A DNA stretch of 64,000 bases, from contig NZ_PVUE01000011.1 of the NCBI RefSeq assembly GCF_003003235.1, forward strand, positions 62,001-126,000, read 5' to 3'. The position numbers and the translations under genes were made by a program. Numbering within the stretch: the first letter of the stretch is position 1; each line of letters begins with the position of its first letter. The DNA comes from Antricoccus suffuscus (lineage in GTDB: Bacteria > Actinomycetota > Actinomycetes > Mycobacteriales > Antricoccaceae). Positions 1 through 64,000 of this stretch are shown piece after piece. Below the pieces are notes generated by a model that searched no databases, was not told the origin of the DNA, and was given only the letters and a program-made list of their open reading frames with translations.

Positions 1-1515
1 GGATGCGACGTACTGCACGGCGCGCTCGATGTCGGCGCCGAGGAAACGGTCGGGTCCGGGACCTTGCACGCCGGCTTCGCGCAGGCCTTGTACGACGGCG
101 GCGGTGGCCCCGGCAGGGGTGAGTGGTGTGCGTAGGTCGAGAGCCCGGGCCGCGGTCATCAGTTCGATGGACAGCACTCGCTGCAGGCCGTCGATCGCGC
201 GGCGCAGCTTGCGGGCGGCGTTCCATCCCATCGAGACGTGGTCCTCTTGCATGGCGCTGCTGGGAATCGAGTCGACGCTGGCCGGCACGGCGAGTCGCTT
301 GAGTTCGGAGACGATCGAGGCTTGCGTGTACTGCGCGATCATGAGCCCGGAGTCGACTCCAGGATCGTCGGCGAGGAACGGGTTGAGACCGTGACTGCGA
401 GCGGTGTCCAGGAACCGGTCGGTACGCCGTTCGCTGATGCTGGCCAGATCAGCGATCGCGATCGCCAAGAAGTCGAGCACATAGCCGATCGGGGCGCCGT
501 GGAAGTTACCGTTGGACTCGACTCGGCCATCCAGGGTGACCACGGGATTATCGACGGCGGATGCGAGCTCGGCGCCAGCGACGTTGCGCGCGTGCGACAT
601 CGTGTCGCGCACAGCCCCATGGACTTGTGGTGAGCAGCGCAGCGAGTATGCATCCTGCACGCGGGTGCACGCGCCGGGTTCGCGATGGCTCTGCATGATC
701 GCCGATCCGTCGAGTAGGGCGCGTAAGTTGCTCGCGCTGAGCGCTTGTCCGACCTGGGGGCGCAGAGCCTGCAGGTCGGCGGCGAACACCGCATCGGTGC
801 CGAGCTGGCCCTCGACGCTCATCGCGGCACTGATGTCGGCGGTGGTGACAAGCCGGTCCAGGTCCTTGAGCGCCAAGCACAGCATCCCGAGCATGCCGTC
901 CGTGCCGTTGATCAACGCCAGGCCTTCCTTCTCTTGCAGGGTGATTGGCTGCACGCCCGCTTCCGCCAGCGCTTCCGCGGAGGGGCGGCGTACACCGTGC
1001 TCGTCGACGACTTCACCCTCGCCAAGTGCGGCCAAGGCGCAGTGCGCCAGCGGCGCCAGGTCACCGGAGCAGCCGAGTGATCCGTATTCATAGACCGCTG
1101 GCGTGATGTGTGCGTTGAGCATGTCGGCGTACATCTGCGCCGTCTCGCGGCGTACGCCGGTGCGCCCGGTCGCGAGCGTAGAGAGGCGCAGCAACATGAG
1201 TGCGCGCACGACCTCGGTCTCGACGAGTGCACCGGACCCCGCCGCGTGCGATCGGATCAGACCAAGCTGAAGCTGGCGTCGGCGATCAGCTGGGATGAAC
1301 TTAGTCGCCAGGGCGCCAAACCCGGTCGAGACGCCGTAATGCGGCTCGGTGTCGTTAGCGAGCGACTCAATGATCCCGCGGCTGCGCTCGATCGCCTCGA
1401 CGGAGGCGTCGGACAGCGACACTTTTGCGCCATCGCGGGCAACTGCCACAACTTGGTCGATGGAGAGTGGGCCGACGTCGATCGTGACGACGGAGGCGGA
1501 GGTCGAGATGTTCAT
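1..1515 (-). CDS. hutH: Histidine ammonia-lyase (3' end cut by window edge)
   Basis: Histidine ammonia-lyase deaminates L-histidine to trans-urocanate, the first step of the Hut pathway, in the cytoplasm. The ATG at 1515 opens 505 codons that run off the left edge, close to the usual family length of about 510, so only a few C-terminal residues are missing. The MIO prosthetic-group motif sits in GSLGCSGDLAPLAH, with Cys149-Ser150-Gly151 where most family members have Ala-Ser-Gly. As I recall, actinobacterial HutH proteins often carry Cys here. The NGTDGML and FLADDPGVDSG segments also fit the family. No clear Shine-Dalgarno precedes the start. A near-palindrome 57-72 bases upstream is shared with the IclR gene at 4286, which suggests that regulator controls hutH. 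The rest of the pathway (hutU, hutI) is not in the window. Confidence 0.93.
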   Translation of the reverse strand, partial: MNISTSASVVTIDVGPLSIDQVVAVARDGAKVSLSDASVEAIERSRGIIESLANDTEPHYGVSTGFGALATKFIPADRRRQLQLGLIRSHAAGSGALVETEVVRALMLLRLSTLATGRTGVRRETAQMYADMLNAHITPAVYEYGSLGCSGDLAPLAHCALAALGEGEVVDEHGVRRPSAEALAEAGVQPITLQEKEGLALINGTDGMLGMLCLALKDLDRLVTTADISAAMSVEGQLGTDAVFAADLQALRPQVGQALSASNLRALLDGSAIMQSHREPGACTRVQDAYSLRCSPQVHGAVRDTMSHARNVAGAELASAVDNPVVTLDGRVESNGNFHGAPIGYVLDFLAIAIADLASISERRTDRFLDTARSHGLNPFLADDPGVDSGLMIAQYTQASIVSELKRLAVPASVDSIPSSAMQEDHVSMGWNAARKLRRAIDGLQRVLSIELMTAARALDLRTPLTPAGATAAVVQGLREAGVQGPGPDRFLGADIERAVQYVAS

Positions 1516-1571
1516 AAGGACATTGCACGCCCCCGGCAAGCGCGAACGGAAGGGTGTGTGGTGATTTGTTA

Positions 1572-1587
1572 TCTCGTATTCGAGACA
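1572..1587. promoter_or_regulatory. HutR-like operator candidate upstream of hutH
   Basis: The sequence TCTCGTATTCGAGACA contains perfect 5-bp inverted arms (TCTCG/CGAGA) around TATT. It lies 57-72 bases upstream of the hutH start, and on the hutH strand it is followed directly by a GATAAC that could be a -10 box. The same 16-mer with one change occurs at 4258-4273 in front of the IclR-family gene. The core resembles the TCTG..AT.CCAGA motif I remember for Corynebacterium glutamicum HutR (about 11 of 14 positions). The sharing is seen directly; binding is inferred. Confidence 0.6.
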
Positions 1588-1623
1588 CACGGTGTCGGAC
1601 CGGTTGCCGCCGAATAGTTACGG

Positions 1624-2064
1624 TCAGCGCAGGCCCGCGACGACCTTTTCGAGGGTCGTGCGAATGGTGGTGATCTCTTTCGGGCTGAGGAGGTCGAGGA
1701 ACTTTTTGCGTACGAGCTCAACGTGTCCGGGAAATGTCTCGAGCACTCGGTCCCGACCACTCGAGGTTAGTCGCGCGACGACACCGCGGCTGTCGGACGG
1801 CGATGATTTCCGCGCGACGAAGCCGGCCTTCTCGAGCTGGGTTACCTGGTAGGTCAGACCGCTTCGCGACACGACGAGCGTGTCTGCGAGATCGCTCATT
1901 CGCAGCCCGTCGGGTGCATCGAGGAGTCGGGCGAGGACAGCGAACTGCAAAGGGGTCAACCCGTGCTCGGAGAACTGGGCCGACACCGCGCGTTGTACGA
2001 GGTCGCCGGCTGTGACGAGCGCGAAGTACGCATCTAGCTCGCCTCTAGTCAGTTCAGCCGCCAT
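1624..2064 (-). CDS. MarR-family transcriptional regulator
   Basis: A 146-residue winged-helix protein of MarR type. It has a helical N-terminus, then the DNA-binding core (LTPLQFAVLARLLD, LADTLVVSRSGLTYQVTQLEKAGFV) and the wing residues SPSDSRGVVARLT, followed by a C-terminal dimerisation helix. The ATG at 2064 is chosen over an upstream in-frame start because AGGAGAGGAG precedes it by about 7 bases. The gene is divergent from the dinucleotide-binding protein and FAD oxidoreductase at 2190-4155. The 125-bp spacer holds inverted repeats of the kind MarR dimers bind, so it is probably the local repressor of that pair and of itself. The ligand is unknown; MarR proteins that guard oxidoreductases often sense phenolic or oxidising compounds. 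Confidence 0.9.
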   Translation of the reverse strand: MAAELTRGELDAYFALVTAGDLVQRAVSAQFSEHGLTPLQFAVLARLLDAPDGLRMSDLADTLVVSRSGLTYQVTQLEKAGFVARKSSPSDSRGVVARLTSSGRDRVLETFPGHVELVRKKFLDLLSPKEITTIRTTLEKVVAGLR

Positions 2065-2081
2065 CTGATGCTCCTCTCCTT

Positions 2082-2149
2082 GACTGTCGAACAGTCTAAT
2101 TTGATTCAAATTCGAACTAGTGCTATGGTCCAAGTAGTTCGAGTTTGAA
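2082..2149. promoter_or_regulatory. Divergent promoter with three MarR-type inverted repeats
   Basis: The spacer contains GACTGT-cga-ACAGTC (2082-2096, perfect 6-bp arms) and a matching inverted pair, TTCAAATTCGAAC (2105-2117) and GTTCGAGTTTGAA (2137-2149), identical at 12 of 13 positions once reverse-complemented. A rightward promoter fits between and over these sites: TTGATT at 2101-2106, a 17-base spacer, and TATGGT at 2124-2129. The paired element brackets the -10 box, as expected for repression of the 2190 gene. The first palindrome lies just upstream of the marR ribosome-binding site and could mediate autorepression. Confidence 0.6.
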
Positions 2150-2189
2150 CGACAGTGTATCAGTGTCACATACCGATCGGAGCATCATC

Positions 2190-2798
2190 ATGCGCATTGC
2201 AGTCCTCGGAACCGGCCACATGGCCACTACTCTTGCCAGCGGGTTCATCAGCGCGGGCCACACCGCTATTTTCGGGTCGCGCGACCCACAGGCACACCCG
2301 GAACTCGCCGCGCCGGTCATGGCAACCGCCGCGGCGATGCGCGATGCCGACCTGGTGGTGAATGCGCTCCAGGCATCGTTCTCGCTGGAGGCCCTGACGC
2401 CGCTCGCCGACGATCTCGCGGGCAAGGTGTTGCTCGACATCGGCAACGCAGTCTCGCCGGCCTTCGAGCTGCTCTACCCGAACGAGAGCCTCGGCGAACT
2501 GCTGCAGGCGGCCCTGCCGGCCACGAAGGTCGTCAAATCGCTCAACACGCTGCCGGGGACCCTGGCAGTCGCGCCGCATTCAATCTCGGAGGCGACGTCG
2601 GTGTTCCTTTCCGGCGATGACATCGAGGCCAAGGAGCTCGTCAGCGCTCTGCTCGCCGACCTCGGTTGGGGACCCGCCGCGCAGGTCGACCTGGGCGGCA
2701 TCGCATCTGCCCGCGGCGCCGAACACTACTTTGTGCTCTTCGCCGCCATGATGCAGTCGTTCCGCGGAGCTCCATTCAACATTCGCGTCGTCCGCTGA
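2190..2798 (+). CDS. NADPH-dependent F420 reductase-like dinucleotide-binding protein
   Basis: A 202-residue protein starting MRIAVLGTGHMA, the GxGxxA/G Rossmann fingerprint of the NADP-dependent F420 oxidoreductase/pyrroline-carboxylate reductase superfamily. A basic patch follows (GSRDPQ), as in NADPH-preferring members. Conserved-type segments LLDIGNAV, VKSLNTLPG and LVSALLADLGW support the F420_oxidored family; the family fold is well supported, the substrate is not. The ATG at 2190 is preferred because the Rossmann strand begins right there; the open frame extends 45 bases upstream without a ribosome-binding site. It is the first gene of a two-gene unit with the FAD oxidoreductase (40-bp gap), and both are probably controlled by the divergent MarR protein. 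A flavin/F420 or quinone redox role is an inference. Confidence 0.82.
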   Translation: MRIAVLGTGHMATTLASGFISAGHTAIFGSRDPQAHPELAAPVMATAAAMRDADLVVNALQASFSLEALTPLADDLAGKVLLDIGNAVSPAFELLYPNESLGELLQAALPATKVVKSLNTLPGTLAVAPHSISEATSVFLSGDDIEAKELVSALLADLGWGPAAQVDLGGIASARGAEHYFVLFAAMMQSFRGAPFNIRVVR

Positions 2799-2838
2799 AC
2801 GACCCTCACGTCGATTCATAGATCGCTGAAGGAGCATC

Positions 2839-4155
2839 GTGATCATCTTCCCCCCGGGTTCGCCCGAATACGAGTCGGCGACGACTCCGCACAATGCCAT
2901 CGCGTCGCAGCATCCCGCCGTCGTGGCGCGCCCCACGTCGACGGCCGAGGTCGCCGAGGTCGTCGCGTACGCGGCGGCTCGGGGCCTCGGCATCCTTCCC
3001 CAAGCGACCGGTCACGGCGCCGGCGGCGAGATCGGGGACGACGTTCTGATCCTCGACACCTCCGGTCTCGTCGAACTGACGATTGATCCCAAGGCGCGGA
3101 CGGCCTCGGCCGGACCCGGTTTGACTTGGGGCGAGATCAATCCCCGGGTCGAGAAGTTCGGTCTCCTAGGCCTATTGGGCTCGTCGCCGTCCGTCGCAAT
3201 CGGCGGTTACACATTCGGCGGCGGTTTCGGTTGGCTGACCCGACCTCACGGTGCTGCAAGCGCGGCGCTGCGCTCGGTCGAGTACGTCGACGGCACCGGA
3301 CGGGTGCGGCTCGCCTCAGATGACGCCGTCGACGCCGTCGACCGGGACGCCGTCTGGGCCTTCCGCGGCGGCGGTGGAGTCGGGATCGCCACCCGGCTCG
3401 ACTTCGATCTGAAACCGGCCCCTGATCTCTATGCCGGCTACTTCTTATGGCCGATCGATGACCTCGAAGCAGTGACGACCGCCTGGGCCGCAGCCCAGGC
3501 GCTCGTCGGTGAGGCGGTCGGCACGAGCATCTCCGTTTTACACACCCCGCCCGGCCCGCCGTTCCCGGACGACCTCCAGGGTGTCCCCGTGGTGCACTTG
3601 GCCGTCGCCTCCTCCCATGGAGAAGACGAAGCGCGACCTCTTCTCAACGCCGTTCGAGAGGCCGCTGCTCCCGTCGTCGACACGTGGGGGCCGGCGGATG
3701 CCGCGAAGCTGGCAACGATCCACCTCGACCCGCCGGCAGCCGTCCCCGCCCTGGGCGACGCGCGGTGGCTGTCGTCGGAAACCCCCGACAACGCAGTCGG
3801 GATCCTGGCGGTCGCAAGTGCTTCGCACTCACCGCTTGCGCTCATCGAGATACGCAGCTTTGCAAACAACGCTGCCACCCGCGACGGCGCCGCGACGATC
3901 ACCTCGGGGCCGTTCGCACTGCACGCCGTAGGTGCCCTCGGCGACTCTTCGGACCGTCCCGTCATCGAAGCGGCGTTCAAGAAACTGCGTGCTGCCGCGG
4001 CCCCCGTCGATCTCGGACGGAGCATCGGGTCGTGGGTCGAGGGAGCATCCTCGGTGCCCGATGCGCTGGCTCCCGAAGTGCGCGAGCGGGTAGTGAGAAT
4101 CGCGGATGCAGTGGATCCCGAAGGCAGGATCCGGCGCTCCCGCTACTTGCTTTGA
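2839..4155 (+). CDS. FAD-binding (BBE-like, PCMH-fold) oxidoreductase
   Basis: A 438-residue berberine-bridge/6-hydroxynicotine-oxidase-type flavoprotein. The PCMH FAD-binding domain occupies about residues 20-190, with the ATGHGAGGE segment carrying the His that is commonly the 8-alpha covalent FAD attachment site, and IGGYTFGGGFGWLTRPHG as the second FAD-contact loop. The cysteine used for a second covalent bond in bicovalent members is not evident. The C-terminal half is a substrate domain ending in a short BBE-like tail (VDPEGRIRRSRYLL). The GTG at 2839 is preceded by GAAGGAG with 6-7 bases spacing. It follows the dinucleotide-binding protein closely and probably forms a MarR-controlled redox pair with it. 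The substrate (sugar, alkaloid or phenolic compound) cannot be told from sequence. Confidence 0.88.
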   Translation: MIIFPPGSPEYESATTPHNAIASQHPAVVARPTSTAEVAEVVAYAAARGLGILPQATGHGAGGEIGDDVLILDTSGLVELTIDPKARTASAGPGLTWGEINPRVEKFGLLGLLGSSPSVAIGGYTFGGGFGWLTRPHGAASAALRSVEYVDGTGRVRLASDDAVDAVDRDAVWAFRGGGGVGIATRLDFDLKPAPDLYAGYFLWPIDDLEAVTTAWAAAQALVGEAVGTSISVLHTPPGPPFPDDLQGVPVVHLAVASSHGEDEARPLLNAVREAAAPVVDTWGPADAAKLATIHLDPPAAVPALGDARWLSSETPDNAVGILAVASASHSPLALIEIRSFANNAATRDGAATITSGPFALHAVGALGDSSDRPVIEAAFKKLRAAAAPVDLGRSIGSWVEGASSVPDALAPEVRERVVRIADAVDPEGRIRRSRYLL

Positions 4156-4257
4156 TCGAGCCTGGCGCCCGCTCCCGAACGAGACTCTGCGCGAGCCCTC
4201 GACGTCCGTCGCGATGACGCAACGTGAGGCGGCGGCGCCCGGCGAGCGATCAGGCTC

Positions 4258-4279
4258 TCTCGTATCCGAGACATATGAT
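4258..4279 (+). promoter_or_regulatory. IclR-gene promoter: operator copy plus -10 box for a leaderless start
   Basis: TCTCGTATCCGAGACA (4258-4273) matches the hutH upstream site at 15 of 16 positions. It directly abuts TATGAT (4274-4279), which lies exactly 6 bases before the ATG at 4286, so transcription would start at the A of the start codon. There is no Shine-Dalgarno. The operator lies where the -10/-35 spacer should be, which would suit autorepression. No good -35 hexamer is visible. Confidence 0.6.
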
Positions 4280-4285
4280 GCGGGG

Positions 4286-5047
4286 ATGAGTCCGCAAGTG
4301 CCCGCTGTGTCACGAGCCGCGGCGATCCTTCGGTTTCTGTCCTCGTCGGCCGTGCCGGTCTCCGCGACCCGCATCGCTGAGGCGGTCGGTGCGCCGCGAT
4401 CCTCGACGTACCACCTGTTGTCGGCGCTGCAGGCCGAAGGATTCGTGATGCACCTGCCCGACGAGCGGCGCTACCTGCTGGGACTGGGGGCAGCCGAGCT
4501 CGGGTCGACGTACTCGCAGCAGGCATCGCTGTCTCTTCAGGGGCACCCGTTGATGGCTCGGCTCGTGCGCAAGGTGCGGTATCCGGTGCATCTCGGGTTG
4601 CTGCACGGGCGTGAGGTCCTCTACATCGTGGAGCAGCGTCCGCCGCACAGCCAGCCGCTGGTCACCGAGCCGCAGGTCCAGCTGCCCGCGCACGTCACCG
4701 CGTCCGGTCGATCGATGCTCGCATTGCTGCCGCCGTCACAGGTCACCGCGCTCTTTAGCGCGCCGGCCGCGTTTGTCGGCCGGACAGGTGAGGGCCCCAA
4801 GTCGCTGCCCGCTCTGCGCCGGCTGCTCTCCGACGAACGAGCGCAGGGCTTCTCCTTCGAGCGAGAGGAAGTGACGCTCGGGATGAGCTCGATCGCCGTC
4901 GCCTGCCTCGACCGGCACGGCCGGCCGGCGGCGTCGGTCGCCATGACTTTTCCGGCCTCGCGACGTGAGTTCCCCGACGGCGCGCTGGAGGCGCTACGCC
5001 GTACGGCGTACCAGCTGTCGATCCGGATTGGTTTTCCCGGCGCCTAA
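4286..5047 (+). CDS. IclR-family transcriptional regulator (HutR candidate)
   Basis: A 253-residue IclR protein. The N-terminal winged helix (residues about 8-65) includes AVSRAAAILRFL, ATRIAEAVGAPRSSTYHLLSALQAEGFV and the wing YLLGLGAAELG. The C-terminal ligand-binding domain contains HLGLLHGREVLYI, LPAHVTASGRSMLALLP and SSIAVACLDRHGRPAASVAM. The ATG at 4286 is chosen because the HTH begins right after it and a TATGAT box sits 6 bases upstream; the open frame extends far upstream through the end of the flavoprotein gene. IclR-family HutR controls histidine use in Corynebacterium. The shared near-palindrome here and upstream of hutH (1572-1587) argues for the same role, although the two genes are separated by the MarR cassette. 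Certain as IclR; HutR assignment is inference. Confidence 0.88.
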   Translation: MSPQVPAVSRAAAILRFLSSSAVPVSATRIAEAVGAPRSSTYHLLSALQAEGFVMHLPDERRYLLGLGAAELGSTYSQQASLSLQGHPLMARLVRKVRYPVHLGLLHGREVLYIVEQRPPHSQPLVTEPQVQLPAHVTASGRSMLALLPPSQVTALFSAPAAFVGRTGEGPKSLPALRRLLSDERAQGFSFEREEVTLGMSSIAVACLDRHGRPAASVAMTFPASRREFPDGALEALRRTAYQLSIRIGFPGA

Positions 5048-5073
5048 CGATCATGCCGCCGTCCGCCCGTGGG

Positions 5074-6228
5074 TTAGGTGGCCGGCGGCCAGACCGGCAC
5101 GACCTCCCCGGTCGCCCGCCCGTCCGGGTCCAACTTCCACCCCATCCGCTTGCGGCACCGCAAAATCACGGACACGTCGTCGATCACGATGGACGGAACC
5201 TGCTCCTCGAGCCAACCTTGGATCCGCATGATCTCGTCCGGGGAGCGCGCCCACATCGTGACGACGAAGTTCGTCGGGCCGGTAAGCGAGGCGCATAGTC
5301 GCACCCTGGGCTGAGTGCGCAGCGCTTTGACGAGCGCGATACGCCGTTCCTCGGGCACCCGGCACCACCATGAGGCAATAATCGACCAACGGGTGCTGAG
5401 TTGGGCGACTTCGCAGCGGAAGGTGAGCGCGCGCGCTCGCAGTAGAGCCGTCAGTTGGCGTCGTACGGTCGACGCCGGGCGTCCTAGTGCGTGGGCGAGC
5501 TCCACGGCACTTGCGCGGCCATTCTTAGAAAGCTCATAGACGAGATCCATATGGCTGTCTGGGATCGCGCCGAGCAGTTGCGGTTCGCGGGTCGATCCCG
5601 GCGGCCATTCGACCCTAGAGAGTGCGCGCAGCTGGCGCCGGTCCAGCGCGTCGAGCCGCCATTTGGAGCCGTCGGTATAGAGCTGAGCGGCGATGTAGGT
5701 GCGAGTGGACACGATCCCAGGGACAGTCTGCAGGTCGTCGATCAACAGCCGGGACAGCTCAGGGAACGAGGTGGCAGCGACGGTGAGAGTCAGATCCCGG
5801 CCGCTGGCCGCCTGATCAATGATCATGACCCGGCGGTCGGCCTGCAGCGTCGTGCATACCTCGTCGAGGCGACCGCCCGCGCAGTCCACGTCGACCAGGG
5901 CGATCACCGAGTCCCCGTGCGCCGACCACGTCGGATAGGCGGTCACCCACGCGAGACCTTCGCTGGTGATGCGAGCCCACCGACGGGCGAGCGTGACCGG
6001 CGACGTACCTAGAGCTTCGGACAGTTGCGTCCAGGTTGCGCGGGGCCGGACCTGTAGCGCGTGGATGAGCGCAAAGTCCTCCTCGGCAAGCACCGGATCC
6101 TGATTTTGAGCAGAATCGCGTAGTTCTTGAGCGATTTCTACAGATTTTTCGACAGTGCGCACGTCGTCTTGATACTCGACGAACCCGTTGTCCGACAGCG
6201 GATCACGGCCAAAATGCCGATTTGGCAC
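5074..6228 (-). CDS. Lrp/AsnC-family regulator, duplicated two-domain form
   Basis: A 384-residue regulator, about twice the length of a classical Lrp/AsnC protein, with two HTH plus ligand-binding units in tandem. The first HTH is DFALIHALQVRPRATWTQLSEALGTSPVTLARRW and the second is MDLVYELSKNGRASAVELAHALGRPASTVRRQL (each described from about residues 48-85 and 220-255). Each is followed by an alpha-beta sandwich like AsnC_trans_reg (for example NFVVTMWARSPDEIMRIQGWL). Such double-length proteins are known in actinobacteria. The GTG at 6228 has AGGCGG upstream at about 11 bases; an internal GTG at 6162 is possible. It is divergent from the amidohydrolase and peptide ABC operon, so it is the likely local regulator responding to an amino acid or peptide. 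The C-terminus faces the IclR gene. Confidence 0.82.
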   Translation of the reverse strand: MPNRHFGRDPLSDNGFVEYQDDVRTVEKSVEIAQELRDSAQNQDPVLAEEDFALIHALQVRPRATWTQLSEALGTSPVTLARRWARITSEGLAWVTAYPTWSAHGDSVIALVDVDCAGGRLDEVCTTLQADRRVMIIDQAASGRDLTLTVAATSFPELSRLLIDDLQTVPGIVSTRTYIAAQLYTDGSKWRLDALDRRQLRALSRVEWPPGSTREPQLLGAIPDSHMDLVYELSKNGRASAVELAHALGRPASTVRRQLTALLRARALTFRCEVAQLSTRWSIIASWWCRVPEERRIALVKALRTQPRVRLCASLTGPTNFVVTMWARSPDEIMRIQGWLEEQVPSIVIDDVSVILRCRKRMGWKLDPDGRATGEVVPVWPPAT

Positions 6229-6279
6229 TCATTTCGTTACCGCCTCGACCGGGGCCGTGCCGATCAGAAAGGCTCATCT

Positions 6280-7488
6280 GTGAATCTCAAGGAAGACGCT
6301 CAGTCGCTGCAAGAGGATCTCGTCCAGGTCCGTCGAAGCCTGCACCGAGAACCGGAGATCGGGCTCCAGTTGCCGCGCACTCAGGAGCGCGTACTTAAGG
6401 AACTGCAGGGGCTGCCATTGGAAGTCTCCGTCGGCAAGGACACAACCTCGGTCACTGCGGTTCTACGCGGCGGCGCTCGGTCGGACGCGAACCCGACGAC
6501 GGTTCTGCTTCGCGGTGACATGGACGCGCTTCCAGTAGACGAGCTGACCGGCCTCGACTTCGCCGCCGAGAACGGCGCAATGCATGCGTGCGGCCACGAC
6601 CTGCACACCACCGCGCTCATCGGCGGTGCGCGGCTGCTCAGCCAGCACCGAGATGCGCTGAAGGGCGATGTGGTCTTCATGTTCCAGCCCGGTGAGGAAG
6701 GCCATGACGGTGCCGGCGTCATGATCGCTGAGGGTGTGCTGGATGCGGCCGGGAAGCGGGCCGACTTCGCATATGGGTTGCACGTGATCTCCAACCAGTC
6801 ACCGCAAGGCGTGTTTGCCAGCCGCCCACAGACGGTGATGTCCGCCGCGCACAACCTGGACGTGACGGTCCTGGGCGCCGGTGGTCACGGCTCTGCACCG
6901 CATGGGGCTAAGGACCCGGTGCCAGCGGCGGCCGAGATGATTACGGCACTGCAGACAATGGTGACGCGGGTCTTCAACATCTTCGACCCCGTCGTCGTAA
7001 CCGTCGGTTACCTGCGTGCCGGGTCGATCCGCAACGTTATCCCCGATACCGCGACCTTCCAGGCGACCGTGCGGGCGTTCTCGAACGACGCGTCGGAGAG
7101 GCTGCACGAAGTGATCCCGCCGCTCATCCGGGGTATCGCGGCGGCGCACGGGCTCGACGTCGACGTGCGATTCGAGGTGCAGTACCCGGCCACGATCAAC
7201 GACGTAGATGAGGTCGCGTTCAGCCAGCAGCTGATTCAGGCGTTAATGGGGGAGGAGCGGTACGCCGAGCTGCCCCAGCCGGTCAGCGGCTCCGAGGACT
7301 TCTCCAGAGTCATCGCCGAGGTGCCGGGCGCGTTCATCTTCCTCGGCGCCTGCATGGCTGACGCAGATCCGCATAAAGCTGCGATGAACCACTCGCCACG
7401 TGCCCAGTTCGACGATCACGTCCTCGCCGACGCGGCGGCGGTCTACGCCGCGCTGGCCGTTGCCCGGCTGGATAAGGCCAGCCAGTAG
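6280..7488 (+). CDS. M20-family amidohydrolase (hippurate/N-acyl-amino acid hydrolase type)
   Basis: A 402-residue zinc metallohydrolase of the M20D type, cleaving N-acylated amino acids or small peptides. Visible signatures are the first metal site LRGDMDALPV, the HACGHDLHTT motif with Cys and His ligands, the catalytic Glu pair in FMFQPGEEGHDGAGVMI, and the last His ligand near the C-terminus (AAMNHSP). A dimerisation insert follows GAGGHGSAPH. The GTG at 6280 has GAAAGG upstream and matches the family's N-terminus; the longer open frame to 6127 overlaps the divergent regulator and is unlikely. It precedes the peptide ABC genes by 64 bp in the same direction, so imported peptide or acyl-amino-acid is the probable substrate. 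No signal peptide, hence cytoplasmic. Confidence 0.92.
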   Translation: MNLKEDAQSLQEDLVQVRRSLHREPEIGLQLPRTQERVLKELQGLPLEVSVGKDTTSVTAVLRGGARSDANPTTVLLRGDMDALPVDELTGLDFAAENGAMHACGHDLHTTALIGGARLLSQHRDALKGDVVFMFQPGEEGHDGAGVMIAEGVLDAAGKRADFAYGLHVISNQSPQGVFASRPQTVMSAAHNLDVTVLGAGGHGSAPHGAKDPVPAAAEMITALQTMVTRVFNIFDPVVVTVGYLRAGSIRNVIPDTATFQATVRAFSNDASERLHEVIPPLIRGIAAAHGLDVDVRFEVQYPATINDVDEVAFSQQLIQALMGEERYAELPQPVSGSEDFSRVIAEVPGAFIFLGACMADADPHKAAMNHSPRAQFDDHVLADAAAVYAALAVARLDKASQ

Positions 7489-7552
7489 CCCGTTTCGAGA
7501 CTCACAACAGTTCACACCCGCTCAACTCGACGTACAGACAAGGAAGATACTC

Positions 7553-9139
7553 ATGACGCTGAGACATCAACGTTTCGTTGCCGCCGGCGCCGGAGCCGTA
7601 GCGCTCGCCGTCGCGCTGGCCGGCTGCTCAGGCGGCTCCGGTAGCTCGGGCAGCGGCGGCACCGCGAAGTCCCGCACGATCTACACCGAGGCCACGACCA
7701 ACCCGACGTCATTTGACCCGGCAACGGCGCACGCCGGTGATGACTACGTCGCCGACTCGCTGCTCTACGACACCGTGCTCCACCGGGACGACGACGGCTC
7801 GATCATCGGCGGCCTGGCGACCAAGTGGACGGCGGACTCGGCGTCCAAATACTCGTTCACCATCAGGAAGGACGCGACCTGTGCGGACGGTACGCCGATC
7901 ACCGCGTCGGTGGTCGCCAACTCGCTGAACTACCTCGGCCAGAACAAGACCGGCGACCACGTCTTCGCGCCGCTGGTCTTCGGGGTCGGCGCGCCGACAA
8001 TCACGGCTGACGACCAGACCTCTACGGTCACGATCGAGACGGCGGGGCCTTACGCGAACCTGCTGCCCGGCCTCACCGTCGCACAGTCTGCGATCGTCTG
8101 CCCGGCAGGCCTCGCCGATACCGAGGGGCTCAAGGCCGGCACGGTCAAGGGCGCCTTCTCCGGGCCCTACACGCTCGGCGAGGCGAAGCCGGGCGTGAGT
8201 TACACCTACGACCTGCGCAAGGACTACAAGTCGTGGCCCAAATACTCCAAGCCGCTCAAGGGCGTTCCTGCGTCGAAAATCGTCTTCGGCATCGCGACCG
8301 ACCAGGCGACCACGGCCAACAAGCTGCTCAGCGGAGACCTCGACATCGGCAACATCGGTGGCGAGACGCTCAACCGGTTCAAGGGTAAGGACTACAACCA
8401 AGTCACGACCGTGATCGCGAACGTCTACGTGATGTTCAACGAGCGCGCCGGACACTATTTCGCCGACAAGCCCGATGCGCGGAAGGCCGTCGCGCAGGCG
8501 ATCGACCGTTCGGCGTTCAACAAGGTCTTCTCGGCCGGCGTGAGCCCGCTGTTCAACTCGATCGTGCCAAAGACGTACGACTGCGCCAACACGGACAAGT
8601 CACTGATCGAGAAGTACGACAAGTCGGCGGCCGCCAAGGTCCTCACCGGCGCCAACATCAAGATGGTCGCCTCGACGGCCTTCGGAGACCAAGGTAAGGG
8701 CGCGGAGTACATCCAACAGGTGCTCAGCGACGCCGGCGCAAAGGTCGACCTGAAGAAGACCGACAACGCGACCTGGGCGACCGAGACGCAGAAGCCGGGC
8801 GGGGACTGGGATATCACGATCATGGGTGACATCAACGCCGCGAAACTGATCAGCTCGTCATTGGACCGCGTCATGGGCCCCTCGATCGAACAAGGCGGTC
8901 GCAATATCGGCGCTAATAACAATCCCGACGGTGCGGCGGCCCTGAAGGCGGCGCTCGCGACGACCGACAAGACCCAACAGTGCAAGGATTACCAGACCGC
9001 ACAGAAGACCATGCTCGAGCGCGACGATGTCGTGCCACTGGGCGGGATCGTCTGGAACACGACCTCGCAGCCCGACGTGGTGGTGAAGGCGCCCGGTGGC
9101 ACCTTGAACTACACCACGACGCGGATTGTCAGCAACTGA
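7553..9139 (+). CDS. Peptide ABC transporter substrate-binding lipoprotein (SBP family 5)
   Basis: A 528-residue extracytoplasmic solute-binding protein of the oligopeptide/nickel (SBP_bac_5) family. It has a lipoprotein signal peptide ending in the lipobox VALAGC with Cys25, then a Gly/Ser-rich tether. Family landmarks include TTNPTSFDPATAHAGDDYV near the N-terminus, GSIIGGLATKW, the FTIRKDATCADGTPITA segment, and ARKAVAQAIDRSAF. ATG at 7553 with GGAAG upstream is chosen; the reading frame is open further upstream within the amidohydrolase gene. It is the first gene of the transporter part of the operon, and translation of the permease begins 2 bases after its stop. The peptide class bound is not evident from sequence; the neighbouring amidohydrolase suggests acyl- or dipeptides. 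Confidence 0.93.
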   Translation: MTLRHQRFVAAGAGAVALAVALAGCSGGSGSSGSGGTAKSRTIYTEATTNPTSFDPATAHAGDDYVADSLLYDTVLHRDDDGSIIGGLATKWTADSASKYSFTIRKDATCADGTPITASVVANSLNYLGQNKTGDHVFAPLVFGVGAPTITADDQTSTVTIETAGPYANLLPGLTVAQSAIVCPAGLADTEGLKAGTVKGAFSGPYTLGEAKPGVSYTYDLRKDYKSWPKYSKPLKGVPASKIVFGIATDQATTANKLLSGDLDIGNIGGETLNRFKGKDYNQVTTVIANVYVMFNERAGHYFADKPDARKAVAQAIDRSAFNKVFSAGVSPLFNSIVPKTYDCANTDKSLIEKYDKSAAAKVLTGANIKMVASTAFGDQGKGAEYIQQVLSDAGAKVDLKKTDNATWATETQKPGGDWDITIMGDINAAKLISSSLDRVMGPSIEQGGRNIGANNNPDGAAALKAALATTDKTQQCKDYQTAQKTMLERDDVVPLGGIVWNTTSQPDVVVKAPGGTLNYTTTRIVSN

Positions 9140-9141
9140 TC

Positions 9142-10164
9142 ATGACTGAGGTGACGTCGGTGTCCGACGCGCGCGCTGAGGCCGACGACCGGACTGCGAC
9201 CCGCGGGATGTCCCCGTGGGCGCAGTTCGCCGTCAAACGCGCACTCGGGCTGGTAATGACGGTCGTCGTGCTGGTGCTCGTCACGTTTTTCATCGTTCGG
9301 CTGATTCCCGGCGACCCGGCGGTCAACGCCGCCGGGTCGGATGCGTCACCTCAGCAAATCGAGGTCATTCGCAGCCAGCTGGGCCTGGACGTGCCGCTGC
9401 CGCAGCAGTTCGTCAACTACGTCGGTGGACTGCTGCACGGCGACCTGGGTCAGTCCTTCTCGCTGCACGGCTCGGTCGTTTCGGTCGTCTTCGCGCGGTT
9501 GCCCTTCACTGCAGGCATTGCGTTCATCGCGATGGCCGTGGTGCTGGTCGTCGCCGTACCCGTCGGGATGGCGGTCGGCGTACTGACTCGGGGTGGCCGC
9601 AAGCGCTGGCTGGACACGGTGTTCGGGTTCGGCACGGGTCTCGTGGCCGCGATCCCGTCGTACGTCATGGCGACCTTCCTCGTGTTGATCTTCGCAGTCA
9701 GCCTGACGTTGTTTCCGCCGGCTTACTCGCGGGTGCATCCGGCCGCGTCCTTCGTGCTTCCGGTGTTAGGCCTGGCGATCGGGCCGGCGTGCATCGTTGC
9801 GCGCGTTGTACGCCGGGAGACAGCCGTCGTACTCGAGCAGGACTTCATGCGTACCGCGCGTGGGTGGCGCCTGCGAGGCGCTCGGCTCTATGGCAAGTAC
9901 GCGTTGCCGGCCCTGCTGACGAGCACGCTCACCCTCAGCGGACTGATCCTGACCTCGATGCTCGGCAGCGCGATCGTGGTCGAGACCGTGTTTGGCTGGC
10001 CGGGGCTCGGGTTGGGCATCGTGCAAGCCATCGTCAACAAGGACTATCCAGTTATTCAAGGGATCATCCTGGTGCTCGGACTGCTTGCCGCGCTGCTGAC
10101 CCTGTTCGTCGACATCATCCTGGGTCTGATCGACCCCCGGACCCTTGGTGGCAAACATGACTAA
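9142..10164 (+). CDS. Peptide ABC transporter permease (DppB type)
   Basis: A 340-residue inner-membrane permease of the DppB/OppB family. The N-terminal helix carries the family pattern LVTFFIVRLIPGDPA, followed by an extracytoplasmic loop (IEVIRSQLGLDVPLPQQF) and five more hydrophobic segments. The EAA loop that docks the ATPase is EQDFMRTARGWRLRGARLYGKYALP. ATG at 9142 follows the SBP stop by two bases, so translation is coupled. The 3' end overlaps the next gene by 8 bases. It pairs with the permease half of the following fusion protein to form the channel. Confidence 0.93.
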   Translation: MTEVTSVSDARAEADDRTATRGMSPWAQFAVKRALGLVMTVVVLVLVTFFIVRLIPGDPAVNAAGSDASPQQIEVIRSQLGLDVPLPQQFVNYVGGLLHGDLGQSFSLHGSVVSVVFARLPFTAGIAFIAMAVVLVVAVPVGMAVGVLTRGGRKRWLDTVFGFGTGLVAAIPSYVMATFLVLIFAVSLTLFPPAYSRVHPAASFVLPVLGLAIGPACIVARVVRRETAVVLEQDFMRTARGWRLRGARLYGKYALPALLTSTLTLSGLILTSMLGSAIVVETVFGWPGLGLGIVQAIVNKDYPVIQGIILVLGLLAALLTLFVDIILGLIDPRTLGGKHD

Positions 10165-11866
10165 CCCGGTCACCGTCCCCGACGAGACTCCAACGCAACG
10201 CGCGCGATCCTTCTACTGGACGTTCGGCTTGATCGCCGGGCTGGTGCTGTTCGGCATCATTTTGCTGATCGGGATCGTCGCCCCGCTGGTGATGTCGCAC
10301 TCGGCGAACGCCTTGTCCTCGCACGCGAGTGCGCCGCCGTCCGCGAAACACTGGTTCGGCACGGACGAGTTCGGAAGAGACATGCTCGCGCGCTCACTGG
10401 TCGCGACCCGACTGACCCTGATCATGACCGCTGCGGCGACGGCTATCTCCGTCGTGATCGGCGTGCTGCTCGGTACCGGCATTTGGCTTGCGCCTCGTCG
10501 GGTCCGCGAGCTTGGTCTGCGCGCTGTCGAGGTCGCCGTGTCCTATCCGGGGCTGCTGGTCGCATTGATCATTACCTCGATCATCGGCGCCGGGGCGGTG
10601 GCCGTGGTGATCGGCATCGGGATCGCCGGCATACCCGCCTGGGGCCGACTTACCGCCAACCTGGCATCGGACGTGTCGCGGCGCGATTTCGTTGTCACTG
10701 CGCGGCTGCTCGGCGTACCTGGCCGTAAGGTCATCACCCGCCACCTGCTGCCCAACATGGCCGAGCCGATGCTCATCCTGGTCGCCTCCGGGTTTGCGGT
10801 TTCGCTGATTGAGCTGTCCGGACTGTCGTTTGTGGGGCTCGGCGTACAGTCGCCGAGCTACGACTACGGCAAGCTGCTGATCGATGCGCTGCCGGCGATC
10901 TACACCCGCCCGGCTCAGGTGTTCGGGCCGGCGTTGATGATCGTGCTGACGATCCTCAGCGTCATGCTGATCGGCGACGGACTGGCGGCGGCGGCCGATC
11001 CGCGCACGGCACAGCGGCGGCGCAAGCACATTCAGATCCCTTCCGCGGGCCGGGAGACGGAGGTGCGCTCGGACTCGTCGTTTGTCTCGGTCCAGGACCT
11101 TCGGGTCAGCACCGACCGTGGGACCGAACTGCTGCACGGGGTCTCGTTCACCATCGAACGTGGCGAGATCGTCGGTGTGGTGGGGGAGTCGGGCTCCGGG
11201 AAGTCCGTCACGGCGATGGCTTTGGCGAAGCTGCTCGCCGAGGGGCTCACCGCTTCCGCGTCTGAGGTACGTGTCGGCGAGATGGACATGCTCGGCAGAG
11301 TTTCCCGCCGCAAGCTGGCGACGACGGTAGCGCTGGTCTATCAAGATCCGGGTACGACGTTCAGCCCCGCGTTGCGGATGGGCAGTCAGCTCAGCGAAGT
11401 ACTACGCACCCACGGCAACCAGTCGAAGAAGAAGGCCCGCGAGTTGGTGCTCGGCGCACTCACCACTGTTCACATGAGCTCGCCGGAGCGTCGCCTGCGT
11501 CAGCATCCGCACGAGTTGTCCGGTGGGATGCGTCAACGGGCGATGATCGCCGCGGCTCTCGCGGCGAAACCTGAGCTGATCATCGCGGACGAGCCGACTA
11601 CGGCGCTTGACGTCACGGTGCAGGCGGAGATCCTCCGTGAATTCAAGAGGATAAACAAGGATCGGGCGGTATCGATGCTGTTCATCTCGCATGACATCGG
11701 CGTCGTGGAGGAGTTGTGCGACCGGGTACTGGTGATGAACGCCGGTGAGATTGTGGAGGAACTGTCATGGCGCCAGCTCGCCGAACGCGACGTGCGGCAT
11801 CCGTACACGAAGAAGCTCATCGCGGCGACCCCGAGCCTGTCAGATCCGTTGCCGGTGCGCGCGTGA
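10157..11866 (+). CDS. Peptide ABC transporter permease-ATPase fusion (DppC-DppD)
   Basis: A 569-residue fusion. Residues 1 to about 285 are a DppC-type permease: one N-terminal helix, the GTDEFGRDMLAR signature, then five helices with the EAA loop DFVVTARLLGVPGRKVITRHLLP. A basic linker (AQRRRKHIQIP) leads into a full ABC ATPase at about 310-569, with Walker A GESGSGKS (about 343-350), the Q-loop in LVYQDPGTTF, signature LSGGMRQR (about 454) and Walker B LIIADEPT. The C-terminal oligopeptide-type tail ends at the stop. Permease-ATPase fusions of this kind exist in actinobacteria, but separate genes are commoner. There is no frameshift or intervening stop, so the fusion is read directly. The last 4 bases overlap the second ATPase (GTGA). 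Confidence 0.93.
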   Translation: MTNPVTVPDETPTQRARSFYWTFGLIAGLVLFGIILLIGIVAPLVMSHSANALSSHASAPPSAKHWFGTDEFGRDMLARSLVATRLTLIMTAAATAISVVIGVLLGTGIWLAPRRVRELGLRAVEVAVSYPGLLVALIITSIIGAGAVAVVIGIGIAGIPAWGRLTANLASDVSRRDFVVTARLLGVPGRKVITRHLLPNMAEPMLILVASGFAVSLIELSGLSFVGLGVQSPSYDYGKLLIDALPAIYTRPAQVFGPALMIVLTILSVMLIGDGLAAAADPRTAQRRRKHIQIPSAGRETEVRSDSSFVSVQDLRVSTDRGTELLHGVSFTIERGEIVGVVGESGSGKSVTAMALAKLLAEGLTASASEVRVGEMDMLGRVSRRKLATTVALVYQDPGTTFSPALRMGSQLSEVLRTHGNQSKKKARELVLGALTTVHMSSPERRLRQHPHELSGGMRQRAMIAAALAAKPELIIADEPTTALDVTVQAEILREFKRINKDRAVSMLFISHDIGVVEELCDRVLVMNAGEIVEELSWRQLAERDVRHPYTKKLIAATPSLSDPLPVRA

Positions 11867-12657
11867 GCACCGAACGCCGGTCGTCGGCACTGACGATCGA
11901 AGACCTGACGGTTACCTTCGGACACGGCGCTAGCGCTGCAACGGTGCTGCACTCGATCAGCATGGAGTTGCCGGCCGGCCGCACGGTCGGCCTCGTGGGG
12001 GAGTCGGGGTCGGGGAAGTCCACGGTGGCCAAGGCGATTGTGGGGATTGTCGAACCGGTGGCCGGGTCGATCTCTCTCAATGGGACGGACCTCGCGACAT
12101 TGTCGAAGCGCGACCGGTTGGACTTCCGCCGCAAGGTGCAGATGATTCCTCAGGACCCGTACTCGTCGCTGAACCCGCGTCGTACGGTCGGTCAGACAAT
12201 GGCCGAGTCGATCGATCCGGCGCACGATGAGGTGCGTAAGCATCGGGACAGGATCGTGCACTGGCTTGAGCTAGTGCGCCTCGATGCCGACTCTATTGAC
12301 CGCTACCCGCACGAGTTCTCTGGCGGACAGCGGCAGCGGATCGCTATTGCCCGTGCGTTGGTGATCGAGCCCGAGGTAATCATCGCCGACGAGATCACCT
12401 CTGCTTTGGATGTATCGGTGCAGGCGGAGATCCTGGCGTTGATCGCGCGGTTGCGCGCCGAACTGCAACTGACGATGTTGTTCATCTCGCACAACCTCGC
12501 CGTCGTACGCCACGTCAGTGACGACGTCGTCGTGCTCTATCGCGGCGATATCGTCGAACAGTCCAATAGCGAGGCGCTGTTTCGCGCGCCGCGGCACGAT
12601 TACACGAAGGCGCTGTTGGCCGCCGTGCCGGGATCGCCGACCTTCAGCCTCGACTGA
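11863..12657 (+). CDS. Peptide ABC transporter ATP-binding protein (DppF type)
   Basis: A 264-residue ABC ATPase, the second nucleotide-binding subunit of the importer. It has Walker A GESGSGKST, the DppF/OppF hallmark QMIPQDPYSSLNPR, signature FSGGQRQR, Walker B VIIADEIT and the switch His in LFISHNLAV. It is somewhat shorter than typical DppF proteins (about 320), lacking most of the C-terminal peptide-transporter extension. The GTG at 11863 overlaps the fusion gene's stop as GTGA, which decides the start over the longer open frame. It is the last gene of the amidohydrolase-transporter operon, followed by a long inverted repeat that may terminate transcription. Confidence 0.93.
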   Translation: MSTERRSSALTIEDLTVTFGHGASAATVLHSISMELPAGRTVGLVGESGSGKSTVAKAIVGIVEPVAGSISLNGTDLATLSKRDRLDFRRKVQMIPQDPYSSLNPRRTVGQTMAESIDPAHDEVRKHRDRIVHWLELVRLDADSIDRYPHEFSGGQRQRIAIARALVIEPEVIIADEITSALDVSVQAEILALIARLRAELQLTMLFISHNLAVVRHVSDDVVVLYRGDIVEQSNSEALFRAPRHDYTKALLAAVPGSPTFSLD

Positions 12658-12670
12658 GGTGCCCTCTCGA

Positions 12671-12732
12671 GTCACGGCAGTCTCCTCCTTGTGCTGCCTA
12701 TCAAGGCGTGACTGGGAGGAGGTTGCCGTGAC
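12671..12732. terminator. Long inverted repeat between convergent genes, candidate bidirectional terminator
   Basis: GTCACGGCAGTCTCCTCC (12671-12688) pairs with 12715-12732 at 16 of 18 positions around a 26-base loop. It lies between the 3' ends of the convergent dppF-like gene and the P450 gene. There is no strong U-tract, so intrinsic termination is plausible but not certain. Confidence 0.5.
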
Positions 12733-12757
12733 CAGGGGTGGCGAGACGCGCAGGCGG

Positions 12758-14041
12758 TTACGGAATGTGTACCGGCAAGTGACGGACGCCGTGGATGAAT
12801 TCGCTGCGCAGCATCTCCGGTTCGCCGATCTTCATGTCCGGGAGCTTGGTGAGGATCTGCGAGAACAGCGCGCGCAGCTGGGTCTTCGCAACACCGCTGC
12901 CAAGACAGAAGTGCACGCCTCCACCGCCGAAACCCACGTGTGGGTTACGCCCGCGATGCAGGTCGAACTTGCCGGGATTGTCGAACACCGACTCGTCTCG
13001 GTTGCCTGAGCAGTAGAAAATAACGACTTTGTCGCCGGCTTGTATGTGTTCGCCGCGAAGCTCGAGATCCTGCGTCGCGGTGCGGGCGAACTCAAGGACC
13101 GGTGATGCGTGCCGGATGAATTCGTCGATTGAACTCATGATCCGACCGTCGAAGTCTTCCATGAGCCATTCCCGCTGGTCGAGATTGTCCCAGAGCGTCA
13201 TGACGGTGCGCGCGGTCGTCTGCTTCGTCGTGTCGTTGCCCGCCACGCTGAGCAGCAGCATGACCGCGCCCATCTCCGACTCGTTGAGCGGGTGACCGAA
13301 GATGTCATCGGCGTTGGCGAGCGCAGTCGCGATGTCGTCCTTGGGATCCTTCCGCCGCTGGGCTACCAGATCAAGGCCGATTCCGACGAGGGTGTTGATC
13401 TGATCCTGGACGAACTCCATTGGGTTGGCGCCGCCATTGATCTCCGGGTCGTTGGCGCCGATAAACCGATCACCCGCGAGAGCGAACGTCTCGACCAGGT
13501 GCTCCGGCACGCCGACCATGTCCGCGACCGTCATCATCGGCAGTTTGGCAGCAACCTCCTCGACGAAGTCGATATCGCCGGCGCCACGCACGCGATCGAT
13601 GATTTGCTCGGCCCGGGTATTGATCTGATCCGCGAGGCGGCGGACGGCCTTGGGCGTGAACGCTGCGCTGATGGTCCGCCGGTATTTCGTGTGAAGCGGC
13701 GGGTCCATCTCCAGGAACGACGGTGACTGGATCATGTCCGGCACTCGCGGACGCAGCATGATGTTTGTTCGCTGCTGGTCAGAGCTAAAGAGCTCCTGGT
13801 TCTGGCTGACGTAGGTAATGTCCTCTGCCTTGACGACCGCCCAGAATCCCTTTTCTTTGTGGACCTCCGGTGGTACCGAGACGTCCTGAAGGGGATGGTG
13901 CCAACTCACCGGTGCGTTTTTTCGCAGCCACCCGAACGTCTTATCGCGCTCGTCGAAGGATTTCAACCAGAACTCCGGACTCGAAATGTCCTTGTCGGTG
14001 GTGAGTGGATGCTCGTGCGCGCTAGGCAAAACAATCGTCAT
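12758..14041 (-). CDS. Cytochrome P450
   Basis: A 427-residue soluble bacterial P450. The haem-binding loop FGGGGVHFCLG has the thiolate Cys at residue 379. The I-helix oxygen-activation motif is AGNDTT, and the K-helix ExxR is EFIR in DEFIRHASPVLEFARTA. The overall pattern (EMDPPLHTKYRR, long N-terminus with WLKSFDERDKTFGWLR) resembles the CYP125/CYP142/CYP124 group of actinobacterial sterol and fatty-acid hydroxylases. ATG at 14041 has GGAGAG upstream; earlier in-frame ATGs lack a site. The CoA transferase gene ends 81 bp upstream in the same direction, suggesting a shared degradative pathway with CoA-activated intermediates. No ferredoxin gene is adjacent. Substrate unknown. Confidence 0.93.
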   Translation of the reverse strand: MTIVLPSAHEHPLTTDKDISSPEFWLKSFDERDKTFGWLRKNAPVSWHHPLQDVSVPPEVHKEKGFWAVVKAEDITYVSQNQELFSSDQQRTNIMLRPRVPDMIQSPSFLEMDPPLHTKYRRTISAAFTPKAVRRLADQINTRAEQIIDRVRGAGDIDFVEEVAAKLPMMTVADMVGVPEHLVETFALAGDRFIGANDPEINGGANPMEFVQDQINTLVGIGLDLVAQRRKDPKDDIATALANADDIFGHPLNESEMGAVMLLLSVAGNDTTKQTTARTVMTLWDNLDQREWLMEDFDGRIMSSIDEFIRHASPVLEFARTATQDLELRGEHIQAGDKVVIFYCSGNRDESVFDNPGKFDLHRGRNPHVGFGGGGVHFCLGSGVAKTQLRALFSQILTKLPDMKIGEPEMLRSEFIHGVRHLPVHIP

Positions 14042-14122
14042 ATCGGCTCTCCGAAACCTCATCGCGTGGTTTCGGTCACTATATGGCAATCGTCGCGATT
14101 AGGGCATCGCGATCGTCGTGGG

Positions 14123-15289
14123 CTAGCCGAACTCGGCGCGGACTTCGTCGCTGTCCTGGCCAATGACGGCGGGCGAGGCATTCGTCTGTGCGTAGTCGAA
14201 CGACGAGTAGCGCACCGGCGGCCGCACGGAGCGGACGGTCCGGTCGCCATCGCGGGACTCGAGCGCGAGGTCGTTGACCGAGAACTGCTCAGAGGCGGTG
14301 ATGGCGGCGTAATCCTGCAGCCTGCCGTAGACCATCTCGCTTTCTTCGAAGATCTTGACCCACTCATCGGTCGTGTGCTGCCGCAGTATGTCCATGACGA
14401 TCGGGACGAGCGTGTCTCGGTTGGCTGTGCGCAGATTCTGGGTCGCGTAGTCCTCGCCAGCCAACACTTCGGATCCGGTCACCTTGAGGAACGCGTCCCA
14501 ATGTTTCACCGAATTTGCGGAGAAAACGATGTAGCCGTCTTTGGTCTGGTAGAGCCCCGACGGTGCGGACATGGCGGCCTGGTTGCCGTTTCGTGTCGGC
14601 GCGACACCGTGAGTCAGGTACTCCGAGAAATGATGTGTGTGCAGGCTGATGCCACAGTCGAATAGGCAAGTCTGGATGCACTCGCCGATGCCATGCCGCT
14701 CGCGGTTGAGCAGCGCCGCGAGGATGGCTTGAAACATGACGTGACCGGTCGTGACATCGACGACGTGCGTGCCGATCCGCTGGGGAGGGCCATCGGGCTC
14801 GCCGCAGAGCTCCAGCAGTCCGGTCTCTGCCTGTAGCGCGCCATCGAAGCCGGGCCGTGTGCGCCCCGGGCCGTCGGGACCGAACCCGCTGATCAGACCG
14901 TAGATAAGTCGCGGGTTCTCCGCGCGCAAAGCGTCATAGCCTAGGCCGAGCCGCTCCATGACCCCCGGCCGGAATGCTGAGACCACGACATCCGCCTTGC
15001 GGGCGATCTTCTTCGCGAGTGCAAGATCGTCCTCCTGGCGCAGATCGAGCACGATCGAGCGCTTCCCCCGGTTGAACGCGTCGTACACCGGGGAGGCGAT
15101 GATGGAAGGATCACTGCTGCCGTAGGTGCGGCCGTTGTCGCCGGTGGGTGGTTCGACCTTGATCACCGTCGCACCGAGGTCCGCGCACATCATCGTGGAC
15201 ATGGGCCCGGCAATGACCTGCGTGAAATCGAGCACCAGCATGTCGTCCATCGGGCGTGGCGAAGCGGTGTGGGGGGCGGTGGTGGTCAT
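14123..15289 (-). CDS. CaiB/BaiF family (class III) CoA transferase
   Basis: A 388-residue class III acyl-CoA transferase, moving CoA between carboxylic acids. Family features are the N-terminal LVLDFTQVIAGPMSTMMCADLGATVIKVEPP, the RGKRSIVLDLRQ segment, VVVSAFRPGVMERLGLGYD, and the GFDGALQAETGLL region; the catalytic Asp is probably in the TGLLELCGEPDG-to-VVDVTTG stretch (not pinned by eye). ATG at 15289 is chosen over an upstream in-frame ATG because the family sequence begins shortly after it. It lies between the sugar porter and the P450 on the same strand. With the P450 it suggests breakdown of a hydroxylated or sterol-like carboxylic acid, which is inference. Confidence 0.92.
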   Translation of the reverse strand: MTTTAPHTASPRPMDDMLVLDFTQVIAGPMSTMMCADLGATVIKVEPPTGDNGRTYGSSDPSIIASPVYDAFNRGKRSIVLDLRQEDDLALAKKIARKADVVVSAFRPGVMERLGLGYDALRAENPRLIYGLISGFGPDGPGRTRPGFDGALQAETGLLELCGEPDGPPQRIGTHVVDVTTGHVMFQAILAALLNRERHGIGECIQTCLFDCGISLHTHHFSEYLTHGVAPTRNGNQAAMSAPSGLYQTKDGYIVFSANSVKHWDAFLKVTGSEVLAGEDYATQNLRTANRDTLVPIVMDILRQHTTDEWVKIFEESEMVYGRLQDYAAITASEQFSVNDLALESRDGDRTVRSVRPPVRYSSFDYAQTNASPAVIGQDSDEVRAEFG

Positions 15290-15418
15290 GTGGGTCCAGG
15301 TCCTCTCATACGGCGTGCGATACGTCGGCGACCGGCGGTCTGTATCGACGTCACCGTTGCACTTTTCCACACCCCATATGGGCCGTGGCGGCCCGGTTCG
15401 GGTAGCCGTTCGACGCCG

Positions 15419-16912
15419 CTATGAGTGGCGAGCGCGGGACCTGCGAACAATCGGCTCGGCAAGTTTGCCGGTGCCCATCTCTTCCAGCTCAAGCCCACGA
15501 GTCTCGACCACCTTTGTCTTGACGAAGATGAACGAGAGTACGGCGCACAGCACGTAGAACCCATACGTGACGGGTAGACCTAATTTCTCACTCATGACGG
15601 GGAACGAGACCGTAATAAGGAAGTTGCATATCCACTGAGCCGCCGCAGCCACCGAAAGTGCCGCCGCGCGAATTTTGTTGGGGAACATCTCGCCGAGAAG
15701 AACCCAAACGACCGGACCCCAGGTCGCACCGAAGAAGACGACAAACATGTTCGCGCCGATGAGCGCAAGCAGGCCCCAAGGGTTCCCGAGATGGACGGCG
15801 CCCGAGGAATCAATTGAGGACTGGGTGAACGCCACGGTCGCCAGGCCGAGTGAGATCGCCATTCCGGCAGAGCCGATGAGTAGAAGCCTCTTGCGTCCGA
15901 TCTTGTCGACCAGCGCGATCGCCACCAGGGTGACGAGGATATTGAGGACCGAGGTGAACACCGAGATGAGCGCCGAGTCTTCTTTGGAGAAGCCAACCGA
16001 ACTCCACAATGTCGTGGAGTAGTAGAAGATGACGTTGATGCCGACCAGCTGCTGAAACGCGGACAGCGCGATGCCCACCCAGACAATCGGCATGAGTCCA
16101 AAGGCCGGGCCACGGATGTCCTTCATCGTGGGTTGGTGCTCGGTATCGAGGGTCTCCTTGATCTCGGCGGCCTTCTGTTCTGCTTCGTCGCCGACCGTCG
16201 TATGAAGGACTTTCAGGGCCTCACGCATGCGTCCTTTAGCGACGAGGAACCGCGGCGACTCCGGGATCTGGAGGGCGAGTATTCCGTAGACAATCGCGGG
16301 GATGACGCCGACGAGAAACATCCACTGCCATGCCTGCAAGCCGAGGACGATGTTCTGCGCGTTCTTCTCGCCGGTGGAGTCGGTCCCGGCAGCATTGAGG
16401 AAGAATGCATCCGACAACAGAGCTACGAAGATACCGAGCACGATCGCGAGCTGCTGCAATGATCCGAGACGCCCGCGGATCGCTGCCGGCGCGATTTCGG
16501 CGATGTACGCCGGCGCGATGACCGACGCGATACCGATACCGACGCCGCCGACTACTCGCCAAAAGGCCAGGTCCCATGCGGCAAAGGGAAACGACGATCC
16601 GACCGCGGATAGAGCAAAGAGGACGGCCCCGATGACCATGACCCTCGTGCGGCCCCACCTGTCGGCCCATCCGCCGGCCAGCCACGCGCCCACGGCCGAG
16701 CCGAGTAATGCGATGGCTACGACTAGTCCTTTAACGAATGCCGACAGCGCGAAGTGACCGGCGATCGCGTCTACGGCGCCATTAATGACGGACGAGTCGA
16801 AGCCGAATAGAAATCCGCCAACCGCCGCCGCGACGGCCAGCATGATGACCTTGCCGCGGTGGTGCGACGCGGCATCCGCTGATGAACTTCCGTACTCTTC
16901 CTCAAGTGCCAT
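15419..16912 (-). CDS. MFS sugar porter family transporter
   Basis: A 497-residue 12-helix transporter of the sugar porter (MFS 2.A.1.1) family, taking up monosaccharides or polyols by proton symport. Signatures are GFLFGFDSSVINGA in helix 1, the GGWADRWGRTR loop between helices 2 and 3, AYIAEIAPAAIRGRLGSLQQL, PESPRFLVAKGR in the central loop, FQQLVGINVIFYYSTTLW in helix 7 (sugar contact) and ALVDKIGRKRLLLIG. A loop insertion around TDSTGEKNAQN is typical of bacterial XylE-like members. The ATG has GAGGT 7 bases upstream. Neighbours do not reveal the sugar. The 139 bp upstream contain CACAAAATGTG, a short palindrome, but no recognisable operator. Confidence 0.92.
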   Translation of the reverse strand: MALEEEYGSSSADAASHHRGKVIMLAVAAAVGGFLFGFDSSVINGAVDAIAGHFALSAFVKGLVVAIALLGSAVGAWLAGGWADRWGRTRVMVIGAVLFALSAVGSSFPFAAWDLAFWRVVGGVGIGIASVIAPAYIAEIAPAAIRGRLGSLQQLAIVLGIFVALLSDAFFLNAAGTDSTGEKNAQNIVLGLQAWQWMFLVGVIPAIVYGILALQIPESPRFLVAKGRMREALKVLHTTVGDEAEQKAAEIKETLDTEHQPTMKDIRGPAFGLMPIVWVGIALSAFQQLVGINVIFYYSTTLWSSVGFSKEDSALISVFTSVLNILVTLVAIALVDKIGRKRLLLIGSAGMAISLGLATVAFTQSSIDSSGAVHLGNPWGLLALIGANMFVVFFGATWGPVVWVLLGEMFPNKIRAAALSVAAAAQWICNFLITVSFPVMSEKLGLPVTYGFYVLCAVLSFIFVKTKVVETRGLELEEMGTGKLAEPIVRRSRARHS

Positions 16913-17051
16913 GATCGCACCTCATCCGTTCGAAAGGCTGCGTCGCGGTGTGGTCGGTCAAGGCACCAATATGTCGACGCGGCACAAAATGTGACGTGGC
17001 GATACCGTACTCGCGAAACACCTGATTTACCTAGGCGATCTGCGTGTTTGT

Positions 17052-18371
17052 CTAGAGGTAAATTCCCCGGGCAGCCAGCCAGGGAATTGGGCTTACCCGA
17101 GTGCCGTACATGCCTTGCGTGACCTCGAAGTGCAGATGGACACCCGTTGAGAAACCGCGCGATCCCATCCCCGCGATCACCTGTCCGGCACTGACCTGTT
17201 GGCCGACGCTGACATAGATGGCCTCGATGTGCCCGTAGACAGTGACCCAGCCGCCGGCGTGCTGGATGTAGATGGCCTGCCCGAAGCCGGTGGCCGAGCC
17301 GGCGCGTTTCACCGTGCCGCTGCCGGCGGCGTAGATCGGTGTCATGAACGGCGCCGCGATGTCGATGCCGTAGTGCATCTCGCCCCAGCGCATGCAAAAG
17401 CATGTCGTGAGGACGCCGCCTGCGGGCAGGGCCCACGCGCCATTGCTCGCTCCGGAATTCGACGGTGGGGCTGACGACCCGCCGGAAGATGGTCCGCTAC
17501 TAGCCGGTTTCGCGGCGGCGGCCGCTTGAGCAGCGGCCGCTTGGGCGGCAGCCGCCTTGTCGGCGGCGGCTTTCGCGGCGGCCGCGGCGGCTGCAGCTTC
17601 TTCGGCCTGCTTCTGCGCGAGCCATTGCTGGTATGTCTGCTTCGCGCCTTCGAGTTGCATGAGCGTGCTTTGCGCGGCGGCAAGCTGCGCGTCGAGCTGC
17701 ACCTTCTGCGCCTGCAGGGTCTGCATCGTCTCCTGTGCGCTCGATAACTGAGACGTGACCGTATCGAGGGTCTCTTTTGCTAGCTTTTCAGCCGCGGCCT
17801 TGTCGAGAACCGCCTGCTTGGCGGCCGAGTCTGCGTTGGCTTGAGCGATCTTGGCCAGCCTCAGTTTTTCGACCTGCTTCATCTGGATCTGCGAGACGAC
17901 CGAGAGCATGCTGGAGCGCTCAATCAGGTCCTGCGGGCCTTCGGCGGTCAGCAGCATGATGTCGGTGTATATGAAGTTTCCCTGAATGTAGGAATTATGC
18001 GCGAGCGTCGCAACGCTGGCTTCTGCATTGCCGACGGCGACGCCTGCGTCCTTTACCGACTGTGCGGTCTGTAGTTGCGTCTGGTTGGCGATTTCCAGCT
18101 GGCCGACGGCTTGCTCGTGCTTGTCGGCTGCGGCGAGTGTCTGTGCTTCGAGTGCGCCAATCTGATTGGCCATAGCCGCAGAGTTGGCGGCCGCTTGGCT
18201 GACCGCGGCGCTGGCGGCGGCTTTCTCGGCGGCGGCGCCACTTATCTGCGCATCGGACGGATTCGGCGGCGGAGGCGGCAGCGCGACTGCCGCCGAGGGT
18301 ACGACGAAGGCCCACAAGAGAGCCGAGACTGCAACGCCGATGGCGGTGGCGGTCGCCCTCGATCGTGACAC
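17052..18371 (-). CDS. Secreted M23-family peptidase with coiled-coil region
   Basis: A 439-residue exported murein endopeptidase or amidase activator. The GTG at 18371 is preceded by GGGAGG at 7 bases and opens a signal peptide (IGVAVSALLWAFVVP, cleavage near SAAVA). Residues about 40-290 are Ala/Gln-rich coiled coil, as in EnvC/RipA-type proteins, then a low-complexity Ala/Lys linker (EEAAAAAAAAKAAADKAAA) and a Ser/Pro/Gly stretch. The LytM/M23 domain at about 315-439 has zinc ligands in MHYGIDIAAP and HLHFEV and the H of VYGHIEAI. All three motifs are intact, so the enzyme may be active. It is followed by the macrodomain gene upstream on the same strand, without obvious functional link. 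Confidence 0.9.
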   Translation of the reverse strand: MSRSRATATAIGVAVSALLWAFVVPSAAVALPPPPPNPSDAQISGAAAEKAAASAAVSQAAANSAAMANQIGALEAQTLAAADKHEQAVGQLEIANQTQLQTAQSVKDAGVAVGNAEASVATLAHNSYIQGNFIYTDIMLLTAEGPQDLIERSSMLSVVSQIQMKQVEKLRLAKIAQANADSAAKQAVLDKAAAEKLAKETLDTVTSQLSSAQETMQTLQAQKVQLDAQLAAAQSTLMQLEGAKQTYQQWLAQKQAEEAAAAAAAAKAAADKAAAAQAAAAQAAAAAKPASSGPSSGGSSAPPSNSGASNGAWALPAGGVLTTCFCMRWGEMHYGIDIAAPFMTPIYAAGSGTVKRAGSATGFGQAIYIQHAGGWVTVYGHIEAIYVSVGQQVSAGQVIAGMGSRGFSTGVHLHFEVTQGMYGTRVSPIPWLAARGIYL

Positions 18372-18512
18372 GAAAGTGCCTCCCAATGCCGCATAAACAT
18401 CATGGGAAGTCGCGTGCAACGTGCGGCTTAGTCGAGCACGCGGAACCCAAGTGTTGCACGTCGTGTCACATATTCCTCACAAGACCCACAGGTCACACCT
18501 GTAACAGTTTGC

Positions 18513-19034
18513 CTAAATCTCGCGGACCGCGTTACTGAATACGTCGTACGCCCGCTGGCTGAACAGCACAAAACGTACGTCGATCGGTCCAGAATCGCAG
18601 CGTCGTACCGCCTCGATCGCGAGACGTGCGCCATCCTCAACCGGCCATCGATAGACACCGGTCGAGATCGCGGGGAATGCGACACTCGCGGCGCCCAAGG
18701 CGTCTGCCACACGCAACGACTCGGTGTAACACGACGAGAGGAGGCGCGAACGGTCCTCGGTATCGCTCCAGACCGGACCTACGGTATGGATCACCCAGCG
18801 CGCGGCGAGATTACCTGCCGTTGTTGCGACTGCGCTGCCGGCAGGCAGCCCATCCTTCAGCGTCGAGGCGCGTAGCTGTTTGCAGTCGCGCAAGATCGAC
18901 GGGCCGCCGGCACGATGAATCGCGCCGTCTACGCCGCCGCCGCCCAAAAGTGTTGAGTTTGCGGCGTTGACGATGGCATCAGCATCCTCTTCGGTGATAT
19001 CACCGAGTACCAGACTGATTCGCGTGTTACGCAT
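18513..19034 (-). CDS. Macrodomain protein (MacroD/YmdB-type ADP-ribose hydrolase)
   Basis: A 173-residue stand-alone macrodomain. It contains the ADP-ribose-binding elements VLGDITEEDADAIVNAANS, the catalytic-type loop LLGGGGVDGAIHRAGG, WVIHTVGPVW, and the second loop AFPAISTGVYRWPVEDGARLA. This matches O-acetyl-ADP-ribose deacetylase/mono-ADP-ribosyl hydrolases of the MacroD class. It starts MRNTRISLVLGDI at an ATG with no Shine-Dalgarno. TAATCT sits exactly 6 bases upstream, so the mRNA is probably leaderless. No ADP-ribosyltransferase or sirtuin gene lies beside it in the window, so it is not obviously half of a toxin-antitoxin or defence pair. Confidence 0.92.
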   Translation of the reverse strand: MRNTRISLVLGDITEEDADAIVNAANSTLLGGGGVDGAIHRAGGPSILRDCKQLRASTLKDGLPAGSAVATTAGNLAARWVIHTVGPVWSDTEDRSRLLSSCYTESLRVADALGAASVAFPAISTGVYRWPVEDGARLAIEAVRRCDSGPIDVRFVLFSQRAYDVFSNAVREI

Positions 19035-19040
19035 GCGCTC

Positions 19041-19046
19041 AGATTA
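19041..19046 (-). promoter_or_regulatory. -10 box for leaderless macrodomain transcript
   Basis: TAATCT on the minus strand, followed by six bases (GAGCGC) and the start ATG at 19034. This puts the expected transcription start on the A of the start codon. No convincing -35 hexamer is seen. Confidence 0.5.
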
Positions 19047-19147
19047 CGTCGTGAAGTTGCGAACATCGCGACCTCGCCGCGACTTGACTCCGCTCGATGA
19101 ACGAAAAATATAGTCGACTAGACGAACGAAGTCCCGAGGCGCCGATA

Positions 19148-19184
19148 CTGGCGGGCCGACGGCACGTTGCCGCAGGCCCGCCAG
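19148..19184. terminator. Nested hairpin in a 370-bp gene-free stretch
   Basis: CTGGCGGGCC (19148-19157) pairs perfectly with GGCCCGCCAG (19175-19184). The loop itself contains GGCA-CGT-TGCC (19161-19171). It could end transcripts from the 19420 gene or the SARP gene, though there is no U-tract. The rest of 19047-19419 shows no gene I can support. The open frames there have atypical composition and no start signals. Confidence 0.4.
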
Positions 19185-19419
19185 CATCCAATTGCATCCG
19201 CGAGTCGCCCGCTCTCCCCCAAGAGCGGCAAGTCGGGTCTCAATTGTCCTGGCAAGTCCGTGCTCCCCCCGGGCGCGGTCTCAACAGATCGGCACCGCGA
19301 GGTGTCACTCTCTCCCCAGCATCGACAACGTCACACGGTGCCGGTATCGATGGTCATGCGGTAGATGCTGCACCAGGTCACTAACAATCGGCTAACGGTG
19401 CTCGGCGGGCCGAGGGCCG

Positions 19420-19650
19420 TTAGCGAGCCCCGGTCGTGTTGTCGTTGCAGTCTTCGTTCACAAGCGCGGCATCGTCGCCCGCAGCCAGCCGAGTGAGCTT
19501 GCCGTTGGCAACTTCGAGTAGGACCGGCACGCTCTCGATCGGAATTCCCAATGCGGTAGCAATGACCTCGTGGTCCTGCCCTGCGTCGTCGAGGCGCAGC
19601 GCTGTCGCTAGCCCTTCGGGTAGTCGGTCGATGAGATGTTCGCGATCCAT
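19420..19650 (-). CDS. Small HTH-like protein of unknown function
   Basis: A 76-residue acidic protein. The middle part, DEVIATALGIPIESVPVLLEVANGKLTRL in outline (about residues 26-54), looks like a sigma-region-4 or HTH helix pair (hydrophobic spacing around ALGI..ESV). Similar small sigma-4-like proteins occur in actinobacteria, but I cannot name a characterised homologue. It sits 44 bp upstream of the giant SARP-LuxR regulator gene's 3' end, so it is downstream of that gene in transcription order and may be co-transcribed with it. The C-terminal 20 residues (AGDDAALVNEDCNDNTT) look disordered. Function unknown; coding status likely from frame-typical composition and ATG start. Confidence 0.6.
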   Translation of the reverse strand: MDREHLIDRLPEGLATALRLDDAGQDHEVIATALGIPIESVPVLLEVANGKLTRLAAGDDAALVNEDCNDNTTGAR

Positions 19651-19694
19651 ACATAGACATTATTAAGGTGAGGTTGAATCACCATCAGTAGTCA

Positions 19695-22600
19695 TTACTG
19701 AGCGCGTGGAACCGGAATTTCGGGAAGGGCCGCGGCGAGGTCGGCCCGAGTCTCTACGCCGAGCTTGCCGAATGCTTGGTAGAGGTGTGACTCGACGGTG
19801 CGCACCGACAACACCAGGCGGGTAGCGATCGCGGCGTTGGACAGGCCGGTCGCGGCCAGCCGCGCGACTTCGTATTCGCGTCGGCTCAGCGTTGAATGCG
19901 TCGCGGGTGCAGCGACCAGTGGGGTGCGCGCTCCCTCGCACTGCGCGAGCAAGCTATCGGTGCGTGCTGCGATTCGTGCGGCAGCAGGAAGTGCCTTGAT
20001 TTTGCGGTAGGCCGCGGCGGCCTGCGCCGCCGCTTCAGCGGCGTGCAGGGTGAGCCCGAGTGACTCGTAGCTGCCAGCCGTCGCTTCCAGCGCTTCGGCG
20101 TCGTGCTGCGCGGCCGCGTCAACATGCGACCGCAGGATGAGGGCTAGCTCGGCGTCGGTCTGCGACGCGATGGTCGCGAGTTTCTCGCGTACGGCGCTCG
20201 AAGGCGCGCCCAGCCGGAAGGCTAAGTGGAGGAGGCGCGCCTGATGCATGATCAGGTGTTCTAGCCTGGCGGCCCCGTCGAGAGCCAGCCGGATCGCGCC
20301 GGTGACGTTGCCGTCAGCCATTTCGATGAGTACGTCGGCGGCCGTGAAGTCCACCTCAGTACGGATGCTCATGGGCGTGGTGGGGCCGGCATCAGCCGCC
20401 AGCCTCGCCTTCTTGGCGGCGGATAGGTCACCGACCAATGCGTAGGCTTGGGCGAGGATTGCATGAGCCCACTGAAGTACGCCGCCGATATTCATCTGCT
20501 GAAACGCCTCGATCGCTTCAACAAGTACATCGCGAGCCGAAAGAGGCTTGCCTCTCATAAGCAGGGTGGTGCCGAGTTCGAGTCCGGTAAGTCCAAGGCC
20601 CATTTTGTCCTGGTTATCCCCGACCTTGCGCATATAAGCGGTGAGGACCGGCTCCATCACGAGTGCCCGGCCCTCGAGAATGTGGCGCATGTTCGCTTGC
20701 AGATCTGCGGTGGTCTGAGCGGCAGCCGCCTCCGGCGCTCTCGTGGCGGCGAGTAGTCGAAGCCGGTCACGTGCCGACTCGGCCAGTGCCATTTGCCCTA
20801 GGTATACCGCGGCCTCACCGGTTAGTCGGGCAGCCAGGTACGTCGCGGCAGGACTTGCGTCCGGATCGTTGAGGGCCGCTGCCGTCAAGGTCAACACGTC
20901 CGGCATGCGACCGTCGTCTAACACGATCGCGGCGCGATAGCCGTCGACAAAGTAGCGCGATTCTCGGTCAGAATGCTGTGCTGCAAATCGATCGAGCATC
21001 GACAGAGTCGGAGCGCGCTGGGCGAGGCCTTGATAGAGGGCGTTGAAGCGTTCGGTGAGGTATGAGTGTTGGAGCGCGTGATCCGGCGCGGCGAGAATCT
21101 GCGTCTCGCTCGCGGCCAGGATGGATTCCGCTGCGGTGAACTTCTGCTGCCCACTCAGGGACTGGGCGAGAGCGACGGCCGCGGCTGGCCCCCCGGCGCG
21201 ATCTGCCGCAGCCTGTGCGAGTCGTTCGCCGAGGCGATAGTCGAATGCATGATTGGCGATTATCGCGGCTTGCGTCAGGTAGCCGGCGGACACATGCGCG
21301 CCGGCATCTAGCCGCCAGGTAGCGATCCGCATCCGATCTTGATCGGTTCGGCGTCCGAACTCGGTGAGAGCATCGGACAGGATGCGTAGTAGCCGGCGTC
21401 GTTCGGCCGCCCCGAGCTGCGCCAGGGTCACGTCGCCGTACAGCGGATGAGCCAGCCGGCAGTTGATTTCCCCGCCTTCGTCGTGGAGCTGTGCAAGGCC
21501 GGCCGCTTCGATGCGGGCGATCGCGGCGGGAGGGATGATCTGTTCGATAACCGTGATCGGTAGCGGTTCGCCGAGTGCGATGATCGCTAGCGCGTGGCGA
21601 TCGACACTCGAGAGCCCTTCCAACCGTTCGCTGACCGCATCGACAAGCCTGGGTGGTAGGTCGGTAGGTCCGTCCCAGACCCATATCCCGTCATGCTGGC
21701 GCAAGCCACCGCTAGCGGTCGAGCCAAGGATCATCTCGCGGATATATAGCGCATTGCCGCGGCTACCCGATGCAAGGCGGAGTGACGCTTGCGCGCTGAA
21801 CCGCCCGCCGAGCGCCGTCGATACGAGCGTGTCGGTCTCCTCAGGCGAGAACGGTTGCAGGTCGACGCGTAAGGCGAGCCCGTCTTTCCACAATGTGGTG
21901 ATTGGGTCGGGGGTCGGCTCACCTCGACGCACACTGGCAATCACGGTCGCCGCGCCGGCGAGCGCGATATGCAAAACTAGCGCGGCACTGCCCGGGTCGA
22001 GGAGGTGAGCGTCGTCGATAGCCAACACGAATCGTCGTCGGTCGGCGCCGAGAAGAGCGGCAGCGAATGCCCGGTAGAGACCGGCCGGGTCCTCAAACGA
22101 GGCGGCCGATAGCTCGGGCGTCAGGTGCGCCAGCGCGGCGTACGGCGTTTGACGTGCCGACCGTGTCCCGATCGCCCAGGCAGTGTGCATCTGTTGATCC
22201 TGAGCCCAAGCGACGGCTTCCTGGATCAGCCGCGTTTTGCCCACGCCTGGCTGTCCGTAAACGACCGCGCCCGACGGTGCGCCCGGTCGCTCGTTGCCGC
22301 GGACAATGGCCGATTTGAGGACGCTGAACTCTTCTTCGCGTGCGGTAAACGGCCACGGTGCGCGGGCGTCTCGGAGCGCGGTGGGGGGATCGGCCCGCTC
22401 ATTGGTGATCTGGCGAGTGCTCAGTAAGCTCGGGTCCTGATTGAGGATCCGCTGATGTAAGTCAACAAGTTCGGTCGACGGCTCTAGGCCGAGCTCGTCG
22501 AGCAATGCCCGACGGGTCCTGGCATATACCTCCAGGGCAGCACCCTGGCTACCGGAGCCATAGAGGGCAAGCATCTGCAGATAGCGGAATCGTTCGCGAA

Positions 22601-23117
22601 AGGGGTGCTCACGAGTCTCGCCCTCGAGTTCGGCGGCGGCCTCGGCGTATTTGCCTCTGCCGATCAGGGCGTCAACGCGCTGCTCGATCGCGACCAGGCG
22701 CAGCGCCGCGAGGCGCTCGATCTCCGACATTGCGAAGTCAAGACCGTCCCATTCGGCTAACGCCGGGCCTCGCCACAACTTCAGCGCTGCGCTCGCGTGA
22801 CCCGACGCGAGGGTGCTGACAAAACGTTGCGAGTCCAGTTCGCGATCATCTATGCGCAGTTCGTAGCCATTCGAGGTTGTCTGCAGCCGGTCCCGGCCGA
22901 GCACTTTGCGCAACTGGCTGATGTATCGATGCAGTGACGTGCGAGCGGTCGGCGGAGCGCCGGCGGGCCACAGTTCATCGAGAAGTTGCGCGACGCTGAC
23001 CGACTCGTTGCGGCGAACCGTGAGCAGGGCGAGGAGTGTCCGCTGGCGGCCTTTCCCGACAGCGAGTTCACGGCCAGCATTCCAGACTTCGAATGCGCCG
23101 AGAATCCGGAACTCCAT
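19695..23117 (-). CDS. Giant SARP-type regulator fused to AAA/LuxR (LAL) module
   Basis: An 1140-residue pathway-type regulator. Residues about 1-95 are the OmpR-like winged helix of SARPs (MEFRILGAFEVW, then LDELWPAGAPPTARTSLHRYISQLRKVLG). Residues about 96-245 are the BTAD helical domain (RYLQMLALYGSGSQGAALEVYARTRRALLDELGLEPS, described across its length). Next is a STAND/AAA ATPase with Walker A GQPGVGKT near residue 287 and Walker B FVLAIDDAHLLD, then a long helical repeat region. The last 65 residues are a LuxR/GerE HTH (LSRREYEVARLAATGLSNAAIATRLVLS in outline). Two different DNA-binding domains therefore sit at opposite ends of one chain. ATG at 23117 is preferred over GTG 23123 because GAGGGGG is better spaced. 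No biosynthetic cluster is adjacent, so the target is unknown. Confidence 0.9.
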   Translation of the reverse strand: MEFRILGAFEVWNAGRELAVGKGRQRTLLALLTVRRNESVSVAQLLDELWPAGAPPTARTSLHRYISQLRKVLGRDRLQTTSNGYELRIDDRELDSQRFVSTLASGHASAALKLWRGPALAEWDGLDFAMSEIERLAALRLVAIEQRVDALIGRGKYAEAAAELEGETREHPFRERFRYLQMLALYGSGSQGAALEVYARTRRALLDELGLEPSTELVDLHQRILNQDPSLLSTRQITNERADPPTALRDARAPWPFTAREEEFSVLKSAIVRGNERPGAPSGAVVYGQPGVGKTRLIQEAVAWAQDQQMHTAWAIGTRSARQTPYAALAHLTPELSAASFEDPAGLYRAFAAALLGADRRRFVLAIDDAHLLDPGSAALVLHIALAGAATVIASVRRGEPTPDPITTLWKDGLALRVDLQPFSPEETDTLVSTALGGRFSAQASLRLASGSRGNALYIREMILGSTASGGLRQHDGIWVWDGPTDLPPRLVDAVSERLEGLSSVDRHALAIIALGEPLPITVIEQIIPPAAIARIEAAGLAQLHDEGGEINCRLAHPLYGDVTLAQLGAAERRRLLRILSDALTEFGRRTDQDRMRIATWRLDAGAHVSAGYLTQAAIIANHAFDYRLGERLAQAAADRAGGPAAAVALAQSLSGQQKFTAAESILAASETQILAAPDHALQHSYLTERFNALYQGLAQRAPTLSMLDRFAAQHSDRESRYFVDGYRAAIVLDDGRMPDVLTLTAAALNDPDASPAATYLAARLTGEAAVYLGQMALAESARDRLRLLAATRAPEAAAAQTTADLQANMRHILEGRALVMEPVLTAYMRKVGDNQDKMGLGLTGLELGTTLLMRGKPLSARDVLVEAIEAFQQMNIGGVLQWAHAILAQAYALVGDLSAAKKARLAADAGPTTPMSIRTEVDFTAADVLIEMADGNVTGAIRLALDGAARLEHLIMHQARLLHLAFRLGAPSSAVREKLATIASQTDAELALILRSHVDAAAQHDAEALEATAGSYESLGLTLHAAEAAAQAAAAYRKIKALPAAARIAARTDSLLAQCEGARTPLVAAPATHSTLSRREYEVARLAATGLSNAAIATRLVLSVRTVESHLYQAFGKLGVETRADLAAALPEIPVPRAQ

Positions 23118-23269
23118 CGTCACCCCCTCATTGGCCTGCGTGGTCCGCCCAGCCTGCGCGTATGCGCGGCTTCGGAACCCACGTCTTTTGCCATGATCGC
23201 CGAGATTGAGCCTAGTGGCCAGGGCCGACAGGATCTTTCTACGGCCGTCGTCACACGATCAAACGGAGG

Positions 23270-25822
23270 TCAGTCGGCGAACTGCCTGACCGGACCAACA
23301 TCGCGCACTTGGAGCACAGCCGTACCGGCGTTGTCGGAGGCGTCGAGCTCGACGACGGCAGAGATCCCCCAGTCGTGATCGGAGTCAGGGTCGTCGAAGA
23401 TCTGACGCAGCTCCCAGCGATCGTCGTACTCCTCGATCGTGAGCATCGCCGGCCCTCGAGCGTCCGGACCGGTCCCGATGCGGTCGTATTCGTCAAAGTA
23501 CGCCGTCAGCGCTTCCTCCCACGCTTCCGCGTCCCAGCCGGCTTCGACGTCGAGCGCGCCGAGTTCGTCGTACCGGCGTAGCGCCGCCAGCTCGACCCGG
23601 CGAAACAGTGCATTGCGCACCAGCACTCGAAACGCGCGTTTGTTACCGGTAACCGGTCGTGGTTCGTCGTCGACCATCTCCGGTCGAACCTCCACCGACG
23701 TGTCCCCGGAGGCCAGCTGCTCCCATTCGTCGAGCAGGCTCGAGTCGGTCTGTCGCACAACCTCACCGAGCCATTCCGTTAGATCGGAGAGATCCTCGGT
23801 ACGAGCCGTATCCGGAACCGTGTGTCGCAAAGCCTTGTAGGCGTCAGAGAGGTAGCGCAGCACCATGCCTTCGGAACGGGCGAGCTGATAGAAGGAAACA
23901 TATTCGGTGAACGTCATTGCACGCTCGAACATGTCCCGTGCGACCGTTTTAGGCTGCAGCTCGTAGTCGGCGATCCACGGATGCCCTGACCGATATCGGG
24001 AGTACGCCGCCTCTAGTAGCTCGCGCAACGGCTGGGGGTGCGCGATGTCCTCAAGTAGCTCCATCCGTTCGTCGTACTCGATCCCGTCGGCTTTCATCTC
24101 CGCAACAGCCTCGCCACGGGCCTTGGAACGCTGGGCCGAGATGATCGTGCGCGGGTCCTCCAAGGTCGACTCCAGAATCGACACGACATCCAGTGCATAG
24201 GTGGGATCTTCGACGTCCAGAAGCTCGAGCGCAGCCACTGCAAATGGCGACAGCGGTTGGTTCAGAGCGAAGTTTTCCTGGAGATCAACTGTCAGTCGGA
24301 CTAGGCGGCCGTCGGCGTCCGGCGTGTTGAGTTGCTCGACGACTCCGCCGGCCAACAGCGCGCGGTAGATGCTGATTGACTCGCGGACCAGCCGGTTCTG
24401 CGATCGGCGGTCCTCATCGTTGTCGCGCAACAGGTGGCGCATTGCCTCGAACGCACTGTTACGTCCGTCCTGTTGCTCCGGCGGTGGCCCGGGGCGCGCG
24501 ATTACGTTGAGCAGCATGGAGTGACTGACCCGCATCCGCGATACGAGAGGTTCCGGGGCGGCGCCGATGAGGTAATCGAACGTCTTCTCACTCCACGACA
24601 CGAATCCCTGTGGTGGTTTCTTGCGTACCACCTTGCGGCGCTTCTTCGGATCGTCGCCCGCTTTGGCCAGTGCCTTGTAGTTTTCGACCTCATGCTCTGG
24701 CGCCTGTACGACGACCGTGCCGACCGTGTCGTAGCCGGCTCGCCCCGCGCGGCCGGCAATCTGGTGAAACTCGCGGACGTGCAGGTGCCGCTGCCGTACG
24801 CCGTCGTACTTGCTCAACCCGCTGAACAGGACCGTGCGGATGGGTACGTTGATACCGACGCCGAGAGTGTCGGTGCCGCAAATGACTTTGAGCAGCCCCG
24901 CCTGGGTGAGTGTCTCGACGAGTCGCCGATAGCGGGGGAGCATGCCTGCGTGGTGTACGCCGATGCCCATGCGAACCAGGCGCGAGAGCGTCTTACCGAA
25001 TCCCGAACGGAACCGGAAGTTTCCTATCTTTGCTGCGATCGCGTCCTTTTCTTCACGCGTACACACCTTCAAGCTGGACAACGCCTGAGCGCGCTCGAGC
25101 GCCGAAGCCTGGGTGAAATGTACGACGTACACCGGCGCCTGATGCGTGGACAAGAGTTCTTCGAGCGTTTCGTGGACCGGCGTTACGACGTACTCGAAGT
25201 TGAGCGGGACGGGTCGCTCCGCCGACGTGACTGTCGTGCTGGTGCGGCCGGTACGACGGGTGAGTTCGGACTCGAAGCGAGACGTGTCGCCAAGAGTCGC
25301 GGACATCAGCACGAACTGTGCCTGGGGTAGCTCGATGAGCGGCACTTGCCATGCCCAGCCGCGGTCTGGGTCGGAGTAGAAGTGGAACTCGTCCATGACC
25401 ACGAGCCCGATGTCGGCGCCTGGTCCTTCCCGAAGTGCCTTATTGGCAAGGACTTCCGCGGTTGCGGTGATGATGGGCGCGTCCGGGTTGACCGAGGCGT
25501 CCCCGGTGAGCATGCCGACGTTTTCCGCACCGAACATGTCGCACAGCGCGAAGAACTTCTCCGAGACAAGCGCCTTGATGGGCGCAGTGTAGACACTTCG
25601 CTTACCTTGTGCGAGCGCGGCAAACTGCGCACCGGCCGCGATCAGGCTCTTGCCTGAGCCAGTCGGGGTCGCGACGATGACGTTGGATCCGGAGAGGATC
25701 TCGATCAGCGCCTCGTCCTGAGCAGGGTAGAGCTCTAGACCGGCCCGTGCGGTGGACGTCGCGAATGCGTCGTACAACGAGTCGGGGTCGGTGTTTTCGG
25801 GGAGGTGATCGATTAGCGCCAT
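23270..25822 (-). CDS. DEAD/DEAH-box helicase with DUF3516 C-terminal region
   Basis: An 850-residue SF2 Ski2-like helicase, widespread in actinobacteria and annotated with DUF3516. Motif I is ATPTGSGKS, motif II is DEFH (VVMDEFHFYSDP) rather than DEAH, motif III is SAT in VLMSATLGDT, motif V is GTDTLGVGINVP and motif VI is QIAGRAGRAG. The C-terminal half (about 480-850) matches the DUF3516 pattern with mixed acidic helices and the VLRYLSDAYKALRHTVP segment. It is probably an RNA helicase in RNA processing or repair, a family-level inference. ATG at 25822 fits the family's N-terminus; ribosome binding is weak. It lies between the SARP regulator and the cyclase gene on the same strand. Confidence 0.9.
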   Translation of the reverse strand: MALIDHLPENTDPDSLYDAFATSTARAGLELYPAQDEALIEILSGSNVIVATPTGSGKSLIAAGAQFAALAQGKRSVYTAPIKALVSEKFFALCDMFGAENVGMLTGDASVNPDAPIITATAEVLANKALREGPGADIGLVVMDEFHFYSDPDRGWAWQVPLIELPQAQFVLMSATLGDTSRFESELTRRTGRTSTTVTSAERPVPLNFEYVVTPVHETLEELLSTHQAPVYVVHFTQASALERAQALSSLKVCTREEKDAIAAKIGNFRFRSGFGKTLSRLVRMGIGVHHAGMLPRYRRLVETLTQAGLLKVICGTDTLGVGINVPIRTVLFSGLSKYDGVRQRHLHVREFHQIAGRAGRAGYDTVGTVVVQAPEHEVENYKALAKAGDDPKKRRKVVRKKPPQGFVSWSEKTFDYLIGAAPEPLVSRMRVSHSMLLNVIARPGPPPEQQDGRNSAFEAMRHLLRDNDEDRRSQNRLVRESISIYRALLAGGVVEQLNTPDADGRLVRLTVDLQENFALNQPLSPFAVAALELLDVEDPTYALDVVSILESTLEDPRTIISAQRSKARGEAVAEMKADGIEYDERMELLEDIAHPQPLRELLEAAYSRYRSGHPWIADYELQPKTVARDMFERAMTFTEYVSFYQLARSEGMVLRYLSDAYKALRHTVPDTARTEDLSDLTEWLGEVVRQTDSSLLDEWEQLASGDTSVEVRPEMVDDEPRPVTGNKRAFRVLVRNALFRRVELAALRRYDELGALDVEAGWDAEAWEEALTAYFDEYDRIGTGPDARGPAMLTIEEYDDRWELRQIFDDPDSDHDWGISAVVELDASDNAGTAVLQVRDVGPVRQFAD

Positions 25823-25869
25823 CGTTTACCCATCGTGCCCTATGCCGCTGACCGGTCATCCGCGGGAAC

Positions 25870-26817
25870 CTATTTGATGGCGAGCGCGCTGAGGGCCGAG
25901 CCGACAGCGCCCGTGATGGGCAGGGGAGAGGCGCTGAACATGAACTCGTACCGTCCGTCGGCCGCGCAGTCCTCTGCGAGCGCTTCGAGGTCGAAGATCT
26001 CGCCGATCGGGATCCCCATGTAGGTGAGGGCGACGATGTGCAGTGGCTGGTAAACGTCGATCTCGTTGGGCTTTACTTCCATTCCCCATGTATCGGTGAC
26101 GATCGCAGCGACCTCGTGCTCGTGCAGCCACGGAGCGGTGTGCAGCGACAGCCCGGGGGACGCACCGCCGGCGTAGTCCCGCCACTCATTGCGCCGTACG
26201 CCGAGATGCCCCGTCCGCACGAGTACGGCATCGCCGCTGCGAATCTCCACACCCTCGGCCGCACACGCGTCGTCGAGCATCGCAGTAGTGACCGCCTCGC
26301 CCGGATCCATAGCGGCCCGTCCGGTCAGTTTCGGGATGTCCAGCAGCACACCGCGCATCACTATCTTGCCGGTGAAGTTCTGGATTCCATTGCGGTGCGC
26401 ACCGCGGGAGTCGACCTCGGAGGCGTCCCGGTTGTTATACATCTTCCCCTTGTAGAAGATGTGCGCGAATGCGTCCCACTGAGTGCCGCACTGGTTGGGC
26501 ATGACGATGTAGTCATCGGCATACCCGAACCCCTTGGCGTCACCGCCACCACGGCGCAGCCGATCCTGGCGCCCCGAGGCCGCGTCCGAACCGGTCATGG
26601 TCATGAACAGTTGCGGATTGGTCCGCCCACCGCCAATCTGCGGACCGTTGGCGTCGTACGGCAGGGACAACGAGATGACCTTGCCGTCGGTCACCAGGCC
26701 GGCCGCAGACTTGATCTGGTCTGGACCAACGAAGTTGAGGGCGCCAAGTTCGTCGTCGACACCCCACCTTCCCCAGTTCGAATACTTTTCGATGTACTCG
26801 GCAAGGACATCCGACAT
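25870..26817 (-). CDS. Cyclase-family (kynurenine formamidase-like) metal-dependent hydrolase
   Basis: A 315-residue protein of the cyclase/KynB fold. Signatures include the N-terminal YSNWGRWGVDDELGALNFV, the metal-binding region QCGTQWDAFAHIFYKGKMYNN (family HxGTHxDxPxH, here with T-x-W-D-A-F-A-H), GDAVLVRTGHLG, and the later His-containing HEHEVAAIVTDTWGMEVKP. This larger subtype is common in actinobacteria and usually annotated only as cyclase family protein; it could hydrolyse a formamide, lactone or cyclic amide. ATG at 26817 has GGATGG upstream; an ATG three codons earlier (26826) is possible. It may be co-transcribed with the serine hydrolase behind it (85-bp gap). Confidence 0.87.
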   Translation of the reverse strand: MSDVLAEYIEKYSNWGRWGVDDELGALNFVGPDQIKSAAGLVTDGKVISLSLPYDANGPQIGGGRTNPQLFMTMTGSDAASGRQDRLRRGGGDAKGFGYADDYIVMPNQCGTQWDAFAHIFYKGKMYNNRDASEVDSRGAHRNGIQNFTGKIVMRGVLLDIPKLTGRAAMDPGEAVTTAMLDDACAAEGVEIRSGDAVLVRTGHLGVRRNEWRDYAGGASPGLSLHTAPWLHEHEVAAIVTDTWGMEVKPNEIDVYQPLHIVALTYMGIPIGEIFDLEALAEDCAADGRYEFMFSASPLPITGAVGSALSALAIK

Positions 26818-26902
26818 GGCAACCATCCAGTTCTACTCGGGATCTGTCACCTGATCATTGCCGATGACGTCCAGGCCGGTAACCGGTAGTCGCAAGTTGC
26901 CG

Positions 26903-28057
26903 CTAGAGGGAGGCGTACAGCGCCTTCTCGAAGTCGGCGTACATCTGCATCGACGCTGGCGTCACAAAGGGCAAGAACTGGGTGTACGTCGCCCCCGTGA
27001 TGCCAGTGTCGCGGTCGATCCAGAAGTGCGTGTTGCAGATGCCTGCCCACGTGCCGCTGCCGGCGGCGCGCATTCCCGGCTGCTGCTGGGTGTTGATCAT
27101 GAGCCCGAGGCCCCACTTGTTGCCTGGCCCGGCGTTGAAGTCGCAACTGGAATTCGGGTCGGCGGTCTTGACCTCTGCGGGAAACTCCAGATCGCCTACC
27201 TGATTGATAAAGGCAGCGTCAACGGTCGCCGGCTCCAAGATTTTCTGGCCGCCGAATGTCCCGCCGCCGAGCAGCATCTGCTGAAACTTGAGATAGTCAC
27301 GCGGCGTGGAGTACAGCCCGTGGCCGCCTGCCCACCAGTCTGGCTGCTGATTCCAGTCGACATCGGTAGCAACCCATGCGCCGTCCTCGCCAGGGACGTG
27401 GATGGGTACGGAACGGGCGCGCTGCTGTTCGTCCATCAGGAACGTCGTGTCCGACATTCCTAGCGGGCCAGCGATGTGTGCTTCGATGTAGTCCCGTAGC
27501 GACTCACCACTGGTGGCCTCGACGACCTTGCCGAGCCAGTCGATGTTGATGCCGTACTCGATCTTGGTGCCAGGGTCGGCGATCATGGGTGCGTTGAAGA
27601 TTTCGTCCTTGCCGCCGAGCACGTTGCTGGTGCCCGTGACCGCTTCCCACTTGACAATGTCGGCGTTCCAGAACCAGTAAGACAGCCCGCTGGTATGTGT
27701 CGCAAGCTGCCTGACGGTCGCCTTGGTCGCCGGTGCCCGCAGCCGTGGCGTGTCTGCGTCGAAGCCGTCGAGCACTTTGACATCGGCGAATTGCGGGCAG
27801 TACTGCTCGACCGGTGCGTCCAAGTCGAGCTTGCCCTGCTCGAGCTGCTGGAGGGCGGCCACGGTGGCGACCATCTTTGTCATCGAAGCGATCCGAAACA
27901 GCGAGTCGGCGGTTACCGGCTCGCCCTGCCCGACCGTCCGCGGTCCGGCCGCGCCCTCGTAAATGGTTCCGTTGCGATCGGCCGCCATCGCCACGACATT
28001 TGGTACGGCGCCAGCATCGACTGCTCCCTGCAGCACGGCATCTATGGATGAACTCAT
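26903..28057 (-). CDS. Serine hydrolase, beta-lactamase/esterase (class C) family
   Basis: A 384-residue protein of the beta-lactamase-like serine hydrolase (EstB/family VIII esterase) group. The nucleophile motif SxxK is SMTK in RIASMTKMVATVAALQQ. The second motif YxN is YGIN (IEYGINIDWLG). The third-box region lies in GLGLMINTQQQPGM to TWAGICNTHFW, with W-A-G in the HxG/KTG place. No signal peptide is seen from the ATG at 28057, which has GGGAGG 8 bases upstream; the 18-residue upstream in-frame extension is rejected for lack of a site. It is probably a cytoplasmic esterase acting on short-chain esters, rather than a resistance enzyme. Substrate unknown. Confidence 0.88.
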   Translation of the reverse strand: MSSSIDAVLQGAVDAGAVPNVVAMAADRNGTIYEGAAGPRTVGQGEPVTADSLFRIASMTKMVATVAALQQLEQGKLDLDAPVEQYCPQFADVKVLDGFDADTPRLRAPATKATVRQLATHTSGLSYWFWNADIVKWEAVTGTSNVLGGKDEIFNAPMIADPGTKIEYGINIDWLGKVVEATSGESLRDYIEAHIAGPLGMSDTTFLMDEQQRARSVPIHVPGEDGAWVATDVDWNQQPDWWAGGHGLYSTPRDYLKFQQMLLGGGTFGGQKILEPATVDAAFINQVGDLEFPAEVKTADPNSSCDFNAGPGNKWGLGLMINTQQQPGMRAAGSGTWAGICNTHFWIDRDTGITGATYTQFLPFVTPASMQMYADFEKALYASL

Positions 28058-28142
28058 GGGTTTCCCCTCCCGTGTGATCGCCGCCGCCAGCTTGACGGCC
28101 AGCATTGTCAATCAGAACAGAGCGCGGGAGCGAATACCAGGC

Positions 28143-29627
28143 TTAGGCGGGTTCGGTCTCGCCGATGACCAGCCCGTGCGCATTAAGCGCCTGGACTGCG
28201 ACGTACGTCGAACCGTCCGGGACTGGCAGGCTGGTCTCGAAATGTTTCATCGGTACAGGGGATTGCGCGGATGCGTTCGCCTTGTCCGGGCCGGTGATCA
28301 GCCGCCACGACGCCACCTCGGTCGCGCCATTCCAACTGACCTTGATCGTGGCCTTGTCGTCGTCGAGGACGGCGGCGGGAGAGTCGGTCGGAGTCGCTAC
28401 CCATGGCTGCTTAAAAGTGCGATAACTCTGACAGCCGCCGATGGCCATATCGGAGATCAGCGTGCCATCTGCCTTGTATTCCGAGTAGTATCCCTTCGAT
28501 CCCCAGCCGACAAAGACGTTGCCGTTGTCGAGCACATCCACGCTCCCTTGGCTGCCGGACAGCCGATTCGTGGGCGGTAGGTATTCCGTGACAACCGTGG
28601 CGGTCATCGAGGCCATGTCAAGACTGAGCCGCAGGCCGCGCGAGTTTTCCGCTGTGGCCGGCAGCGCCGAGTTGTCATACAGGGTCAGAGTCCCGTCGGC
28701 CTGACGTTCCGCGTCATGCTGCCAGGCAAACGTCGTACCTTCGCCCATCTTGAAGTCGCTCGACTTACCGCCCAGGATCCAGTTCACGTCGCCGCTGTCG
28801 CGCGAAATGCTGTAGACCGAATGCGTGTTGCGAGCCGATACCAGCAGCGAGCCGTCGGTGTCTTCCGAGATCGAATTGATGTGGAAGTAGTCGAATGGCG
28901 CGTCCTTTGTGCCGGAGTCATCATCGTCCTTGTCCGGATCACCCTCGGGTTTTGACTTCGTGTCTGTGACTGGCACATGGTCGAGTGAGTGCCATTCGAA
29001 GACGACGGCGCCGGTAGCGATGTTGATTTCCTGAATCACCCCATCCAGGATCCAGCCGTCCTTTGGACCGCCCACCTTGGTGAGGTCGTGCTTGACGGGC
29101 ACGTACGCGGTCACGAGCATTGTGCCGTGCGCCGTGATCCTCGCTTCGTGGGCGTCTGCGTTGCCTTTCTTGACATCGCCGCCGGTGGTCACCGTGGCAA
29201 TCTTCTTGTACGACGTATCCATCACAGTGACACCGCCGTACCCGTAGCCCTTGGCCAGCTTGCCGGACCACCAGGTCAGGACCGGCTGTCCTTGATACTG
29301 CTGGACACGAAGATCGAAGACCTCGTCGCCGTTGGGACCGATCCACACCGGTTCGCCGGACGTGTCGGTGATCAGCGGACCGTCGGTTGGGCAGGTCTCG
29401 CCCTTCGGGCCAAGGAGTACGACGTGATCGGAAATGCGGGCCGGGGCGAGGCCGGGGGAGGTTGGCTCGGCGATCGGCGCGGCAAGATCCGGGCGGCTTG
29501 CGTACTGGTGGGCGGGGGCAACTTCGGGCTCCTCAGGGGAGCTGCTACACCCGGTCGCGACAAGGGCTAAGGACAGAAGGTACGCCGACCGGCGGGCTGA
29601 CTTGCGGCGTTGAGGTCGCTGAATCAT
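28143..29627 (-). CDS. Arylsulfotransferase (ASST)-family lipoprotein
   Basis: A 494-residue exported lipoprotein (signal peptide with basic N-terminus RPQRRKSARR, lipobox VATGC, Cys27). The body is rich in beta-strand repeats like the six-bladed propeller of arylsulfotransferases, with the family's DYFHINSI (His in the active-site region), WQHDAERQADGTLTLYDNS and SRGLRLSLD segments. This matches the Arylsulfotran_2 type common in actinobacteria and fungi. The C-terminal 80 residues resemble a fibronectin-like or binding domain (IKVSWNGATEVASWRLITG). An acidic spacer (GDPDKDDDDSGTKD) lies in the middle. Whether it transfers sulfate is untested for this subtype. The 85-bp gap to the serine hydrolase may allow co-transcription. 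Confidence 0.85.
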   Translation of the reverse strand: MIQRPQRRKSARRSAYLLSLALVATGCSSSPEEPEVAPAHQYASRPDLAAPIAEPTSPGLAPARISDHVVLLGPKGETCPTDGPLITDTSGEPVWIGPNGDEVFDLRVQQYQGQPVLTWWSGKLAKGYGYGGVTVMDTSYKKIATVTTGGDVKKGNADAHEARITAHGTMLVTAYVPVKHDLTKVGGPKDGWILDGVIQEINIATGAVVFEWHSLDHVPVTDTKSKPEGDPDKDDDDSGTKDAPFDYFHINSISEDTDGSLLVSARNTHSVYSISRDSGDVNWILGGKSSDFKMGEGTTFAWQHDAERQADGTLTLYDNSALPATAENSRGLRLSLDMASMTATVVTEYLPPTNRLSGSQGSVDVLDNGNVFVGWGSKGYYSEYKADGTLISDMAIGGCQSYRTFKQPWVATPTDSPAAVLDDDKATIKVSWNGATEVASWRLITGPDKANASAQSPVPMKHFETSLPVPDGSTYVAVQALNAHGLVIGETEPA

Positions 29628-29752
29628 GCCTCTTGTCTATCCCAGGTCGAACCCCTCTCGCCTGGCGAATCTGGCTCGGTCGCTGGTTCTGTGGCCGATC
29701 GCATATCGCCGATAGTCCGGGTTCGTGGCGACGGAGACTTGTGCTCAGCGGC

Positions 29753-29776
29753 ATGAATCACTTATCGTAAATTCAT
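29753..29776. promoter_or_regulatory. Candidate GntR autoregulatory operator
   Basis: ATGAAT (29753-29758) and ATTCAT (29771-29776) form a perfect 6-bp inverted repeat with a 12-base spacer, 24 bases before the GntR gene's start codon. A TATCGT inside the spacer could be the -10 box. The location suits autoregulation, but the arms are longer-spaced than the classic FadR-type site, so this is tentative. Confidence 0.4.
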
Positions 29777-29799
29777 CAGACAACCTGCGAAGGGGTGCC

Positions 29800-30516
29800 A
29801 TGGCGGTCGGACAGTTGCGGCGTGCGGTACTGGCCGAACAAGCCGTGGCGGAGTTGCAAAAGCAGCTGACCGCAGGGGAGTGGGCGGTCGGTGAGCGACT
29901 GCCTCCCGAGCAGCAGCTTGCCGAACAACTCGGCGTCGGCCGCTCGACCGTGCGCGAGGCATTGCGTGCGCTCGCCAACGCCGGTTGGGTTCAGTCGCGC
30001 CAGGGCGCAGGAACGTTTGTGCTGGCAGATCGGCCGCCGGCCACGGACCTCGCTACTACTTTGCGTAGGGCACAAATGATCGAGGTTTACGAAGTACGCC
30101 AAGGGCTCGAGCTGCAGGCCGCGCGACTGGCCGCGGTACGCCGTACACCCGCCGACCTGCAGCGCATGGATGAGGCACTCGTCCGGCGTAAGCGCGCGCT
30201 GTCGGCGCGCCGCTTGCCGGCTTACGTCGACGCCGATCTCGACTTCCATCGGGCGGTCGTGACCGCCGCGCACAACTCCGTGCTGTCTGAGGTCTTCGCC
30301 TCCTTCAGCGCGGCATTGCGCACGACACTTACCGGCCTCACGCAGGACCCCGGCCCACGGAACGCCTCGCACGCGGTGCATGTCGCTTTGGCCGAAGCGA
30401 TCCGGGCGGGGGATCCCGACGCGGCGGGCGCCGCGACGTTGGACCACCTGAGCGACACACAGGCAAGACTTGAACGACTCATCGACAGTAAACAGCCAGC
30501 AGTGAGGGAGTCCTGA
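29800..30516 (+). CDS. GntR-family (FadR subfamily) transcriptional regulator
   Basis: A 238-residue FadR-type regulator. The N-terminal winged helix has LPPEQQLAEQLGVGRSTVREALRALANAGWVQSRQGAGTFV across about residues 32-75. The C-terminal all-helical FCD domain has the metal-ligand pattern in DADLDFHRAVVTAAHN and ASHAVHVALAEAIRAGDPDAA, with His residues typical of metal-binding FCD proteins. ATG at 29800 has GAAGGGG upstream and places the HTH at the usual distance. The stop overlaps the start of the following MFS gene (TGATG), so the two are translationally coupled and the regulator most likely controls that transporter in response to a carboxylic acid-type effector. Confidence 0.92.
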   Translation: MAVGQLRRAVLAEQAVAELQKQLTAGEWAVGERLPPEQQLAEQLGVGRSTVREALRALANAGWVQSRQGAGTFVLADRPPATDLATTLRRAQMIEVYEVRQGLELQAARLAAVRRTPADLQRMDEALVRRKRALSARRLPAYVDADLDFHRAVVTAAHNSVLSEVFASFSAALRTTLTGLTQDPGPRNASHAVHVALAEAIRAGDPDAAGAATLDHLSDTQARLERLIDSKQPAVRES

Positions 30517-31724
30517 TGGCCGCGACTGTGACCAACGCCGAGACGCGCACCGAACGCAAAGCTCGCAACCGCGTGATCGACCCGCGACAGCTCGGCATGT
30601 TGATGGCCAGTCATACCGTCGACGACATCTATCAGGGCGCGGTGCCGGCAATTATCCCGTTCCTGATCCTCGAGCGCGGCTACAGCTATACCGCCGCCGC
30701 CGGCATCACCCTCGCCGCGACGGTGCTGTCTTCGGTGATCCAGCCGGTGTTCGGGATTCTCGCGGATAAGCGGCACATGCCGTGGTTACCCGCGATCGGT
30801 CTGCTCGTTGCCGGGATCGGCATCGGCCTGGCGGGGCTTGGTTCGGCGTACTGGCAGGTGTGGTGTGCCGTCGCGCTGTCCGGCATCGGTGTGGCGGCGT
30901 ACCACCCGGCAGCGGCAAAGGCCGCACGCCTCGCTGCCGGTACGTCGGCGCAGGGCATGAGCTGGTTTGCAGTGGGTGGCAACATCGGCCTCGCGCTCGG
31001 TCCAGCGCTCGCAACGCCGCTGCTGCTGGCATTCGGGCTCGTTAGTACGCCGATTTTGGTTATTCCAGCGGTGGTCATGGCGGTTGTGTTCCTGGCATTC
31101 AATCGTCGGGTCAAAGAACGCATGCGTAGTCGTGCGGGTACTAAGACCAAGGACGTCGAGCCGCAGACCGACGATTGGCGGTCCTTCCGCTGGCTCACCG
31201 CGATGGTGATCATGCGCTCGATCGTCTACTTCGGTATGTCGACCCTCGTCGCCGTGTACGTCATCAAGGAGTATTCGGCGTCGAAGGCAATCGGCGCCGC
31301 GGTATTGACGTCATTCCTAGGTCTCGGCGCGGCTTCGACGGTGTTCGGCGGTTGGCTGGCCGACCGCATTGGACGGGTCGTAACGATCCGGATCGGTTAC
31401 ACCGTAGCGATTCCAGCGCTCGTGTTTCTGCTGCTGGCACCCAACACGACGCTGGCCTGGATTGCGGCGGTGTGCGTTGCCTTCGGGATCTACTGCCCGT
31501 TTTCGGTGCAGACCACGCTGAGTCAGGATTACCTGCCCAACCACCTCGGTACGGCGTCCGGCGTCACCATTGGCCTTGCGGTGTCCGCCGGCGGGATTTT
31601 CGCTCCTGTTCTTGGTTTGATCGGTGACCACTTCGGCCTTCAATGGGCCATCGCAACGTTGTTGCTCGGCCCGGTGTTCGCGCTCCTTCTCAGTCTTCGG
31701 TTACGAGACCGTATCCACGTATAG
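30516..31724 (+). CDS. MFS transporter, fosmidomycin-resistance (Fsr)-like
   Basis: A 402-residue 12-helix major facilitator. The early segment MLMASHTVDDIYQGAVPAIIPFLI is the hallmark of the Fsr/YfcJ-like group, followed by SVIQPVFGILADKR (the loop 2-3 region), GVAAYHPAAAKAARLA, SWFAVGGNIGLALGPALATP and FGGWLADRIGR at loop 8-9. Probably an exporter of a small drug-like or acidic compound. The ATG at 30516 shares its A with the GntR stop codon. Control by the upstream GntR regulator is strongly implied by this coupling. Substrate unknown. Confidence 0.9.
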   Translation: MAATVTNAETRTERKARNRVIDPRQLGMLMASHTVDDIYQGAVPAIIPFLILERGYSYTAAAGITLAATVLSSVIQPVFGILADKRHMPWLPAIGLLVAGIGIGLAGLGSAYWQVWCAVALSGIGVAAYHPAAAKAARLAAGTSAQGMSWFAVGGNIGLALGPALATPLLLAFGLVSTPILVIPAVVMAVVFLAFNRRVKERMRSRAGTKTKDVEPQTDDWRSFRWLTAMVIMRSIVYFGMSTLVAVYVIKEYSASKAIGAAVLTSFLGLGAASTVFGGWLADRIGRVVTIRIGYTVAIPALVFLLLAPNTTLAWIAAVCVAFGIYCPFSVQTTLSQDYLPNHLGTASGVTIGLAVSAGGIFAPVLGLIGDHFGLQWAIATLLLGPVFALLLSLRLRDRIHV

Positions 31725-31804
31725 CCCCTGCGATCGCTGTCCTTACGTGGGCTGGAATCGCACCGGGAGTGGCCCTCGCGTCACGACAAACGCTAGGAGG
31801 CGAC

Positions 31805-31981
31805 ATGGGCAATCCCTGGCGCGCGGCGCTCTTGGCGGCCAGCCTCGGGATCGGCATCCTGTTGACTCCTGCAGCGCCAAGCCGTCGTCCTCAGCAAGTT
31901 GCCGGTGGAACCCGCACTTCCGGTTTCTTTCCGACACGGATGCGGCTACGGGCGCAGTCCCGCTACCAGCAGGTCAAGTAA
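31805..31981 (+). CDS. Possible small secreted or membrane peptide (58 aa)
   Basis: A short frame with a textbook AGGAGG (31795-31800), although only 4 bases before the ATG, which is tight. The product begins with a hydrophobic stretch (AALLAASLGIGILLTP) like a signal peptide, then a basic, Gln/Arg-rich tail. Its 3' end overlaps the convergent TetR gene by 36 bases. No family is recognised. It could be a real small protein transcribed behind the MFS gene, or chance. Nothing else is seen in the 220 bp between the MFS and TetR genes. Confidence 0.3.
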   Translation: MGNPWRAALLAASLGIGILLTPAAPSRRPQQVAGGTRTSGFFPTRMRLRAQSRYQQVK

Positions 31982-32512
31982 TCGCTCGACCTGTGCGGGG
32001 TTGCCGACCGTGGCGGTGGAAAGGAAGATTCCGACGAGAGCAGTGGTGACGTCCTCTGCAGGGACGTCGTCGCGGAGGACGCGCTGCGTTGCTCCGGATT
32101 CGAGGAAGTCCGCCAACACCTGGGTGATCCGAGCCCGAGTGTCCGGTGTGGCGATCGTGCCGGCCGCCCAGCCGGACCGGAGGGTGTCGAGCATCCCGCG
32201 CTTGGTCGTCACGAATGCGGCGTACCGATCCATCCAGCCGCGAAGAGCGACATCGGCCGGGTGTATCCGCAGGAGTTCGGGAGCGCATCCGGTGACGTCG
32301 TCGAGTTCGGCGGCATAGACGGCGTCGACAAGTGCCTCACGCGTGGGGAAGTGGCGATACAGGGTGCCGATGCCCACGCCTGCCGCGCGAGCCACTGCCT
32401 CGAGCGAGGTGGCTGTGTCAGTGGCGACGAAGGCATCGCGTGCGACCGCGATCAGTCGTTCACGGTTGCGTTGCGCGTCGGCTCGCTTAGGGCGTCGGGT
32501 AGCTTCGGTCAA
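31946..32512 (-). CDS. TetR-family transcriptional regulator
   Basis: A 188-residue TetR repressor. The N-terminal HTH spans about residues 16-62, with RLIAVARDAFVATDT, LEAVARAAGVGIGTLYRHFPTREAL. The C-terminal ligand domain (WMDRYAAFVTTKRGMLDTLRSG) is the type often annotated with SbtR-like regulators. The start is a TTG at 32512, supported by GGAGGA about 9 bases upstream and by the absence of a better start; the HTH begins at the usual distance. It is divergent from the aldo/keto reductase, and the 86-bp spacer has two matching inverted repeats, one of which overlaps its own ribosome-binding site. Probable local repressor of itself and the reductase. Confidence 0.9.
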   Translation of the reverse strand: MTEATRRPKRADAQRNRERLIAVARDAFVATDTATSLEAVARAAGVGIGTLYRHFPTREALVDAVYAAELDDVTGCAPELLRIHPADVALRGWMDRYAAFVTTKRGMLDTLRSGWAAGTIATPDTRARITQVLADFLESGATQRVLRDDVPAEDVTTALVGIFLSTATVGNPAQVERLLDLLVAGLRP

Positions 32513-32566
32513 AGCGGAGGGTCCTCCGTTAATGCTAGAGTTGGCGTAGCGGATGTTCCTCCGCTT
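32513..32566. promoter_or_regulatory. Two TetR operator candidates in the divergent spacer
   Basis: AGCGGAGGGTCCTCCGTT (32513-32530) and AGCGGATGTTCCTCCGCTT (32548-32566) are related inverted repeats (AGCGGA..TCCTCCG), 17 bases apart. The first overlaps the tetR ribosome-binding site; the second sits 33-51 bases before the reductase start. Paired similar palindromes in a TetR-divergent spacer are typical of operators for autorepression plus target repression. Confidence 0.65.
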
Positions 32567-32598
32567 ACCAAGAGTATTTCACGACCGGAGGCCAGCCC

Positions 32599-33483
32599 AT
32601 GACAAGATCACCCAGCACCGCATTACCGGGCGGCTCCGCGCTGCTCGCCGGACATCAGGTCGCCCGTATTGGCTACGGCGCCATGCAGCTCGAGCGACTG
32701 CGCGAAGACCCGAAGGCGGCGATCGGACTCGTTCGCCGCGCTGTGGAAGCTGGAGTGAGCCACGTTGACACCGCCCAGTTCTACGGCGACGGATTCGCCA
32801 ACGATGTGCTCAGTCGTGCGCTGCACGCCACTGACGAGGTTGTCGTGGTCACTAAGGTTGGCGCCGACTCTAACCCAGGTGGCCCGATTCCACTTCGGCC
32901 GGCACAGCGTCCCGGCGACCTGCGGGCCAGCGTTGAGGACAACCTGCGCGGCCTCGGGGCTGACCGGCTGGCGGTGGTCAACCTCCGGCGGCTCGGGGAC
33001 GGACCTGGCATCGAGGCCGATGGTGACCAGGTCGTCCCGATCGAGGATCAACTCGCGACAATGATCGCGCTACGAGACGAAGGCAAGATCGGCGCGATCG
33101 GGCTCAGCGGCGTCACTCTCGACGACCTGCGGACCGCCCTGCCAGCGGGCATCGCATGTGTGCAGAACGCGTACAACGTGATCAGTCGTGAGCACGAAGA
33201 CCTCTTGGCGCTCTGTATCGCGGAAGGCATTGCCTGGGTCCCGTTCTTCCCGCTCGGCAGCGCGTTTGCGAGGTTCCCGAACGTCGCAGACGACCCCGTC
33301 GTCAGCGACGCGGCGGCCACCCTCGGTGTCCCTCCCGTGCAGATTGGGCTCGCCTGGCTACTTGCGCACGCGCCGAATGTGCTTCTCGTACCAGGAACGG
33401 CCAGCGTGGCGCACCTGGAGGAGAATCTCGCGGCCGGTGACCTGGTGTTGCCGCCCACAATGATCGCCGCCCTCGATGGATGA
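32599..33483 (+). CDS. Aldo/keto reductase
   Basis: A 294-residue NADPH-dependent oxidoreductase of the AKR TIM-barrel fold. The N-terminal IGYGAMQLERL, the catalytic Asp/Tyr segment SHVDTAQFYGDGFANDVLSRAL (Asp and Tyr of the tetrad), VTKVGADSN with the catalytic Lys, and the cofactor-binding C-terminus LLVPGTASVAHLEENL are seen. The usual His after the beta4 strand (DLxxxHR) is replaced by LAVVNLRRLGDG, that is Asn-Leu-Arg, as in some pyridoxal-reductase-like members. ATG at 32599 has GGAGG 7 bases upstream. Likely controlled by the divergent TetR repressor and possibly used to detoxify carbonyl compounds. Confidence 0.9.
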   Translation: MTRSPSTALPGGSALLAGHQVARIGYGAMQLERLREDPKAAIGLVRRAVEAGVSHVDTAQFYGDGFANDVLSRALHATDEVVVVTKVGADSNPGGPIPLRPAQRPGDLRASVEDNLRGLGADRLAVVNLRRLGDGPGIEADGDQVVPIEDQLATMIALRDEGKIGAIGLSGVTLDDLRTALPAGIACVQNAYNVISREHEDLLALCIAEGIAWVPFFPLGSAFARFPNVADDPVVSDAAATLGVPPVQIGLAWLLAHAPNVLLVPGTASVAHLEENLAAGDLVLPPTMIAALDG

Positions 33484-33484
33484 C

Positions 33485-34660
33485 TCACTTCAGCGCCGAA
33501 ACCAACGCGGCGAACACCGCCGTCGCGGGACTCGTGCTGGCGCTACCGAATGGGATGTCGCTGTTGACGAGGACGATGATCGTGGTGTTCAGCTTGTCGT
33601 TGTGAAAGAGCGACGTGGTGTAGCCCGGTATGTCGCCATCGTGACCCCACCAACCGTTTCGGTCGCCAATGCCGATGCCGTATCCGGCCGTTGCGGTCAT
33701 CGGTGGGATGTCGCGAATGACAGAGTTGCGTCGCAGTTTCTCAGTGGACGGCTTTAGGATTCCCTTGCCGGTGAATAGCGCGTCTCCCCATGTCTTCAGG
33801 TCCCCAAGAGTGGAAATCACCTCGCCCGCCGTGAACGCGATGGACGGACTGAACAGGGTCGCGTCAACACTTTTCCCGGGATCCTGGCCCTGGTTTGAGA
33901 TGCCGTTCAGATGTGGGCTCGGGATGGCGTTGGTGCCCGTTGGAAACGACGTGTGCTTCATGCCGAGTGGATCAAAAAGGCGCTTCTTGAACACGGCAGC
34001 GATCGGCTCGTCCGTGACCTTCTCAATCACCATGCCCAGGAGTACGTAGTTGGTATTGGAATACTCCCAGCCGGCGCCTGGGGCAAAGTCGGCCGGTGTT
34101 CCGATCACGAAGTCGACGAGCTGCTGCGGCTTCCACTGCCGGTCCGGGTCGGCGAACACCTGACTCTGCCACTGCGGATTGGCGGTGTACGAAGGGATCC
34201 CGCTCGTCATATCGGCGAGTTGCCGCAACGTCGCCGTGTCACCGTTCGGGAGGTCAGGGACGTACTTTCCAATCGTGTCGTCGAGTGACAGCTTGTGCTC
34301 CTGCATGAGCTGCAGCAGAACTGTTGCTGTCATGGTCTTGGTGAGAGATCCGATCCTCGTATGGTCGGCCGGCGTCGGAGCGGCGCTCGATCCCGACCGC
34401 GCGGTGCCCGAAGCGCCGATCCAGGTGCCGCCTGGCGAGACTACTTCGGCGATCACTCCGGGGAAGTCGCCCTGAGCGCGGGTGTCATCTAGCGTCTTCT
34501 GGAACAGCGCAGCGGTCTCGGCGGGCGCAGTCGCGGCCGAGGTCGTGCTCGCTGCGCTACTCGAAGCGGCATCTGCCGCGCAGCCGGAGAGTGCTAGTGA
34601 CGCGACCGCGATCAGGGCTGCAGCAGCGCAGAAGCGGCGGTTTGCCATGAAGATCGTCAT
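33485..34660 (-). CDS. Serine hydrolase lipoprotein, beta-lactamase/DD-peptidase-like
   Basis: A 391-residue exported lipoprotein with lipobox ALSGC (Cys27) and a Ser/Thr/Ala linker. The penicillin-binding-type motifs are all present: SLTK (SxxK) in RIGSLTKTMTATVLLQLM, YSNTNY (YxN) in WEYSNTNYVLLGMVI, and HDG (HxG form) in NGWWGHDGDIPGY. This is the class C/DD-carboxypeptidase-like architecture of actinobacterial D-alanyl-D-alanine carboxypeptidases and surface esterases. It acts outside the membrane, either on peptidoglycan or on an ester. The gene is convergent with the aldo/keto reductase with a 1-base gap. An internal ATG at 34648 is an alternative start. Confidence 0.9.
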   Translation of the reverse strand: MTIFMANRRFCAAAALIAVASLALSGCAADAASSSAASTTSAATAPAETAALFQKTLDDTRAQGDFPGVIAEVVSPGGTWIGASGTARSGSSAAPTPADHTRIGSLTKTMTATVLLQLMQEHKLSLDDTIGKYVPDLPNGDTATLRQLADMTSGIPSYTANPQWQSQVFADPDRQWKPQQLVDFVIGTPADFAPGAGWEYSNTNYVLLGMVIEKVTDEPIAAVFKKRLFDPLGMKHTSFPTGTNAIPSPHLNGISNQGQDPGKSVDATLFSPSIAFTAGEVISTLGDLKTWGDALFTGKGILKPSTEKLRRNSVIRDIPPMTATAGYGIGIGDRNGWWGHDGDIPGYTTSLFHNDKLNTTIIVLVNSDIPFGSASTSPATAVFAALVSALK

Positions 34661-34711
34661 CGCCCGGTGTCCAATCTCGCGTGCGGGTGCGGTGTGCTGG
34701 GGTTCCCTAGG

Positions 34712-36001
34712 TCAGCTTGACGACGGCGCGTCCGGCGACAACGTGTCATCGAGCCAATCGAGCACTCGCTGGTTGAGCAGGGAGCGGTTGCCCATCTCGC
34801 AGTGCTCACCGGCACCCTCGGCGGCAGTGAACCGCAGCAGCGTCTTCTCGCTCGTCAGCGCGTCGTAGAAATCGGAGGTCGCCACTGCCAGCGGATCGTG
34901 CTCCGCTGCGGTCAATAACATCGGGCAGCGGATCCTCCCGACACGGTCCTTCAGTGTGTAGCGCGCGGATTTACTGATGAACTCGCGCAGGTTTTTCGCG
35001 CCGTTGGCCCACAACCCGCGCTGCACGATGGCCCAGCGAAGTTGCCTGTCGGCCTGAATTGCGCTCCACATGCCTTCGATCGTCGCGTCGGGCAGGTTGT
35101 CGAGGTCGGCCACATCCTCGGCGCTGGCGCCGAACCTCATCGCAAAGCCTCGAATCGATTCGGCGATATCCCACTGGCCCGGATCTGCGATGCACGCGGC
35201 AAGACGCGGTTCGGCTGAGGCTGCGCGAGGAGCGAGGTAGCCACCAAGACTCCAGCCGCTGAGCGCGATTTTCGCGCGATCGACGATCTTGACCGTCTCG
35301 GCGTAGTCGACAACGGCGGCGATCACGACCTCCCAGTCCGGCCGAAGTGATACGCCTCGCTCATACAACATCGCCCCTTGACCGGGCCCGTCGAACATCA
35401 GGACGTGATATCCGCGCCGCAACGCGGCGATCCCTGAGGCGAAGTAGAGATCGGTGATCGTGGCGTCGTATCCGTTGTTGAGGATCAGCAGTGGGCGTAC
35501 CTCGGTCTCGCGACCGAAGGCGGGCACGAGGTACGCCGGGAGTTCGGTGTTCTCGTATGGGATGGCGACCGGATGCACGGGTACCGTCGACAACTCCATG
35601 CCGCGCCGAAAGGCGTTCATCTGCTTATTGAAGGCACTCAACAGCCTCGGGTCGACCGGTGTGCCGTACAGCGGGTGGTACGCCGCCGCGTACAGGCAAC
35701 TCGATCGCAGGAACAGATCGCGCGCGCTCTGCGGATGTCCCGCCGCGAGCACTGCCTCGGCTTCGGAGTACTTCGTCGCCGCCGCATCCACCCAGGCGTC
35801 GTAGAACGCCGAGTCGTCACCGTCAGCGACAACGTTTGCAACTGCCACGATGTCGCCCATATCGGCGCCGCCCACAGGGATGTAGCCGACCGGCCATTGC
35901 CCGAACCCATCATGGAACGCACTATCGAAGAGGGCACCGCGGCGCTTGACAGCAGTGGGCTTCGTCGTCGACCGGGCGGCCCGCGTACTCGTGCTACTCA
36001 T
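34712..36001 (-). CDS. Alpha/beta hydrolase, FrsA/DUF1100-like
   Basis: A 429-residue hydrolase with a helical N-terminal part (about 1-155) and a C-terminal alpha/beta-hydrolase domain. The nucleophile elbow is GWSLGG (Ser in KIALSGWSLGGYLAPRAA), the acid is Asp in TAAEHDPLA, and the His is in GAGEHCEMGNRSL. The oxyanion-side strand LLILNNGYDATITDLYF precedes. This layout resembles 2,6-dihydroxypseudooxynicotine hydrolase and other large FrsA-like C-C or ester hydrolases. ATG at 36001 has TGGAG upstream. The gene is not clearly in an operon (51 bp to the lipoprotein gene on the same strand). Substrate unknown. Confidence 0.87.
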   Translation of the reverse strand: MSSTSTRAARSTTKPTAVKRRGALFDSAFHDGFGQWPVGYIPVGGADMGDIVAVANVVADGDDSAFYDAWVDAAATKYSEAEAVLAAGHPQSARDLFLRSSCLYAAAYHPLYGTPVDPRLLSAFNKQMNAFRRGMELSTVPVHPVAIPYENTELPAYLVPAFGRETEVRPLLILNNGYDATITDLYFASGIAALRRGYHVLMFDGPGQGAMLYERGVSLRPDWEVVIAAVVDYAETVKIVDRAKIALSGWSLGGYLAPRAASAEPRLAACIADPGQWDIAESIRGFAMRFGASAEDVADLDNLPDATIEGMWSAIQADRQLRWAIVQRGLWANGAKNLREFISKSARYTLKDRVGRIRCPMLLTAAEHDPLAVATSDFYDALTSEKTLLRFTAAEGAGEHCEMGNRSLLNQRVLDWLDDTLSPDAPSSS

Positions 36002-36283
36002 GATTTGGACTCCATGACGCGTGCCTCCCGTTTTTACGCTGCTGACTGATCCGCGCTGTTCACTAATTTGCGCTGACGACTCACTCAGCGTGCGCGGCTG
36101 AGCGACCCGCACCGCCGCGCACGCTTCCCCCGGTCAAGGATGCCGCGATCGGCATCCAGGGCGCCATAGACCTAGGTCGGTGTTCGGACGTCGTCAGGCA
36201 CGCGGCGCGCCACTGGCCACCCTGGCCTATCGTGGGCCACCGACTGTCGATGCCGCTCGTCGATCGCGCGACGATGCAAGTCA

Positions 36284-36289
36284 TACGAT
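36284..36289 (+). promoter_or_regulatory. -10 box for a leaderless sensor-kinase transcript
   Basis: TACGAT followed by exactly six bases (CAGTGG) and the ATG at 36296; no Shine-Dalgarno. The same geometry as at 4274 and 57204. Nothing else is recognised in the 183 bp between the divergent hydrolase and kinase genes. Confidence 0.5.
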
Positions 36290-36295
36290 CAGTGG

Positions 36296-38053
36296 ATGGT
36301 TGCCTTGGGCACAGCGCGCCTACCGCGTTCACGATCCCTTGGCCGCGCATCTTCAATGCTCGCCGCGGCAGCCCTCGGCCTGGGCTGTATTCAACTCGGT
36401 GTTGTGCTGCCGGGTTCGGGTGACGTGTGGTGGGCCCATGTGCTGTTTGCCGCGGTTTTCTGGGTTTACGTCGCCGCCGGCATCTTGGCGTGGCTCAGAC
36501 GACCGAGCAACCGGATCGGTGCGCTTCTCGTGTTCGGCGGATTCATGGTGTTTGCCGCAAGTCTGGCCAATACGGATATTCCTGGGATCGCCGCGTTCGG
36601 CACGGTATGCGCCACTGCCGTATTCGCCGTGACTATTCATCTGCTGCTGGCGTTTCCGGCTGGCCGGCTGCGCACACGCGCTTCGAGGGCAACGGTAGTT
36701 GCCGCGTACGTCGTCTCTTTCGTCCTGCAGGCGCCGCTATATCTGTTTGATAAGTCGGCGCCATCGCCGTTGAGTGTCGCCGATCGTGCAGATCTGCTGC
36801 TGGTCGGAGAGTGGGTTCAGCGCGCAGCCGGGGCGCTCGTTGTCGTGGCGACCGCGGTGATCCTTGCGCAGAGACTGAAGCGTGCCGACGCCGCACACTT
36901 CCGCGTGCTCGGGCCGCTTTTCGCCTACGGCATGCTCGCGGTGCTCACGATTTCGCTTCGGTCGTTCTTGCTTGAGAATATTTTCGGCCTGTCCCCGCTA
37001 GCCGGCGCCACGGTGCAGCTGGTCGTGTTCGGAGGGATCCCGATCGCATTCACCCTTGGTGTTCTGCGCGGCGGGTTCGCGCGCACTGGAGCGCTCGACG
37101 AGTTGGGGACTTGGCTCGGTGCTACCGGTGCCGCTCGCCTGAGCCTGGTCGACGCGCTCGCTCAGGCTCTTGGAGACAACTCTGTTCAAATCGTGTTTTG
37201 GGTGCCCGAGCAGAAGGCTTGGGTCGATTCGTCCGGCACGCAAATTGAACTGCCCGGACCACAGGCCGAGCGAGCGAGTGTCGAGCTGGAACTGGCAGGG
37301 GCGCGTATTGGCGCAATTGTTTACGACGCTGCGCTGAACGACGATCCGGACGTTGTCCGCGCCGCGGGTCGGGTGATAGCGATTGCGGCCGAACACGAAC
37401 GGCTACTCGCCGAACTGCGCGCGAGCCAGGACGCGCTGTGGCGCTCTCGTGCGCGTCTGGTCGCCGCGGCCGATCGCGAGAGACGGCGAATAGCTCGCGA
37501 TCTCCACGATGGAATCCAGGTGCGGCTTGTGTTGCTTGCGCTGGAAGCTCAGCAGATCGCGAATGCGCCCGAGTCGGCGCTCGCGACGGCCCGACAGGCG
37601 ACGGCCCTCCGCGTCGGCATCGATGCGGCCGCTGCCGAACTGCGCCGACTCGTGCACGATGTCATGCCATCGACACTCATCGAGCGCGGCTTGGCCGCTG
37701 CAACGGAAGACCTTGTCGACCGGATGCCCGTGCCGACCAGCCTGTACCTGAATATCACCGACGGCCGGTTATCCGAGCGTGTCGAAAGCACGGCGTACTT
37801 CGTGATCGCCGAGGGACTGGCGAACGCGCTGAAGCATGCGAAGGCGCAGAAGCTGGATGTGCGCGTCGAACGCGCCGGTGACCGTCTGTTCGTGGAGGTC
37901 GCCGACGACGGCACCGGCGGGGCGGCGCTGAGTGTGGGCAACGGCCTGCGTGGGCTGGCGGACCGGGTTGATGTTCTCGGCGGCCGTTTCCACCTCGATA
38001 GCGAACTCGGGGTCGGGACTCGGCTGGCCGCGGACTTGCCATGCGCATCCTGA
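36296..38053 (+). CDS. Membrane sensor histidine kinase (NarL/DesK-type)
   Basis: A 585-residue two-component kinase. Residues about 18-255 hold eight or so hydrophobic segments (a multi-helix sensor), then a GAF-like region (about 270-365). The HisKA_3 dimerisation domain has ERRRIARDLHDGIQVRL with phosphoacceptor His404. The HATPase has the N-box AEGLANALKHAKA, the D-box VADDGTGG and the G-box GNGLRGLADRV. All catalytic boxes are intact. The stop overlaps the ATG of what should be the LuxR-type response regulator (38041), but that gene ends after 15 codons, leaving the kinase an orphan. TACGAT 6 bases upstream suggests a leaderless mRNA. Confidence 0.9.
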   Translation: MVALGTARLPRSRSLGRASSMLAAAALGLGCIQLGVVLPGSGDVWWAHVLFAAVFWVYVAAGILAWLRRPSNRIGALLVFGGFMVFAASLANTDIPGIAAFGTVCATAVFAVTIHLLLAFPAGRLRTRASRATVVAAYVVSFVLQAPLYLFDKSAPSPLSVADRADLLLVGEWVQRAAGALVVVATAVILAQRLKRADAAHFRVLGPLFAYGMLAVLTISLRSFLLENIFGLSPLAGATVQLVVFGGIPIAFTLGVLRGGFARTGALDELGTWLGATGAARLSLVDALAQALGDNSVQIVFWVPEQKAWVDSSGTQIELPGPQAERASVELELAGARIGAIVYDAALNDDPDVVRAAGRVIAIAAEHERLLAELRASQDALWRSRARLVAAADRERRRIARDLHDGIQVRLVLLALEAQQIANAPESALATARQATALRVGIDAAAAELRRLVHDVMPSTLIERGLAAATEDLVDRMPVPTSLYLNITDGRLSERVESTAYFVIAEGLANALKHAKAQKLDVRVERAGDRLFVEVADDGTGGAALSVGNGLRGLADRVDVLGGRFHLDSELGVGTRLAADLPCAS

Positions 38054-38088
38054 TTGGCGACGGCCAGATGCCGGGGTCCGCGTATTAA
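38041..38088 (+). pseudogene. Remnant of a response-regulator gene (first 15 codons)
   Basis: The ATG at 38041 overlaps the kinase stop by 13 bases in a different frame and encodes MRILIGDGQMPGSAY, then TAA. The first nine residues match the start of NarL-type receiver domains, which usually read MR-I/V-L-I/L-A-D-D-Q. Here the first conserved Asp pair is already altered (GDG). The rest of the receiver and HTH are missing; the convergent SDR gene's stop follows immediately. This looks like a deletion junction just after the overlap. Seen directly: kinase/regulator overlap and early stop. Inferred: loss of the regulator. Confidence 0.65.
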
Positions 38089-38918
38089 GGCTGAAGCAGG
38101 GCGCCGGTACCGGCCAGGATGCTCCGCCCGGTGGTGTCGACGAGCTTCTGGGCGGCGATGGCCTGTGCGTCGGTCGACGGTTGGTAACGCAGCGCCGGAG
38201 ACGGATCCGCGGCGATCTCGCGGATCACGTCGGCGACCGATTCCGCCGACTGGCCACTCGAACCCATCGCCGTTATCCGTTCGTTGAATCGATTGATGAG
38301 CTCGCGGTAGGGGTCCTCGGCATCGATGTTGCTCGCATGCCCACCTACGTTGGCGAAAAACGCCGTACGCACGGGCCCGGGTTCCAGCAAGGAAAGGTGT
38401 ACGCCGAACTCCCGCATGACTGTCGCCAGGCTTTCCATGAGACCCTCGACGGCGAATTTGGCCGCGTTGTATGCGTCGCTGAACGGCAACGCAACGAGAC
38501 CGTTGAGACTCGTCACGGTGATGACTCGTCCCGAGCGCGCCGCCCGCATCGCGGGTAGGACGGCCTTGGTCACGCGAGCCACGCCAAAGAAGTTGAGCTC
38601 CATCGACTGGGATATTTCCTGCAGTGAGAGTTGCTCCAGTGTGCCGCGGTGTCCGGCGCCAGCGTTGTTGACGAGCAGCTCGATGCTGCCCCGATCGGCA
38701 TAGACCGAGCCGATGCACGAGTCGACGGACTGGTCGTCTGTGACATCGAGCGTTCGCAGCTCCACGTTGGGTAGCTCGTCAGCAATGTCCCGTAGCGACT
38801 GCGCTGATTCTGGGTGGCGTGCCGTTGCTACGACGTGCCACCCGGCGCCCGCCAACGCCCGTGTCGTTGCCAGCCCAATGCCGCTGCTGGCCCCGGTGAT
38901 TACTGCTGTTGACCCCAT
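38085..38918 (-). CDS. Short-chain dehydrogenase/reductase (SDR)
   Basis: A 277-residue classical SDR. Cofactor motif TGASSGIG at the N-terminus, NNAG at LLVNNAGAGHRG, catalytic Ser in VTSLNGL and the YxxxK pair in YNAAKFAVEGL. An Arg after the second strand (TARHPES) suggests NADPH preference. ATG at 38918 has GGGGAG about 9 bases upstream; the longer frame runs into the tRNA gene and is rejected. The C-terminal region (YRELINRFNERI, YQPSTDAQAIAAQKLVDTTG) resembles the oxidoreductases often annotated with retinol/steroid-type SDRs. Its 3' end abuts the truncated response-regulator remnant, a likely rearrangement junction. Confidence 0.92.
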   Translation of the reverse strand: MGSTAVITGASSGIGLATTRALAGAGWHVVATARHPESAQSLRDIADELPNVELRTLDVTDDQSVDSCIGSVYADRGSIELLVNNAGAGHRGTLEQLSLQEISQSMELNFFGVARVTKAVLPAMRAARSGRVITVTSLNGLVALPFSDAYNAAKFAVEGLMESLATVMREFGVHLSLLEPGPVRTAFFANVGGHASNIDAEDPYRELINRFNERITAMGSSGQSAESVADVIREIAADPSPALRYQPSTDAQAIAAQKLVDTTGRSILAGTGALLQP

Positions 38919-39113
38919 GATTTGCCCGCTCCCCGTTGCGCTTACGCGTCGGCCTAGTGACGAATCCACAAATGCGGTCCGGCGTAAAGCGACTTCAGCG
39001 TAACCCTCGATATTGCGCCAGATAGCCGATGACGGCGATGATCTTCGGACAACCGGTATGCCTTGGGCATCGCAGATGCGCGAACTGCGGCCTTCTCGGT
39101 TACCAGCAGTTTG

Positions 39114-39186
39114 TGCCCCCAGCAGGATTCGAACCTGCGACACACGGTTTAGGAAACCGATGCTCTATCCCCTGAGCTATGGAGGC
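39114..39186 (-). tRNA. tRNA-Arg (anticodon CCU)
   Basis: A 73-nt cloverleaf on the minus strand. The acceptor stem GCCTCCA pairs with TGGGGGC (one U-G), then the D-arm AGCTCAGGGGATAGAGC, the anticodon arm CGGTTTCCTAAACCG with loop TTCCTAA (anticodon CCT), and the T-arm GCAGGTTCGAATCCTGC. The discriminator is A. CCA is not encoded. It reads AGG codons. No integrase or element is seen at its 3' side. Confidence 0.96.
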
Positions 39187-39245
39187 CACGCGCCGCTTAC
39201 GCAACTTGGTCATGCTACCGGCTGTCCCGAACTGGCCATCGGGTG

Positions 39246-40268
39246 CTAGGTCAGAACGACACCGATCCGGTGGGCCGTGTTACGGGCGTCTTCCAGTGGC
39301 TGGCGCGTGCCGTGTATGTCCGTTGCGCGGACGATGACTACGGTCTTGCCGACCAACTCGCTCGATCCTAAGAACTCGAACCGCTGCCACGAGTGCTGGA
39401 CCCGGCCCGCGACGTCAGCCCGCTGCCAACTGCGGCCGTCGTCGAGGCTGACCTCGACTGTCGCGATCTCGTCCGCGGCCCACGTCCAGCCCCAGACGGA
39501 TACGGAGGTGTGGGTGATCCGTTCGTGCTGTCGCGGCGAGACAATGATCGAGTCCGGCGCGACCGCCCAGACCGGCTTCCGCTGCGGCATGCCGCCGCTA
39601 GGGGAGGGAATCGGGTCGTTGTAGAGCTCGGTCGAGAACAATCCGGGTGCGCGATGGTCGGCCGCCGCGATGCGGCACAGCCATTTCACCGAGTTCGTGC
39701 CATAAAAACCGGGCACTAACAGCCGCAGCGGAAATCCATGTTCCGGCGTTAGCGGTTCGCCGTTGACCTCGTAGGCAAGCAGTACGCCGCCCTCGCGAAC
39801 TCGTTCGATCGGCAGGTCCTTCACGTAGTAGTCCGCCGACCAGCTCGCGTAGGTGCCGTGGTCCGGCGCGAAAGACCAGATAAACGACGTACGCCGGTCC
39901 AAGCCAACGCTATCGAGTACTTCGGCGAGGTCGGCGCCGGCCCAGATCGCGTTCGAGGCGTTGTGCGTATTTATCCGCGGGTCGTCCGGAAAACCGCCGC
40001 ATTGCAGGACTGACTGCACCTCGTGTCGGGGGAAGCTGCGTACGTCCTCGAGTGTCAATCTCGCGTCTCGATCGACGAGGCCATCGACTTCCAGCCGCCA
40101 GTCGGCGAGATTGATACGCGCGTTGCCGAAGTGCGACAGGACGAAGTGATCGTCGGTGGGGGTGATCGTTGTGATCAGGTCGTGCACCGGCCGTCGATGC
40201 CGAAACGTCGTGTCCGGGTCCATGTAGCTGGTCGGTTGCCACGGTTCGGCGAGGTGATCGCTGCTCAC
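39246..40268 (-). CDS. Molybdopterin-dependent oxidoreductase, sulfite-oxidase fold
   Basis: A 340-residue soluble protein with the sulfite-oxidase molybdopterin domain (about 45-225) and a C-terminal Mo-co dimerisation domain (about 235-340, with VSVWGWTWAADEIATVEVSLDDGRSWQRA). The Mo-ligating Cys is in VLQCGGFPDD; most relatives have Cys followed by Ala-Gly-Asn, so this loop is divergent. The PEHGFPLRLLVPGFYGTNSVKWL segment is the typical cofactor-binding loop. No Tat signal is present, so it would be cytoplasmic, unlike YedY. The start is GTG at 40268 with only a weak ribosome site; ATG 40223 is a fallback. moeA for cofactor synthesis lies 10 kb away at 50429. Confidence 0.88.
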   Translation of the reverse strand: MSSDHLAEPWQPTSYMDPDTTFRHRRPVHDLITTITPTDDHFVLSHFGNARINLADWRLEVDGLVDRDARLTLEDVRSFPRHEVQSVLQCGGFPDDPRINTHNASNAIWAGADLAEVLDSVGLDRRTSFIWSFAPDHGTYASWSADYYVKDLPIERVREGGVLLAYEVNGEPLTPEHGFPLRLLVPGFYGTNSVKWLCRIAAADHRAPGLFSTELYNDPIPSPSGGMPQRKPVWAVAPDSIIVSPRQHERITHTSVSVWGWTWAADEIATVEVSLDDGRSWQRADVAGRVQHSWQRFEFLGSSELVGKTVVIVRATDIHGTRQPLEDARNTAHRIGVVLT

Positions 40269-40531
40269 GGCCTACGCCCAATCGTCGTCGGATCTTCACC
40301 TATCTGCATCGTCAACCCAATCGGGGTGCGGGTCAATACAGCCGGACCGCCAAGTGTCCGCGGCGCAGCTTTCTCGCGGATCGAGCCGCGACTTGCCGCA
40401 GATGGCGAGACATTCGTGACGGATCGGCCAACGGGTGTCGCGCTGAGCGGCGTAACGGGGCGCACGCGGATGCAGCCCCGGGCGTTGGCTAAGTTAGTCG
40501 GCAATGATCAACGCGTCGATAAGGGGTGTCA

Positions 40532-41320
40532 ATGAGCGAGAATGACAAGTTGCTGGAGATTCTCACTCTGGAGACACTTGAGGAGCGACTATTTCGCTCG
40601 ACCTACCTGTTTCCGGAGCGCTGGCCGTTGTATGGCGGTCAGGTCGCGGCCCAGGCCTTGTACGCCGCGGGTAACACGGTGCCGGCAGGACGCGATCCGC
40701 ACTCGATCCACTGCTATTTCCTGCGTGGCGGCGACCCGTCCATCCCCGTGGTGTTCAAGGTCGAGGTCGACTTTGACGGTGGCTCGTTCTCCTCGCGGCG
40801 GGTGGTCGCGGTACAAAAGGGTGAGGTCATCTTCAACGCATCCGTGTCGTTTCACTCGAAACACGACGGGCCGGACGCGCAGATGGTCGACGCGAAGGAG
40901 ATCGGCGACCCAGACGCCTTGTATGCATGGCCCTCTGGCCGCCTGCATTCGGTTGAAATGCGTGCTGACCGCGAGCCCAAGGGCCGAGAACACATGCCAA
41001 TGAACTTCCTCGCCCGCGTCTCCACGAAGCTTCCAGACGACCGGATCGTGCACGCCGCCGCGCTGACGTACCTGACTGATGCAGGCACCGGGCTGCGCGA
41101 TGCAATGACGCCCGAGATCGGGTTCCTGGCGAGCATCGACCACGTGATTTGGCTGCACCAGCTTCCGGACATGAACGAGTGGCACTTGTTCAACTTGCTG
41201 CCGCGGCGTACCGGCGGTGGGCGAGGGCTATTCAACGGCGCGGTATTCGACCGGGCGGGTGAACTGATCGCGTCGTTCGCGCAAGAGTCACTCTTTCGCT
41301 ATAAGAAACCGGCTCCCTAG
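40532..41320 (+). CDS. tesB: Acyl-CoA thioesterase II
   Basis: A 262-residue double-hotdog acyl-CoA thioesterase, hydrolysing acyl-CoA to free acid and CoA. The N-terminal hotdog has YLFPERWPLYGGQVAAQALYAAGNTV and SIHCYFLRGGDPSIPVVFKVEVDFDGGSFSSRRVVAVQ in outline, with FNASVSFHS. The C-terminal hotdog has the Asp of FLASIDHVIWLHQLP (catalytic region) and ASFAQESLFRY at the end. Catalytic Asp/Gln/Thr-type residues fit TesB. ATG at 40532 has AAGGGG 5-6 bases upstream, chosen over GTG 40526. It fits the fatty-acid and CoA theme of the region. The gene pair with the PPOX-type protein is separated by 33 bp. Confidence 0.93.
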   Translation: MSENDKLLEILTLETLEERLFRSTYLFPERWPLYGGQVAAQALYAAGNTVPAGRDPHSIHCYFLRGGDPSIPVVFKVEVDFDGGSFSSRRVVAVQKGEVIFNASVSFHSKHDGPDAQMVDAKEIGDPDALYAWPSGRLHSVEMRADREPKGREHMPMNFLARVSTKLPDDRIVHAAALTYLTDAGTGLRDAMTPEIGFLASIDHVIWLHQLPDMNEWHLFNLLPRRTGGGRGLFNGAVFDRAGELIASFAQESLFRYKKPAP

Positions 41321-41353
41321 CCCGAGCCCGCCGGTCGTGGGAGACTCGGTCGC

Positions 41354-41728
41354 ATGAGCGTCAAGGTGCAACTTGAGGGTCTGGCGTCCGCCCTCGTCGA
41401 CTACACGTACGCCTACCTGCTGACCACCGGCAATGATCAGCGGCCGCACGCCGTCGCCGTCACACCGCGGCTCACCGACACCGATTTTCGGGTAGACGAG
41501 CCGGGACGGCGTACGCAAACCAACATCGAAGACCGGCCGGACGTATCGCTGGTCTTCCCGCCGGCCCAACAAGGCGGCTACTCGCTCATCGTCGACGGGC
41601 GAGCCTCCGCAGCCGACGGCCAGCTCGTCGTCGTACCGGCCTCGGCCGTTCTCCATCGGGCCGCCACACCGGATACGACGCCTGCCGAGCCGGGGTGTAC
41701 GGCGGACTGCCAGCGCATTCCCGTCTAA
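41354..41728 (+). CDS. Pyridoxamine 5'-phosphate oxidase-like (PPOX) flavin/F420-binding protein
   Basis: A 124-residue split-barrel protein. YTYAYLLTTGNDQRPHAVAVTPRLTDTDFRV and TQTNIEDRPDVSLVFPP, followed by YSLIVDGRASA, match the short PPOX family that binds FMN or F420 in actinobacteria. The catalytic identity is not resolvable. The last 25 residues (DTTPAEPGCTADC) look poorly conserved with two Cys. Start ATG 41354 lacks a strong Shine-Dalgarno, so translation may depend on the upstream thioesterase gene 33 bp away. The 239 bp after it, up to the HNH gene, hold no gene I can support. Confidence 0.85.
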   Translation: MSVKVQLEGLASALVDYTYAYLLTTGNDQRPHAVAVTPRLTDTDFRVDEPGRRTQTNIEDRPDVSLVFPPAQQGGYSLIVDGRASAADGQLVVVPASAVLHRAATPDTTPAEPGCTADCQRIPV

Positions 41729-41967
41729 GTCGCAACCTCACGGTCCGCGTGACCGATACACCTCGACATGTGACCACGCGCGCGGCCGCCTCACTAGTTA
41801 CGCGAGACTCGTACTCGTCGCCCGGCGTTCGAAAAGAATTTACTCGCGAAGCTCCGTGGGCGGGTTTATCCTGTGTCTCAAGCCGCGACATCCTCGCGCG
41901 TGCGACAACGCATGCGCATTTCTACGATTACGGCGGCTACTCACCTCTGAGACGGGAGTGTCGAGGT

Positions 41968-42441
41968 ATGACTGCCGCCGTGGCGACGCACGACCCCATC
42001 ACCTTGCTCAACGCAAGCCACGAGCTGCTGTCCAACGACGTTACCCTCAAGCGCGCCGCGCGGCTGCTGGTGAAAGGCAAAGCCGTGGTTCACGAAGGTC
42101 ATGACGGTCGGTTTCTGCGGCACTGGCCCTGGCCTAAGGTCTTGATCCTCGTCAAGTACGTCAAAATCGCCGCCGACGTTCTCTATCGTCCACCGACGGT
42201 CTCGCGCAAGGGAGTACTGCGCCGTGACGGTCACCGGTGTGCCTACTGCGGCAGACAGGCCAACACGATTGACCACGTCGTCCCCCGAAGCCGAGGCGGA
42301 GCCATGTCGTGGAAGAACCTCGTCGCGGCCTGTCGGACATGCAACGGCGCCAAGGGCAACCGGACCCCCGACGAGGCCCGGATGCCACTTCTGCGCCAGC
42401 CCTATACGCCGAAACGATTCCAGCTAAATTTCGCTGGCTAA
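41968..42441 (+). CDS. HNH endonuclease family protein
   Basis: A 157-residue protein of the actinobacterial HNH type that begins with the ITLLNASHELLSNDVTLKRAARLLVKGKAVV pattern (seen here over residues about 9-40). The C-terminal HNH module has Zn pair CAYCG, then TIDHVVPRSRGG with the catalytic His-Asp-His-like DHV and the second Zn pair CRTCN, followed by AKGNRTP. All motif residues are intact. ATG at 41968 is selected because the family N-terminus starts there; GGGAG lies about 9-10 bases upstream. The role is not known; members are chromosomal and conserved, so this is not a strong sign of a mobile element. Convergent with proX, 3 bases between stops. Confidence 0.9.
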   Translation: MTAAVATHDPITLLNASHELLSNDVTLKRAARLLVKGKAVVHEGHDGRFLRHWPWPKVLILVKYVKIAADVLYRPPTVSRKGVLRRDGHRCAYCGRQANTIDHVVPRSRGGAMSWKNLVAACRTCNGAKGNRTPDEARMPLLRQPYTPKRFQLNFAG

Positions 42442-42444
42442 GGC

Positions 42445-43374
42445 CTAGTTGTCTTTGAGGTACTTCTTCGCGACCGTGTCGATGTCGGCCTTGTCGATCG
42501 AGATCTCCTTCATCATCGACTTGAGCTTGTCGGTCGTCAGAGACTTGGATACGGCGTTCAGCGCGTCGACAGCCTTGCCCTTCAGCTTGGCCTTCGTGCC
42601 GAGCGGTACGACGTTCTGAGGCGTGAATACGTTCTTCGGGTCGGTGAGCGTCACGAAGTGATTTTCCTCGATCGCCGGGTCGGTGGAGAAGATGTCGCCA
42701 ACATCGACCGAACCGTCCTTCACTGCATTGACAGTCAGGGGGCCGCCGGCATCAAGTGTGGTCATCGACTTGAACACGATGCCGTAGATGTCCTTCAGCC
42801 CAACCAGCCCAGCCTTACGCGTCTCGAACTCCGGTCCCGCGCCCATTATCAGGTCGCCCGCGACCGGTTTCAGGTCCTCGATCGACTTGAGTTTGTACTT
42901 GTCGGCGGTTTCCTTGGTGACGACCAGCGAATCCTTGTCCTCGGCGGCGGACTTATCGAGCACCGTGAGCTCTTTAGGCAGGTTCTTCTTGAGGTCCGCG
43001 TAGATCTGGTCAGGATCTGTGGCGTCGCTCGTCGTACCGTTTTGCGCGACGTAGTAGTTGAGCGTATTGCCGGTATATTCGGGAATCAGGTCGATCGAGC
43101 CGTCCTTCAGCGCCTTGAGGTAGACCTCTCGTGAGCCGATATTGAAGTTACGGGTGACCTTGTAGCCCTTGCCTTCCAAGGCTTGGGCGTAGATCTCCGC
43201 GAGCAACTGGCTCTCCGGGAAGTTCGCCGAGCCGATCGTGATCGACCCCGAGGAGCCGCTGGACTTATTGTTGCTTCCGGACACGTCACCGCTGCTTGCG
43301 CAGGCGGTGAGGCCCAGCGCGGTAACCGCGAGTAAGGCGACAGCGGTCAGGCTGCGGCGTAAGGACTTCTTCAT
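42445..43374 (-). CDS. Osmoprotectant (glycine betaine/choline) ABC substrate-binding lipoprotein
   Basis: A 309-residue OpuCC/ProX-type binding protein. Lipoprotein signal with LGLTAC (Cys25) and a Ser/Gly/Asn tether. The mature domain opens with ITIGSANFPESQLLAEIYAQALEGKGYKV, the standard OpuAC-type start, and has SREVYLKALKDGSIDLIPEYTGNTL and TLDAGGPLTVNAVKDGSVDVGDIFSTDPAI. It is the last gene of a four-gene minus-strand operon (ATPase, permease, permease, binding protein) with 11 bp to the preceding permease. Binding of a quaternary amine is family-level knowledge; the aromatic cage residues were not checked. Confidence 0.93.
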   Translation of the reverse strand: MKKSLRRSLTAVALLAVTALGLTACASSGDVSGSNNKSSGSSGSITIGSANFPESQLLAEIYAQALEGKGYKVTRNFNIGSREVYLKALKDGSIDLIPEYTGNTLNYYVAQNGTTSDATDPDQIYADLKKNLPKELTVLDKSAAEDKDSLVVTKETADKYKLKSIEDLKPVAGDLIMGAGPEFETRKAGLVGLKDIYGIVFKSMTTLDAGGPLTVNAVKDGSVDVGDIFSTDPAIEENHFVTLTDPKNVFTPQNVVPLGTKAKLKGKAVDALNAVSKSLTTDKLKSMMKEISIDKADIDTVAKKYLKDN

Positions 43375-43385
43375 CAGTTCCCCAT

Positions 43386-44132
43386 CTATCGTGCGGACGA
43401 TCGGTCCACGTTGGTTACTTCGCTTGCGTCATCAGAGATCGCGTCGCCGGGCTTGCCCCGCACGGAGGCGGTACGGCGTAGCCCGCGCGAGATCGTCAGC
43501 CGGGCGATCCCGGCGATCAATAGGTCGAGCACGATGGCCAGCAGCGCGACGAGTAGGGCGCCACCGGCCATTTTGCCGAAGTCCTGTTGCGGCGCGCCGT
43601 CAAGGATGTAGCGACCGAGACCGCCGAGGCCGACGTACGCCGCCACGGTGGCCGTCGAGACCAGCTGCAACACGCCGCTGCGTAGCCCGCCGAACATGAC
43701 CGGCAACGCCATCGGCAACTTCGTCTTGAACAGCGCCTCGCGCGGCGTCATGCCCACACCGATCGCCGCGTCGACGACGAGCTTGTCGACGTTTTGGATA
43801 CCGGCGTACGTCGAGGTGAGGATGGGCGGAATCGCCAGCAGGGCCAGCACCAGCACCACTGGCCAGAGGCTACGCGAGATGAGTAGTACGACGAGCGTCA
43901 ACAGACCGATCGTCGGCAGTGCGCGACTGGCGTTGCCGATGTTGATCGCGAGAAATGCGAATCTGCCGGTGTGCCCGATGTACATGCCAACCGGAACCGC
44001 GACGATCATCGCGACAAGCAGCGACAGGAAGGTGTAGCCCAGATGTTCCAGGATCCGGGTGGGGATGCCGCCGGCGCCCGTCCAGTTGCTCCCCGCGGAC
44101 AAGAAGTTCCAGGTGAGCTGGAAGATGCTCAT
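43386..44132 (-). CDS. Osmoprotectant ABC transporter permease (OpuCD type)
   Basis: A 248-residue membrane permease with five to six helices. The binding-protein-dependent loop is VGMTPREALFKTKLPMALPVMFGGLRSGVLQLVSTATVAAYVGLGGLG, described over its length, with the EAA-type signature. ASRALPTIGLLTLVVLLI is the family's conserved helix. The C-terminal 30 residues are polar and acidic. ATG at 44132 overlaps the stop of the upstream permease by 4 bases (ATGA), so translation is coupled. Together with that permease it forms the heterodimeric channel. Confidence 0.92.
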   Translation of the reverse strand: MSIFQLTWNFLSAGSNWTGAGGIPTRILEHLGYTFLSLLVAMIVAVPVGMYIGHTGRFAFLAINIGNASRALPTIGLLTLVVLLISRSLWPVVLVLALLAIPPILTSTYAGIQNVDKLVVDAAIGVGMTPREALFKTKLPMALPVMFGGLRSGVLQLVSTATVAAYVGLGGLGRYILDGAPQQDFGKMAGGALLVALLAIVLDLLIAGIARLTISRGLRRTASVRGKPGDAISDDASEVTNVDRSSAR

Positions 44133-44812
44133 GTCGTCACCGTCGCAGTCTCACCGACGCGGTTCCATCGGGTGAGGTAGCGCTGGACGGCGACAATGAG
44201 GAAGTCGGCGACCAGTGCGAGGAGAACCGACAAAATGATGCTGATGATGATGGGCTGCACAAAGTCCCGGGTGAAGCCGTCGGTCATCAGCTCACCGAGC
44301 CCGCCCACGCCGATCAGCGCGCCGACGTTGACCAGGCTGATGTTGGAGACCGTCGCGACGCGTAGACCGGCCGCGATGACTGGTACGGCGATCGGCAACT
44401 CGACTTTGATAAACCGGGAGAACGCCGTGAAACCCATCGCGGTGGCCGCTTGGACGGTCTCGGTGCTCACCGAGTCCAGGCCGTCGGCAACCGTACGGAC
44501 CAGCAGTGCCGTTGTGTAGATCGTCAGCGCGATAACGATGTTGATCGGGTCGAGGATCTGTGTGCCGAGGATCGTTGGTAGCGCGACGAAAAGCGCCAAC
44601 GATGGAATCGTGTAAAGGATGCCGGCCGTACCCATCATCGGCGGGTATAGCCACCGGTAATGCTGCGCGAGATAACCGAGCGGCAGGGCGATGATCAGTC
44701 CGAGTACGACCGGCAGCAGTGAGAGCCAGACGTGCTCACCAAGCGCCGAGAGAATTCTCTCGGTGTTGCCAGAGAGGTAGGTGCCGAACAGCTCCCAGAA
44801 TCCAGGTCGCAT
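44129..44812 (-). CDS. Osmoprotectant ABC transporter permease (OpuCB type)
   Basis: A 227-residue permease, the second of the pair. It has YLAQHYRWLYPPMMGTAGILYTIPSLALFVALPTIL, then IALTIYTTALLVRTVADGLDSV and the EAA loop TAMGFTAFSRFIKVELPIAVPVIAAGLRVATVSNISLVNVGALIGVGGLGEL (read across about 50 residues). The ATG at 44812 lies 5 bases past the ATPase stop. No other function is likely in this setting. Confidence 0.92.
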   Translation of the reverse strand: MRPGFWELFGTYLSGNTERILSALGEHVWLSLLPVVLGLIIALPLGYLAQHYRWLYPPMMGTAGILYTIPSLALFVALPTILGTQILDPINIVIALTIYTTALLVRTVADGLDSVSTETVQAATAMGFTAFSRFIKVELPIAVPVIAAGLRVATVSNISLVNVGALIGVGGLGELMTDGFTRDFVQPIIISIILSVLLALVADFLIVAVQRYLTRWNRVGETATVTT

Positions 44813-44817
44813 CAGGG

Positions 44818-45909
44818 CTAGACCGTCACGCCCACGGTGGCACTGGAACCGTTGCTGCGCACCGACTCGACGATGTCACCGGCCGCGACAGTGCCAAGCA
44901 AGACGCCCTCATCGTCGACCGATATGGCCGATCCTGAGGGCGCGAGTATGGCGATGTCGAGCGCGCGGCGTACTGAGTCGTCGGGGGAGAACACCCCTTC
45001 GGCGAGTGGCTGCGACTCGTCTGTGGTCGTCGCTTCCGGTGGAAGCCAACCGAGAGGTCGACGCTTGTCGTCGACCATCAGAGTCCACGCAGAGGTGGAC
45101 TTTTCAAGCGCGTCACCACGCAGGATGACGGGCGGCTTGGCGAGAGTGAGACCGTTGGCCGCCACGAACGACAGCCCGCGGAACCCGCGATCCTTACCCA
45201 CGAATGATGACACGAATTCGTTCGCGGGGTTTTCCAACAGTTCTTTAGGACTCGCTGCTTGCTCAAGCACACCGCCGACGTTGAGCACGCAGATCAGCTC
45301 GCCGATCGTGATGGCCTCGTCGATGTCGTGGGTGACGAACACAATTGTTTTGTCGAGCTGGGATTGCAGGCGCAGCAGCTCTTCTTGCAGGTTGTGCCGA
45401 ACGACGGGATCGACAGCGCTAAACGGCTCGTCCATGAGCAGGATCGGCGGATCGGCGGCGAGCGCGCGCGCGACGCCAACGCGCTGCTGCTGGCCTCCAG
45501 AGAGCTGCGTGGGGTAGCGCCGTGCCATTGCCGGGTCGAGGCCCACCACCTCGAGCAAGTCCAGCGCGGTTCGGCGTGACTTCGCCTTTGACTCTCCGTT
45601 GAGCATCGGCACGGTTGCGATGTTGTCGACGATCGTGCGATGCGGGAATAGCCCGGCGTTTTGGATGACATATCCGATCCCGCGGCGCAACTTGGCCGGG
45701 TTGGTGCCGGCCACATCGGCGCCGTCGATCAGAACCCGTCCCGAAGTAGGGTCGATCATCCGGTTGATCATGCGGAGCGACGTGGTCTTGCCGCAGCCGG
45801 ATGGCCCCACTAACACGGTGATTTTGCCGGGCGGGATTTCTAGGTCGAGACCACTGACCGCGGACGTGCCATCGGGATATTCCTTGGTGACCGATTCAAA
45901 GGTGATCAT
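44818..45909 (-). CDS. Osmoprotectant ABC transporter ATP-binding protein with C-terminal CBS-like domain
   Basis: A 363-residue ATPase of the OpuA/OpuC group. Walker A is GPSGCGKTT, then IGYVIQNAGLFPHRTI (a family hallmark), signature LSGGQQQRVG, Walker B ILLMDEPFSAVD and switch His in VFVTHDIDEA. The C-terminal part (about 255-363) ends in a CBS-like segment (SVRRALDIAILAPSGSAISVDDEGVLLGTVAAGDIVESV in outline), a domain that in OpuA senses ionic strength. First gene of the operon; ATG at 45909 has CAGG upstream. Uptake of compatible solutes under osmotic stress is the expected role. Confidence 0.93.
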   Translation of the reverse strand: MITFESVTKEYPDGTSAVSGLDLEIPPGKITVLVGPSGCGKTTSLRMINRMIDPTSGRVLIDGADVAGTNPAKLRRGIGYVIQNAGLFPHRTIVDNIATVPMLNGESKAKSRRTALDLLEVVGLDPAMARRYPTQLSGGQQQRVGVARALAADPPILLMDEPFSAVDPVVRHNLQEELLRLQSQLDKTIVFVTHDIDEAITIGELICVLNVGGVLEQAASPKELLENPANEFVSSFVGKDRGFRGLSFVAANGLTLAKPPVILRGDALEKSTSAWTLMVDDKRRPLGWLPPEATTTDESQPLAEGVFSPDDSVRRALDIAILAPSGSAISVDDEGVLLGTVAAGDIVESVRSNGSSATVGVTV

Positions 45910-46023
45910 AGTGACCTGCCTGCAGTCGAGGTTGAGGTTGATGGTCGCGGCGGACGCTGACCTTGTACGGCGTGCATCGAGCGACCAGTCGCGTGAAGGC
46001 TCTCGCCTCTATTGAGCATGAAA

Positions 46024-46053
46024 GGCGGGGGTGCCAGTATAGGCACCCCCGCC
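46024..46053 (-). terminator. Perfect 12-bp hairpin terminator behind the small antitoxin-like gene
   Basis: GGCGGGGGTGCC (46024-46035), a 6-base loop, and GGCACCCCCGCC (46042-46053) pair perfectly. On the minus strand it is followed by TTTCAT, a weak U-run. It lies 45 bases beyond the 46098 stop, and upstream of the osmoprotectant operon, so it isolates that operon from the upstream gene. Confidence 0.75.
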
Positions 46054-46097
46054 GTCACGACGACATGAGTCAAGGTGTTGAGATGCGCGGGGCCGAC

Positions 46098-46361
46098 TTA
46101 GGCCTCGTCTTTAGGCGCCTGGGCCGGCGGCGCCGCGTCGGTGGCCGTCCCTTGAGTGCCAGCCGAACCGTCGCGATCGACGGTCCCCTCGAGCTTGTCG
46201 CTCACCGAGTCGATCTTGTCGGAGTATTTACCTCCGGTCGCCTTGTCCGCTGCTGCCGAGGCCTTGTCGATGCCCTGGGCGACGGTGTCGCCGACCTTGC
46301 CGTCGATGCCATGGTCCTTGATCTCGTTGAGCTTGTCTTTGGCTTTGTCTAGGAATCCCAC
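46098..46361 (-). CDS. Rv0909/MT0933-like antitoxin-family small protein
   Basis: An 87-residue protein. MGFLDKAKDKLNEIKDHGIDGKVGD and DKATGGKYSDKIDSVSDKLEG match the MT0933 antitoxin family pattern, in which Mycobacterium Rv0909 pairs with a START-like toxin Rv0910. The GTG start at 46361 has CGGAG 7 bases upstream. The C-terminal 25 residues are low-complexity (Ala/Gln/Pro). No Rv0910-like partner lies on either side: the left neighbour is the ABC operon and the right neighbour is a divergent small frame. Many genomes carry such solo copies, possibly as stress proteins. The antitoxin function here is therefore unproven. Confidence 0.75.
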   Translation of the reverse strand: MGFLDKAKDKLNEIKDHGIDGKVGDTVAQGIDKASAAADKATGGKYSDKIDSVSDKLEGTVDRDGSAGTQGTATDAAPPAQAPKDEA

Positions 46362-46453
46362 GGTGTTCTCCGTTAGACCTTGTTGGGCATCGGCGATGCC
46401 ACGCGAGTATGTCGTTTTCCACCCTAGCGCGCCTCGTGTGGTGCCGAACGTGG

Positions 46454-46487
46454 TTCCTAGGAAATTCCCAAATGGCAGGTACCTGCC
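46454..46487. promoter_or_regulatory. Two perfect palindromes upstream of the 46508 small gene
   Basis: TTCCTAGGAA (46454-46463) and GGCAGGTACCTGCC (46474-46487) are each perfect palindromes in the spacer between the divergent small genes. The second ends 20 bases before the GTG at 46508. They could be operators; no regulator gene is adjacent. Similar GTGCCGAACG/TGCCGAACGCGGCAC sequences flank them. Confidence 0.35.
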
Positions 46488-46507
46488 GAACGCGGCACAC
46501 TGGTGAC

Positions 46508-46702
46508 GTGATTATCGATGGCGGTAGCGAGTCGGACGGCGCTGACGCCGAAGCCACGGGAGAGGCATCTGCTGGCACAGCCGGCGAATCTGGCGAGGAG
46601 CGGCCGCTCGTCATACGTCACCGGGACCCATCCCAACTGAGCTCAGAGGAACGGGCACTACTGGATCGTTACTCCCGAGATCGCCCGCCGCATTGGGGTT
46701 AG
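46508..46702 (+). CDS. Small hypothetical acidic protein (64 aa)
   Basis: The GTG at 46508 opens a 64-codon frame: an acidic, low-complexity first half (GGSESDGADAEATGEASAG) and a more ordered end (IRHRDPSQLSSEERALLDRYSRDRPPHWG, read in outline). The end looks like a conserved actinobacterial short motif, but I cannot name it. The longer in-frame start at 46409 has no ribosome site and an unlikely N-terminus. A CACACT sits 7 bases before the GTG, a weak -10-like box. The gene is divergent from the Rv0909-like gene and ends near the mscL terminator. Confidence 0.5.
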   Translation: MIIDGGSESDGADAEATGEASAGTAGESGEERPLVIRHRDPSQLSSEERALLDRYSRDRPPHWG

Positions 46703-46775
46703 GCGCCATGCTTACGTCGCGCGGGCTTCCCCGAGGGTCCCACAAACACGGCAGAACGCCGGTCGCGCCAAAACG

Positions 46776-46812
46776 AAATGAGGGGTACGCCGTGTCGGCG
46801 TACCCCTCATTT
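46776..46812 (-). terminator. Perfect 16-bp hairpin terminator of mscL
   Basis: AAATGAGGGGTACGCC (46776-46791) and GGCGTACCCCTCATTT (46797-46812) pair perfectly around a 5-base loop. It lies 18 bases beyond the mscL stop on the minus strand. The A/T ends give a run of U in either orientation, so it could also stop rightward transcripts from the 46508 gene. Confidence 0.85.
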
Positions 46813-46829
46813 GTCGAGCGTCGGTGCTG

Positions 46830-47207
46830 CTACGGGCGCGGCGCGCGCAGCGAGTCGCGAATCTCGGTGAGAAGCTCGATGTCGGTCGGTTCGGCTGGAC
46901 CCTCCTCGATGCCTGCCTTACGACGATCCTGGATCTTCTTCATCGGCAGCACGATGACGAAGTAGACGACGGCCGCGACGAGCAGGAACGTGATGATCGC
47001 GGTGATGAATGCGCCATAGGTGAAGTGCTGACCGTTAACGACGAATTCGCCGCCGACCTTGCCGCCGCCACCGATAAGGCCGATTAGTGGATTGATGAAC
47101 GAGTCGGTAAATGATGTGACAAGCGCGGTGAACGCGGTGCCGATGACGACCGCAACAGCGAGGTCAACAACATTGCCCCGCATGATGAAGTCTTTGAAGC
47201 CCTTCAT
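46830..47207 (-). CDS. mscL: Large-conductance mechanosensitive channel MscL
   Basis: A 125-residue channel protein that opens under membrane tension to release solutes during osmotic downshock. It has the amphipathic N-terminal helix MKGFKDFIMRGNVVDLAVAVVIGTAF, TM1 with the pore constriction (VVDLAVAVVIG), TM2 (AFITAIITFLLVAAVVYFVIVLPM) and a cytoplasmic helix at the C-terminus. ATG at 47207 has AGGGAG upstream; the 20-residue extension in the open frame is rejected. A perfect hairpin terminator follows. The gene lies in a conserved actinobacterial neighbourhood with the SAF and FmdB genes. Confidence 0.96.
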   Translation of the reverse strand: MKGFKDFIMRGNVVDLAVAVVIGTAFTALVTSFTDSFINPLIGLIGGGGKVGGEFVVNGQHFTYGAFITAIITFLLVAAVVYFVIVLPMKKIQDRRKAGIEEGPAEPTDIELLTEIRDSLRAPRP

Positions 47208-47242
47208 GGCTACACTCCCTGATTCTTCGGCAGCAATTGCTG

Positions 47243-48025
47243 TCATTGATTGACTACGTCGGCGCAAACGGTAGCAAACATCAGGCTCAATGACGTTGAA
47301 CTCGCGACATTATTTGTCGAGCCGGACGGCACGCCGAGCACGACATATCTCATATTCTGAGAAGCCGAATTGCCGCTGCCGCCGGTCGCGGTCGTGGTAT
47401 TCGACGCCGACGGGTCATCGAGAATCGCGGCCAGATAGAGGCCGCTCGCGACTAGGTCCAGTGGCGCGCCAGGCTCGCCCGCATAGAGATCGAGGCACAT
47501 CCCGATAGTCATCGTCGAAATGACATTGGGGTCCGTAATGTGCACGACGACCGGCACCAGGCCGAGTGGCAGTCCATGCGCCGGGCCGCCGCTGAGCGCG
47601 AGCTCGGCGATCCGCGCGTCGGTGATGACCTCACCCGACCGAACCGCGCCCAACGTATGCGCGCCGATCAGGTCACCGGCCGATACGTCGGCGCCCGTCG
47701 GGGCGAGGGCCGCCGGCATCTTCTTTTGAGTGAGCATGTCCGGCTCGATAGAAGCCCCCGCCTCAAGATCGCGGGCGGCCACGACGACGGCGACCTCCGT
47801 CGTGGCCGCGCCCGCAGCATCGCGCGCGGTCGCCGGCCGGATGAACAACAGGGTGGCGGTGATCAGCAGCGCGACGGCAGCAAATCGCCTCAGCAGGAGC
47901 GCGGGCGCCGTACCGCGGGGACGCCGACCGCGAATGTGCCGCGATCGGCGCCTGCCGGACCGCGACATTCGTGCGAAACCCATGACAGGCCGTCGCGACC
48001 GTCCGGATGCATGCGGCTGGGACAC
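47243..48025 (-). CDS. SAF-domain membrane-anchored protein (CpaB/RcpC-like)
   Basis: A 260-residue protein. A basic N-terminus (SRSGRRRSRHIRGRRPRG) leads to one TM helix (FAAVALLITATLLFI), then a SAF domain (about 80-150: VAVVVAARDLEAGASIEPDMLTQKKMPAA and VRSGEVITDARI). The C-terminal part is Gly/Ser/Asn-rich and ends in a beta-rich region. SAF domains occur in FlgA/CpaB (pilus assembly) and antifreeze proteins; no pilus gene is nearby. The GTG at 48025 has GAGGAGA 6-7 bases upstream. It sits between mscL and the zinc-ribbon gene on the same strand, a setting shared by other actinobacteria as far as I recall. Confidence 0.85.
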   Translation of the reverse strand: MSQPHASGRSRRPVMGFARMSRSGRRRSRHIRGRRPRGTAPALLLRRFAAVALLITATLLFIRPATARDAAGAATTEVAVVVAARDLEAGASIEPDMLTQKKMPAALAPTGADVSAGDLIGAHTLGAVRSGEVITDARIAELALSGGPAHGLPLGLVPVVVHITDPNVISTMTIGMCLDLYAGEPGAPLDLVASGLYLAAILDDPSASNTTTATGGSGNSASQNMRYVVLGVPSGSTNNVASSTSLSLMFATVCADVVNQ

Positions 48026-48162
48026 GAGCACTCTCCTCGCCTAGAGCGTGCCGTGCGGCAACGCTTGGAACTCGGACGAGACGAGTGTGGGTTAGGTGGG
48101 CGCGGTGGCGAGGCGTAGCGGGCGTGGATTGTGGAAACCCGCCGTGCTGTGGATAACCAGAG

Positions 48163-48513
48163 CTACGCGGGTGCGGCAGCCTTCGCCGGCTCGGTCTTCT
48201 TGGCCGATGCGGTGGAGTCGCTCTTTTTGGTGGAGTCGCCCTTCGACGCGCTGCTTGAGGATTCCTTCGAGTCGGATGAGCCGCTGTCGCTGGATTCTTT
48301 GGTGCTGCTTGGCAGTGTGGCCTTGCCGTTTGAGTCGCTCCGCGAGTCGGTGCGATAGAAGCCGGAACCCTTGAACACGACGCCGACGGAGTTGAACACC
48401 TTGCGCAGGTTGCCGTGACACTGCGGGCATTCAGTCAGTGTTGCGTCGCTAAACGCTTGCACAGTCTCGAAGGCGTTATCGCAGTCCTTACAAGCGTATT
48501 GGTACGTCGGCAT
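48163..48513 (-). CDS. FmdB-type zinc ribbon protein with disordered Ser-rich tail (Ruc-like)
   Basis: A 116-residue protein. The zinc ribbon has MPTYQYACKDCDNAFETVQ and ECPQCHG (two CxxC pairs, four Cys). The GSGFYRTDSR segment follows, then about 55 residues of Ser/Lys/Asp-rich low complexity (SSTKESSDSGSSDSKESSSS). This architecture and the neighbourhood (next to the folate cyclo-ligase, opposite galU) match mycobacterial Rv0991c (Ruc), a redox-regulated chaperone with a disordered C-terminus. ATG at 48513 has GGAGG 7 bases upstream. That it is a chaperone here is inferred from that similarity. Confidence 0.87.
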   Translation of the reverse strand: MPTYQYACKDCDNAFETVQAFSDATLTECPQCHGNLRKVFNSVGVVFKGSGFYRTDSRSDSNGKATLPSSTKESSDSGSSDSKESSSSASKGDSTKKSDSTASAKKTEPAKAAAPA

Positions 48514-48645
48514 TGGTGTCCTCCACGGCAAAACTCGGTTTCGGCCGTCGCGCTTTTGCGGCGAACCGAGAAGTAACTCAAGCATTGTATTAGCACTCGT
48601 GATGTGAGACTGCTAATACCTGTCTAACGTCACTCCAAACGGCGT

Positions 48646-49233
48646 TCATTCCCGGCGTACGACGCGACGCAGATCACTCGGCGTGCACACCCAGCCGACT
48701 TCGATGTCGTGTGGTTCGGTCGGCACATCATCGAGCAGTTCGTCGTCGTACACGAGGCCGAGAGTGCGCGCGCGTGCTATACCGACCAGCGCCCGGTCGT
48801 AGAAGCCGCCGCCGCGACCCAACCGGGCGCCGGTTGGGCTCAATGCAAGTGCCGGAACAATCACGAGGTCGGCATCGTGCGGCGTGTAGTCCGTCGCTGC
48901 GGTCGCCGGTTGCAACAGCCCGAAGGGCCCGGCGACCAGGGATTCCGGCCCGTCGTACCAGCCCCAACTCAACGCCCCGTGCCGGCCGTGCACGATCGGT
49001 AGTAGGACACGAGCGCCGCGGGACCTCAGCAATGTCAGGTGTTCTACGAGCCCGGGCTCGTCGGTGACCGGTACGTACGCCGCGACCAGTAGCCCGGCAA
49101 AACGGGCGGTGATCCGCTTGGCGAGTAGCCGGTTGGCGGCGGCGCGCTCGACAGCCGGTCGACCCGCCCGATGGGCAAGCAATTGACGACGCAACGCACG
49201 TTTCGCTGCAGGGGCGCCGGATCCTGTTTCCAC
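48646..49233 (-). CDS. 5-formyltetrahydrofolate cyclo-ligase
   Basis: A 195-residue enzyme converting 5-formyl-THF to 5,10-methenyl-THF with ATP. AAKRALRRQLLAHRAGRP is the typical basic N-terminal helix. The strand AAYVPVTDEPGL and VLLPIVHGRHGALSWGWYDGPESL follow, then the signature ALALSPTGARLGRGGGFYDRAL and VPTEPHDIEVGWVCTP. GTG at 49233 is chosen because TATGGT lies exactly 6 bases upstream, giving a leaderless start. A TTG at 49260 with AGGA 4 bases upstream would add 9 residues and cannot be excluded. It is divergent from galU, as in mycobacteria. Confidence 0.92.
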   Translation of the reverse strand: METGSGAPAAKRALRRQLLAHRAGRPAVERAAANRLLAKRITARFAGLLVAAYVPVTDEPGLVEHLTLLRSRGARVLLPIVHGRHGALSWGWYDGPESLVAGPFGLLQPATAATDYTPHDADLVIVPALALSPTGARLGRGGGFYDRALVGIARARTLGLVYDDELLDDVPTEPHDIEVGWVCTPSDLRRVVRRE

Positions 49234-49397
49234 CCGCTGACCATACGTCTTACCAGACAATCATCCTGCGATAGTTGGCGCCCGCCCATAGTCAACGGGC
49301 GGGTCAAGCGCCTAGAGTGAACCCGTCGGGGGCGACGGAGTTTTGCGCGATCTTTGTTGGGGCACCCGAAATCGGTCAACTGGTTGGACGGAGTGTC

Positions 49398-50363
49398 ATG
49401 CGAGAGCTACCGCGTACGCGTAACCCGCGCTCGAATTCACACAAAGTGGTCATTCCGGCCGCCGGTTTAGGGACCCGCTTCCTGCCCGCGACCAAAGCGG
49501 TGCCCAAGGAGTTGCTGCCGATCGTCGACACGCCTGCTTTGCAGTACATCGTCGAAGAGGCCGTCGAGGCCGGTCTGGACGAGGTCCTGGTCATCGTCGG
49601 CCGCGGCAAGGAAGCAATCATCGACCACTTCGACCATGCGCCGGAACTCGAGGCGGCGCTCGAGGCCAAGGGCGATCAAGACCGGCTCGACTCGGTGCTC
49701 AAGCCGGCCGAACTCGCCGACCTGCACTTTGTGCGCCAGGGAGCGCCCCGCGGACTCGGCCATGCGGTGCTGTGCGCGGCGCCGTACGTCGGGGACCAAG
49801 TCTTCGCGGTCATGCTCGGCGACGACATCATCGACCCGCGCGACCCGCTGCTCGACCCGATGCTCGAGGTGCAAAAGGCTTATGGCGGTGCCGTGGTCGC
49901 GCTGATGGAGGTGCCGCGCTCGCAGATCTCTATGTACGGCTCCGTCGCGACCGGGATTCTCGACCCCGCGGCCCAGGTCACGCTCGGGCAGTCGGTCAGC
50001 GACGTCGTACGAATCACCGATCTGGTGGAGAAGCCTAATCCCGCCGAAGCGCCGAGCAACTTGGCGATCATTGGTCGATATGTGCTGCCGCCGGAAATCT
50101 TCGACGAGCTGCGCCAGACCGAGCCCGGACGCGGCGGGGAAGTGCAGCTGACCGATGCGATGCACCGGCTGGTCGATAAACACATTCCCGTGCACGGCGT
50201 GGTGTTCTCGGGCCGTCGCTACGACACCGGTGACCGCGGCGACTACCTGCGTGCCGTCGTACGCCTTGCGGCCGAGCGTAAGGACCTCGGGCCGAGTTTT
50301 GTCGAGTGGTTGGGCACATTCCTCAAGGAATTCCATGCCGAAAGCGACTCATCTCCGGCATAA
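49398..50363 (+). CDS. galU: UTP-glucose-1-phosphate uridylyltransferase
   Basis: A 321-residue nucleotidyltransferase making UDP-glucose from UTP and glucose-1-phosphate. The N-terminal VVIPAAGLGTRFLPATKAVPKELLPIVDTPALQY holds the nucleotide-binding loop and catalytic Arg/Lys. FVRQGAPRGLGHAVLCA, VMLGDDIIDPRDPLL, ITDLVEKPNPAEAPSNLAIIGRYVLPPEIFDEL and GEVQLTDAMHRL are further hallmarks. ATG at 49398 has GGAG 7 bases upstream and replaces a longer frame. It heads a galU-moeA-rimJ-sepX order also known in mycobacteria. Confidence 0.96.
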   Translation: MRELPRTRNPRSNSHKVVIPAAGLGTRFLPATKAVPKELLPIVDTPALQYIVEEAVEAGLDEVLVIVGRGKEAIIDHFDHAPELEAALEAKGDQDRLDSVLKPAELADLHFVRQGAPRGLGHAVLCAAPYVGDQVFAVMLGDDIIDPRDPLLDPMLEVQKAYGGAVVALMEVPRSQISMYGSVATGILDPAAQVTLGQSVSDVVRITDLVEKPNPAEAPSNLAIIGRYVLPPEIFDELRQTEPGRGGEVQLTDAMHRLVDKHIPVHGVVFSGRRYDTGDRGDYLRAVVRLAAERKDLGPSFVEWLGTFLKEFHAESDSSPA

Positions 50364-50428
50364 ACACGGCCCGGTGAAGCATGATGAGCGGAGAACCTTG
50401 CCCGTAACATCCCCGGAGGCTCCACCAA

Positions 50429-51652
50429 GTGCGCACCGTAGAAGAGCACGTCGACACGATTCTCTCTAGTCTGCCGACGCTAGAAAGCATCGAGCTGGCA
50501 GTTCTGGATGCCCAAGGGTTGCTGTGCGGCGAAGAGGTTGTCTCATCGACGATGTTGCCGGCATTCGACCATTCCTCGATCGACGGGTACGCCGTACGCC
50601 GAGCCGATCTAAAGAATGCCTCGCCGGACGAACCGGCGCATCTGCCGGTAGTCGCCGAAGCCGAGCCAGGTAGCCGTGAGCAGCGCAACGTCTCCCCAGG
50701 TTCGGCTATCCGCATCTTTCCGGGGGCGCTGCTGCCGGGCGGCGCCGACGCCATCGTGCCCCTGGCCTGGACCGACCGCGGCGTCGCGCGAGTCAATGTC
50801 GTACGCTGCCCGCCTGCTGGCGCCTACATCCGTCGGGCCGGCGAAGACGTACAGCCCGGCGACACAGCCGTAAACGTCGGTACGCCGATTGGCCCGGCTC
50901 AGGTCGGTCTGCTGGCGGCCGTAGGCCGAGTGCGAGTCCAGGCACGGCCACGGCCCCGGGTAACAGTGCTCTCGATCGGTAGCGAGCTCGTCGATGTCGG
51001 TACAACGCCCGAGCCGGGCGAGCTCGTCGACGTCAACTCCTTTGCGCTGTCCGCGGCCGCCCGGGACGCCGGCGGCGCGGTGTATCGGGCCGGCTCGGTG
51101 CCGGCCAACCGCGACCGGCTGATGTCCACTCTGGAAGCACAACTACTACGCACCGACCTGCTGATCCTGTCCGGCGGCTTCGCGTCGGGTTCCTTCGACG
51201 TAGTCAGTGAGTGCCTGTCCGAGCTTGGCCAGGTCGAGTACAGCCGGGTGGCGATGCAGCCCGGGATGCCGCAAGGGTTCGGGGTGATCGGCGAGCGCGA
51301 GGTGCCGGTGATCTGCCTGCCCAACGACCCGGTGAGCGCGCTGGTGTCCTTTGAGGTTTTCGCGCGTCCGGCGATCCGGCACATGTTGGGCAAGAAGCGG
51401 TTGTTCCGGCCGATGACCAAGGCCGCTGCGACCGAACATCTCAACAGCCCCGCGGGGCGCAAACAGTTTCGCCGCGGTCTGCTGATGCGTCACCCAGACG
51501 GCGGCTACGTCGTCTCGCCGGTCGGTGGCGCCGGGGCACACCTGCTGTTCTCCATGGCGCAGGCCAACTGCCTGATCGTGATCCCCGAAGATGTCACTGA
51601 GGTGACCGAGGGCGCCAACGTCTCGGTCATGCCTCTCGTTCTCGGCTCTTAG
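50429..51652 (+). CDS. moeA: Molybdopterin molybdenumtransferase MoeA-like (Glp)
   Basis: A 407-residue MoeA/gephyrin-type protein inserting molybdate into adenylylated molybdopterin. Domains: N-terminal MoeA (SSTMLPAFDHSSIDGYAVR), then the central MoCF domain with VTVLSIGSELVDVG, GELVDVNSFALSAAARDAGG and LILSGGFASGSFDVV (the family GGxSxG region reads GGFASG), and a C-terminal barrel. FGVIGEREVPVICLPNDPVSALVSFEVFARPAI is the typical end of the central domain. The GTG at 50429 has GGAGG 9 bases upstream. It follows galU, as in mycobacteria where the gene is named moeA1/glp. In corynebacteria and Streptomyces relatives, Glp links to SepX/GlpR in division, so a divisome rather than cofactor role is possible; this is inference. 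Confidence 0.93.
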   Translation: MRTVEEHVDTILSSLPTLESIELAVLDAQGLLCGEEVVSSTMLPAFDHSSIDGYAVRRADLKNASPDEPAHLPVVAEAEPGSREQRNVSPGSAIRIFPGALLPGGADAIVPLAWTDRGVARVNVVRCPPAGAYIRRAGEDVQPGDTAVNVGTPIGPAQVGLLAAVGRVRVQARPRPRVTVLSIGSELVDVGTTPEPGELVDVNSFALSAAARDAGGAVYRAGSVPANRDRLMSTLEAQLLRTDLLILSGGFASGSFDVVSECLSELGQVEYSRVAMQPGMPQGFGVIGEREVPVICLPNDPVSALVSFEVFARPAIRHMLGKKRLFRPMTKAAATEHLNSPAGRKQFRRGLLMRHPDGGYVVSPVGGAGAHLLFSMAQANCLIVIPEDVTEVTEGANVSVMPLVLGS

Positions 51653-51677
51653 ATCCCTCACGCAGCGGGATTCAGCC

Positions 51678-52280
51678 ATGTCCGGACTACACCCTGGATG
51701 GCCGGCCACTCTCACTAGTGGATCGGTGTGCTTGCGCCCTATCAAGGCGCGCGACTTCGCCGCGTGGCGCGAGGTGCGGCTGCGCAATGAAGCGTGGCTG
51801 GCGCGGTGGGAGCCGACCTCGGCGCAGAGCTGGACCGACCGGCACACGTTCTCGTCGTTCATGTGGCAGCGCGGCGAGATGCGCCGGGCTGCTCGCGACG
51901 GCATGGCGATGCCGTTCGTGATGTGTGTCGACGGCAAGCTCGCCGGACAGGTCAATGTCGGGCCGATCTTGCGCGGACCACTGTGCTCGGGCGACATCGG
52001 CTACTGGATCGATGAGAAGTACGCCGGACGCGGGTTGATGCCGCAGGCCGTCGCGATGGCGACGTTGCACGCGCTCGGCGAGGGCCGGCTGCACCGGGTG
52101 GCCGCCGTCGTACGTCCGGAAAACGCCGCGTCATTGAGGGTGGTGGAGAAGGTCGGGTTTCGTCGCGAAGGAGAATTGAAAAACTACCTGGACATCGACG
52201 GGGCGTGGCGTGACCATGTCGCGTTCGCGTTCACTGTCGAAGACGATCGTGCGGCTCTCACTGCCATCGCCGCTGGCTAG
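51678..52280 (+). CDS. GNAT-family N-acetyltransferase (RimJ-like)
   Basis: A 200-residue acetyltransferase. Typical elements are VCLRPIKARDFAAWREVRLRNEAWLARWEP, the DIGYWIDEKYAGRGLMPQAVAMATLHAL acetyl-CoA-binding region (Q/RxxGxG/A-like loop in YAGRGL), and VVRPENAASLRVVEKVGFRREGELKNYLDIDGAWRDHV. It matches the RimJ/RimL group acetylating protein N-termini. The 3' end is at the start of a 21-bp tandem repeat array; the last base of the stop overlaps the first repeat. Rv0995 is the syntenic mycobacterial homologue. Confidence 0.92.
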   Translation: MSGLHPGWPATLTSGSVCLRPIKARDFAAWREVRLRNEAWLARWEPTSAQSWTDRHTFSSFMWQRGEMRRAARDGMAMPFVMCVDGKLAGQVNVGPILRGPLCSGDIGYWIDEKYAGRGLMPQAVAMATLHALGEGRLHRVAAVVRPENAASLRVVEKVGFRREGELKNYLDIDGAWRDHVAFAFTVEDDRAALTAIAAG

Positions 52281-52405
52281 GGCCGTCCGTCACGAATGTC
52301 GGGCCGTCCGTCACGAATGTCCGCTCGTCCGTCACGAATGTCGGGCCGTCCGTCACGAATGTCCGCTCGTCCGTCACGAATGTCGGGCCGTCCGTCACGA
52401 ATGTC
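52280..52405. repeat. Six 21-bp tandem repeats in the rimJ-sepX spacer
   Basis: Six units (52280-52300, 52301-52321, 52322-52342, 52343-52363, 52364-52384, 52385-52405) share GTCCGTCACGAATGTC exactly. The first five bases vary as GGGCC, GGGCC, CGCTC, GGGCC, CGCTC, GGGCC, so the last four form 42-bp couplets. No spacers of variable sequence exist, so this is not a CRISPR. The array ends 97 bases before the sepX start. It could be a minisatellite-like regulatory or structural element. Confidence 0.95.
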
Positions 52406-52501
52406 CGTCGATCCGCGGCGCGTCCGGCGCGCCTGACAGCCGCGCCCTGACCACACCGTTAACTTAGTTACTGGCGTGACAGATGTGACGGGAGGTGACT
52501 C

Positions 52502-53422
52502 ATGGGATCCGGTGTATTTCTTGCCGTGGTAGTGGTGATGTGGTTCGTCGTCCTCGTTCCCATGGTCCTGACCCGGCGTGATGCTGCGATGGAGAAAGCC
52601 GCAGGAGACAACCTTTCACCTTCCGCCCGCGTACTTACGCGGCGTACCGGCTCCGTGAGCGCGAGCCGGGTATCTAGGAGGAAATCCACCATGAGTCTTA
52701 GCGAGTCTTCCCCCTCGCTGGCAGCCGAGCAGGACGGTGCCGAGGATGCGTACGACGGTGCCCCTGAGGTGGCCGAGTACTTCGATGACATGGTCGATAC
52801 CGGCGTACACGAGCGGTACGTCGACGACGTGGATGGGGCCGACGTACACGCGTCGGATGTGCAGGTCGTGCGTGATCATGCACGCACCGACAGTGCGCGC
52901 GAGAAAATGCTTGAGCGACGTCGGCGCACTCTGATCACGCTCGCGGTTGTCGTAGTCCTTTGCCTCGTGCTTGCTGTAGTTGTCTCGCCATGGCTATGGG
53001 TGCCGACCGCGGTCTTCGGCGCCATGAGTGCCGGCTATCTGTGGCACCTGCGCGGCGAGGCTCGCCGCGAAGAGGAACGCCGACTGACCCGCGCGGCGCG
53101 TGCCAACCGGTCGCGTCGTACCACCGGCTTCGAGACTCGCCACTCCGACGGCATCCGGACCTCGTACGCCGCGGGTGCCTACACGGCTCCCGAGTCCATC
53201 GATCAGGACGTCGTCAGCCTCGATGACGAGGACGTCGCATTCTACGATCTGGCCAATGCGCCAGTCGCCGACAACGTGGACCTGAGCGGACACGAGTACT
53301 ACGCCGACGGTGCCGTCGATCCCGAATACGACTACGACGATGACGCATACGGCATTCACACGACGTCGGCCGTGGACGAGTACGACGAAGAGACCGGCTG
53401 GGATATCCCGAAGGGCGCCTAG
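52502..53422 (+). CDS. Divisome protein SepX/GlpR-like membrane protein
   Basis: A 306-residue protein. TM1 at the N-terminus (MGSGVFLAVVVVMWFVVLVPMVL) is followed by a basic patch and an acidic linker (AEDAYDGAPEVAEYFDDMVD). Two close TM helices follow (LITLAVVVVLCLVLAVVVSPWLWVPTAVFGAMSAGYLWHL). The C-terminal tail is basic then acidic, with Asp/Tyr-rich repeats (DPEYDYDDDAYG). This layout, and the galU-moeA-rimJ order before it, match SepX of Streptomyces/GlpR of corynebacteria, cell division proteins. ATG has GGGAGG 7 bases upstream. Assignment rests on architecture plus synteny. Confidence 0.82.
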   Translation: MGSGVFLAVVVVMWFVVLVPMVLTRRDAAMEKAAGDNLSPSARVLTRRTGSVSASRVSRRKSTMSLSESSPSLAAEQDGAEDAYDGAPEVAEYFDDMVDTGVHERYVDDVDGADVHASDVQVVRDHARTDSAREKMLERRRRTLITLAVVVVLCLVLAVVVSPWLWVPTAVFGAMSAGYLWHLRGEARREEERRLTRAARANRSRRTTGFETRHSDGIRTSYAAGAYTAPESIDQDVVSLDDEDVAFYDLANAPVADNVDLSGHEYYADGAVDPEYDYDDDAYGIHTTSAVDEYDEETGWDIPKGA

Positions 53423-53426
53423 GCTC

Positions 53427-54266
53427 CTAGATGTCGACGGATCCCTCGATCCGGGTCGTGCAGTAGCCGCCGACCCAGATATCTGCGCCGTCGTCCTCGA
53501 TGTGGATCCGGCCCGTCCGGCCGATTGCGGTGCCTTGCGCGGCGACGTACGACGAGTTAGCTAGACCTTCGGATCGCAGCCACTGAGCCAGTCCGGCGTT
53601 GAGGCTTCCGGTGACCGGGTCCTCCGGGACACCATGCGCCGGGGCGAAAGCTCGCACCTCGAAGTCGACATCGCGCGAGTTGTCGTCCATCCCGGCGTAC
53701 GGTCCAATCACCCCGATCGCGAGATCGCCCATTGCGGCGAAGTCCGGAACGATATCCAGCACCCGCTGAGCCGATCCGAGCATGACGGCGGCCCAGCCCG
53801 GCCCGTTGTCGACCCACTGATGCCCGATCACGTCGCGACGTTCGATTCCCAGCCCGCCGGCTATCTGCGCGACTAGAGCCTCGTCGAGCAGACCGGAACG
53901 CGACAGTGGAGGAGCGGCGAACGCAAGTCGGTCGGCGTACTGCTTGATCCGGACCAGCCCGGCGCCGCATTCCTGGACGATGTAGTCACTGTGCTCACCG
54001 CCGTTGCGCAGCCACGCGTGCGCGCTGCCGAGGGTGGGATGTCCGGCGAAGGGAAGCTCGCCCGTGGGCGTGAAGATCCGCAAACGGTAATCCGCGTGGC
54101 GGTTGGACGGAGGCAGCACGAACGTCGTCTCAGACAGGTTGGTCCATCTCGCGAACGCCTGCATCTGCTCGTCCGTCAATTCATCGGCGTCCAGGACCAC
54201 CGCCACCGGATTTCCCTTGTACGGCGTGGAAGTGAAGACATCGACCTGCTGGAATGCTCGTTGCAT
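53427..54266 (-). CDS. PhzF-family isomerase/epimerase
   Basis: A 279-residue PhzF-like protein of the diaminopimelate-epimerase fold. Visible family signatures are FQQVDVFTSTPYKGNPVAVVLDA, LSETTFVLPPSN, LRIFTPTGELPFAGHPTLGSAHAWL (with the catalytic Glu in the SETTF segment), and FAPAHGVPEDPVTGSLNAGLAQWL. The start ATG at 54266 abuts the stop of the VOC gene (TAG-ATG), giving translational coupling. The 3' end is convergent with sepX, 4 bp apart. The substrate is unknown; phenazine genes are absent, so this is an orphan of the family. Confidence 0.93.
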   Translation of the reverse strand: MQRAFQQVDVFTSTPYKGNPVAVVLDADELTDEQMQAFARWTNLSETTFVLPPSNRHADYRLRIFTPTGELPFAGHPTLGSAHAWLRNGGEHSDYIVQECGAGLVRIKQYADRLAFAAPPLSRSGLLDEALVAQIAGGLGIERRDVIGHQWVDNGPGWAAVMLGSAQRVLDIVPDFAAMGDLAIGVIGPYAGMDDNSRDVDFEVRAFAPAHGVPEDPVTGSLNAGLAQWLRSEGLANSSYVAAQGTAIGRTGRIHIEDDGADIWVGGYCTTRIEGSVDI

Positions 54267-54908
54267 CTAGATCTCGACAGTTCCTGCGGGACCACGCAGC
54301 GTTGCGTGGAGGCCAGCCGGGCCGTCGCCGACGGTGATCTGGACGCCCAGCGCGCGCAGCAACTCGGTGACCTGTTCATGGGCGGGCGAGCTGAGAGTGA
54401 GCGTCTCGAGACGCGCGGCCGGGACGCCGCCTGCCGGATGTGGCGAGGTGCCCCAGTCGATGATGAACGGCGCGAGCCCGTCGTACGGCGCTGCGTCTGC
54501 CGAGGCGAGCCGCCAGCTCAGCTCGTTGCCCTTCGCGTCGACGCGGGACATCGCGAACAGGTCGCCGTGGTCCGCGCCGTACTGCCTGCTCGCCTTGAGC
54601 GCCGCGCCCGCGTCGGTCGGGTGGATGGCCCACGTAATCAGCCGGTCCTGATCGAGTACGTCGAGACCAAACGAGACCCGTTTCCCTTCTGCAACTGGAT
54701 TCTCGCGATCCAGAGCGATGACCTCGAGGTAGGACGTGGGCGAGAGACCCAGCAGGTAGTTGCGGGTCCCGCGGCCGACGTGCCGGCCGCCTTCGACCGG
54801 TCTCACACCGGTGGCGTCCGCGATCCGGTCGACGGCTGCCTTGAGGTCGAGTACGCCGTACACCAGGTGATCGATCAGATGAGCAGGGTCAAACTCTTCA
54901 CTGGTCAT
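54267..54908 (-). CDS. VOC/glyoxalase-like domain protein
   Basis: A 213-residue protein of the Glyoxalase_3/VOC type. The strand-helix pattern LIDHLVYGVLDLKAAVDRIADATGVRPVEGGRHVGRGTRNYLLGLSPTSYLEVIALD is the typical first VOC module; a second half includes RLETLTLSSPAHEQVTELLRALGV. The His of the metal-like site is in HLVYG. ATG at 54908 is chosen over TTG 54914 because TAGGGT sits exactly 6 bases upstream, a leaderless pattern. It is followed at once by the PhzF gene. No substrate is known for this subgroup. Confidence 0.85.
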   Translation of the reverse strand: MTSEEFDPAHLIDHLVYGVLDLKAAVDRIADATGVRPVEGGRHVGRGTRNYLLGLSPTSYLEVIALDRENPVAEGKRVSFGLDVLDQDRLITWAIHPTDAGAALKASRQYGADHGDLFAMSRVDAKGNELSWRLASADAAPYDGLAPFIIDWGTSPHPAGGVPAARLETLTLSSPAHEQVTELLRALGVQITVGDGPAGLHATLRGPAGTVEI

Positions 54909-54949
54909 GTCCAAACCCTACGCACAAGTGGCGAACTCGTCAGCCGGGC

Positions 54950-55043
54950 GACCGGTGCCCACTTCCGATGGTCGCGCCGGGTGACCCCTTCCGATGGTCG
55001 CGCACGCATACTCGTGGCCGCGCGACCCACTTTCGCTGGTCGA
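54950..55043. repeat. Degenerate ~24-bp intergenic repeats (GACC..CTT.CG.TGGTCG type)
   Basis: Three imperfect copies run through 54950-55043: CTTCCGATGGTCGCGC at 54962-54977 and 54988-55003 and the variant CTTTCGCTGGTCGAGC-like at 55029-55044 (with ACCCAC before). The units carry inverted arms GACC and GGTC. They occupy the 252-bp spacer between the VOC gene and the small membrane protein. No coding function is visible. Confidence 0.7.
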
Positions 55044-55076
55044 GCCAACCTGCGAGTCGAGGCCTCGCAGGTTGGC
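55044..55076. terminator. Perfect 13-bp hairpin upstream of the small membrane protein
   Basis: GCCAACCTGCGAG (55044-55056) pairs perfectly with CTCGCAGGTTGGC (55064-55076) around a 7-base loop. It sits behind the repeat unit and 90 bases before the ATG at 55167. No U-tract follows; it could be an insulator terminator or part of a larger repeat. Confidence 0.5.
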
Positions 55077-55166
55077 AATGTCCGCCCGCCAGGCGGCGTT
55101 CTACCAGGCGGCGGGGACGACTGTCACGCACCCGTTGACTCCCTGGGCCGACGTACGATCGTGCCC

Positions 55167-55391
55167 ATGAACCTGTCGCAGATTGTCATCACGGTCCTGT
55201 GCGTGGGATTCGTGGTGCTTATCGTGACCGCGTTCGTGCGTGCCAAGCGCGGGATGCTCCATGGCTCGGGTGGCATGTTCGTAGTGTTTGAGGAGATCTT
55301 CTCGCCGGCGCAGTACAACGTCCGGATAGCGATCGAGCAGCAGGCTGATCTACCGGCCGAGCAACAAGCGCCCGGCGATCCGCTGCACTGA
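55167..55391 (+). CDS. Small single-span membrane protein (74 aa)
   Basis: A 74-residue frame with one TM segment (IVITVLCVGFVVLIVTAFV), a basic RAKRGM stop-transfer signal, then a soluble stretch (FVVFEEIFSPAQYNVRIAIEQQADLPAEQQAPGDPLH in outline). TACGAT lies 7 bases before the ATG, again a leaderless-like geometry. No family is recognised. It is likely a real gene because of the clean signal-anchor, and it precedes the tRNA-Ala gene by about 106 bp. Confidence 0.65.
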   Translation: MNLSQIVITVLCVGFVVLIVTAFVRAKRGMLHGSGGMFVVFEEIFSPAQYNVRIAIEQQADLPAEQQAPGDPLH

Positions 55392-55497
55392 AGCAGGTCT
55401 CGCCAAGCGACGAAGCGCCGGAGCATAATGCCGGTACGTCGTGCGCCGTCCCCGCGACAATCTGGTCGGGCGGGGCTGATATCGTTTTCTGGTCCAA

Positions 55498-55573
55498 GGG
55501 GCTATGGCGCAGTTGGTAGCGCGTCTCGTTCGCAATGAGAAGGTCAGGGGTTCGAATCCCCTTAGCTCCACCA
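55498..55573 (+). tRNA. tRNA-Ala (anticodon CGC)
   Basis: A 76-nt gene including encoded CCA. Acceptor GGGGCTA/TAGCTCC, D-arm GGCGCAGTTGGTAGCGC, anticodon arm TCTCGTTCGCAATGAGA with loop TTCGCAA (anticodon CGC), T-arm AGGGGTTCGAATCCCCT, discriminator A at 55570 and CCA at 55571-55573. It reads GCG codons. It marks the left border of the accessory region. Confidence 0.96.
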
Positions 55574-55602
55574 AAGTTCGTTGTTCAACCGCCGACGTTT
55601 TC

Positions 55603-55625
55603 GGTTTGAATCCTCCTATCGCTCC
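55603..55625 (+). repeat. Degenerate copy of the tRNA-Ala 3' end (att-like scar candidate)
   Basis: GGTTTGAATCCTCCTATCGCTCC (given as positions 55603-55625; key blocks GGTTTGAATCC and GCTCC) resembles the tRNA 3' end at 55549-55569 (GGTTCGAATCC ... GCTCC). Duplicated 3' ends arise when an integrative element uses a tRNA gene. No integrase gene is seen, so this is only a hint of past integration. Confidence 0.35.
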
Positions 55626-55643
55626 CTTAGGCCTCGCGCTCCA

Positions 55644-56796
55644 GGGGTCTGTTTCAGGAACGGTGTTTCCGGCGGTTTCATTTAGTAGGTCTCCGCGGTC
55701 GGCGGAGGTGATGGCGAATGCGTTAAGAGCGGGCTTCCAACGCATCGTCCCGCACCGGTCGGGTCGAGTGATCTGGTGACAAGATACCGGCACTTGAGCG
55801 TGGCCTGCTCCGTTGGGAAGTATCCTCTGGCTCGGACCGCTCTGCGGTATCGGGCGTTGAGGGACTCGATCGCGTTCGTCGAGCAGATCACGCGGCGAAT
55901 CTCGATGTTGTAGTCCAGGAACGGGATGAACGTCTCCCACGCGGATTCCCAGAGCCGAATGATCGCTCCATATTTCTTGCCCTACTTCTCGTCGAGGTCC
56001 TCGAGCGCTGCCCGGGCGGCGTTGGTGTTGGGGGCGGTGTAGATCGGCTTCACGTCGCGTTTGAGAGCGTCCCAGTCCTTCTTCGACGCCAACCGGAACG
56101 TGCTGCGGATCAGGTGGATGATGCAGGTATGCACCATCTTGAGCGGCCACACGTTCGCGACGACATCGGGGAGGCCCTTGAGACCGTCGCAGACGAGGAA
56201 GAACGTGTCGCGCACGCCCCGGCTCTTGATGTCGGTCAGGACGCTCATCCGATACTTCGTGCCCTCACCGCCCGTGCCGGCCCAGAGCCCGAGCACATCC
56301 TTCTCGCCAGCCAGGCTGACACCGATCGCGGCATAGATCGACCGCTTCGCGACCTGGCTGTCTCGGATCTTCACCGCGATCGCATCGATGAAAATCGCCG
56401 CATAGACCTCGTCGAGCGGCCTGGCGGACCATTCGTTCATCTTCTCGATGACCTTGTCCGTGATCCTCGAGATCGTCTCCTTCGAGACCGACGCTCCATT
56501 GAGCCGGGCGAAGTGCGCCGAGATCTCACCCGTGGTGAGCCCGTTCGCATACAGCGACAGCACGATCTCCTCCACCCGTTGAGGCGGCGTTGGCGCTTGC
56601 GCACGATCTGCGGCTCGGACGACCGTCACGATCCCGCGGAACCTCGATCGTGACCTGGCCAGCCGCCTCGGTCAACACCGTCCTCGGCCGAGTCCCGTTG
56701 CACACGTTCCCGCTCTCACGGCCCGGATCGGCACCTTTCCCGCCAGACATCACGCGCGGCGTGTCAGGCCGGAAACACCATTAAATCCACAGTCCC
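55644..56796 (-). mobile_element. Decayed IS256-family insertion sequence
   Basis: The left end begins GGGGTCTGTTTCAGGAAC (55644) and the right end, read inward, begins GGGACTGTGGATTTAATG (56796). Both then run into the same 12-mer GGTGTTTCCGGC. The ends enclose a broken IS256-type transposase. Total length is 1153 bp, short for the family (about 1.3-1.5 kb), as the transposase N-terminus is missing. No target-site duplication is visible by eye. The element is not expected to be autonomous. Confidence 0.75.
55682..56753 (-). pseudogene. IS256-family transposase, disrupted
   Basis: Homology to IS256 transposases runs through three frames. The first piece (56753 inward: SGNVCNGTRPRTVLTEAAG, EVPRDRDG) lacks the first ~75 family residues. 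A frameshift near 56628 leads to the main piece (SLYANGLTTGEISAHF, FIDAIAVKIRD, GLWAGTGGEGTKYRMSVLTD, FLVCDGLKGLPDVVANVWP), which holds catalytic Asp residues of the DDE set. A TAG at 55984-55986 replaces an expected Trp codon (DEK-stop-GKKYGAII). The frame then continues (VICSTNAIESLNARYRRAVRARG) to another frameshift near 55760, after which MRWKPALNAFAIT is in a different frame. At least three lesions: dead. Confidence 0.85.
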
Positions 56797-57203
56797 TCTA
56801 ATGGCTGTGGAAATGCCGACGAGCCCTCTACGAGCGCCGCTACCTTATCGAGGGTCGCGCCGATGCCACTCTCGATGCCGCGCTTGACGGCGGTGAGCTC
56901 AGGGCGCGTGCGCTCGGGACGGTCCCGCAAGGCCCCCGCACGTTTCGAGCCCGGCGACGGGGCGCGAGAGTCATAGCTGCCTACCGCGACCGATAGGGAA
57001 TCACCACAACCACGCCGTTCGGCGCTGACGTGGACAGCGCTGCACAGCACATCGATGTTGCCCGCGCTCAGGCGGCGCTCCGGGTGCTCAGTTCGATAAG
57101 CGGATTCTCCCAGGCGCAACCCACGGCTCAGCCCACACATCGACGGCTTGGCCTGTAGCGCTCCGCAGTGAGCACTCCACAGAGGAGAGCCGGCAGGTAC
57201 CCG
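56797..57203. other. 400-bp stretch without a recognisable gene
   Basis: Between the IS right end and the defence operon. A minus-strand frame (57347-56781, 188 codons) crosses it and overlaps the first defence gene; its end reads like protein (TAVKRGIESGIGATLDK), but its first half is Cys/Ser/His-rich noise and it has no start signal. It may hold a decayed gene fragment. I see no tRNA, repeat or terminator here. Confidence 0.4.
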
Positions 57204-57209
57204 TAAACT
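57204..57209 (+). promoter_or_regulatory. -10 box of the three-gene defence operon
   Basis: TAAACT at 57204-57209, exactly six bases before the ATG at 57216, with no Shine-Dalgarno. Transcription would start at the A of the start codon, giving a leaderless mRNA. No clear -35 or operator. Confidence 0.5.
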
Positions 57210-57215
57210 TGGGTT

Positions 57216-58928
57216 ATGGAGCCACGCCAAGAGTTCGCCGCCTGGATGGGTGAGTTGATGGCACTTGGAGACGCCACCGGCGACGCACGCCGAGCTGGCG
57301 TTGCGCGGGCAGTGGACATCGCGGGAGCAGTCATTGCGTCGTCGCATCCCGAAGGCGCAAAGGCCGCCTTGCTGTTCTCGGCTTCTTCAATCGTTATCAA
57401 CTCTGGAGCACATCTGAACGACGCGGAGAGCGTCAAGAGCGGCAAACTGCTCGCCGAGAAAGCTCTCGCCATGACGGCTGAAGATCAACCTCTCCATCAC
57501 CAATGCCGATACAACATCGCCAACGCCACCAGTGCGCTATGCGATCAAGACCTACCCAAGATCGAATCCGGCGCCACGCGCATCGACTTGGAGCCGGATC
57601 TCATAGCTTCTCGCCTCAAGAACCAGGCAGATCTCAAGGCAGTAAGACGCGAGTTCTTCCAGATCGGCCTAGCTTCGGTGGCAGACGGACAGACACGTTC
57701 AGCCGCATACTGCAATCTTGGGAACGTCCTCGACCATGCGGGACGCTGGGCGGAGGCGTACGACTTCTATCTCCGGGCGTTGGAGGCTGATCCCCGCAAC
57801 GGCAACGCAGCCGGCAACCTCGCCCAACTGCTGCGCACAAGGATCGACACAGGCATCGGGCAGACTGGGCATATCGCGGCCGTCTATGACAAGTACGTTG
57901 CCCTTGCGCAGGACCTGCGCGACGGCACGCTTGAGTTCGCTGATACCGAAGTCGCTGAGCGGTGGGATCTACTCACGCCCACAGAGAGCCAGGGCCACCT
58001 GGCCCATGGCCTTGACCCCGAAGCAGAAGACTATGAGTACCGGCAATGGGTTGCTGACCTCCGCCTTGCACTCTCGCCGGCCGTCGAAGGACTGGGCACG
58101 GACGAACTGCGCTGGGATAGCGCGACCATTGAAGTTCTATACGGTGAAACCCTCGACGAGATGAGCCCTCCGATTCTCGGGGCTATGAACGTACTCAAGT
58201 CAGACTTTCTGGTGTCGCGGCGTCTCGCCTTTGATGCCATCTCCCATCTCACCGACGACTTGGCGCAGACCGCCGACGACTCTGGCTTCTACGTCGAAAC
58301 CTTGGACTACTCCCTTTACGGAATCCAGTACTCGAAGCTCCTGCTTGCTCAGCGTTCAGCACTTGACGTTCTGGACAAGACCGCTGTTGTCGCCAACGAA
58401 CACCTCAAGGCTGGAGACGTTCCCAGCAAGGTTTCGTTCCGGAGCTTTTGGACCGAAAGGACGGGCGAACTTCGTGAACCGCTGGTGAAGGGAGCGGGAC
58501 GTTCTCTCCCGAACCTCGCCCTGGCTGAACTCGCTGACGACATGGCGAAGGATGGCATGTACGCGACATCGCAAGCTCTACGCAACGCGGGGACTCACAG
58601 GATCGTTCACGCGGCCCTGCTGGCGACCACCGGCGTAACGCAGGACTCTCGCAGCAAGATCGACCTGATGGAGTTGGTCGAATCAACGATTCTCGCTCTG
58701 CAAGTCACCCGATCGGCATACCTCTACCTCATCGACTTAATTGCTATGTGGAACCATCCTGAAGACCACCAAGGCAACTACCTTCGGTTCCCCGATGTCC
58801 GCTACTTCAACGACCCGATCGCCGATCAACACATCAATCAAGACGACGGCCGGGAACGGCAGAACGGAAGCGTGCTGTCTCGCCCTCCTGGTCAGATTCG
58901 GCCAGTTGAATTGAGGGAAGAAACATGA
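57216..58928 (+). CDS. TPR protein with C-terminal HEPN-like domain (LA2681-type), putative RNase effector
   Basis: A 570-residue protein, first gene of the operon. The N-terminal half is helical, with a clear TPR-like unit at about residues 160-205 (AAYCNLGNVLDHAGRWAEAYDFYLRALEADP in outline). The C-terminal third is a helical domain with R456-N-A-G-T-H461, an Rx4H motif typical of HEPN ribonucleases, inside ATSQALRNAGTHRIVHAALL; a long helix pair follows (LMELVESTILALQVTRSAYLYLIDLIAM). This layout resembles the LA2681-like HEPN family, which I recall as a predicted toxin/defence RNase. ATGA overlap with gene 2 couples translation. HEPN motif is seen; RNase activity is inferred. An immobile structural role is the alternative. 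Confidence 0.72.
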   Translation: MEPRQEFAAWMGELMALGDATGDARRAGVARAVDIAGAVIASSHPEGAKAALLFSASSIVINSGAHLNDAESVKSGKLLAEKALAMTAEDQPLHHQCRYNIANATSALCDQDLPKIESGATRIDLEPDLIASRLKNQADLKAVRREFFQIGLASVADGQTRSAAYCNLGNVLDHAGRWAEAYDFYLRALEADPRNGNAAGNLAQLLRTRIDTGIGQTGHIAAVYDKYVALAQDLRDGTLEFADTEVAERWDLLTPTESQGHLAHGLDPEAEDYEYRQWVADLRLALSPAVEGLGTDELRWDSATIEVLYGETLDEMSPPILGAMNVLKSDFLVSRRLAFDAISHLTDDLAQTADDSGFYVETLDYSLYGIQYSKLLLAQRSALDVLDKTAVVANEHLKAGDVPSKVSFRSFWTERTGELREPLVKGAGRSLPNLALAELADDMAKDGMYATSQALRNAGTHRIVHAALLATTGVTQDSRSKIDLMELVESTILALQVTRSAYLYLIDLIAMWNHPEDHQGNYLRFPDVRYFNDPIADQHINQDDGRERQNGSVLSRPPGQIRPVELREET

Positions 58929-59860
58929 CTGGCGTCGGGGTGGCCCATCCAAACGCGGCGTCTGCGGCCGGTGGAACTCGCCTACTCGTCGCCAGCCCTA
59001 CGGATGCCGAACGCGCGGCGTCCGCCCGAGGCATGAAGCTCACCAACTTCTTCGCCCTGGCATTGAAGGTTCCGCCCACCGCAAAGAAGTGCACCTGGCA
59101 GGTCGAGACAGCTACCGGGCTAACGATCGCTGACAGGGCAGCCATCGCGTGGATTGTCGCAGATGCCGCAATGAAACAACGCGGCGGAGGCTCCAATGTG
59201 CACACGATCTGGCGTACGGCCGCACTGAGCGGCGTCAAGCTAACCGGCAGCGAGCACAAGCGGGTCGCAGCGTTCGTCGATGCTGTATTCGGCTTACCTC
59301 CGCACGGAAAGAGCGAGGACCACCTCATCGGTCATGTCGCCGAGTGGATGTGGTTCCTTCACGCCTCCGAGACTGTTGACCCTACAAGAACCCCGGTCGT
59401 GCTCGAAGCGCCTAAGTTCAACGTCACAGAACCAGGCGCGGACGGATTCATAGTGTTCCACGAAACCGCGACCGACGACCACCATTACAGACTCTGGGAG
59501 TTGAAGAAGCACACCGCTACTGGACCGGTCTCCGCCACCGTCACCAGCGCGTACAACCAATTGGACCAAAAAGCAATGCGCTATCTGGCCCAGCAGGTGT
59601 CTATCCATTCAATGATCGCGGGGCCCGTTGGTGAGCTATGTAGCCAGTTAGTTGATTTCTGGTTGGAGAGCCACGACCGAGCCGGAGTTGGAGTCGGTGT
59701 TACGACCGCGTCGGCGCCACCGGCAACCTGCTTCACCACGATGGGGCGACGGTTCCCGGGATTCGATAGACCTGGCCAACTCGAAGGGCTGCTCCTCTCC
59801 GTCGAAGACTTAGCTGAGATTGCCAAGGACGTCCGGAGGTATCTGTGGACCGTGCTCTGA
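58925..59860 (+). CDS. Putative PD-(D/E)XK nuclease of a Hachiman-like pair (HamA-like)
   Basis: A 311-residue protein. The central domain carries E140 (GHVAEWMWFLH), D173 (EPGADGFIVFHE), and E192-L-K194 (YRLWELKKHTA), spaced like a PD-(D/E)XK nuclease core (Glu on helix 1, Asp after strand 2, ExK on strand 3). HamA of the Hachiman system (DUF1837) has the same kind of core and always sits beside a helicase gene, as here. The N-terminal 100 residues and the C-terminal 100 match nothing I recognise. It starts inside the stop of gene 1 (ATGA) and overlaps gene 3 by 16 bases. Motif is seen; HamA homology is inferred from motif plus context. Confidence 0.68.
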   Translation: MTGVGVAHPNAASAAGGTRLLVASPTDAERAASARGMKLTNFFALALKVPPTAKKCTWQVETATGLTIADRAAIAWIVADAAMKQRGGGSNVHTIWRTAALSGVKLTGSEHKRVAAFVDAVFGLPPHGKSEDHLIGHVAEWMWFLHASETVDPTRTPVVLEAPKFNVTEPGADGFIVFHETATDDHHYRLWELKKHTATGPVSATVTSAYNQLDQKAMRYLAQQVSIHSMIAGPVGELCSQLVDFWLESHDRAGVGVGVTTASAPPATCFTTMGRRFPGFDRPGQLEGLLLSVEDLAEIAKDVRRYLWTVL

Positions 59861-62800
59861 ACCGCGATCTTCTATCGGAAGCGCTCGGACAGCACGCTCC
59901 GGGGGTCCTGCCAACCGTCGAAGAACTCACCGCACTGATCGCCGAGGTCGAGGTGCGTACCTTCATCGAGCCGACTCATGTCGACGACACGCTTCTCCAA
60001 ACTGCGTGGTATCTGCACGGCATTGCATCTGCGGAGCAGGCTGAGAGCATCTATACGGCGTCCAGACAGCAGCGAGCATTCGCGGTCTCGGCGCATATCT
60101 TCGACCTCGCTTTGGGCGGACCAGGCCGGTCAGTGCACGACAGTCTCACTCTGGCGTTCGGTGCCCAGGTCGGGTATCGCCGCGGAGAGCGCGAGCCGAA
60201 CGCCACTGCTATCTGGCGACGTGTTGACGAACTCCTCGATGCTTCCACCACTCAGGAGGCCCCAGTTGACACCGAGAACCCCGGCAATGCTCTGAGCGCC
60301 CCCGCCCACGCGGGAAGCCTGGTCACCATGGCGCTGCGCGCAGGCGTAGCGTTCCTTGGCCTTGATATTCGGCGTATCCAGGCGCTGCTCACTCGGTGGC
60401 ACGAAGACATCGAATCCATGAGTGCGCTTTTAGGGCAAGACACCCTCATATCCACGATGTTTGGGCCCGCTGAGGCAGTGACCCAAGCCGTAAGCGACCT
60501 TATAGTTTTCCTTCGATACGGCGACCGTGGGCGACTGCAGACAGCTCAGAACGCACTACTGTCCGTCCTCAACCTCGAGGCTGGGCAGGGGGACCACGAC
60601 GCCAGATGGGTCGCCACCCACCTCCTGCACATAGCCGACGGCATGGACAAGTCAAGCGTCTGGAGCGTGCTGCCAGACGGAACACCACCCATCGTTGCTC
60701 AAGCATTTACCGTCGGCACACCACCCGTTTTAACCCTGTGGCCTCCGCAGAGAGACCTACTCGCGCGGGAGGCGTCGAACCCTCTAGACCCACGAACTCG
60801 ACGCCTGCTCCTATCAGTGCCAACCAGCGCTGGTAAGACTCTCATCGCTCAGCTATTGATCTGCCACCACCTTGTAACTCAGCCAGGAAACGTCTGTTAC
60901 GTCACGCCGTTGCGCAGTCTCGGGCGAGAAATGCGCCAAGCGCTGACGGGTCGAATGCGCGTGATCCAGAAGGGCTTGGGCGCAGACTTTCCCGACTTCG
61001 GCGACGTCACAATCGAGGAATTGCTCGACCTCATCGGTGACTCGAGCGAGAACTCGGTGGAGATCATGACTCCCGAACGTCTAAGCCACCTTCTCCGGCA
61101 CGATCCCGCGTCAATTCTCGACCGCTACACGATGTTCGTGATCGACGAAGCGCATCTTCTAGCGCAGCCAGGACGCGGCCTCCTCCTTGAAACAGTCCTC
61201 GCCGCCGTTACAGCAACCGGTGTGCGGGTCATCCTGCTCTCGGGCGTGATGGGAAACGCTCATCAGATTGCATCTTGGCTCGACCCATCAGACGAAGCCA
61301 CCCTCTTTGAATCAGGATGGCGAGGCCCTAGGCGTCTCCACGCGCTTCTGTACGCGAACGTGGAGCCCGCTTCCGGAGTGCGGCTTCCTGCCAAGTCTTC
61401 TACTTTCACGCACATCGAACGCGTCCCAATCACTGCTGACATTCGTGTGAGGCCAGCCGAAGGCACCACACGGCGCCTCGTTACTAGTGCCGACAACCCC
61501 ATCGGCTACCTCGAACGCAAGGTACGACCAGTCGGTGCCGGGAAACCGAATGTCGAGACCCGTGACGCCTTCTACAAGATGTGTGCACGAACAGCTCGCG
61601 AGTTCCTCGATGCTGGCAGTCTCCTCATGATCCTGTCGCAACGTCTCTACGCCAGAAACGCGGCCCAAGAACTTGCAGCACGGCTCCCAGTAACCGAGAG
61701 TACGAGCGATCTCTGCGAGTTCCTCGAAGAACGTCTCGGCGTCGAGCATCCCCTGATCGGTTGCGTTCGGCATGGAGTCGCTTACCACCACGCAGGGTTG
61801 CCCGTTGATGTCCTAAACGAACTCGAACAAGCCATGCGAGCAGAATACCTACGCGCAATGTTCGCCACCTCAACGCTCACCGACGGCGTGAACCTCCCCG
61901 TCCGCACGGTCGTAATCTGCGAAACCAGATATGACGGGCAAGACCCAGGTCAGCAGCTTGATGGACCACGCCTTTTGAACGCGGTTGGTCGCGCTGGCCG
62001 TGCCGGCAAGGAGACCGAAGGGTGGATCATTCTCGGGCTCAATCACCGACCGCAGGCAGACGATTTCGAAGACCTCCAGCCCGCTGGCCGCGACCTCGAA
62101 ATTGTCTCCACACTCAACTCGGACGCCGCTCTACTCCGCCTGGTCGAATTCGAGGCATTGATCGCCGAAACGGCCGATGCGCTCTTCATGGTCGATTCCG
62201 GCGAGGCCGCAGACTTCGCCGCGCACGTCTGGTTTGTGTTATCCGCACAGGAGCGCCTGAACGAGCTCGGCTCGATCGCCGACCTTTCCACTTCTATAGA
62301 TGGGCTTCTCGCTTTTACTCAACTTCCGCCTGCGATCGCGTCTCGCTGGAAGGCTGTTGCGGAGTACGTTCGCACGCAGTATGAGGTAACCGAGCCCGAA
62401 CGTCGGCTCCGGTGGACGCTGACCGGAACTGCGCTCGCCAGCGCTCGCCGAATTGAAGAGATTGCAATCAAGGTCGCGACCACATCCAGAGCCTTGTATG
62501 GCGACCTCGACAACGATGGGAGCCCCGGACCTGTCACACGCGCGCTAACACCGTCTGAGGCGCTCCGCGCACTAGATCGATCCGGAGCCCTGACAGAATT
62601 GCTTGAACTGCCCGAAGGGGAGGGTGCCTGGAAGTTCAAGCCCACAGTGGGTGCGAGAACCACCATCGAGGTGTCGGTAGCAGGAGCTCTCGAACGATGG
62701 CTATCTGGCCTGAACATGCCCGAGATGGCGGCATACATGTTGCCAACGGTGACCGACGCATCATGGCGCCTAGAACAGACCGTTGACGCCATCAGCGGCG

Positions 62801-63411
62801 CGTTTGAACACTTCCTTAGCTGGACCATCGGCGTCGTCGTAACCCAAGCCAACGAGCACCTCATTAACGAAGGCGGCGTCGATGCGCTCCCCGACGAGCT
62901 CGCTTACTTCATCCGCTACGGCGTCGACACAACGATCGCTCTCAATCTCCTCACTAGCGGGATCCGCTCACGGCGCATCGCATATTCGATCGGCCAACGC
63001 GCCACTGAACGGGAATTGAGTTGGTCAGAGGCGCGCGATTGGCTCCGCGAACTCCACATCAACGGTTGGAAGGCGGAACTTGCCGCGTCACGCCGCGAAG
63101 TTGAGGATCTTGTCGAGTTCTGCCGATCCAACGTCACTAGCCCGCTTCGGCAACTCCTCGAAGAGCAGATCGCCACTATCAAGCTATACGAACCGATGAC
63201 GCCTCCGCCTGCTGCTGGCGTGGTGCCCGTTGAACTGCGTATTCGACAGACTGCCGAACCAATCGAGGTATGGAGTTTAGGACCCGGTTCCTTCCACGTT
63301 GGAATGATCGCCGCTACGTCACACGCCGACGTCGCCCTGCTGGGGTTGAGCGGCCTGAACTACCGTGCCGAATCAGACGGCGCTGTGGTCACGCTTCGCG
63401 CGATTAGATGA
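59845..63411 (+). CDS. Large SF2 (Ski2-like) DEAH helicase, HamB-like
   Basis: An 1188-residue helicase, last gene of the operon. An all-helical N-terminal region (1-about 290) precedes the motor. Motif I is PTSAGKT (326-332), motif II DEAH (434-437, in VIDEAHLL), and motif III reads LLSGVMGN where most have SAT. YHHAGLP, TSTLTDGVNLPVRTVV (motif V) and LLNAVGRAGRAGKETEG (motif VI, 715-721) give a complete second RecA domain, with order as in Ski2/Hel308-like enzymes. About 465 residues follow without recognised domains. GTG at 59845 has GGAGG 6 bases upstream. Next to a PD-(D/E)XK protein this fits HamB of Hachiman; a DNA-translocating sensor role is inference. Confidence 0.85.
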   Translation: MDRALNRDLLSEALGQHAPGVLPTVEELTALIAEVEVRTFIEPTHVDDTLLQTAWYLHGIASAEQAESIYTASRQQRAFAVSAHIFDLALGGPGRSVHDSLTLAFGAQVGYRRGEREPNATAIWRRVDELLDASTTQEAPVDTENPGNALSAPAHAGSLVTMALRAGVAFLGLDIRRIQALLTRWHEDIESMSALLGQDTLISTMFGPAEAVTQAVSDLIVFLRYGDRGRLQTAQNALLSVLNLEAGQGDHDARWVATHLLHIADGMDKSSVWSVLPDGTPPIVAQAFTVGTPPVLTLWPPQRDLLAREASNPLDPRTRRLLLSVPTSAGKTLIAQLLICHHLVTQPGNVCYVTPLRSLGREMRQALTGRMRVIQKGLGADFPDFGDVTIEELLDLIGDSSENSVEIMTPERLSHLLRHDPASILDRYTMFVIDEAHLLAQPGRGLLLETVLAAVTATGVRVILLSGVMGNAHQIASWLDPSDEATLFESGWRGPRRLHALLYANVEPASGVRLPAKSSTFTHIERVPITADIRVRPAEGTTRRLVTSADNPIGYLERKVRPVGAGKPNVETRDAFYKMCARTAREFLDAGSLLMILSQRLYARNAAQELAARLPVTESTSDLCEFLEERLGVEHPLIGCVRHGVAYHHAGLPVDVLNELEQAMRAEYLRAMFATSTLTDGVNLPVRTVVICETRYDGQDPGQQLDGPRLLNAVGRAGRAGKETEGWIILGLNHRPQADDFEDLQPAGRDLEIVSTLNSDAALLRLVEFEALIAETADALFMVDSGEAADFAAHVWFVLSAQERLNELGSIADLSTSIDGLLAFTQLPPAIASRWKAVAEYVRTQYEVTEPERRLRWTLTGTALASARRIEEIAIKVATTSRALYGDLDNDGSPGPVTRALTPSEALRALDRSGALTELLELPEGEGAWKFKPTVGARTTIEVSVAGALERWLSGLNMPEMAAYMLPTVTDASWRLEQTVDAISGAFEHFLSWTIGVVVTQANEHLINEGGVDALPDELAYFIRYGVDTTIALNLLTSGIRSRRIAYSIGQRATERELSWSEARDWLRELHINGWKAELAASRREVEDLVEFCRSNVTSPLRQLLEEQIATIKLYEPMTPPPAAGVVPVELRIRQTAEPIEVWSLGPGSFHVGMIAATSHADVALLGLSGLNYRAESDGAVVTLRAIR

Positions 63412-63482
63412 GTTGCTGGGCCAAGCCCGATCGTAGCCCGCCGCTGGCGCTCGATGTCTTACCTGCTCGCTGCCCCGACCGC

Positions 63483-64000
63483 TCAGACGCCAAGCTTGTC
63501 TGCGAGGCGGTCCTGTTGGAACAGCGGCCCGCCAAGCAGGACCTTGCCGGTCACCGCATTGCGGTAGAACAGGTGCGCGTCGTGCTCCCAGGTGAAGCCG
63601 ATCCCGCCGTGCAGCAGCATCATGTTCTTGGCCGCCCTGGTGTACGCCGGAGATGCCAGCACTCGCGCCGCGGCCGCGGCGGCCGAGGCCGTGGACGCCC
63701 CGGAGGTCAGCGCTTCGCTTGCCACGCGAACAGATGCGTCCACCAAGGACCATTCGGTGTAGTCGTCGGCCAGTTTGTGCTTGACGCCCTGATAGGCGCC
63801 GATCGGCAGGCCGAAGCTATACCGCATGTTGGCGTACGCGGCCGTGATGTCGATGCACGACTTGATTGCGCCCGACTGCTCGGCCGCAAGCGCGACGTTG
63901 GCGAGGTCGATCACGGCATCGAGTACGACGTCCGCGGTCCCAGCAAGACGGTGCCCTTCGGCTCCGTCGAAGCGCACCGTCGCGATACTGCGGGTTAGGT
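63483..64000 (-). CDS. Acyl-CoA dehydrogenase, 3' part (5' end beyond window)
   Basis: The C-terminal helical domain of an acyl-CoA dehydrogenase: ANVALAAEQSGAIKSCIDITAAYANMRYSFGLPIGAYQGVKHKLADDY in outline, then AAKNMMLLHGGIGFTWEHDAHLFYRNAVTGKVLLGG. The MLLHGGIGFTWEHDAHLFYR segment is the FAD/acyl-binding end of the family; the usual catalytic Glu of straight-chain enzymes is not in its place (FTWEHD), as in the divergent FadE-type sterol enzymes of actinobacteria. At least 172 residues are in the window and the frame is open to position 64000. It lies convergent to the defence operon with 71 bp between stops and is probably chromosomal background. Confidence 0.9.
   Translation of the reverse strand, partial: LTRSIATVRFDGAEGHRLAGTADVVLDAVIDLANVALAAEQSGAIKSCIDITAAYANMRYSFGLPIGAYQGVKHKLADDYTEWSLVDASVRVASEALTSGASTASAAAAAARVLASPAYTRAAKNMMLLHGGIGFTWEHDAHLFYRNAVTGKVLLGGPLFQQDRLADKLGV

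Follow-up and report, generated by a model that had tools for sequence, protein, structure and literature searches.

Tandem repeats of 21 bp between rimJ and sepX of Antricoccus suffuscus and the placement of their family relative to stop codons

The tandem array between a rimJ-like gene and sepX of Antricoccus suffuscus may well belong to a genome-wide, mostly non-coding, REP-like family of locally expanding tandem repeats (satellites) located mainly at gene 3′ ends, and this reading is offered as a tentative one. The arrays of the family share a core, dock in the sense orientation at TAA and TAG stop codons above random expectation, are enriched in convergent and depleted in divergent gaps, differ in position between sister genera and are homogenised internally, all of which is directly observed. 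This kind of repeat is already known and unexplained; the finding is the geometry of a satellite family that docks at gene ends.

The array between rimJ and sepX

The window, the 64,000-nucleotide stretch of contig NZ_PVUE01000011.1 that was analysed, contains the array at 52280-52405 as six 21-bp units, each consisting of a 5-bp head and an exact GTCCGTCACGAATGTC (Table 1). The original prediction had claimed six exact 16-mer units, and six copies of GTCCGTCACGAATGTC at 21-bp spacing (52285-52405) confirm it. Its alternating heads, GGGCC and CGCTC, were also found, with the alternation spanning units 2-6 and Tandem Repeats Finder (TRF) reporting both period 21 (6.0 copies) and period 42 (3.1 copies) at 97% matches. 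The longest self-match run is 69 at lag 21 and 82 at lag 42, compared with at most 15 at any lag from 15 to 49 in 200 base shuffles of window 50001-54500, which excludes a chance origin of the array. The array ends with an incomplete unit, as do many other arrays of the family.

The array had been placed at the rimJ stop with zero gap and 97 bp before sepX. It does abut the stop, overlapping it by one base (the G of the TAG at 52278-52280), and it does lie upstream of sepX, at a distance of 96 bases from the ATG at 52502. The best NCBIfam match of the rimJ-like protein is the ribosomal protein S5-alanine acetyltransferase RimJ, at 86.1 bits and under the model cut-off of 190, and the identity of SepX is given by 123.7 bits against a cut-off of 110. 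Neither strand of the array folds better than dinucleotide shuffles (z 1.09 and -0.11). Rfam covariance models gave no match at E ≤1 in window 51600-53000, and a consensus search of window 52100-52700 gave neither an intrinsic terminator nor a sigma-70 promoter. The units contain no stop words, and a putative 85-aa ORF (window 52210-52467, + strand) spans the array as VRHEC repeats.

Table 1. Features of the window around the array (window positions)
Feature	Position	Strand	Remark
rimJ-like GNAT acetyltransferase gene	51678..52280	+	PF13302; TAG stop abutted by array
Unit 1, head GGGCC	52280..52300	+	first base is the final base of the rimJ TAG stop
Unit 2, head GGGCC	52301..52321	+	
Unit 3, head CGCTC	52322..52342	+	
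Unit 4, head GGGCC	52343..52363	+	
Unit 5, head CGCTC	52364..52384	+	
Unit 6, head GGGCC	52385..52405	+	
Partial unit CGTCGATCCG	52406..52415	+	
sepX leader block GTGACAGATGTGACGGGAGG	52476..52495	+	similar in G001-G004
sepX (SepX/GlpR divisome protein)	52502..53422	+	NCBIfam NF050101
Isolated single unit of the 21-bp family	40409..40424	-	one mismatch

The repeat family in the A. suffuscus genome

The A. suffuscus genome (G000; 4.68 Mb in 43 contigs) holds 36 exact copies of the 16-mer and 140 copies within two mismatches, against 0 and 2 for the reversed control, and a BLAST search with the window array gave at least 42 matches (40 of the 56 candidates scored). A related 15-mer search at one mismatch counted 130 matches in A. 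suffuscus, 1-4 matches in 15 of 60 relatives and 0 in four genomes of the same family. In the sample studied in detail, the window plus fetched stretches mostly around known hits (743,446 bases), a position weight matrix (PWM) scan returned 207 units versus 2 in the reversed sequence. These units chain into 68 arrays or single units, of which 48 have at least two units and 26 at least four; the 20 single units were left out of the array statistics. Spacing is 21 or 22 in nearly all chains, and the second length class, 22 bp, carries the same core (ATCCGTCACAAAATNCC and relatives). Within the 16-mer, TCCGTC, C9 and A12 are present in 201-206 of the 207 units and A8 in 185; a purine occupies position 1 in 205, while positions 10, 11 and 13-15 are more variable. 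TCCGTC is far more constant than the 5-bp heads, which recur within and between arrays, so that the unique spacers of CRISPR are not found here. Overlap with called genes is 30 bp or less in 43 of the 48 arrays, which marks them as non-coding, and a stop word occurs in 21 of 193 units.

The 39 arrays with three or more units (175 units in all) have a mean unit identity of 0.846 within and 0.758 between arrays, as would be expected if arrays expand and homogenise locally; the recent expansion or conversion put forward in the original prediction is supported by this difference. In the ten-unit array at G000:C14:104431-104662, the order of four earlier units recurs in the final four, on the other side of an irregular 48-bp step, a pattern like that of block-wise amplification. 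A second dispersed repeat was observed as well, a palindrome reaching about 260-320 bp in length that was matched on both strands in most copies; it occurs at 20 loci of the fetched stretches (e.g., G000:C19:74109-74389, locus L074; C3:81521-81815; C21:92729-93050), in 15 of which it is flanked by an array or a single unit. In addition, four contig ends share IS-like ends inside array units (GGTGAATTCAAGGGGTGG... at the end of C35 and the start of C11; ...CCTTGACCGCACAG at the starts of C7 and C34), with the junction at or near CCGTC/ACG, which suggests that an IS uses the repeat as its target and interrupts the assembly at these points.

Placement at stop codons in two sister genera

Placement was analysed in A. 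suffuscus and in G001, a single-contig assembly from another genus of the same family, sampled over 800 kb (33 regions chosen at listed arrays and 8 stretches at fixed places). Genes were called by our own codon-usage script, of which start codons are the weakest part. An array was counted as docked when it started no earlier than 25 bp before, and no later than 15 bp after, the end of a sense stop codon, and the null was random placement and orientation within the same gaps. The A. suffuscus set comprised 36 arrays, after 5 of the 48 had been dropped for overlapping genes and 7 for having no called gene on one side. For G001, 43 distinct intergenic arrays with three or more units and genes on both sides were used; 18 of 74 chains had been dropped for gene overlap, followed by chains with fewer than three units or overlapping another. 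Docking was found for 20 of 36 arrays in A. suffuscus against 5.6 expected (sd 1.5, maximum 13 in 10,000 placements), and for 33 of 43 in G001 against 17.3 (sd 2.0, maximum 25 in 5,000). It arises in part because tail-to-tail gaps are short, the median of those without arrays being 34.5 bp in A. suffuscus and 20 bp in G001. Of 23 docked A. suffuscus arrays, 22 follow the stop or share one base with it, and one holds it inside the first unit; for three convergent genes, the stop is supplied by the distal end of an array (C4:157079, C3:30981 and C2:288454).

The arrays also favour particular gaps. The 36 arrays of A. suffuscus divide into 17 convergent, 10 codirectional sense, 5 codirectional antisense and 4 divergent cases. 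Measured against gaps of at least 60 bp, a baseline that includes the array-bearing gaps, convergent positions are enriched in A. suffuscus (17/36 versus 48/346, p 8e-6) and in G001 (16/43 versus 64/377, p 0.003), and divergent positions are depleted in both (4/36 versus 102/346, p 0.019; 5/43 versus 116/377, p 0.007). The ratio of codirectional sense to antisense arrays is 27:10 when both genera are pooled (p 0.008) and 10:5, which is not significant, in A. suffuscus alone (p 0.30). Pairs of arrays that face each other are directed inward five times (two overlapping) and outward once in G001, and once and never, respectively, in A. suffuscus; near 260.8, 1548.3 and 3165.1 kb of G001, such pairs face each other 2 bp apart and form long inverted repeats.

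The identity of the docked stop codon differs from that of genes at large. Docked stops are TAA in 12, TAG in 9 and TGA in 2 cases in A. suffuscus (143, 238 and 225 among all called genes), and 31, 3 and 0 in G001 (124, 292 and 307), so that TAA or TAG (TAR) stands to TGA as 21:2 (p 0.003) and 34:0 (p 5e-9), where the G001 set of 56 rows includes one non-docked array twice (162292/162309) and some chance GATCCG pairs. At non-docked arrays, TAR lies within 15 bp upstream in 2 of 25 cases in A. suffuscus and 2 of 22 in G001. At fourteen G001 junctions of distance -1, TAA is followed by CCGCGATCC or a sequence close to it. At eight others (-19 to -6), the array itself supplies the stop, which lies in the first unit in five cases and in the head of that unit in three. 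Where at least one member of an ortholog pair has an array (12 pairs), the two C-termini lie within 6 residues of each other, which argues against large truncation by the arrays; in the 11 of these pairs with an array in one genome only, the ortholog lacking it ends in TGA or TAG in 10. The stop data fit landing at, or selection for, TAA and TAG, and the preference could reflect selection against readthrough instead of a landing rule.

Sequence and position both turn over between the genera. At the rimJ-sepX site, the G001 array is built from another 21-22-bp unit (CGCCGATCCGAACGTTAATCC and CGCGATCCGAGAGATGTTGCA) and includes the rimJ stop; no array lies between the two genes in G002, G003 and G004 (gaps of 118, 112 and 124 bp). 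A leader block like GTGACAGATGTGACGGGAGG is present in all four, three of which have no array at the site. The units of G001 and A. suffuscus are alike only in GATCCG, which occurs three times at 20-22-bp spacing 137 times in G001, 47 times in A. suffuscus, once in G002 and 0 times in nine others (reversed control 0); across the class, the pattern was found in 47 of 393 other genomes and never more than 9 times in one of them (the reversed control was found in 4 genomes). Unit identity in G001 is 0.729 within and 0.704 between arrays (44 arrays), and along the G001 arrays the unit type tends to shift from AACGTTAAT-type first to GAGAGAAA-type last. Positional conservation, which the common rimJ site had hinted at, was rejected using 72 ortholog pairs (144 reciprocal best hits, reduced to 75 by identity and coverage and to 72 by dropping 3 at stretch edges): an array is present in both genomes for rimJ only, in A. 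suffuscus only for 8, in G001 only for 3 and in neither for 60 (p 0.42). With one shared position among 72, the rimJ site seems to be shared by chance or because the place is favoured, and not by common descent.

Beyond the family, tandem 21-bp arrays may be common. A scan of a contig collection for three copies of TCCGTCAC at 20-22-bp spacing, run without a reversed-pattern control, found at least 120 stretches from many phyla and, likewise without control, 4 viral contigs; among the matches listed, 127 arrays were called, 55 of them coding and 72 non-coding. Three copies of CCGTCAC were found in 7 of 395 other genomes of the phylum versus 2 for the reversed control. Given the scans without control and the 7 versus 2 genomes, a shared core is claimed for the read cases only. 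Four further genomes with CCGTCAC-core arrays, which were picked for holding the pattern, show occurrence and not frequency. Arrays start 5-14 bp past a sense stop in 3 of 6 cases in a Nocardioidaceae MAG (left ends such as CCCGCGATCCGTCAC) and 6 and 14 bp past one in 2 of 2 in a Marmoricola MAG, and they lie behind a same-strand gene in 5 of 5 cases (104-426 bp) in a Bacteroidales MAG and in 8 of 12 (7-148 bp) in a Binatia MAG. Four of the five docked Nocardioidaceae and Marmoricola arrays are at TGA. In these two genomes TGA also makes up most called stops (64 of 72 and 25 of 31), and a general TAR preference is therefore not demonstrated. Nor is the sense polarity universal, as Lysinibacillus 21-bp arrays (CTATCCGTCACTTT...; loci such as L093, L142 and L178) are mostly antisense: among the matches listed, an upstream gene was called for 12 non-coding arrays, and 9 of these run antisense to it. 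Candidatus Binatia G463 (OX638375.1) has 54 CCGTCAC triple matches (control 2), and at four of its loci (L115, L116, L120 and L130) the array runs into a hairpin whose 5′ arm opens with the bases of the unit, as if the arrays were an amplified foot of a CGTC-type palindrome.

Explanations of the arrays and comparison with known repeats

We infer a route by which such a family could arise. A short seed with its left end near CCGCGATCCG would land just 3′ of a stop codon, where slippage or unequal exchange would then amplify it, and amplification of two-unit blocks would yield 42-bp couplets. An array at this place would be tolerated because the coding sequence is uncut and the next promoter untouched. 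At the rimJ-sepX locus, the array adds length between rimJ and the sepX leader, and any specific effect on sepX is probably small. A stronger version, of which we are doubtful, is that stop-docked 21-nt satellites are site-preferring elements that settle 3′ of TAA or TAG in the sense orientation via a non-Y1 process, with the geometry (period, docking, polarity and CCGCGATCCG left end) kept and the unit sequence replaced genome-wide between sister genera. If true, such a class would provide the first general rule for the location of the "enigmatic" 20-23-nt bacterial repeats.

The arrays could instead be transcript-end elements in which ribosome-free, C-biased and weakly folded RNA past the stop loads Rho and acts as a unidirectional terminator, a reading that we consider unlikely. 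Compared with post-stop controls (60 each), the arrays (26 of at least four units in A. suffuscus; the first 30 of 34 in G001) have a higher sense C minus G (+0.128 in A. suffuscus and +0.091 in G001 versus 0.011 and 0.001), more YC per nucleotide (0.26 and 0.22 versus 0.150 and 0.147) and a weaker fold (minimum free energy, MFE, per nucleotide -0.236 and -0.184 versus -0.375 and -0.441). In sense excess of C over G, weak structure and placement where ribosomes leave the transcript, they resemble the rut sites of RhoTermPredict as outlined in PMC6407284. The rut rule of that source as outlined there (a 78-nt window with C/G above 1 and a C every 11-13 nt) was re-implemented without the pause-site step and gave mixed results. 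At C/G >1.5, it holds for 22 of 39 sense arrays in A. suffuscus versus 35 of 156 control gene ends (p 7e-5) and for 0 of 39 antisense, and the window array has a sense score of 1.36 (C every 11-13 nt). The mainly inward facing pairs of G001 and a Binatia C/G of at least 2.24 on the CCGTCAC strand in 12 of 12 arrays (12-14-nt spacing) also agree with termination. However, at C/G >1 A. suffuscus does not differ from controls (28/39 versus 93/156, p 0.20), and G001, where docking is sharper, falls below its controls (10/44 versus 105/153, p 7e-8). The result is sensitive to spacing, since at 12-14 nt neither genome has a significant excess and the window array scores 0, and the window array is otherwise ordinary, with a C minus G of 0.048 and the fold z of 1.09 mentioned above. 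The C-rich strand of the Lysinibacillus arrays mostly runs antisense to the upstream gene, and 7 of 22 same-strand downstream genes in G001 are called within 20 bp of the array (with rough starts), which leaves a promoter little space.

Further readings concern proteins that act on the DNA itself. Sites for a nucleoid organiser, an insulator or a roadblock, each unit spanning two helical turns, would accord with the 21-bp period and with the constancy of TCCGTC relative to the heads, and nucleoid-type binding is proposed for 20-21-nt repeats by Subirana and Messeguer in the available text of PMC8161180. We regard this as quite improbable, because 22-bp arrays with the same core coexist with 21-bp arrays, so that helical phasing is not strict, the units of the sister genera differ apart from GATCCG, and neither sense polarity nor stop-codon identity is expected of a DNA-level scaffold; the nucleoid-protein array of the original prediction is favoured by none of our results. 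Insertion of an element 3′ of a YTAR target by a single-strand transposase of the IS200/IS605 or RAYT type would explain the polarity, the flush junction and the TAR preference, but it is extremely improbable: the Y1 transposase model PF01797 matched none of five genomes (G000-G004), while a positive control matched 6 of 14 known genomes, and TAR is rare upstream of non-docked arrays. Regulation of sepX by leader length, promoter strength or antisense transcription, to which the 96-bp distance and the G001 array at the same site could point, is very unlikely. The genome-wide search that had been proposed as a check located the 16-mer at many dispersed sites, the very outcome named in advance as contrary, and a sepX-specific role was rejected, since the family is dispersed and the similar leader block persists in three relatives that have no array. 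The preferred reading of a locally expanding satellite family has its own counterpoints: the non-conserved position could reflect fast turnover of a functional element, given that A. suffuscus arrays resemble rut sites, and the PF01797 search found no mover in G000-G004.

Bacteria with tandem repeats of 20-23 nt are scattered. Two sister genera with large families offer a measurable geometry of flush junctions, stop identity, polarity, and turnover of sequence and position, and this geometry turns a vague question about function into testable ones, namely whether arrays land on or select TAA and TAG and whether transcription ends at them. It also counsels caution, in that VNTR-like arrays beside divisome or other genes need a genome-wide check before they are read as local regulators.

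Among known repeats, MIRU elements are tandem, intergenic and oriented with the flanking genes, and their ends touch stop or start codons; their units are about 46-100 bp long, compared with 21-22 bp here. A 2020 J Bacteriol survey by Subirana and Messeguer reportedly names 22/44-nt and 52-nt classes in its abstract. The arrays share the placement of REPs, being extragenic, mainly 3′ of genes and frequent in convergent gaps. According to the portions of Di Nocera 2013 (PMC3733652) consulted, REPs are mostly downstream of genes and the ends of GTAG REPs often supply a TAG stop, and the GTAG/CGTC REPs described there are likewise extragenic, numerous and located downstream in unidirectional and convergent gaps; the A. 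suffuscus core contains CGTC. In the part of PMC12306157 considered, ribosome stalling is reported for E. coli REPs that lie no more than 15 nt from a stop. Unlike the GTAG/CGTC REPs, which are 20-40-bp palindromes in the same portions of PMC3733652, the window unit is a direct repeat that folds no better than shuffles; the quoted G001 units are without CGTC, and no RAYT-type Y1 transposase was found in G000-G004.

The closest likeness is to the constant-length, species-specific, non-coding tandem repeats of 20-21 and 52 nt, of unknown function, that Subirana and Messeguer describe in the available portions of PMC8161180, PMC6749651 and PMC8625621, and for which nucleoid proteins or small RNAs are suggested (PMC8161180). 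Actinobacteria are named among the holders of 20-23-nt satellites in the sections at hand of PMC6749651 and PMC8161180, and these satellites have, like the arrays, a constant unit of about 21 nt, at least four repeats, an intergenic location and one short signal. The present family has a constant unit, at least four repeats, several arrays and a shared core, and it is species-specific and non-coding. The main text of PMC8161180 contains the words "stop codon" 0 times, and no description of stop docking by 20-23-nt satellites was found in the parts of the literature searched. To the satellite description as given in the available portions of PMC6749651 and PMC8161180, the arrays add stop docking, sense orientation, a preference for TAA and TAG, and turnover between sister genera.
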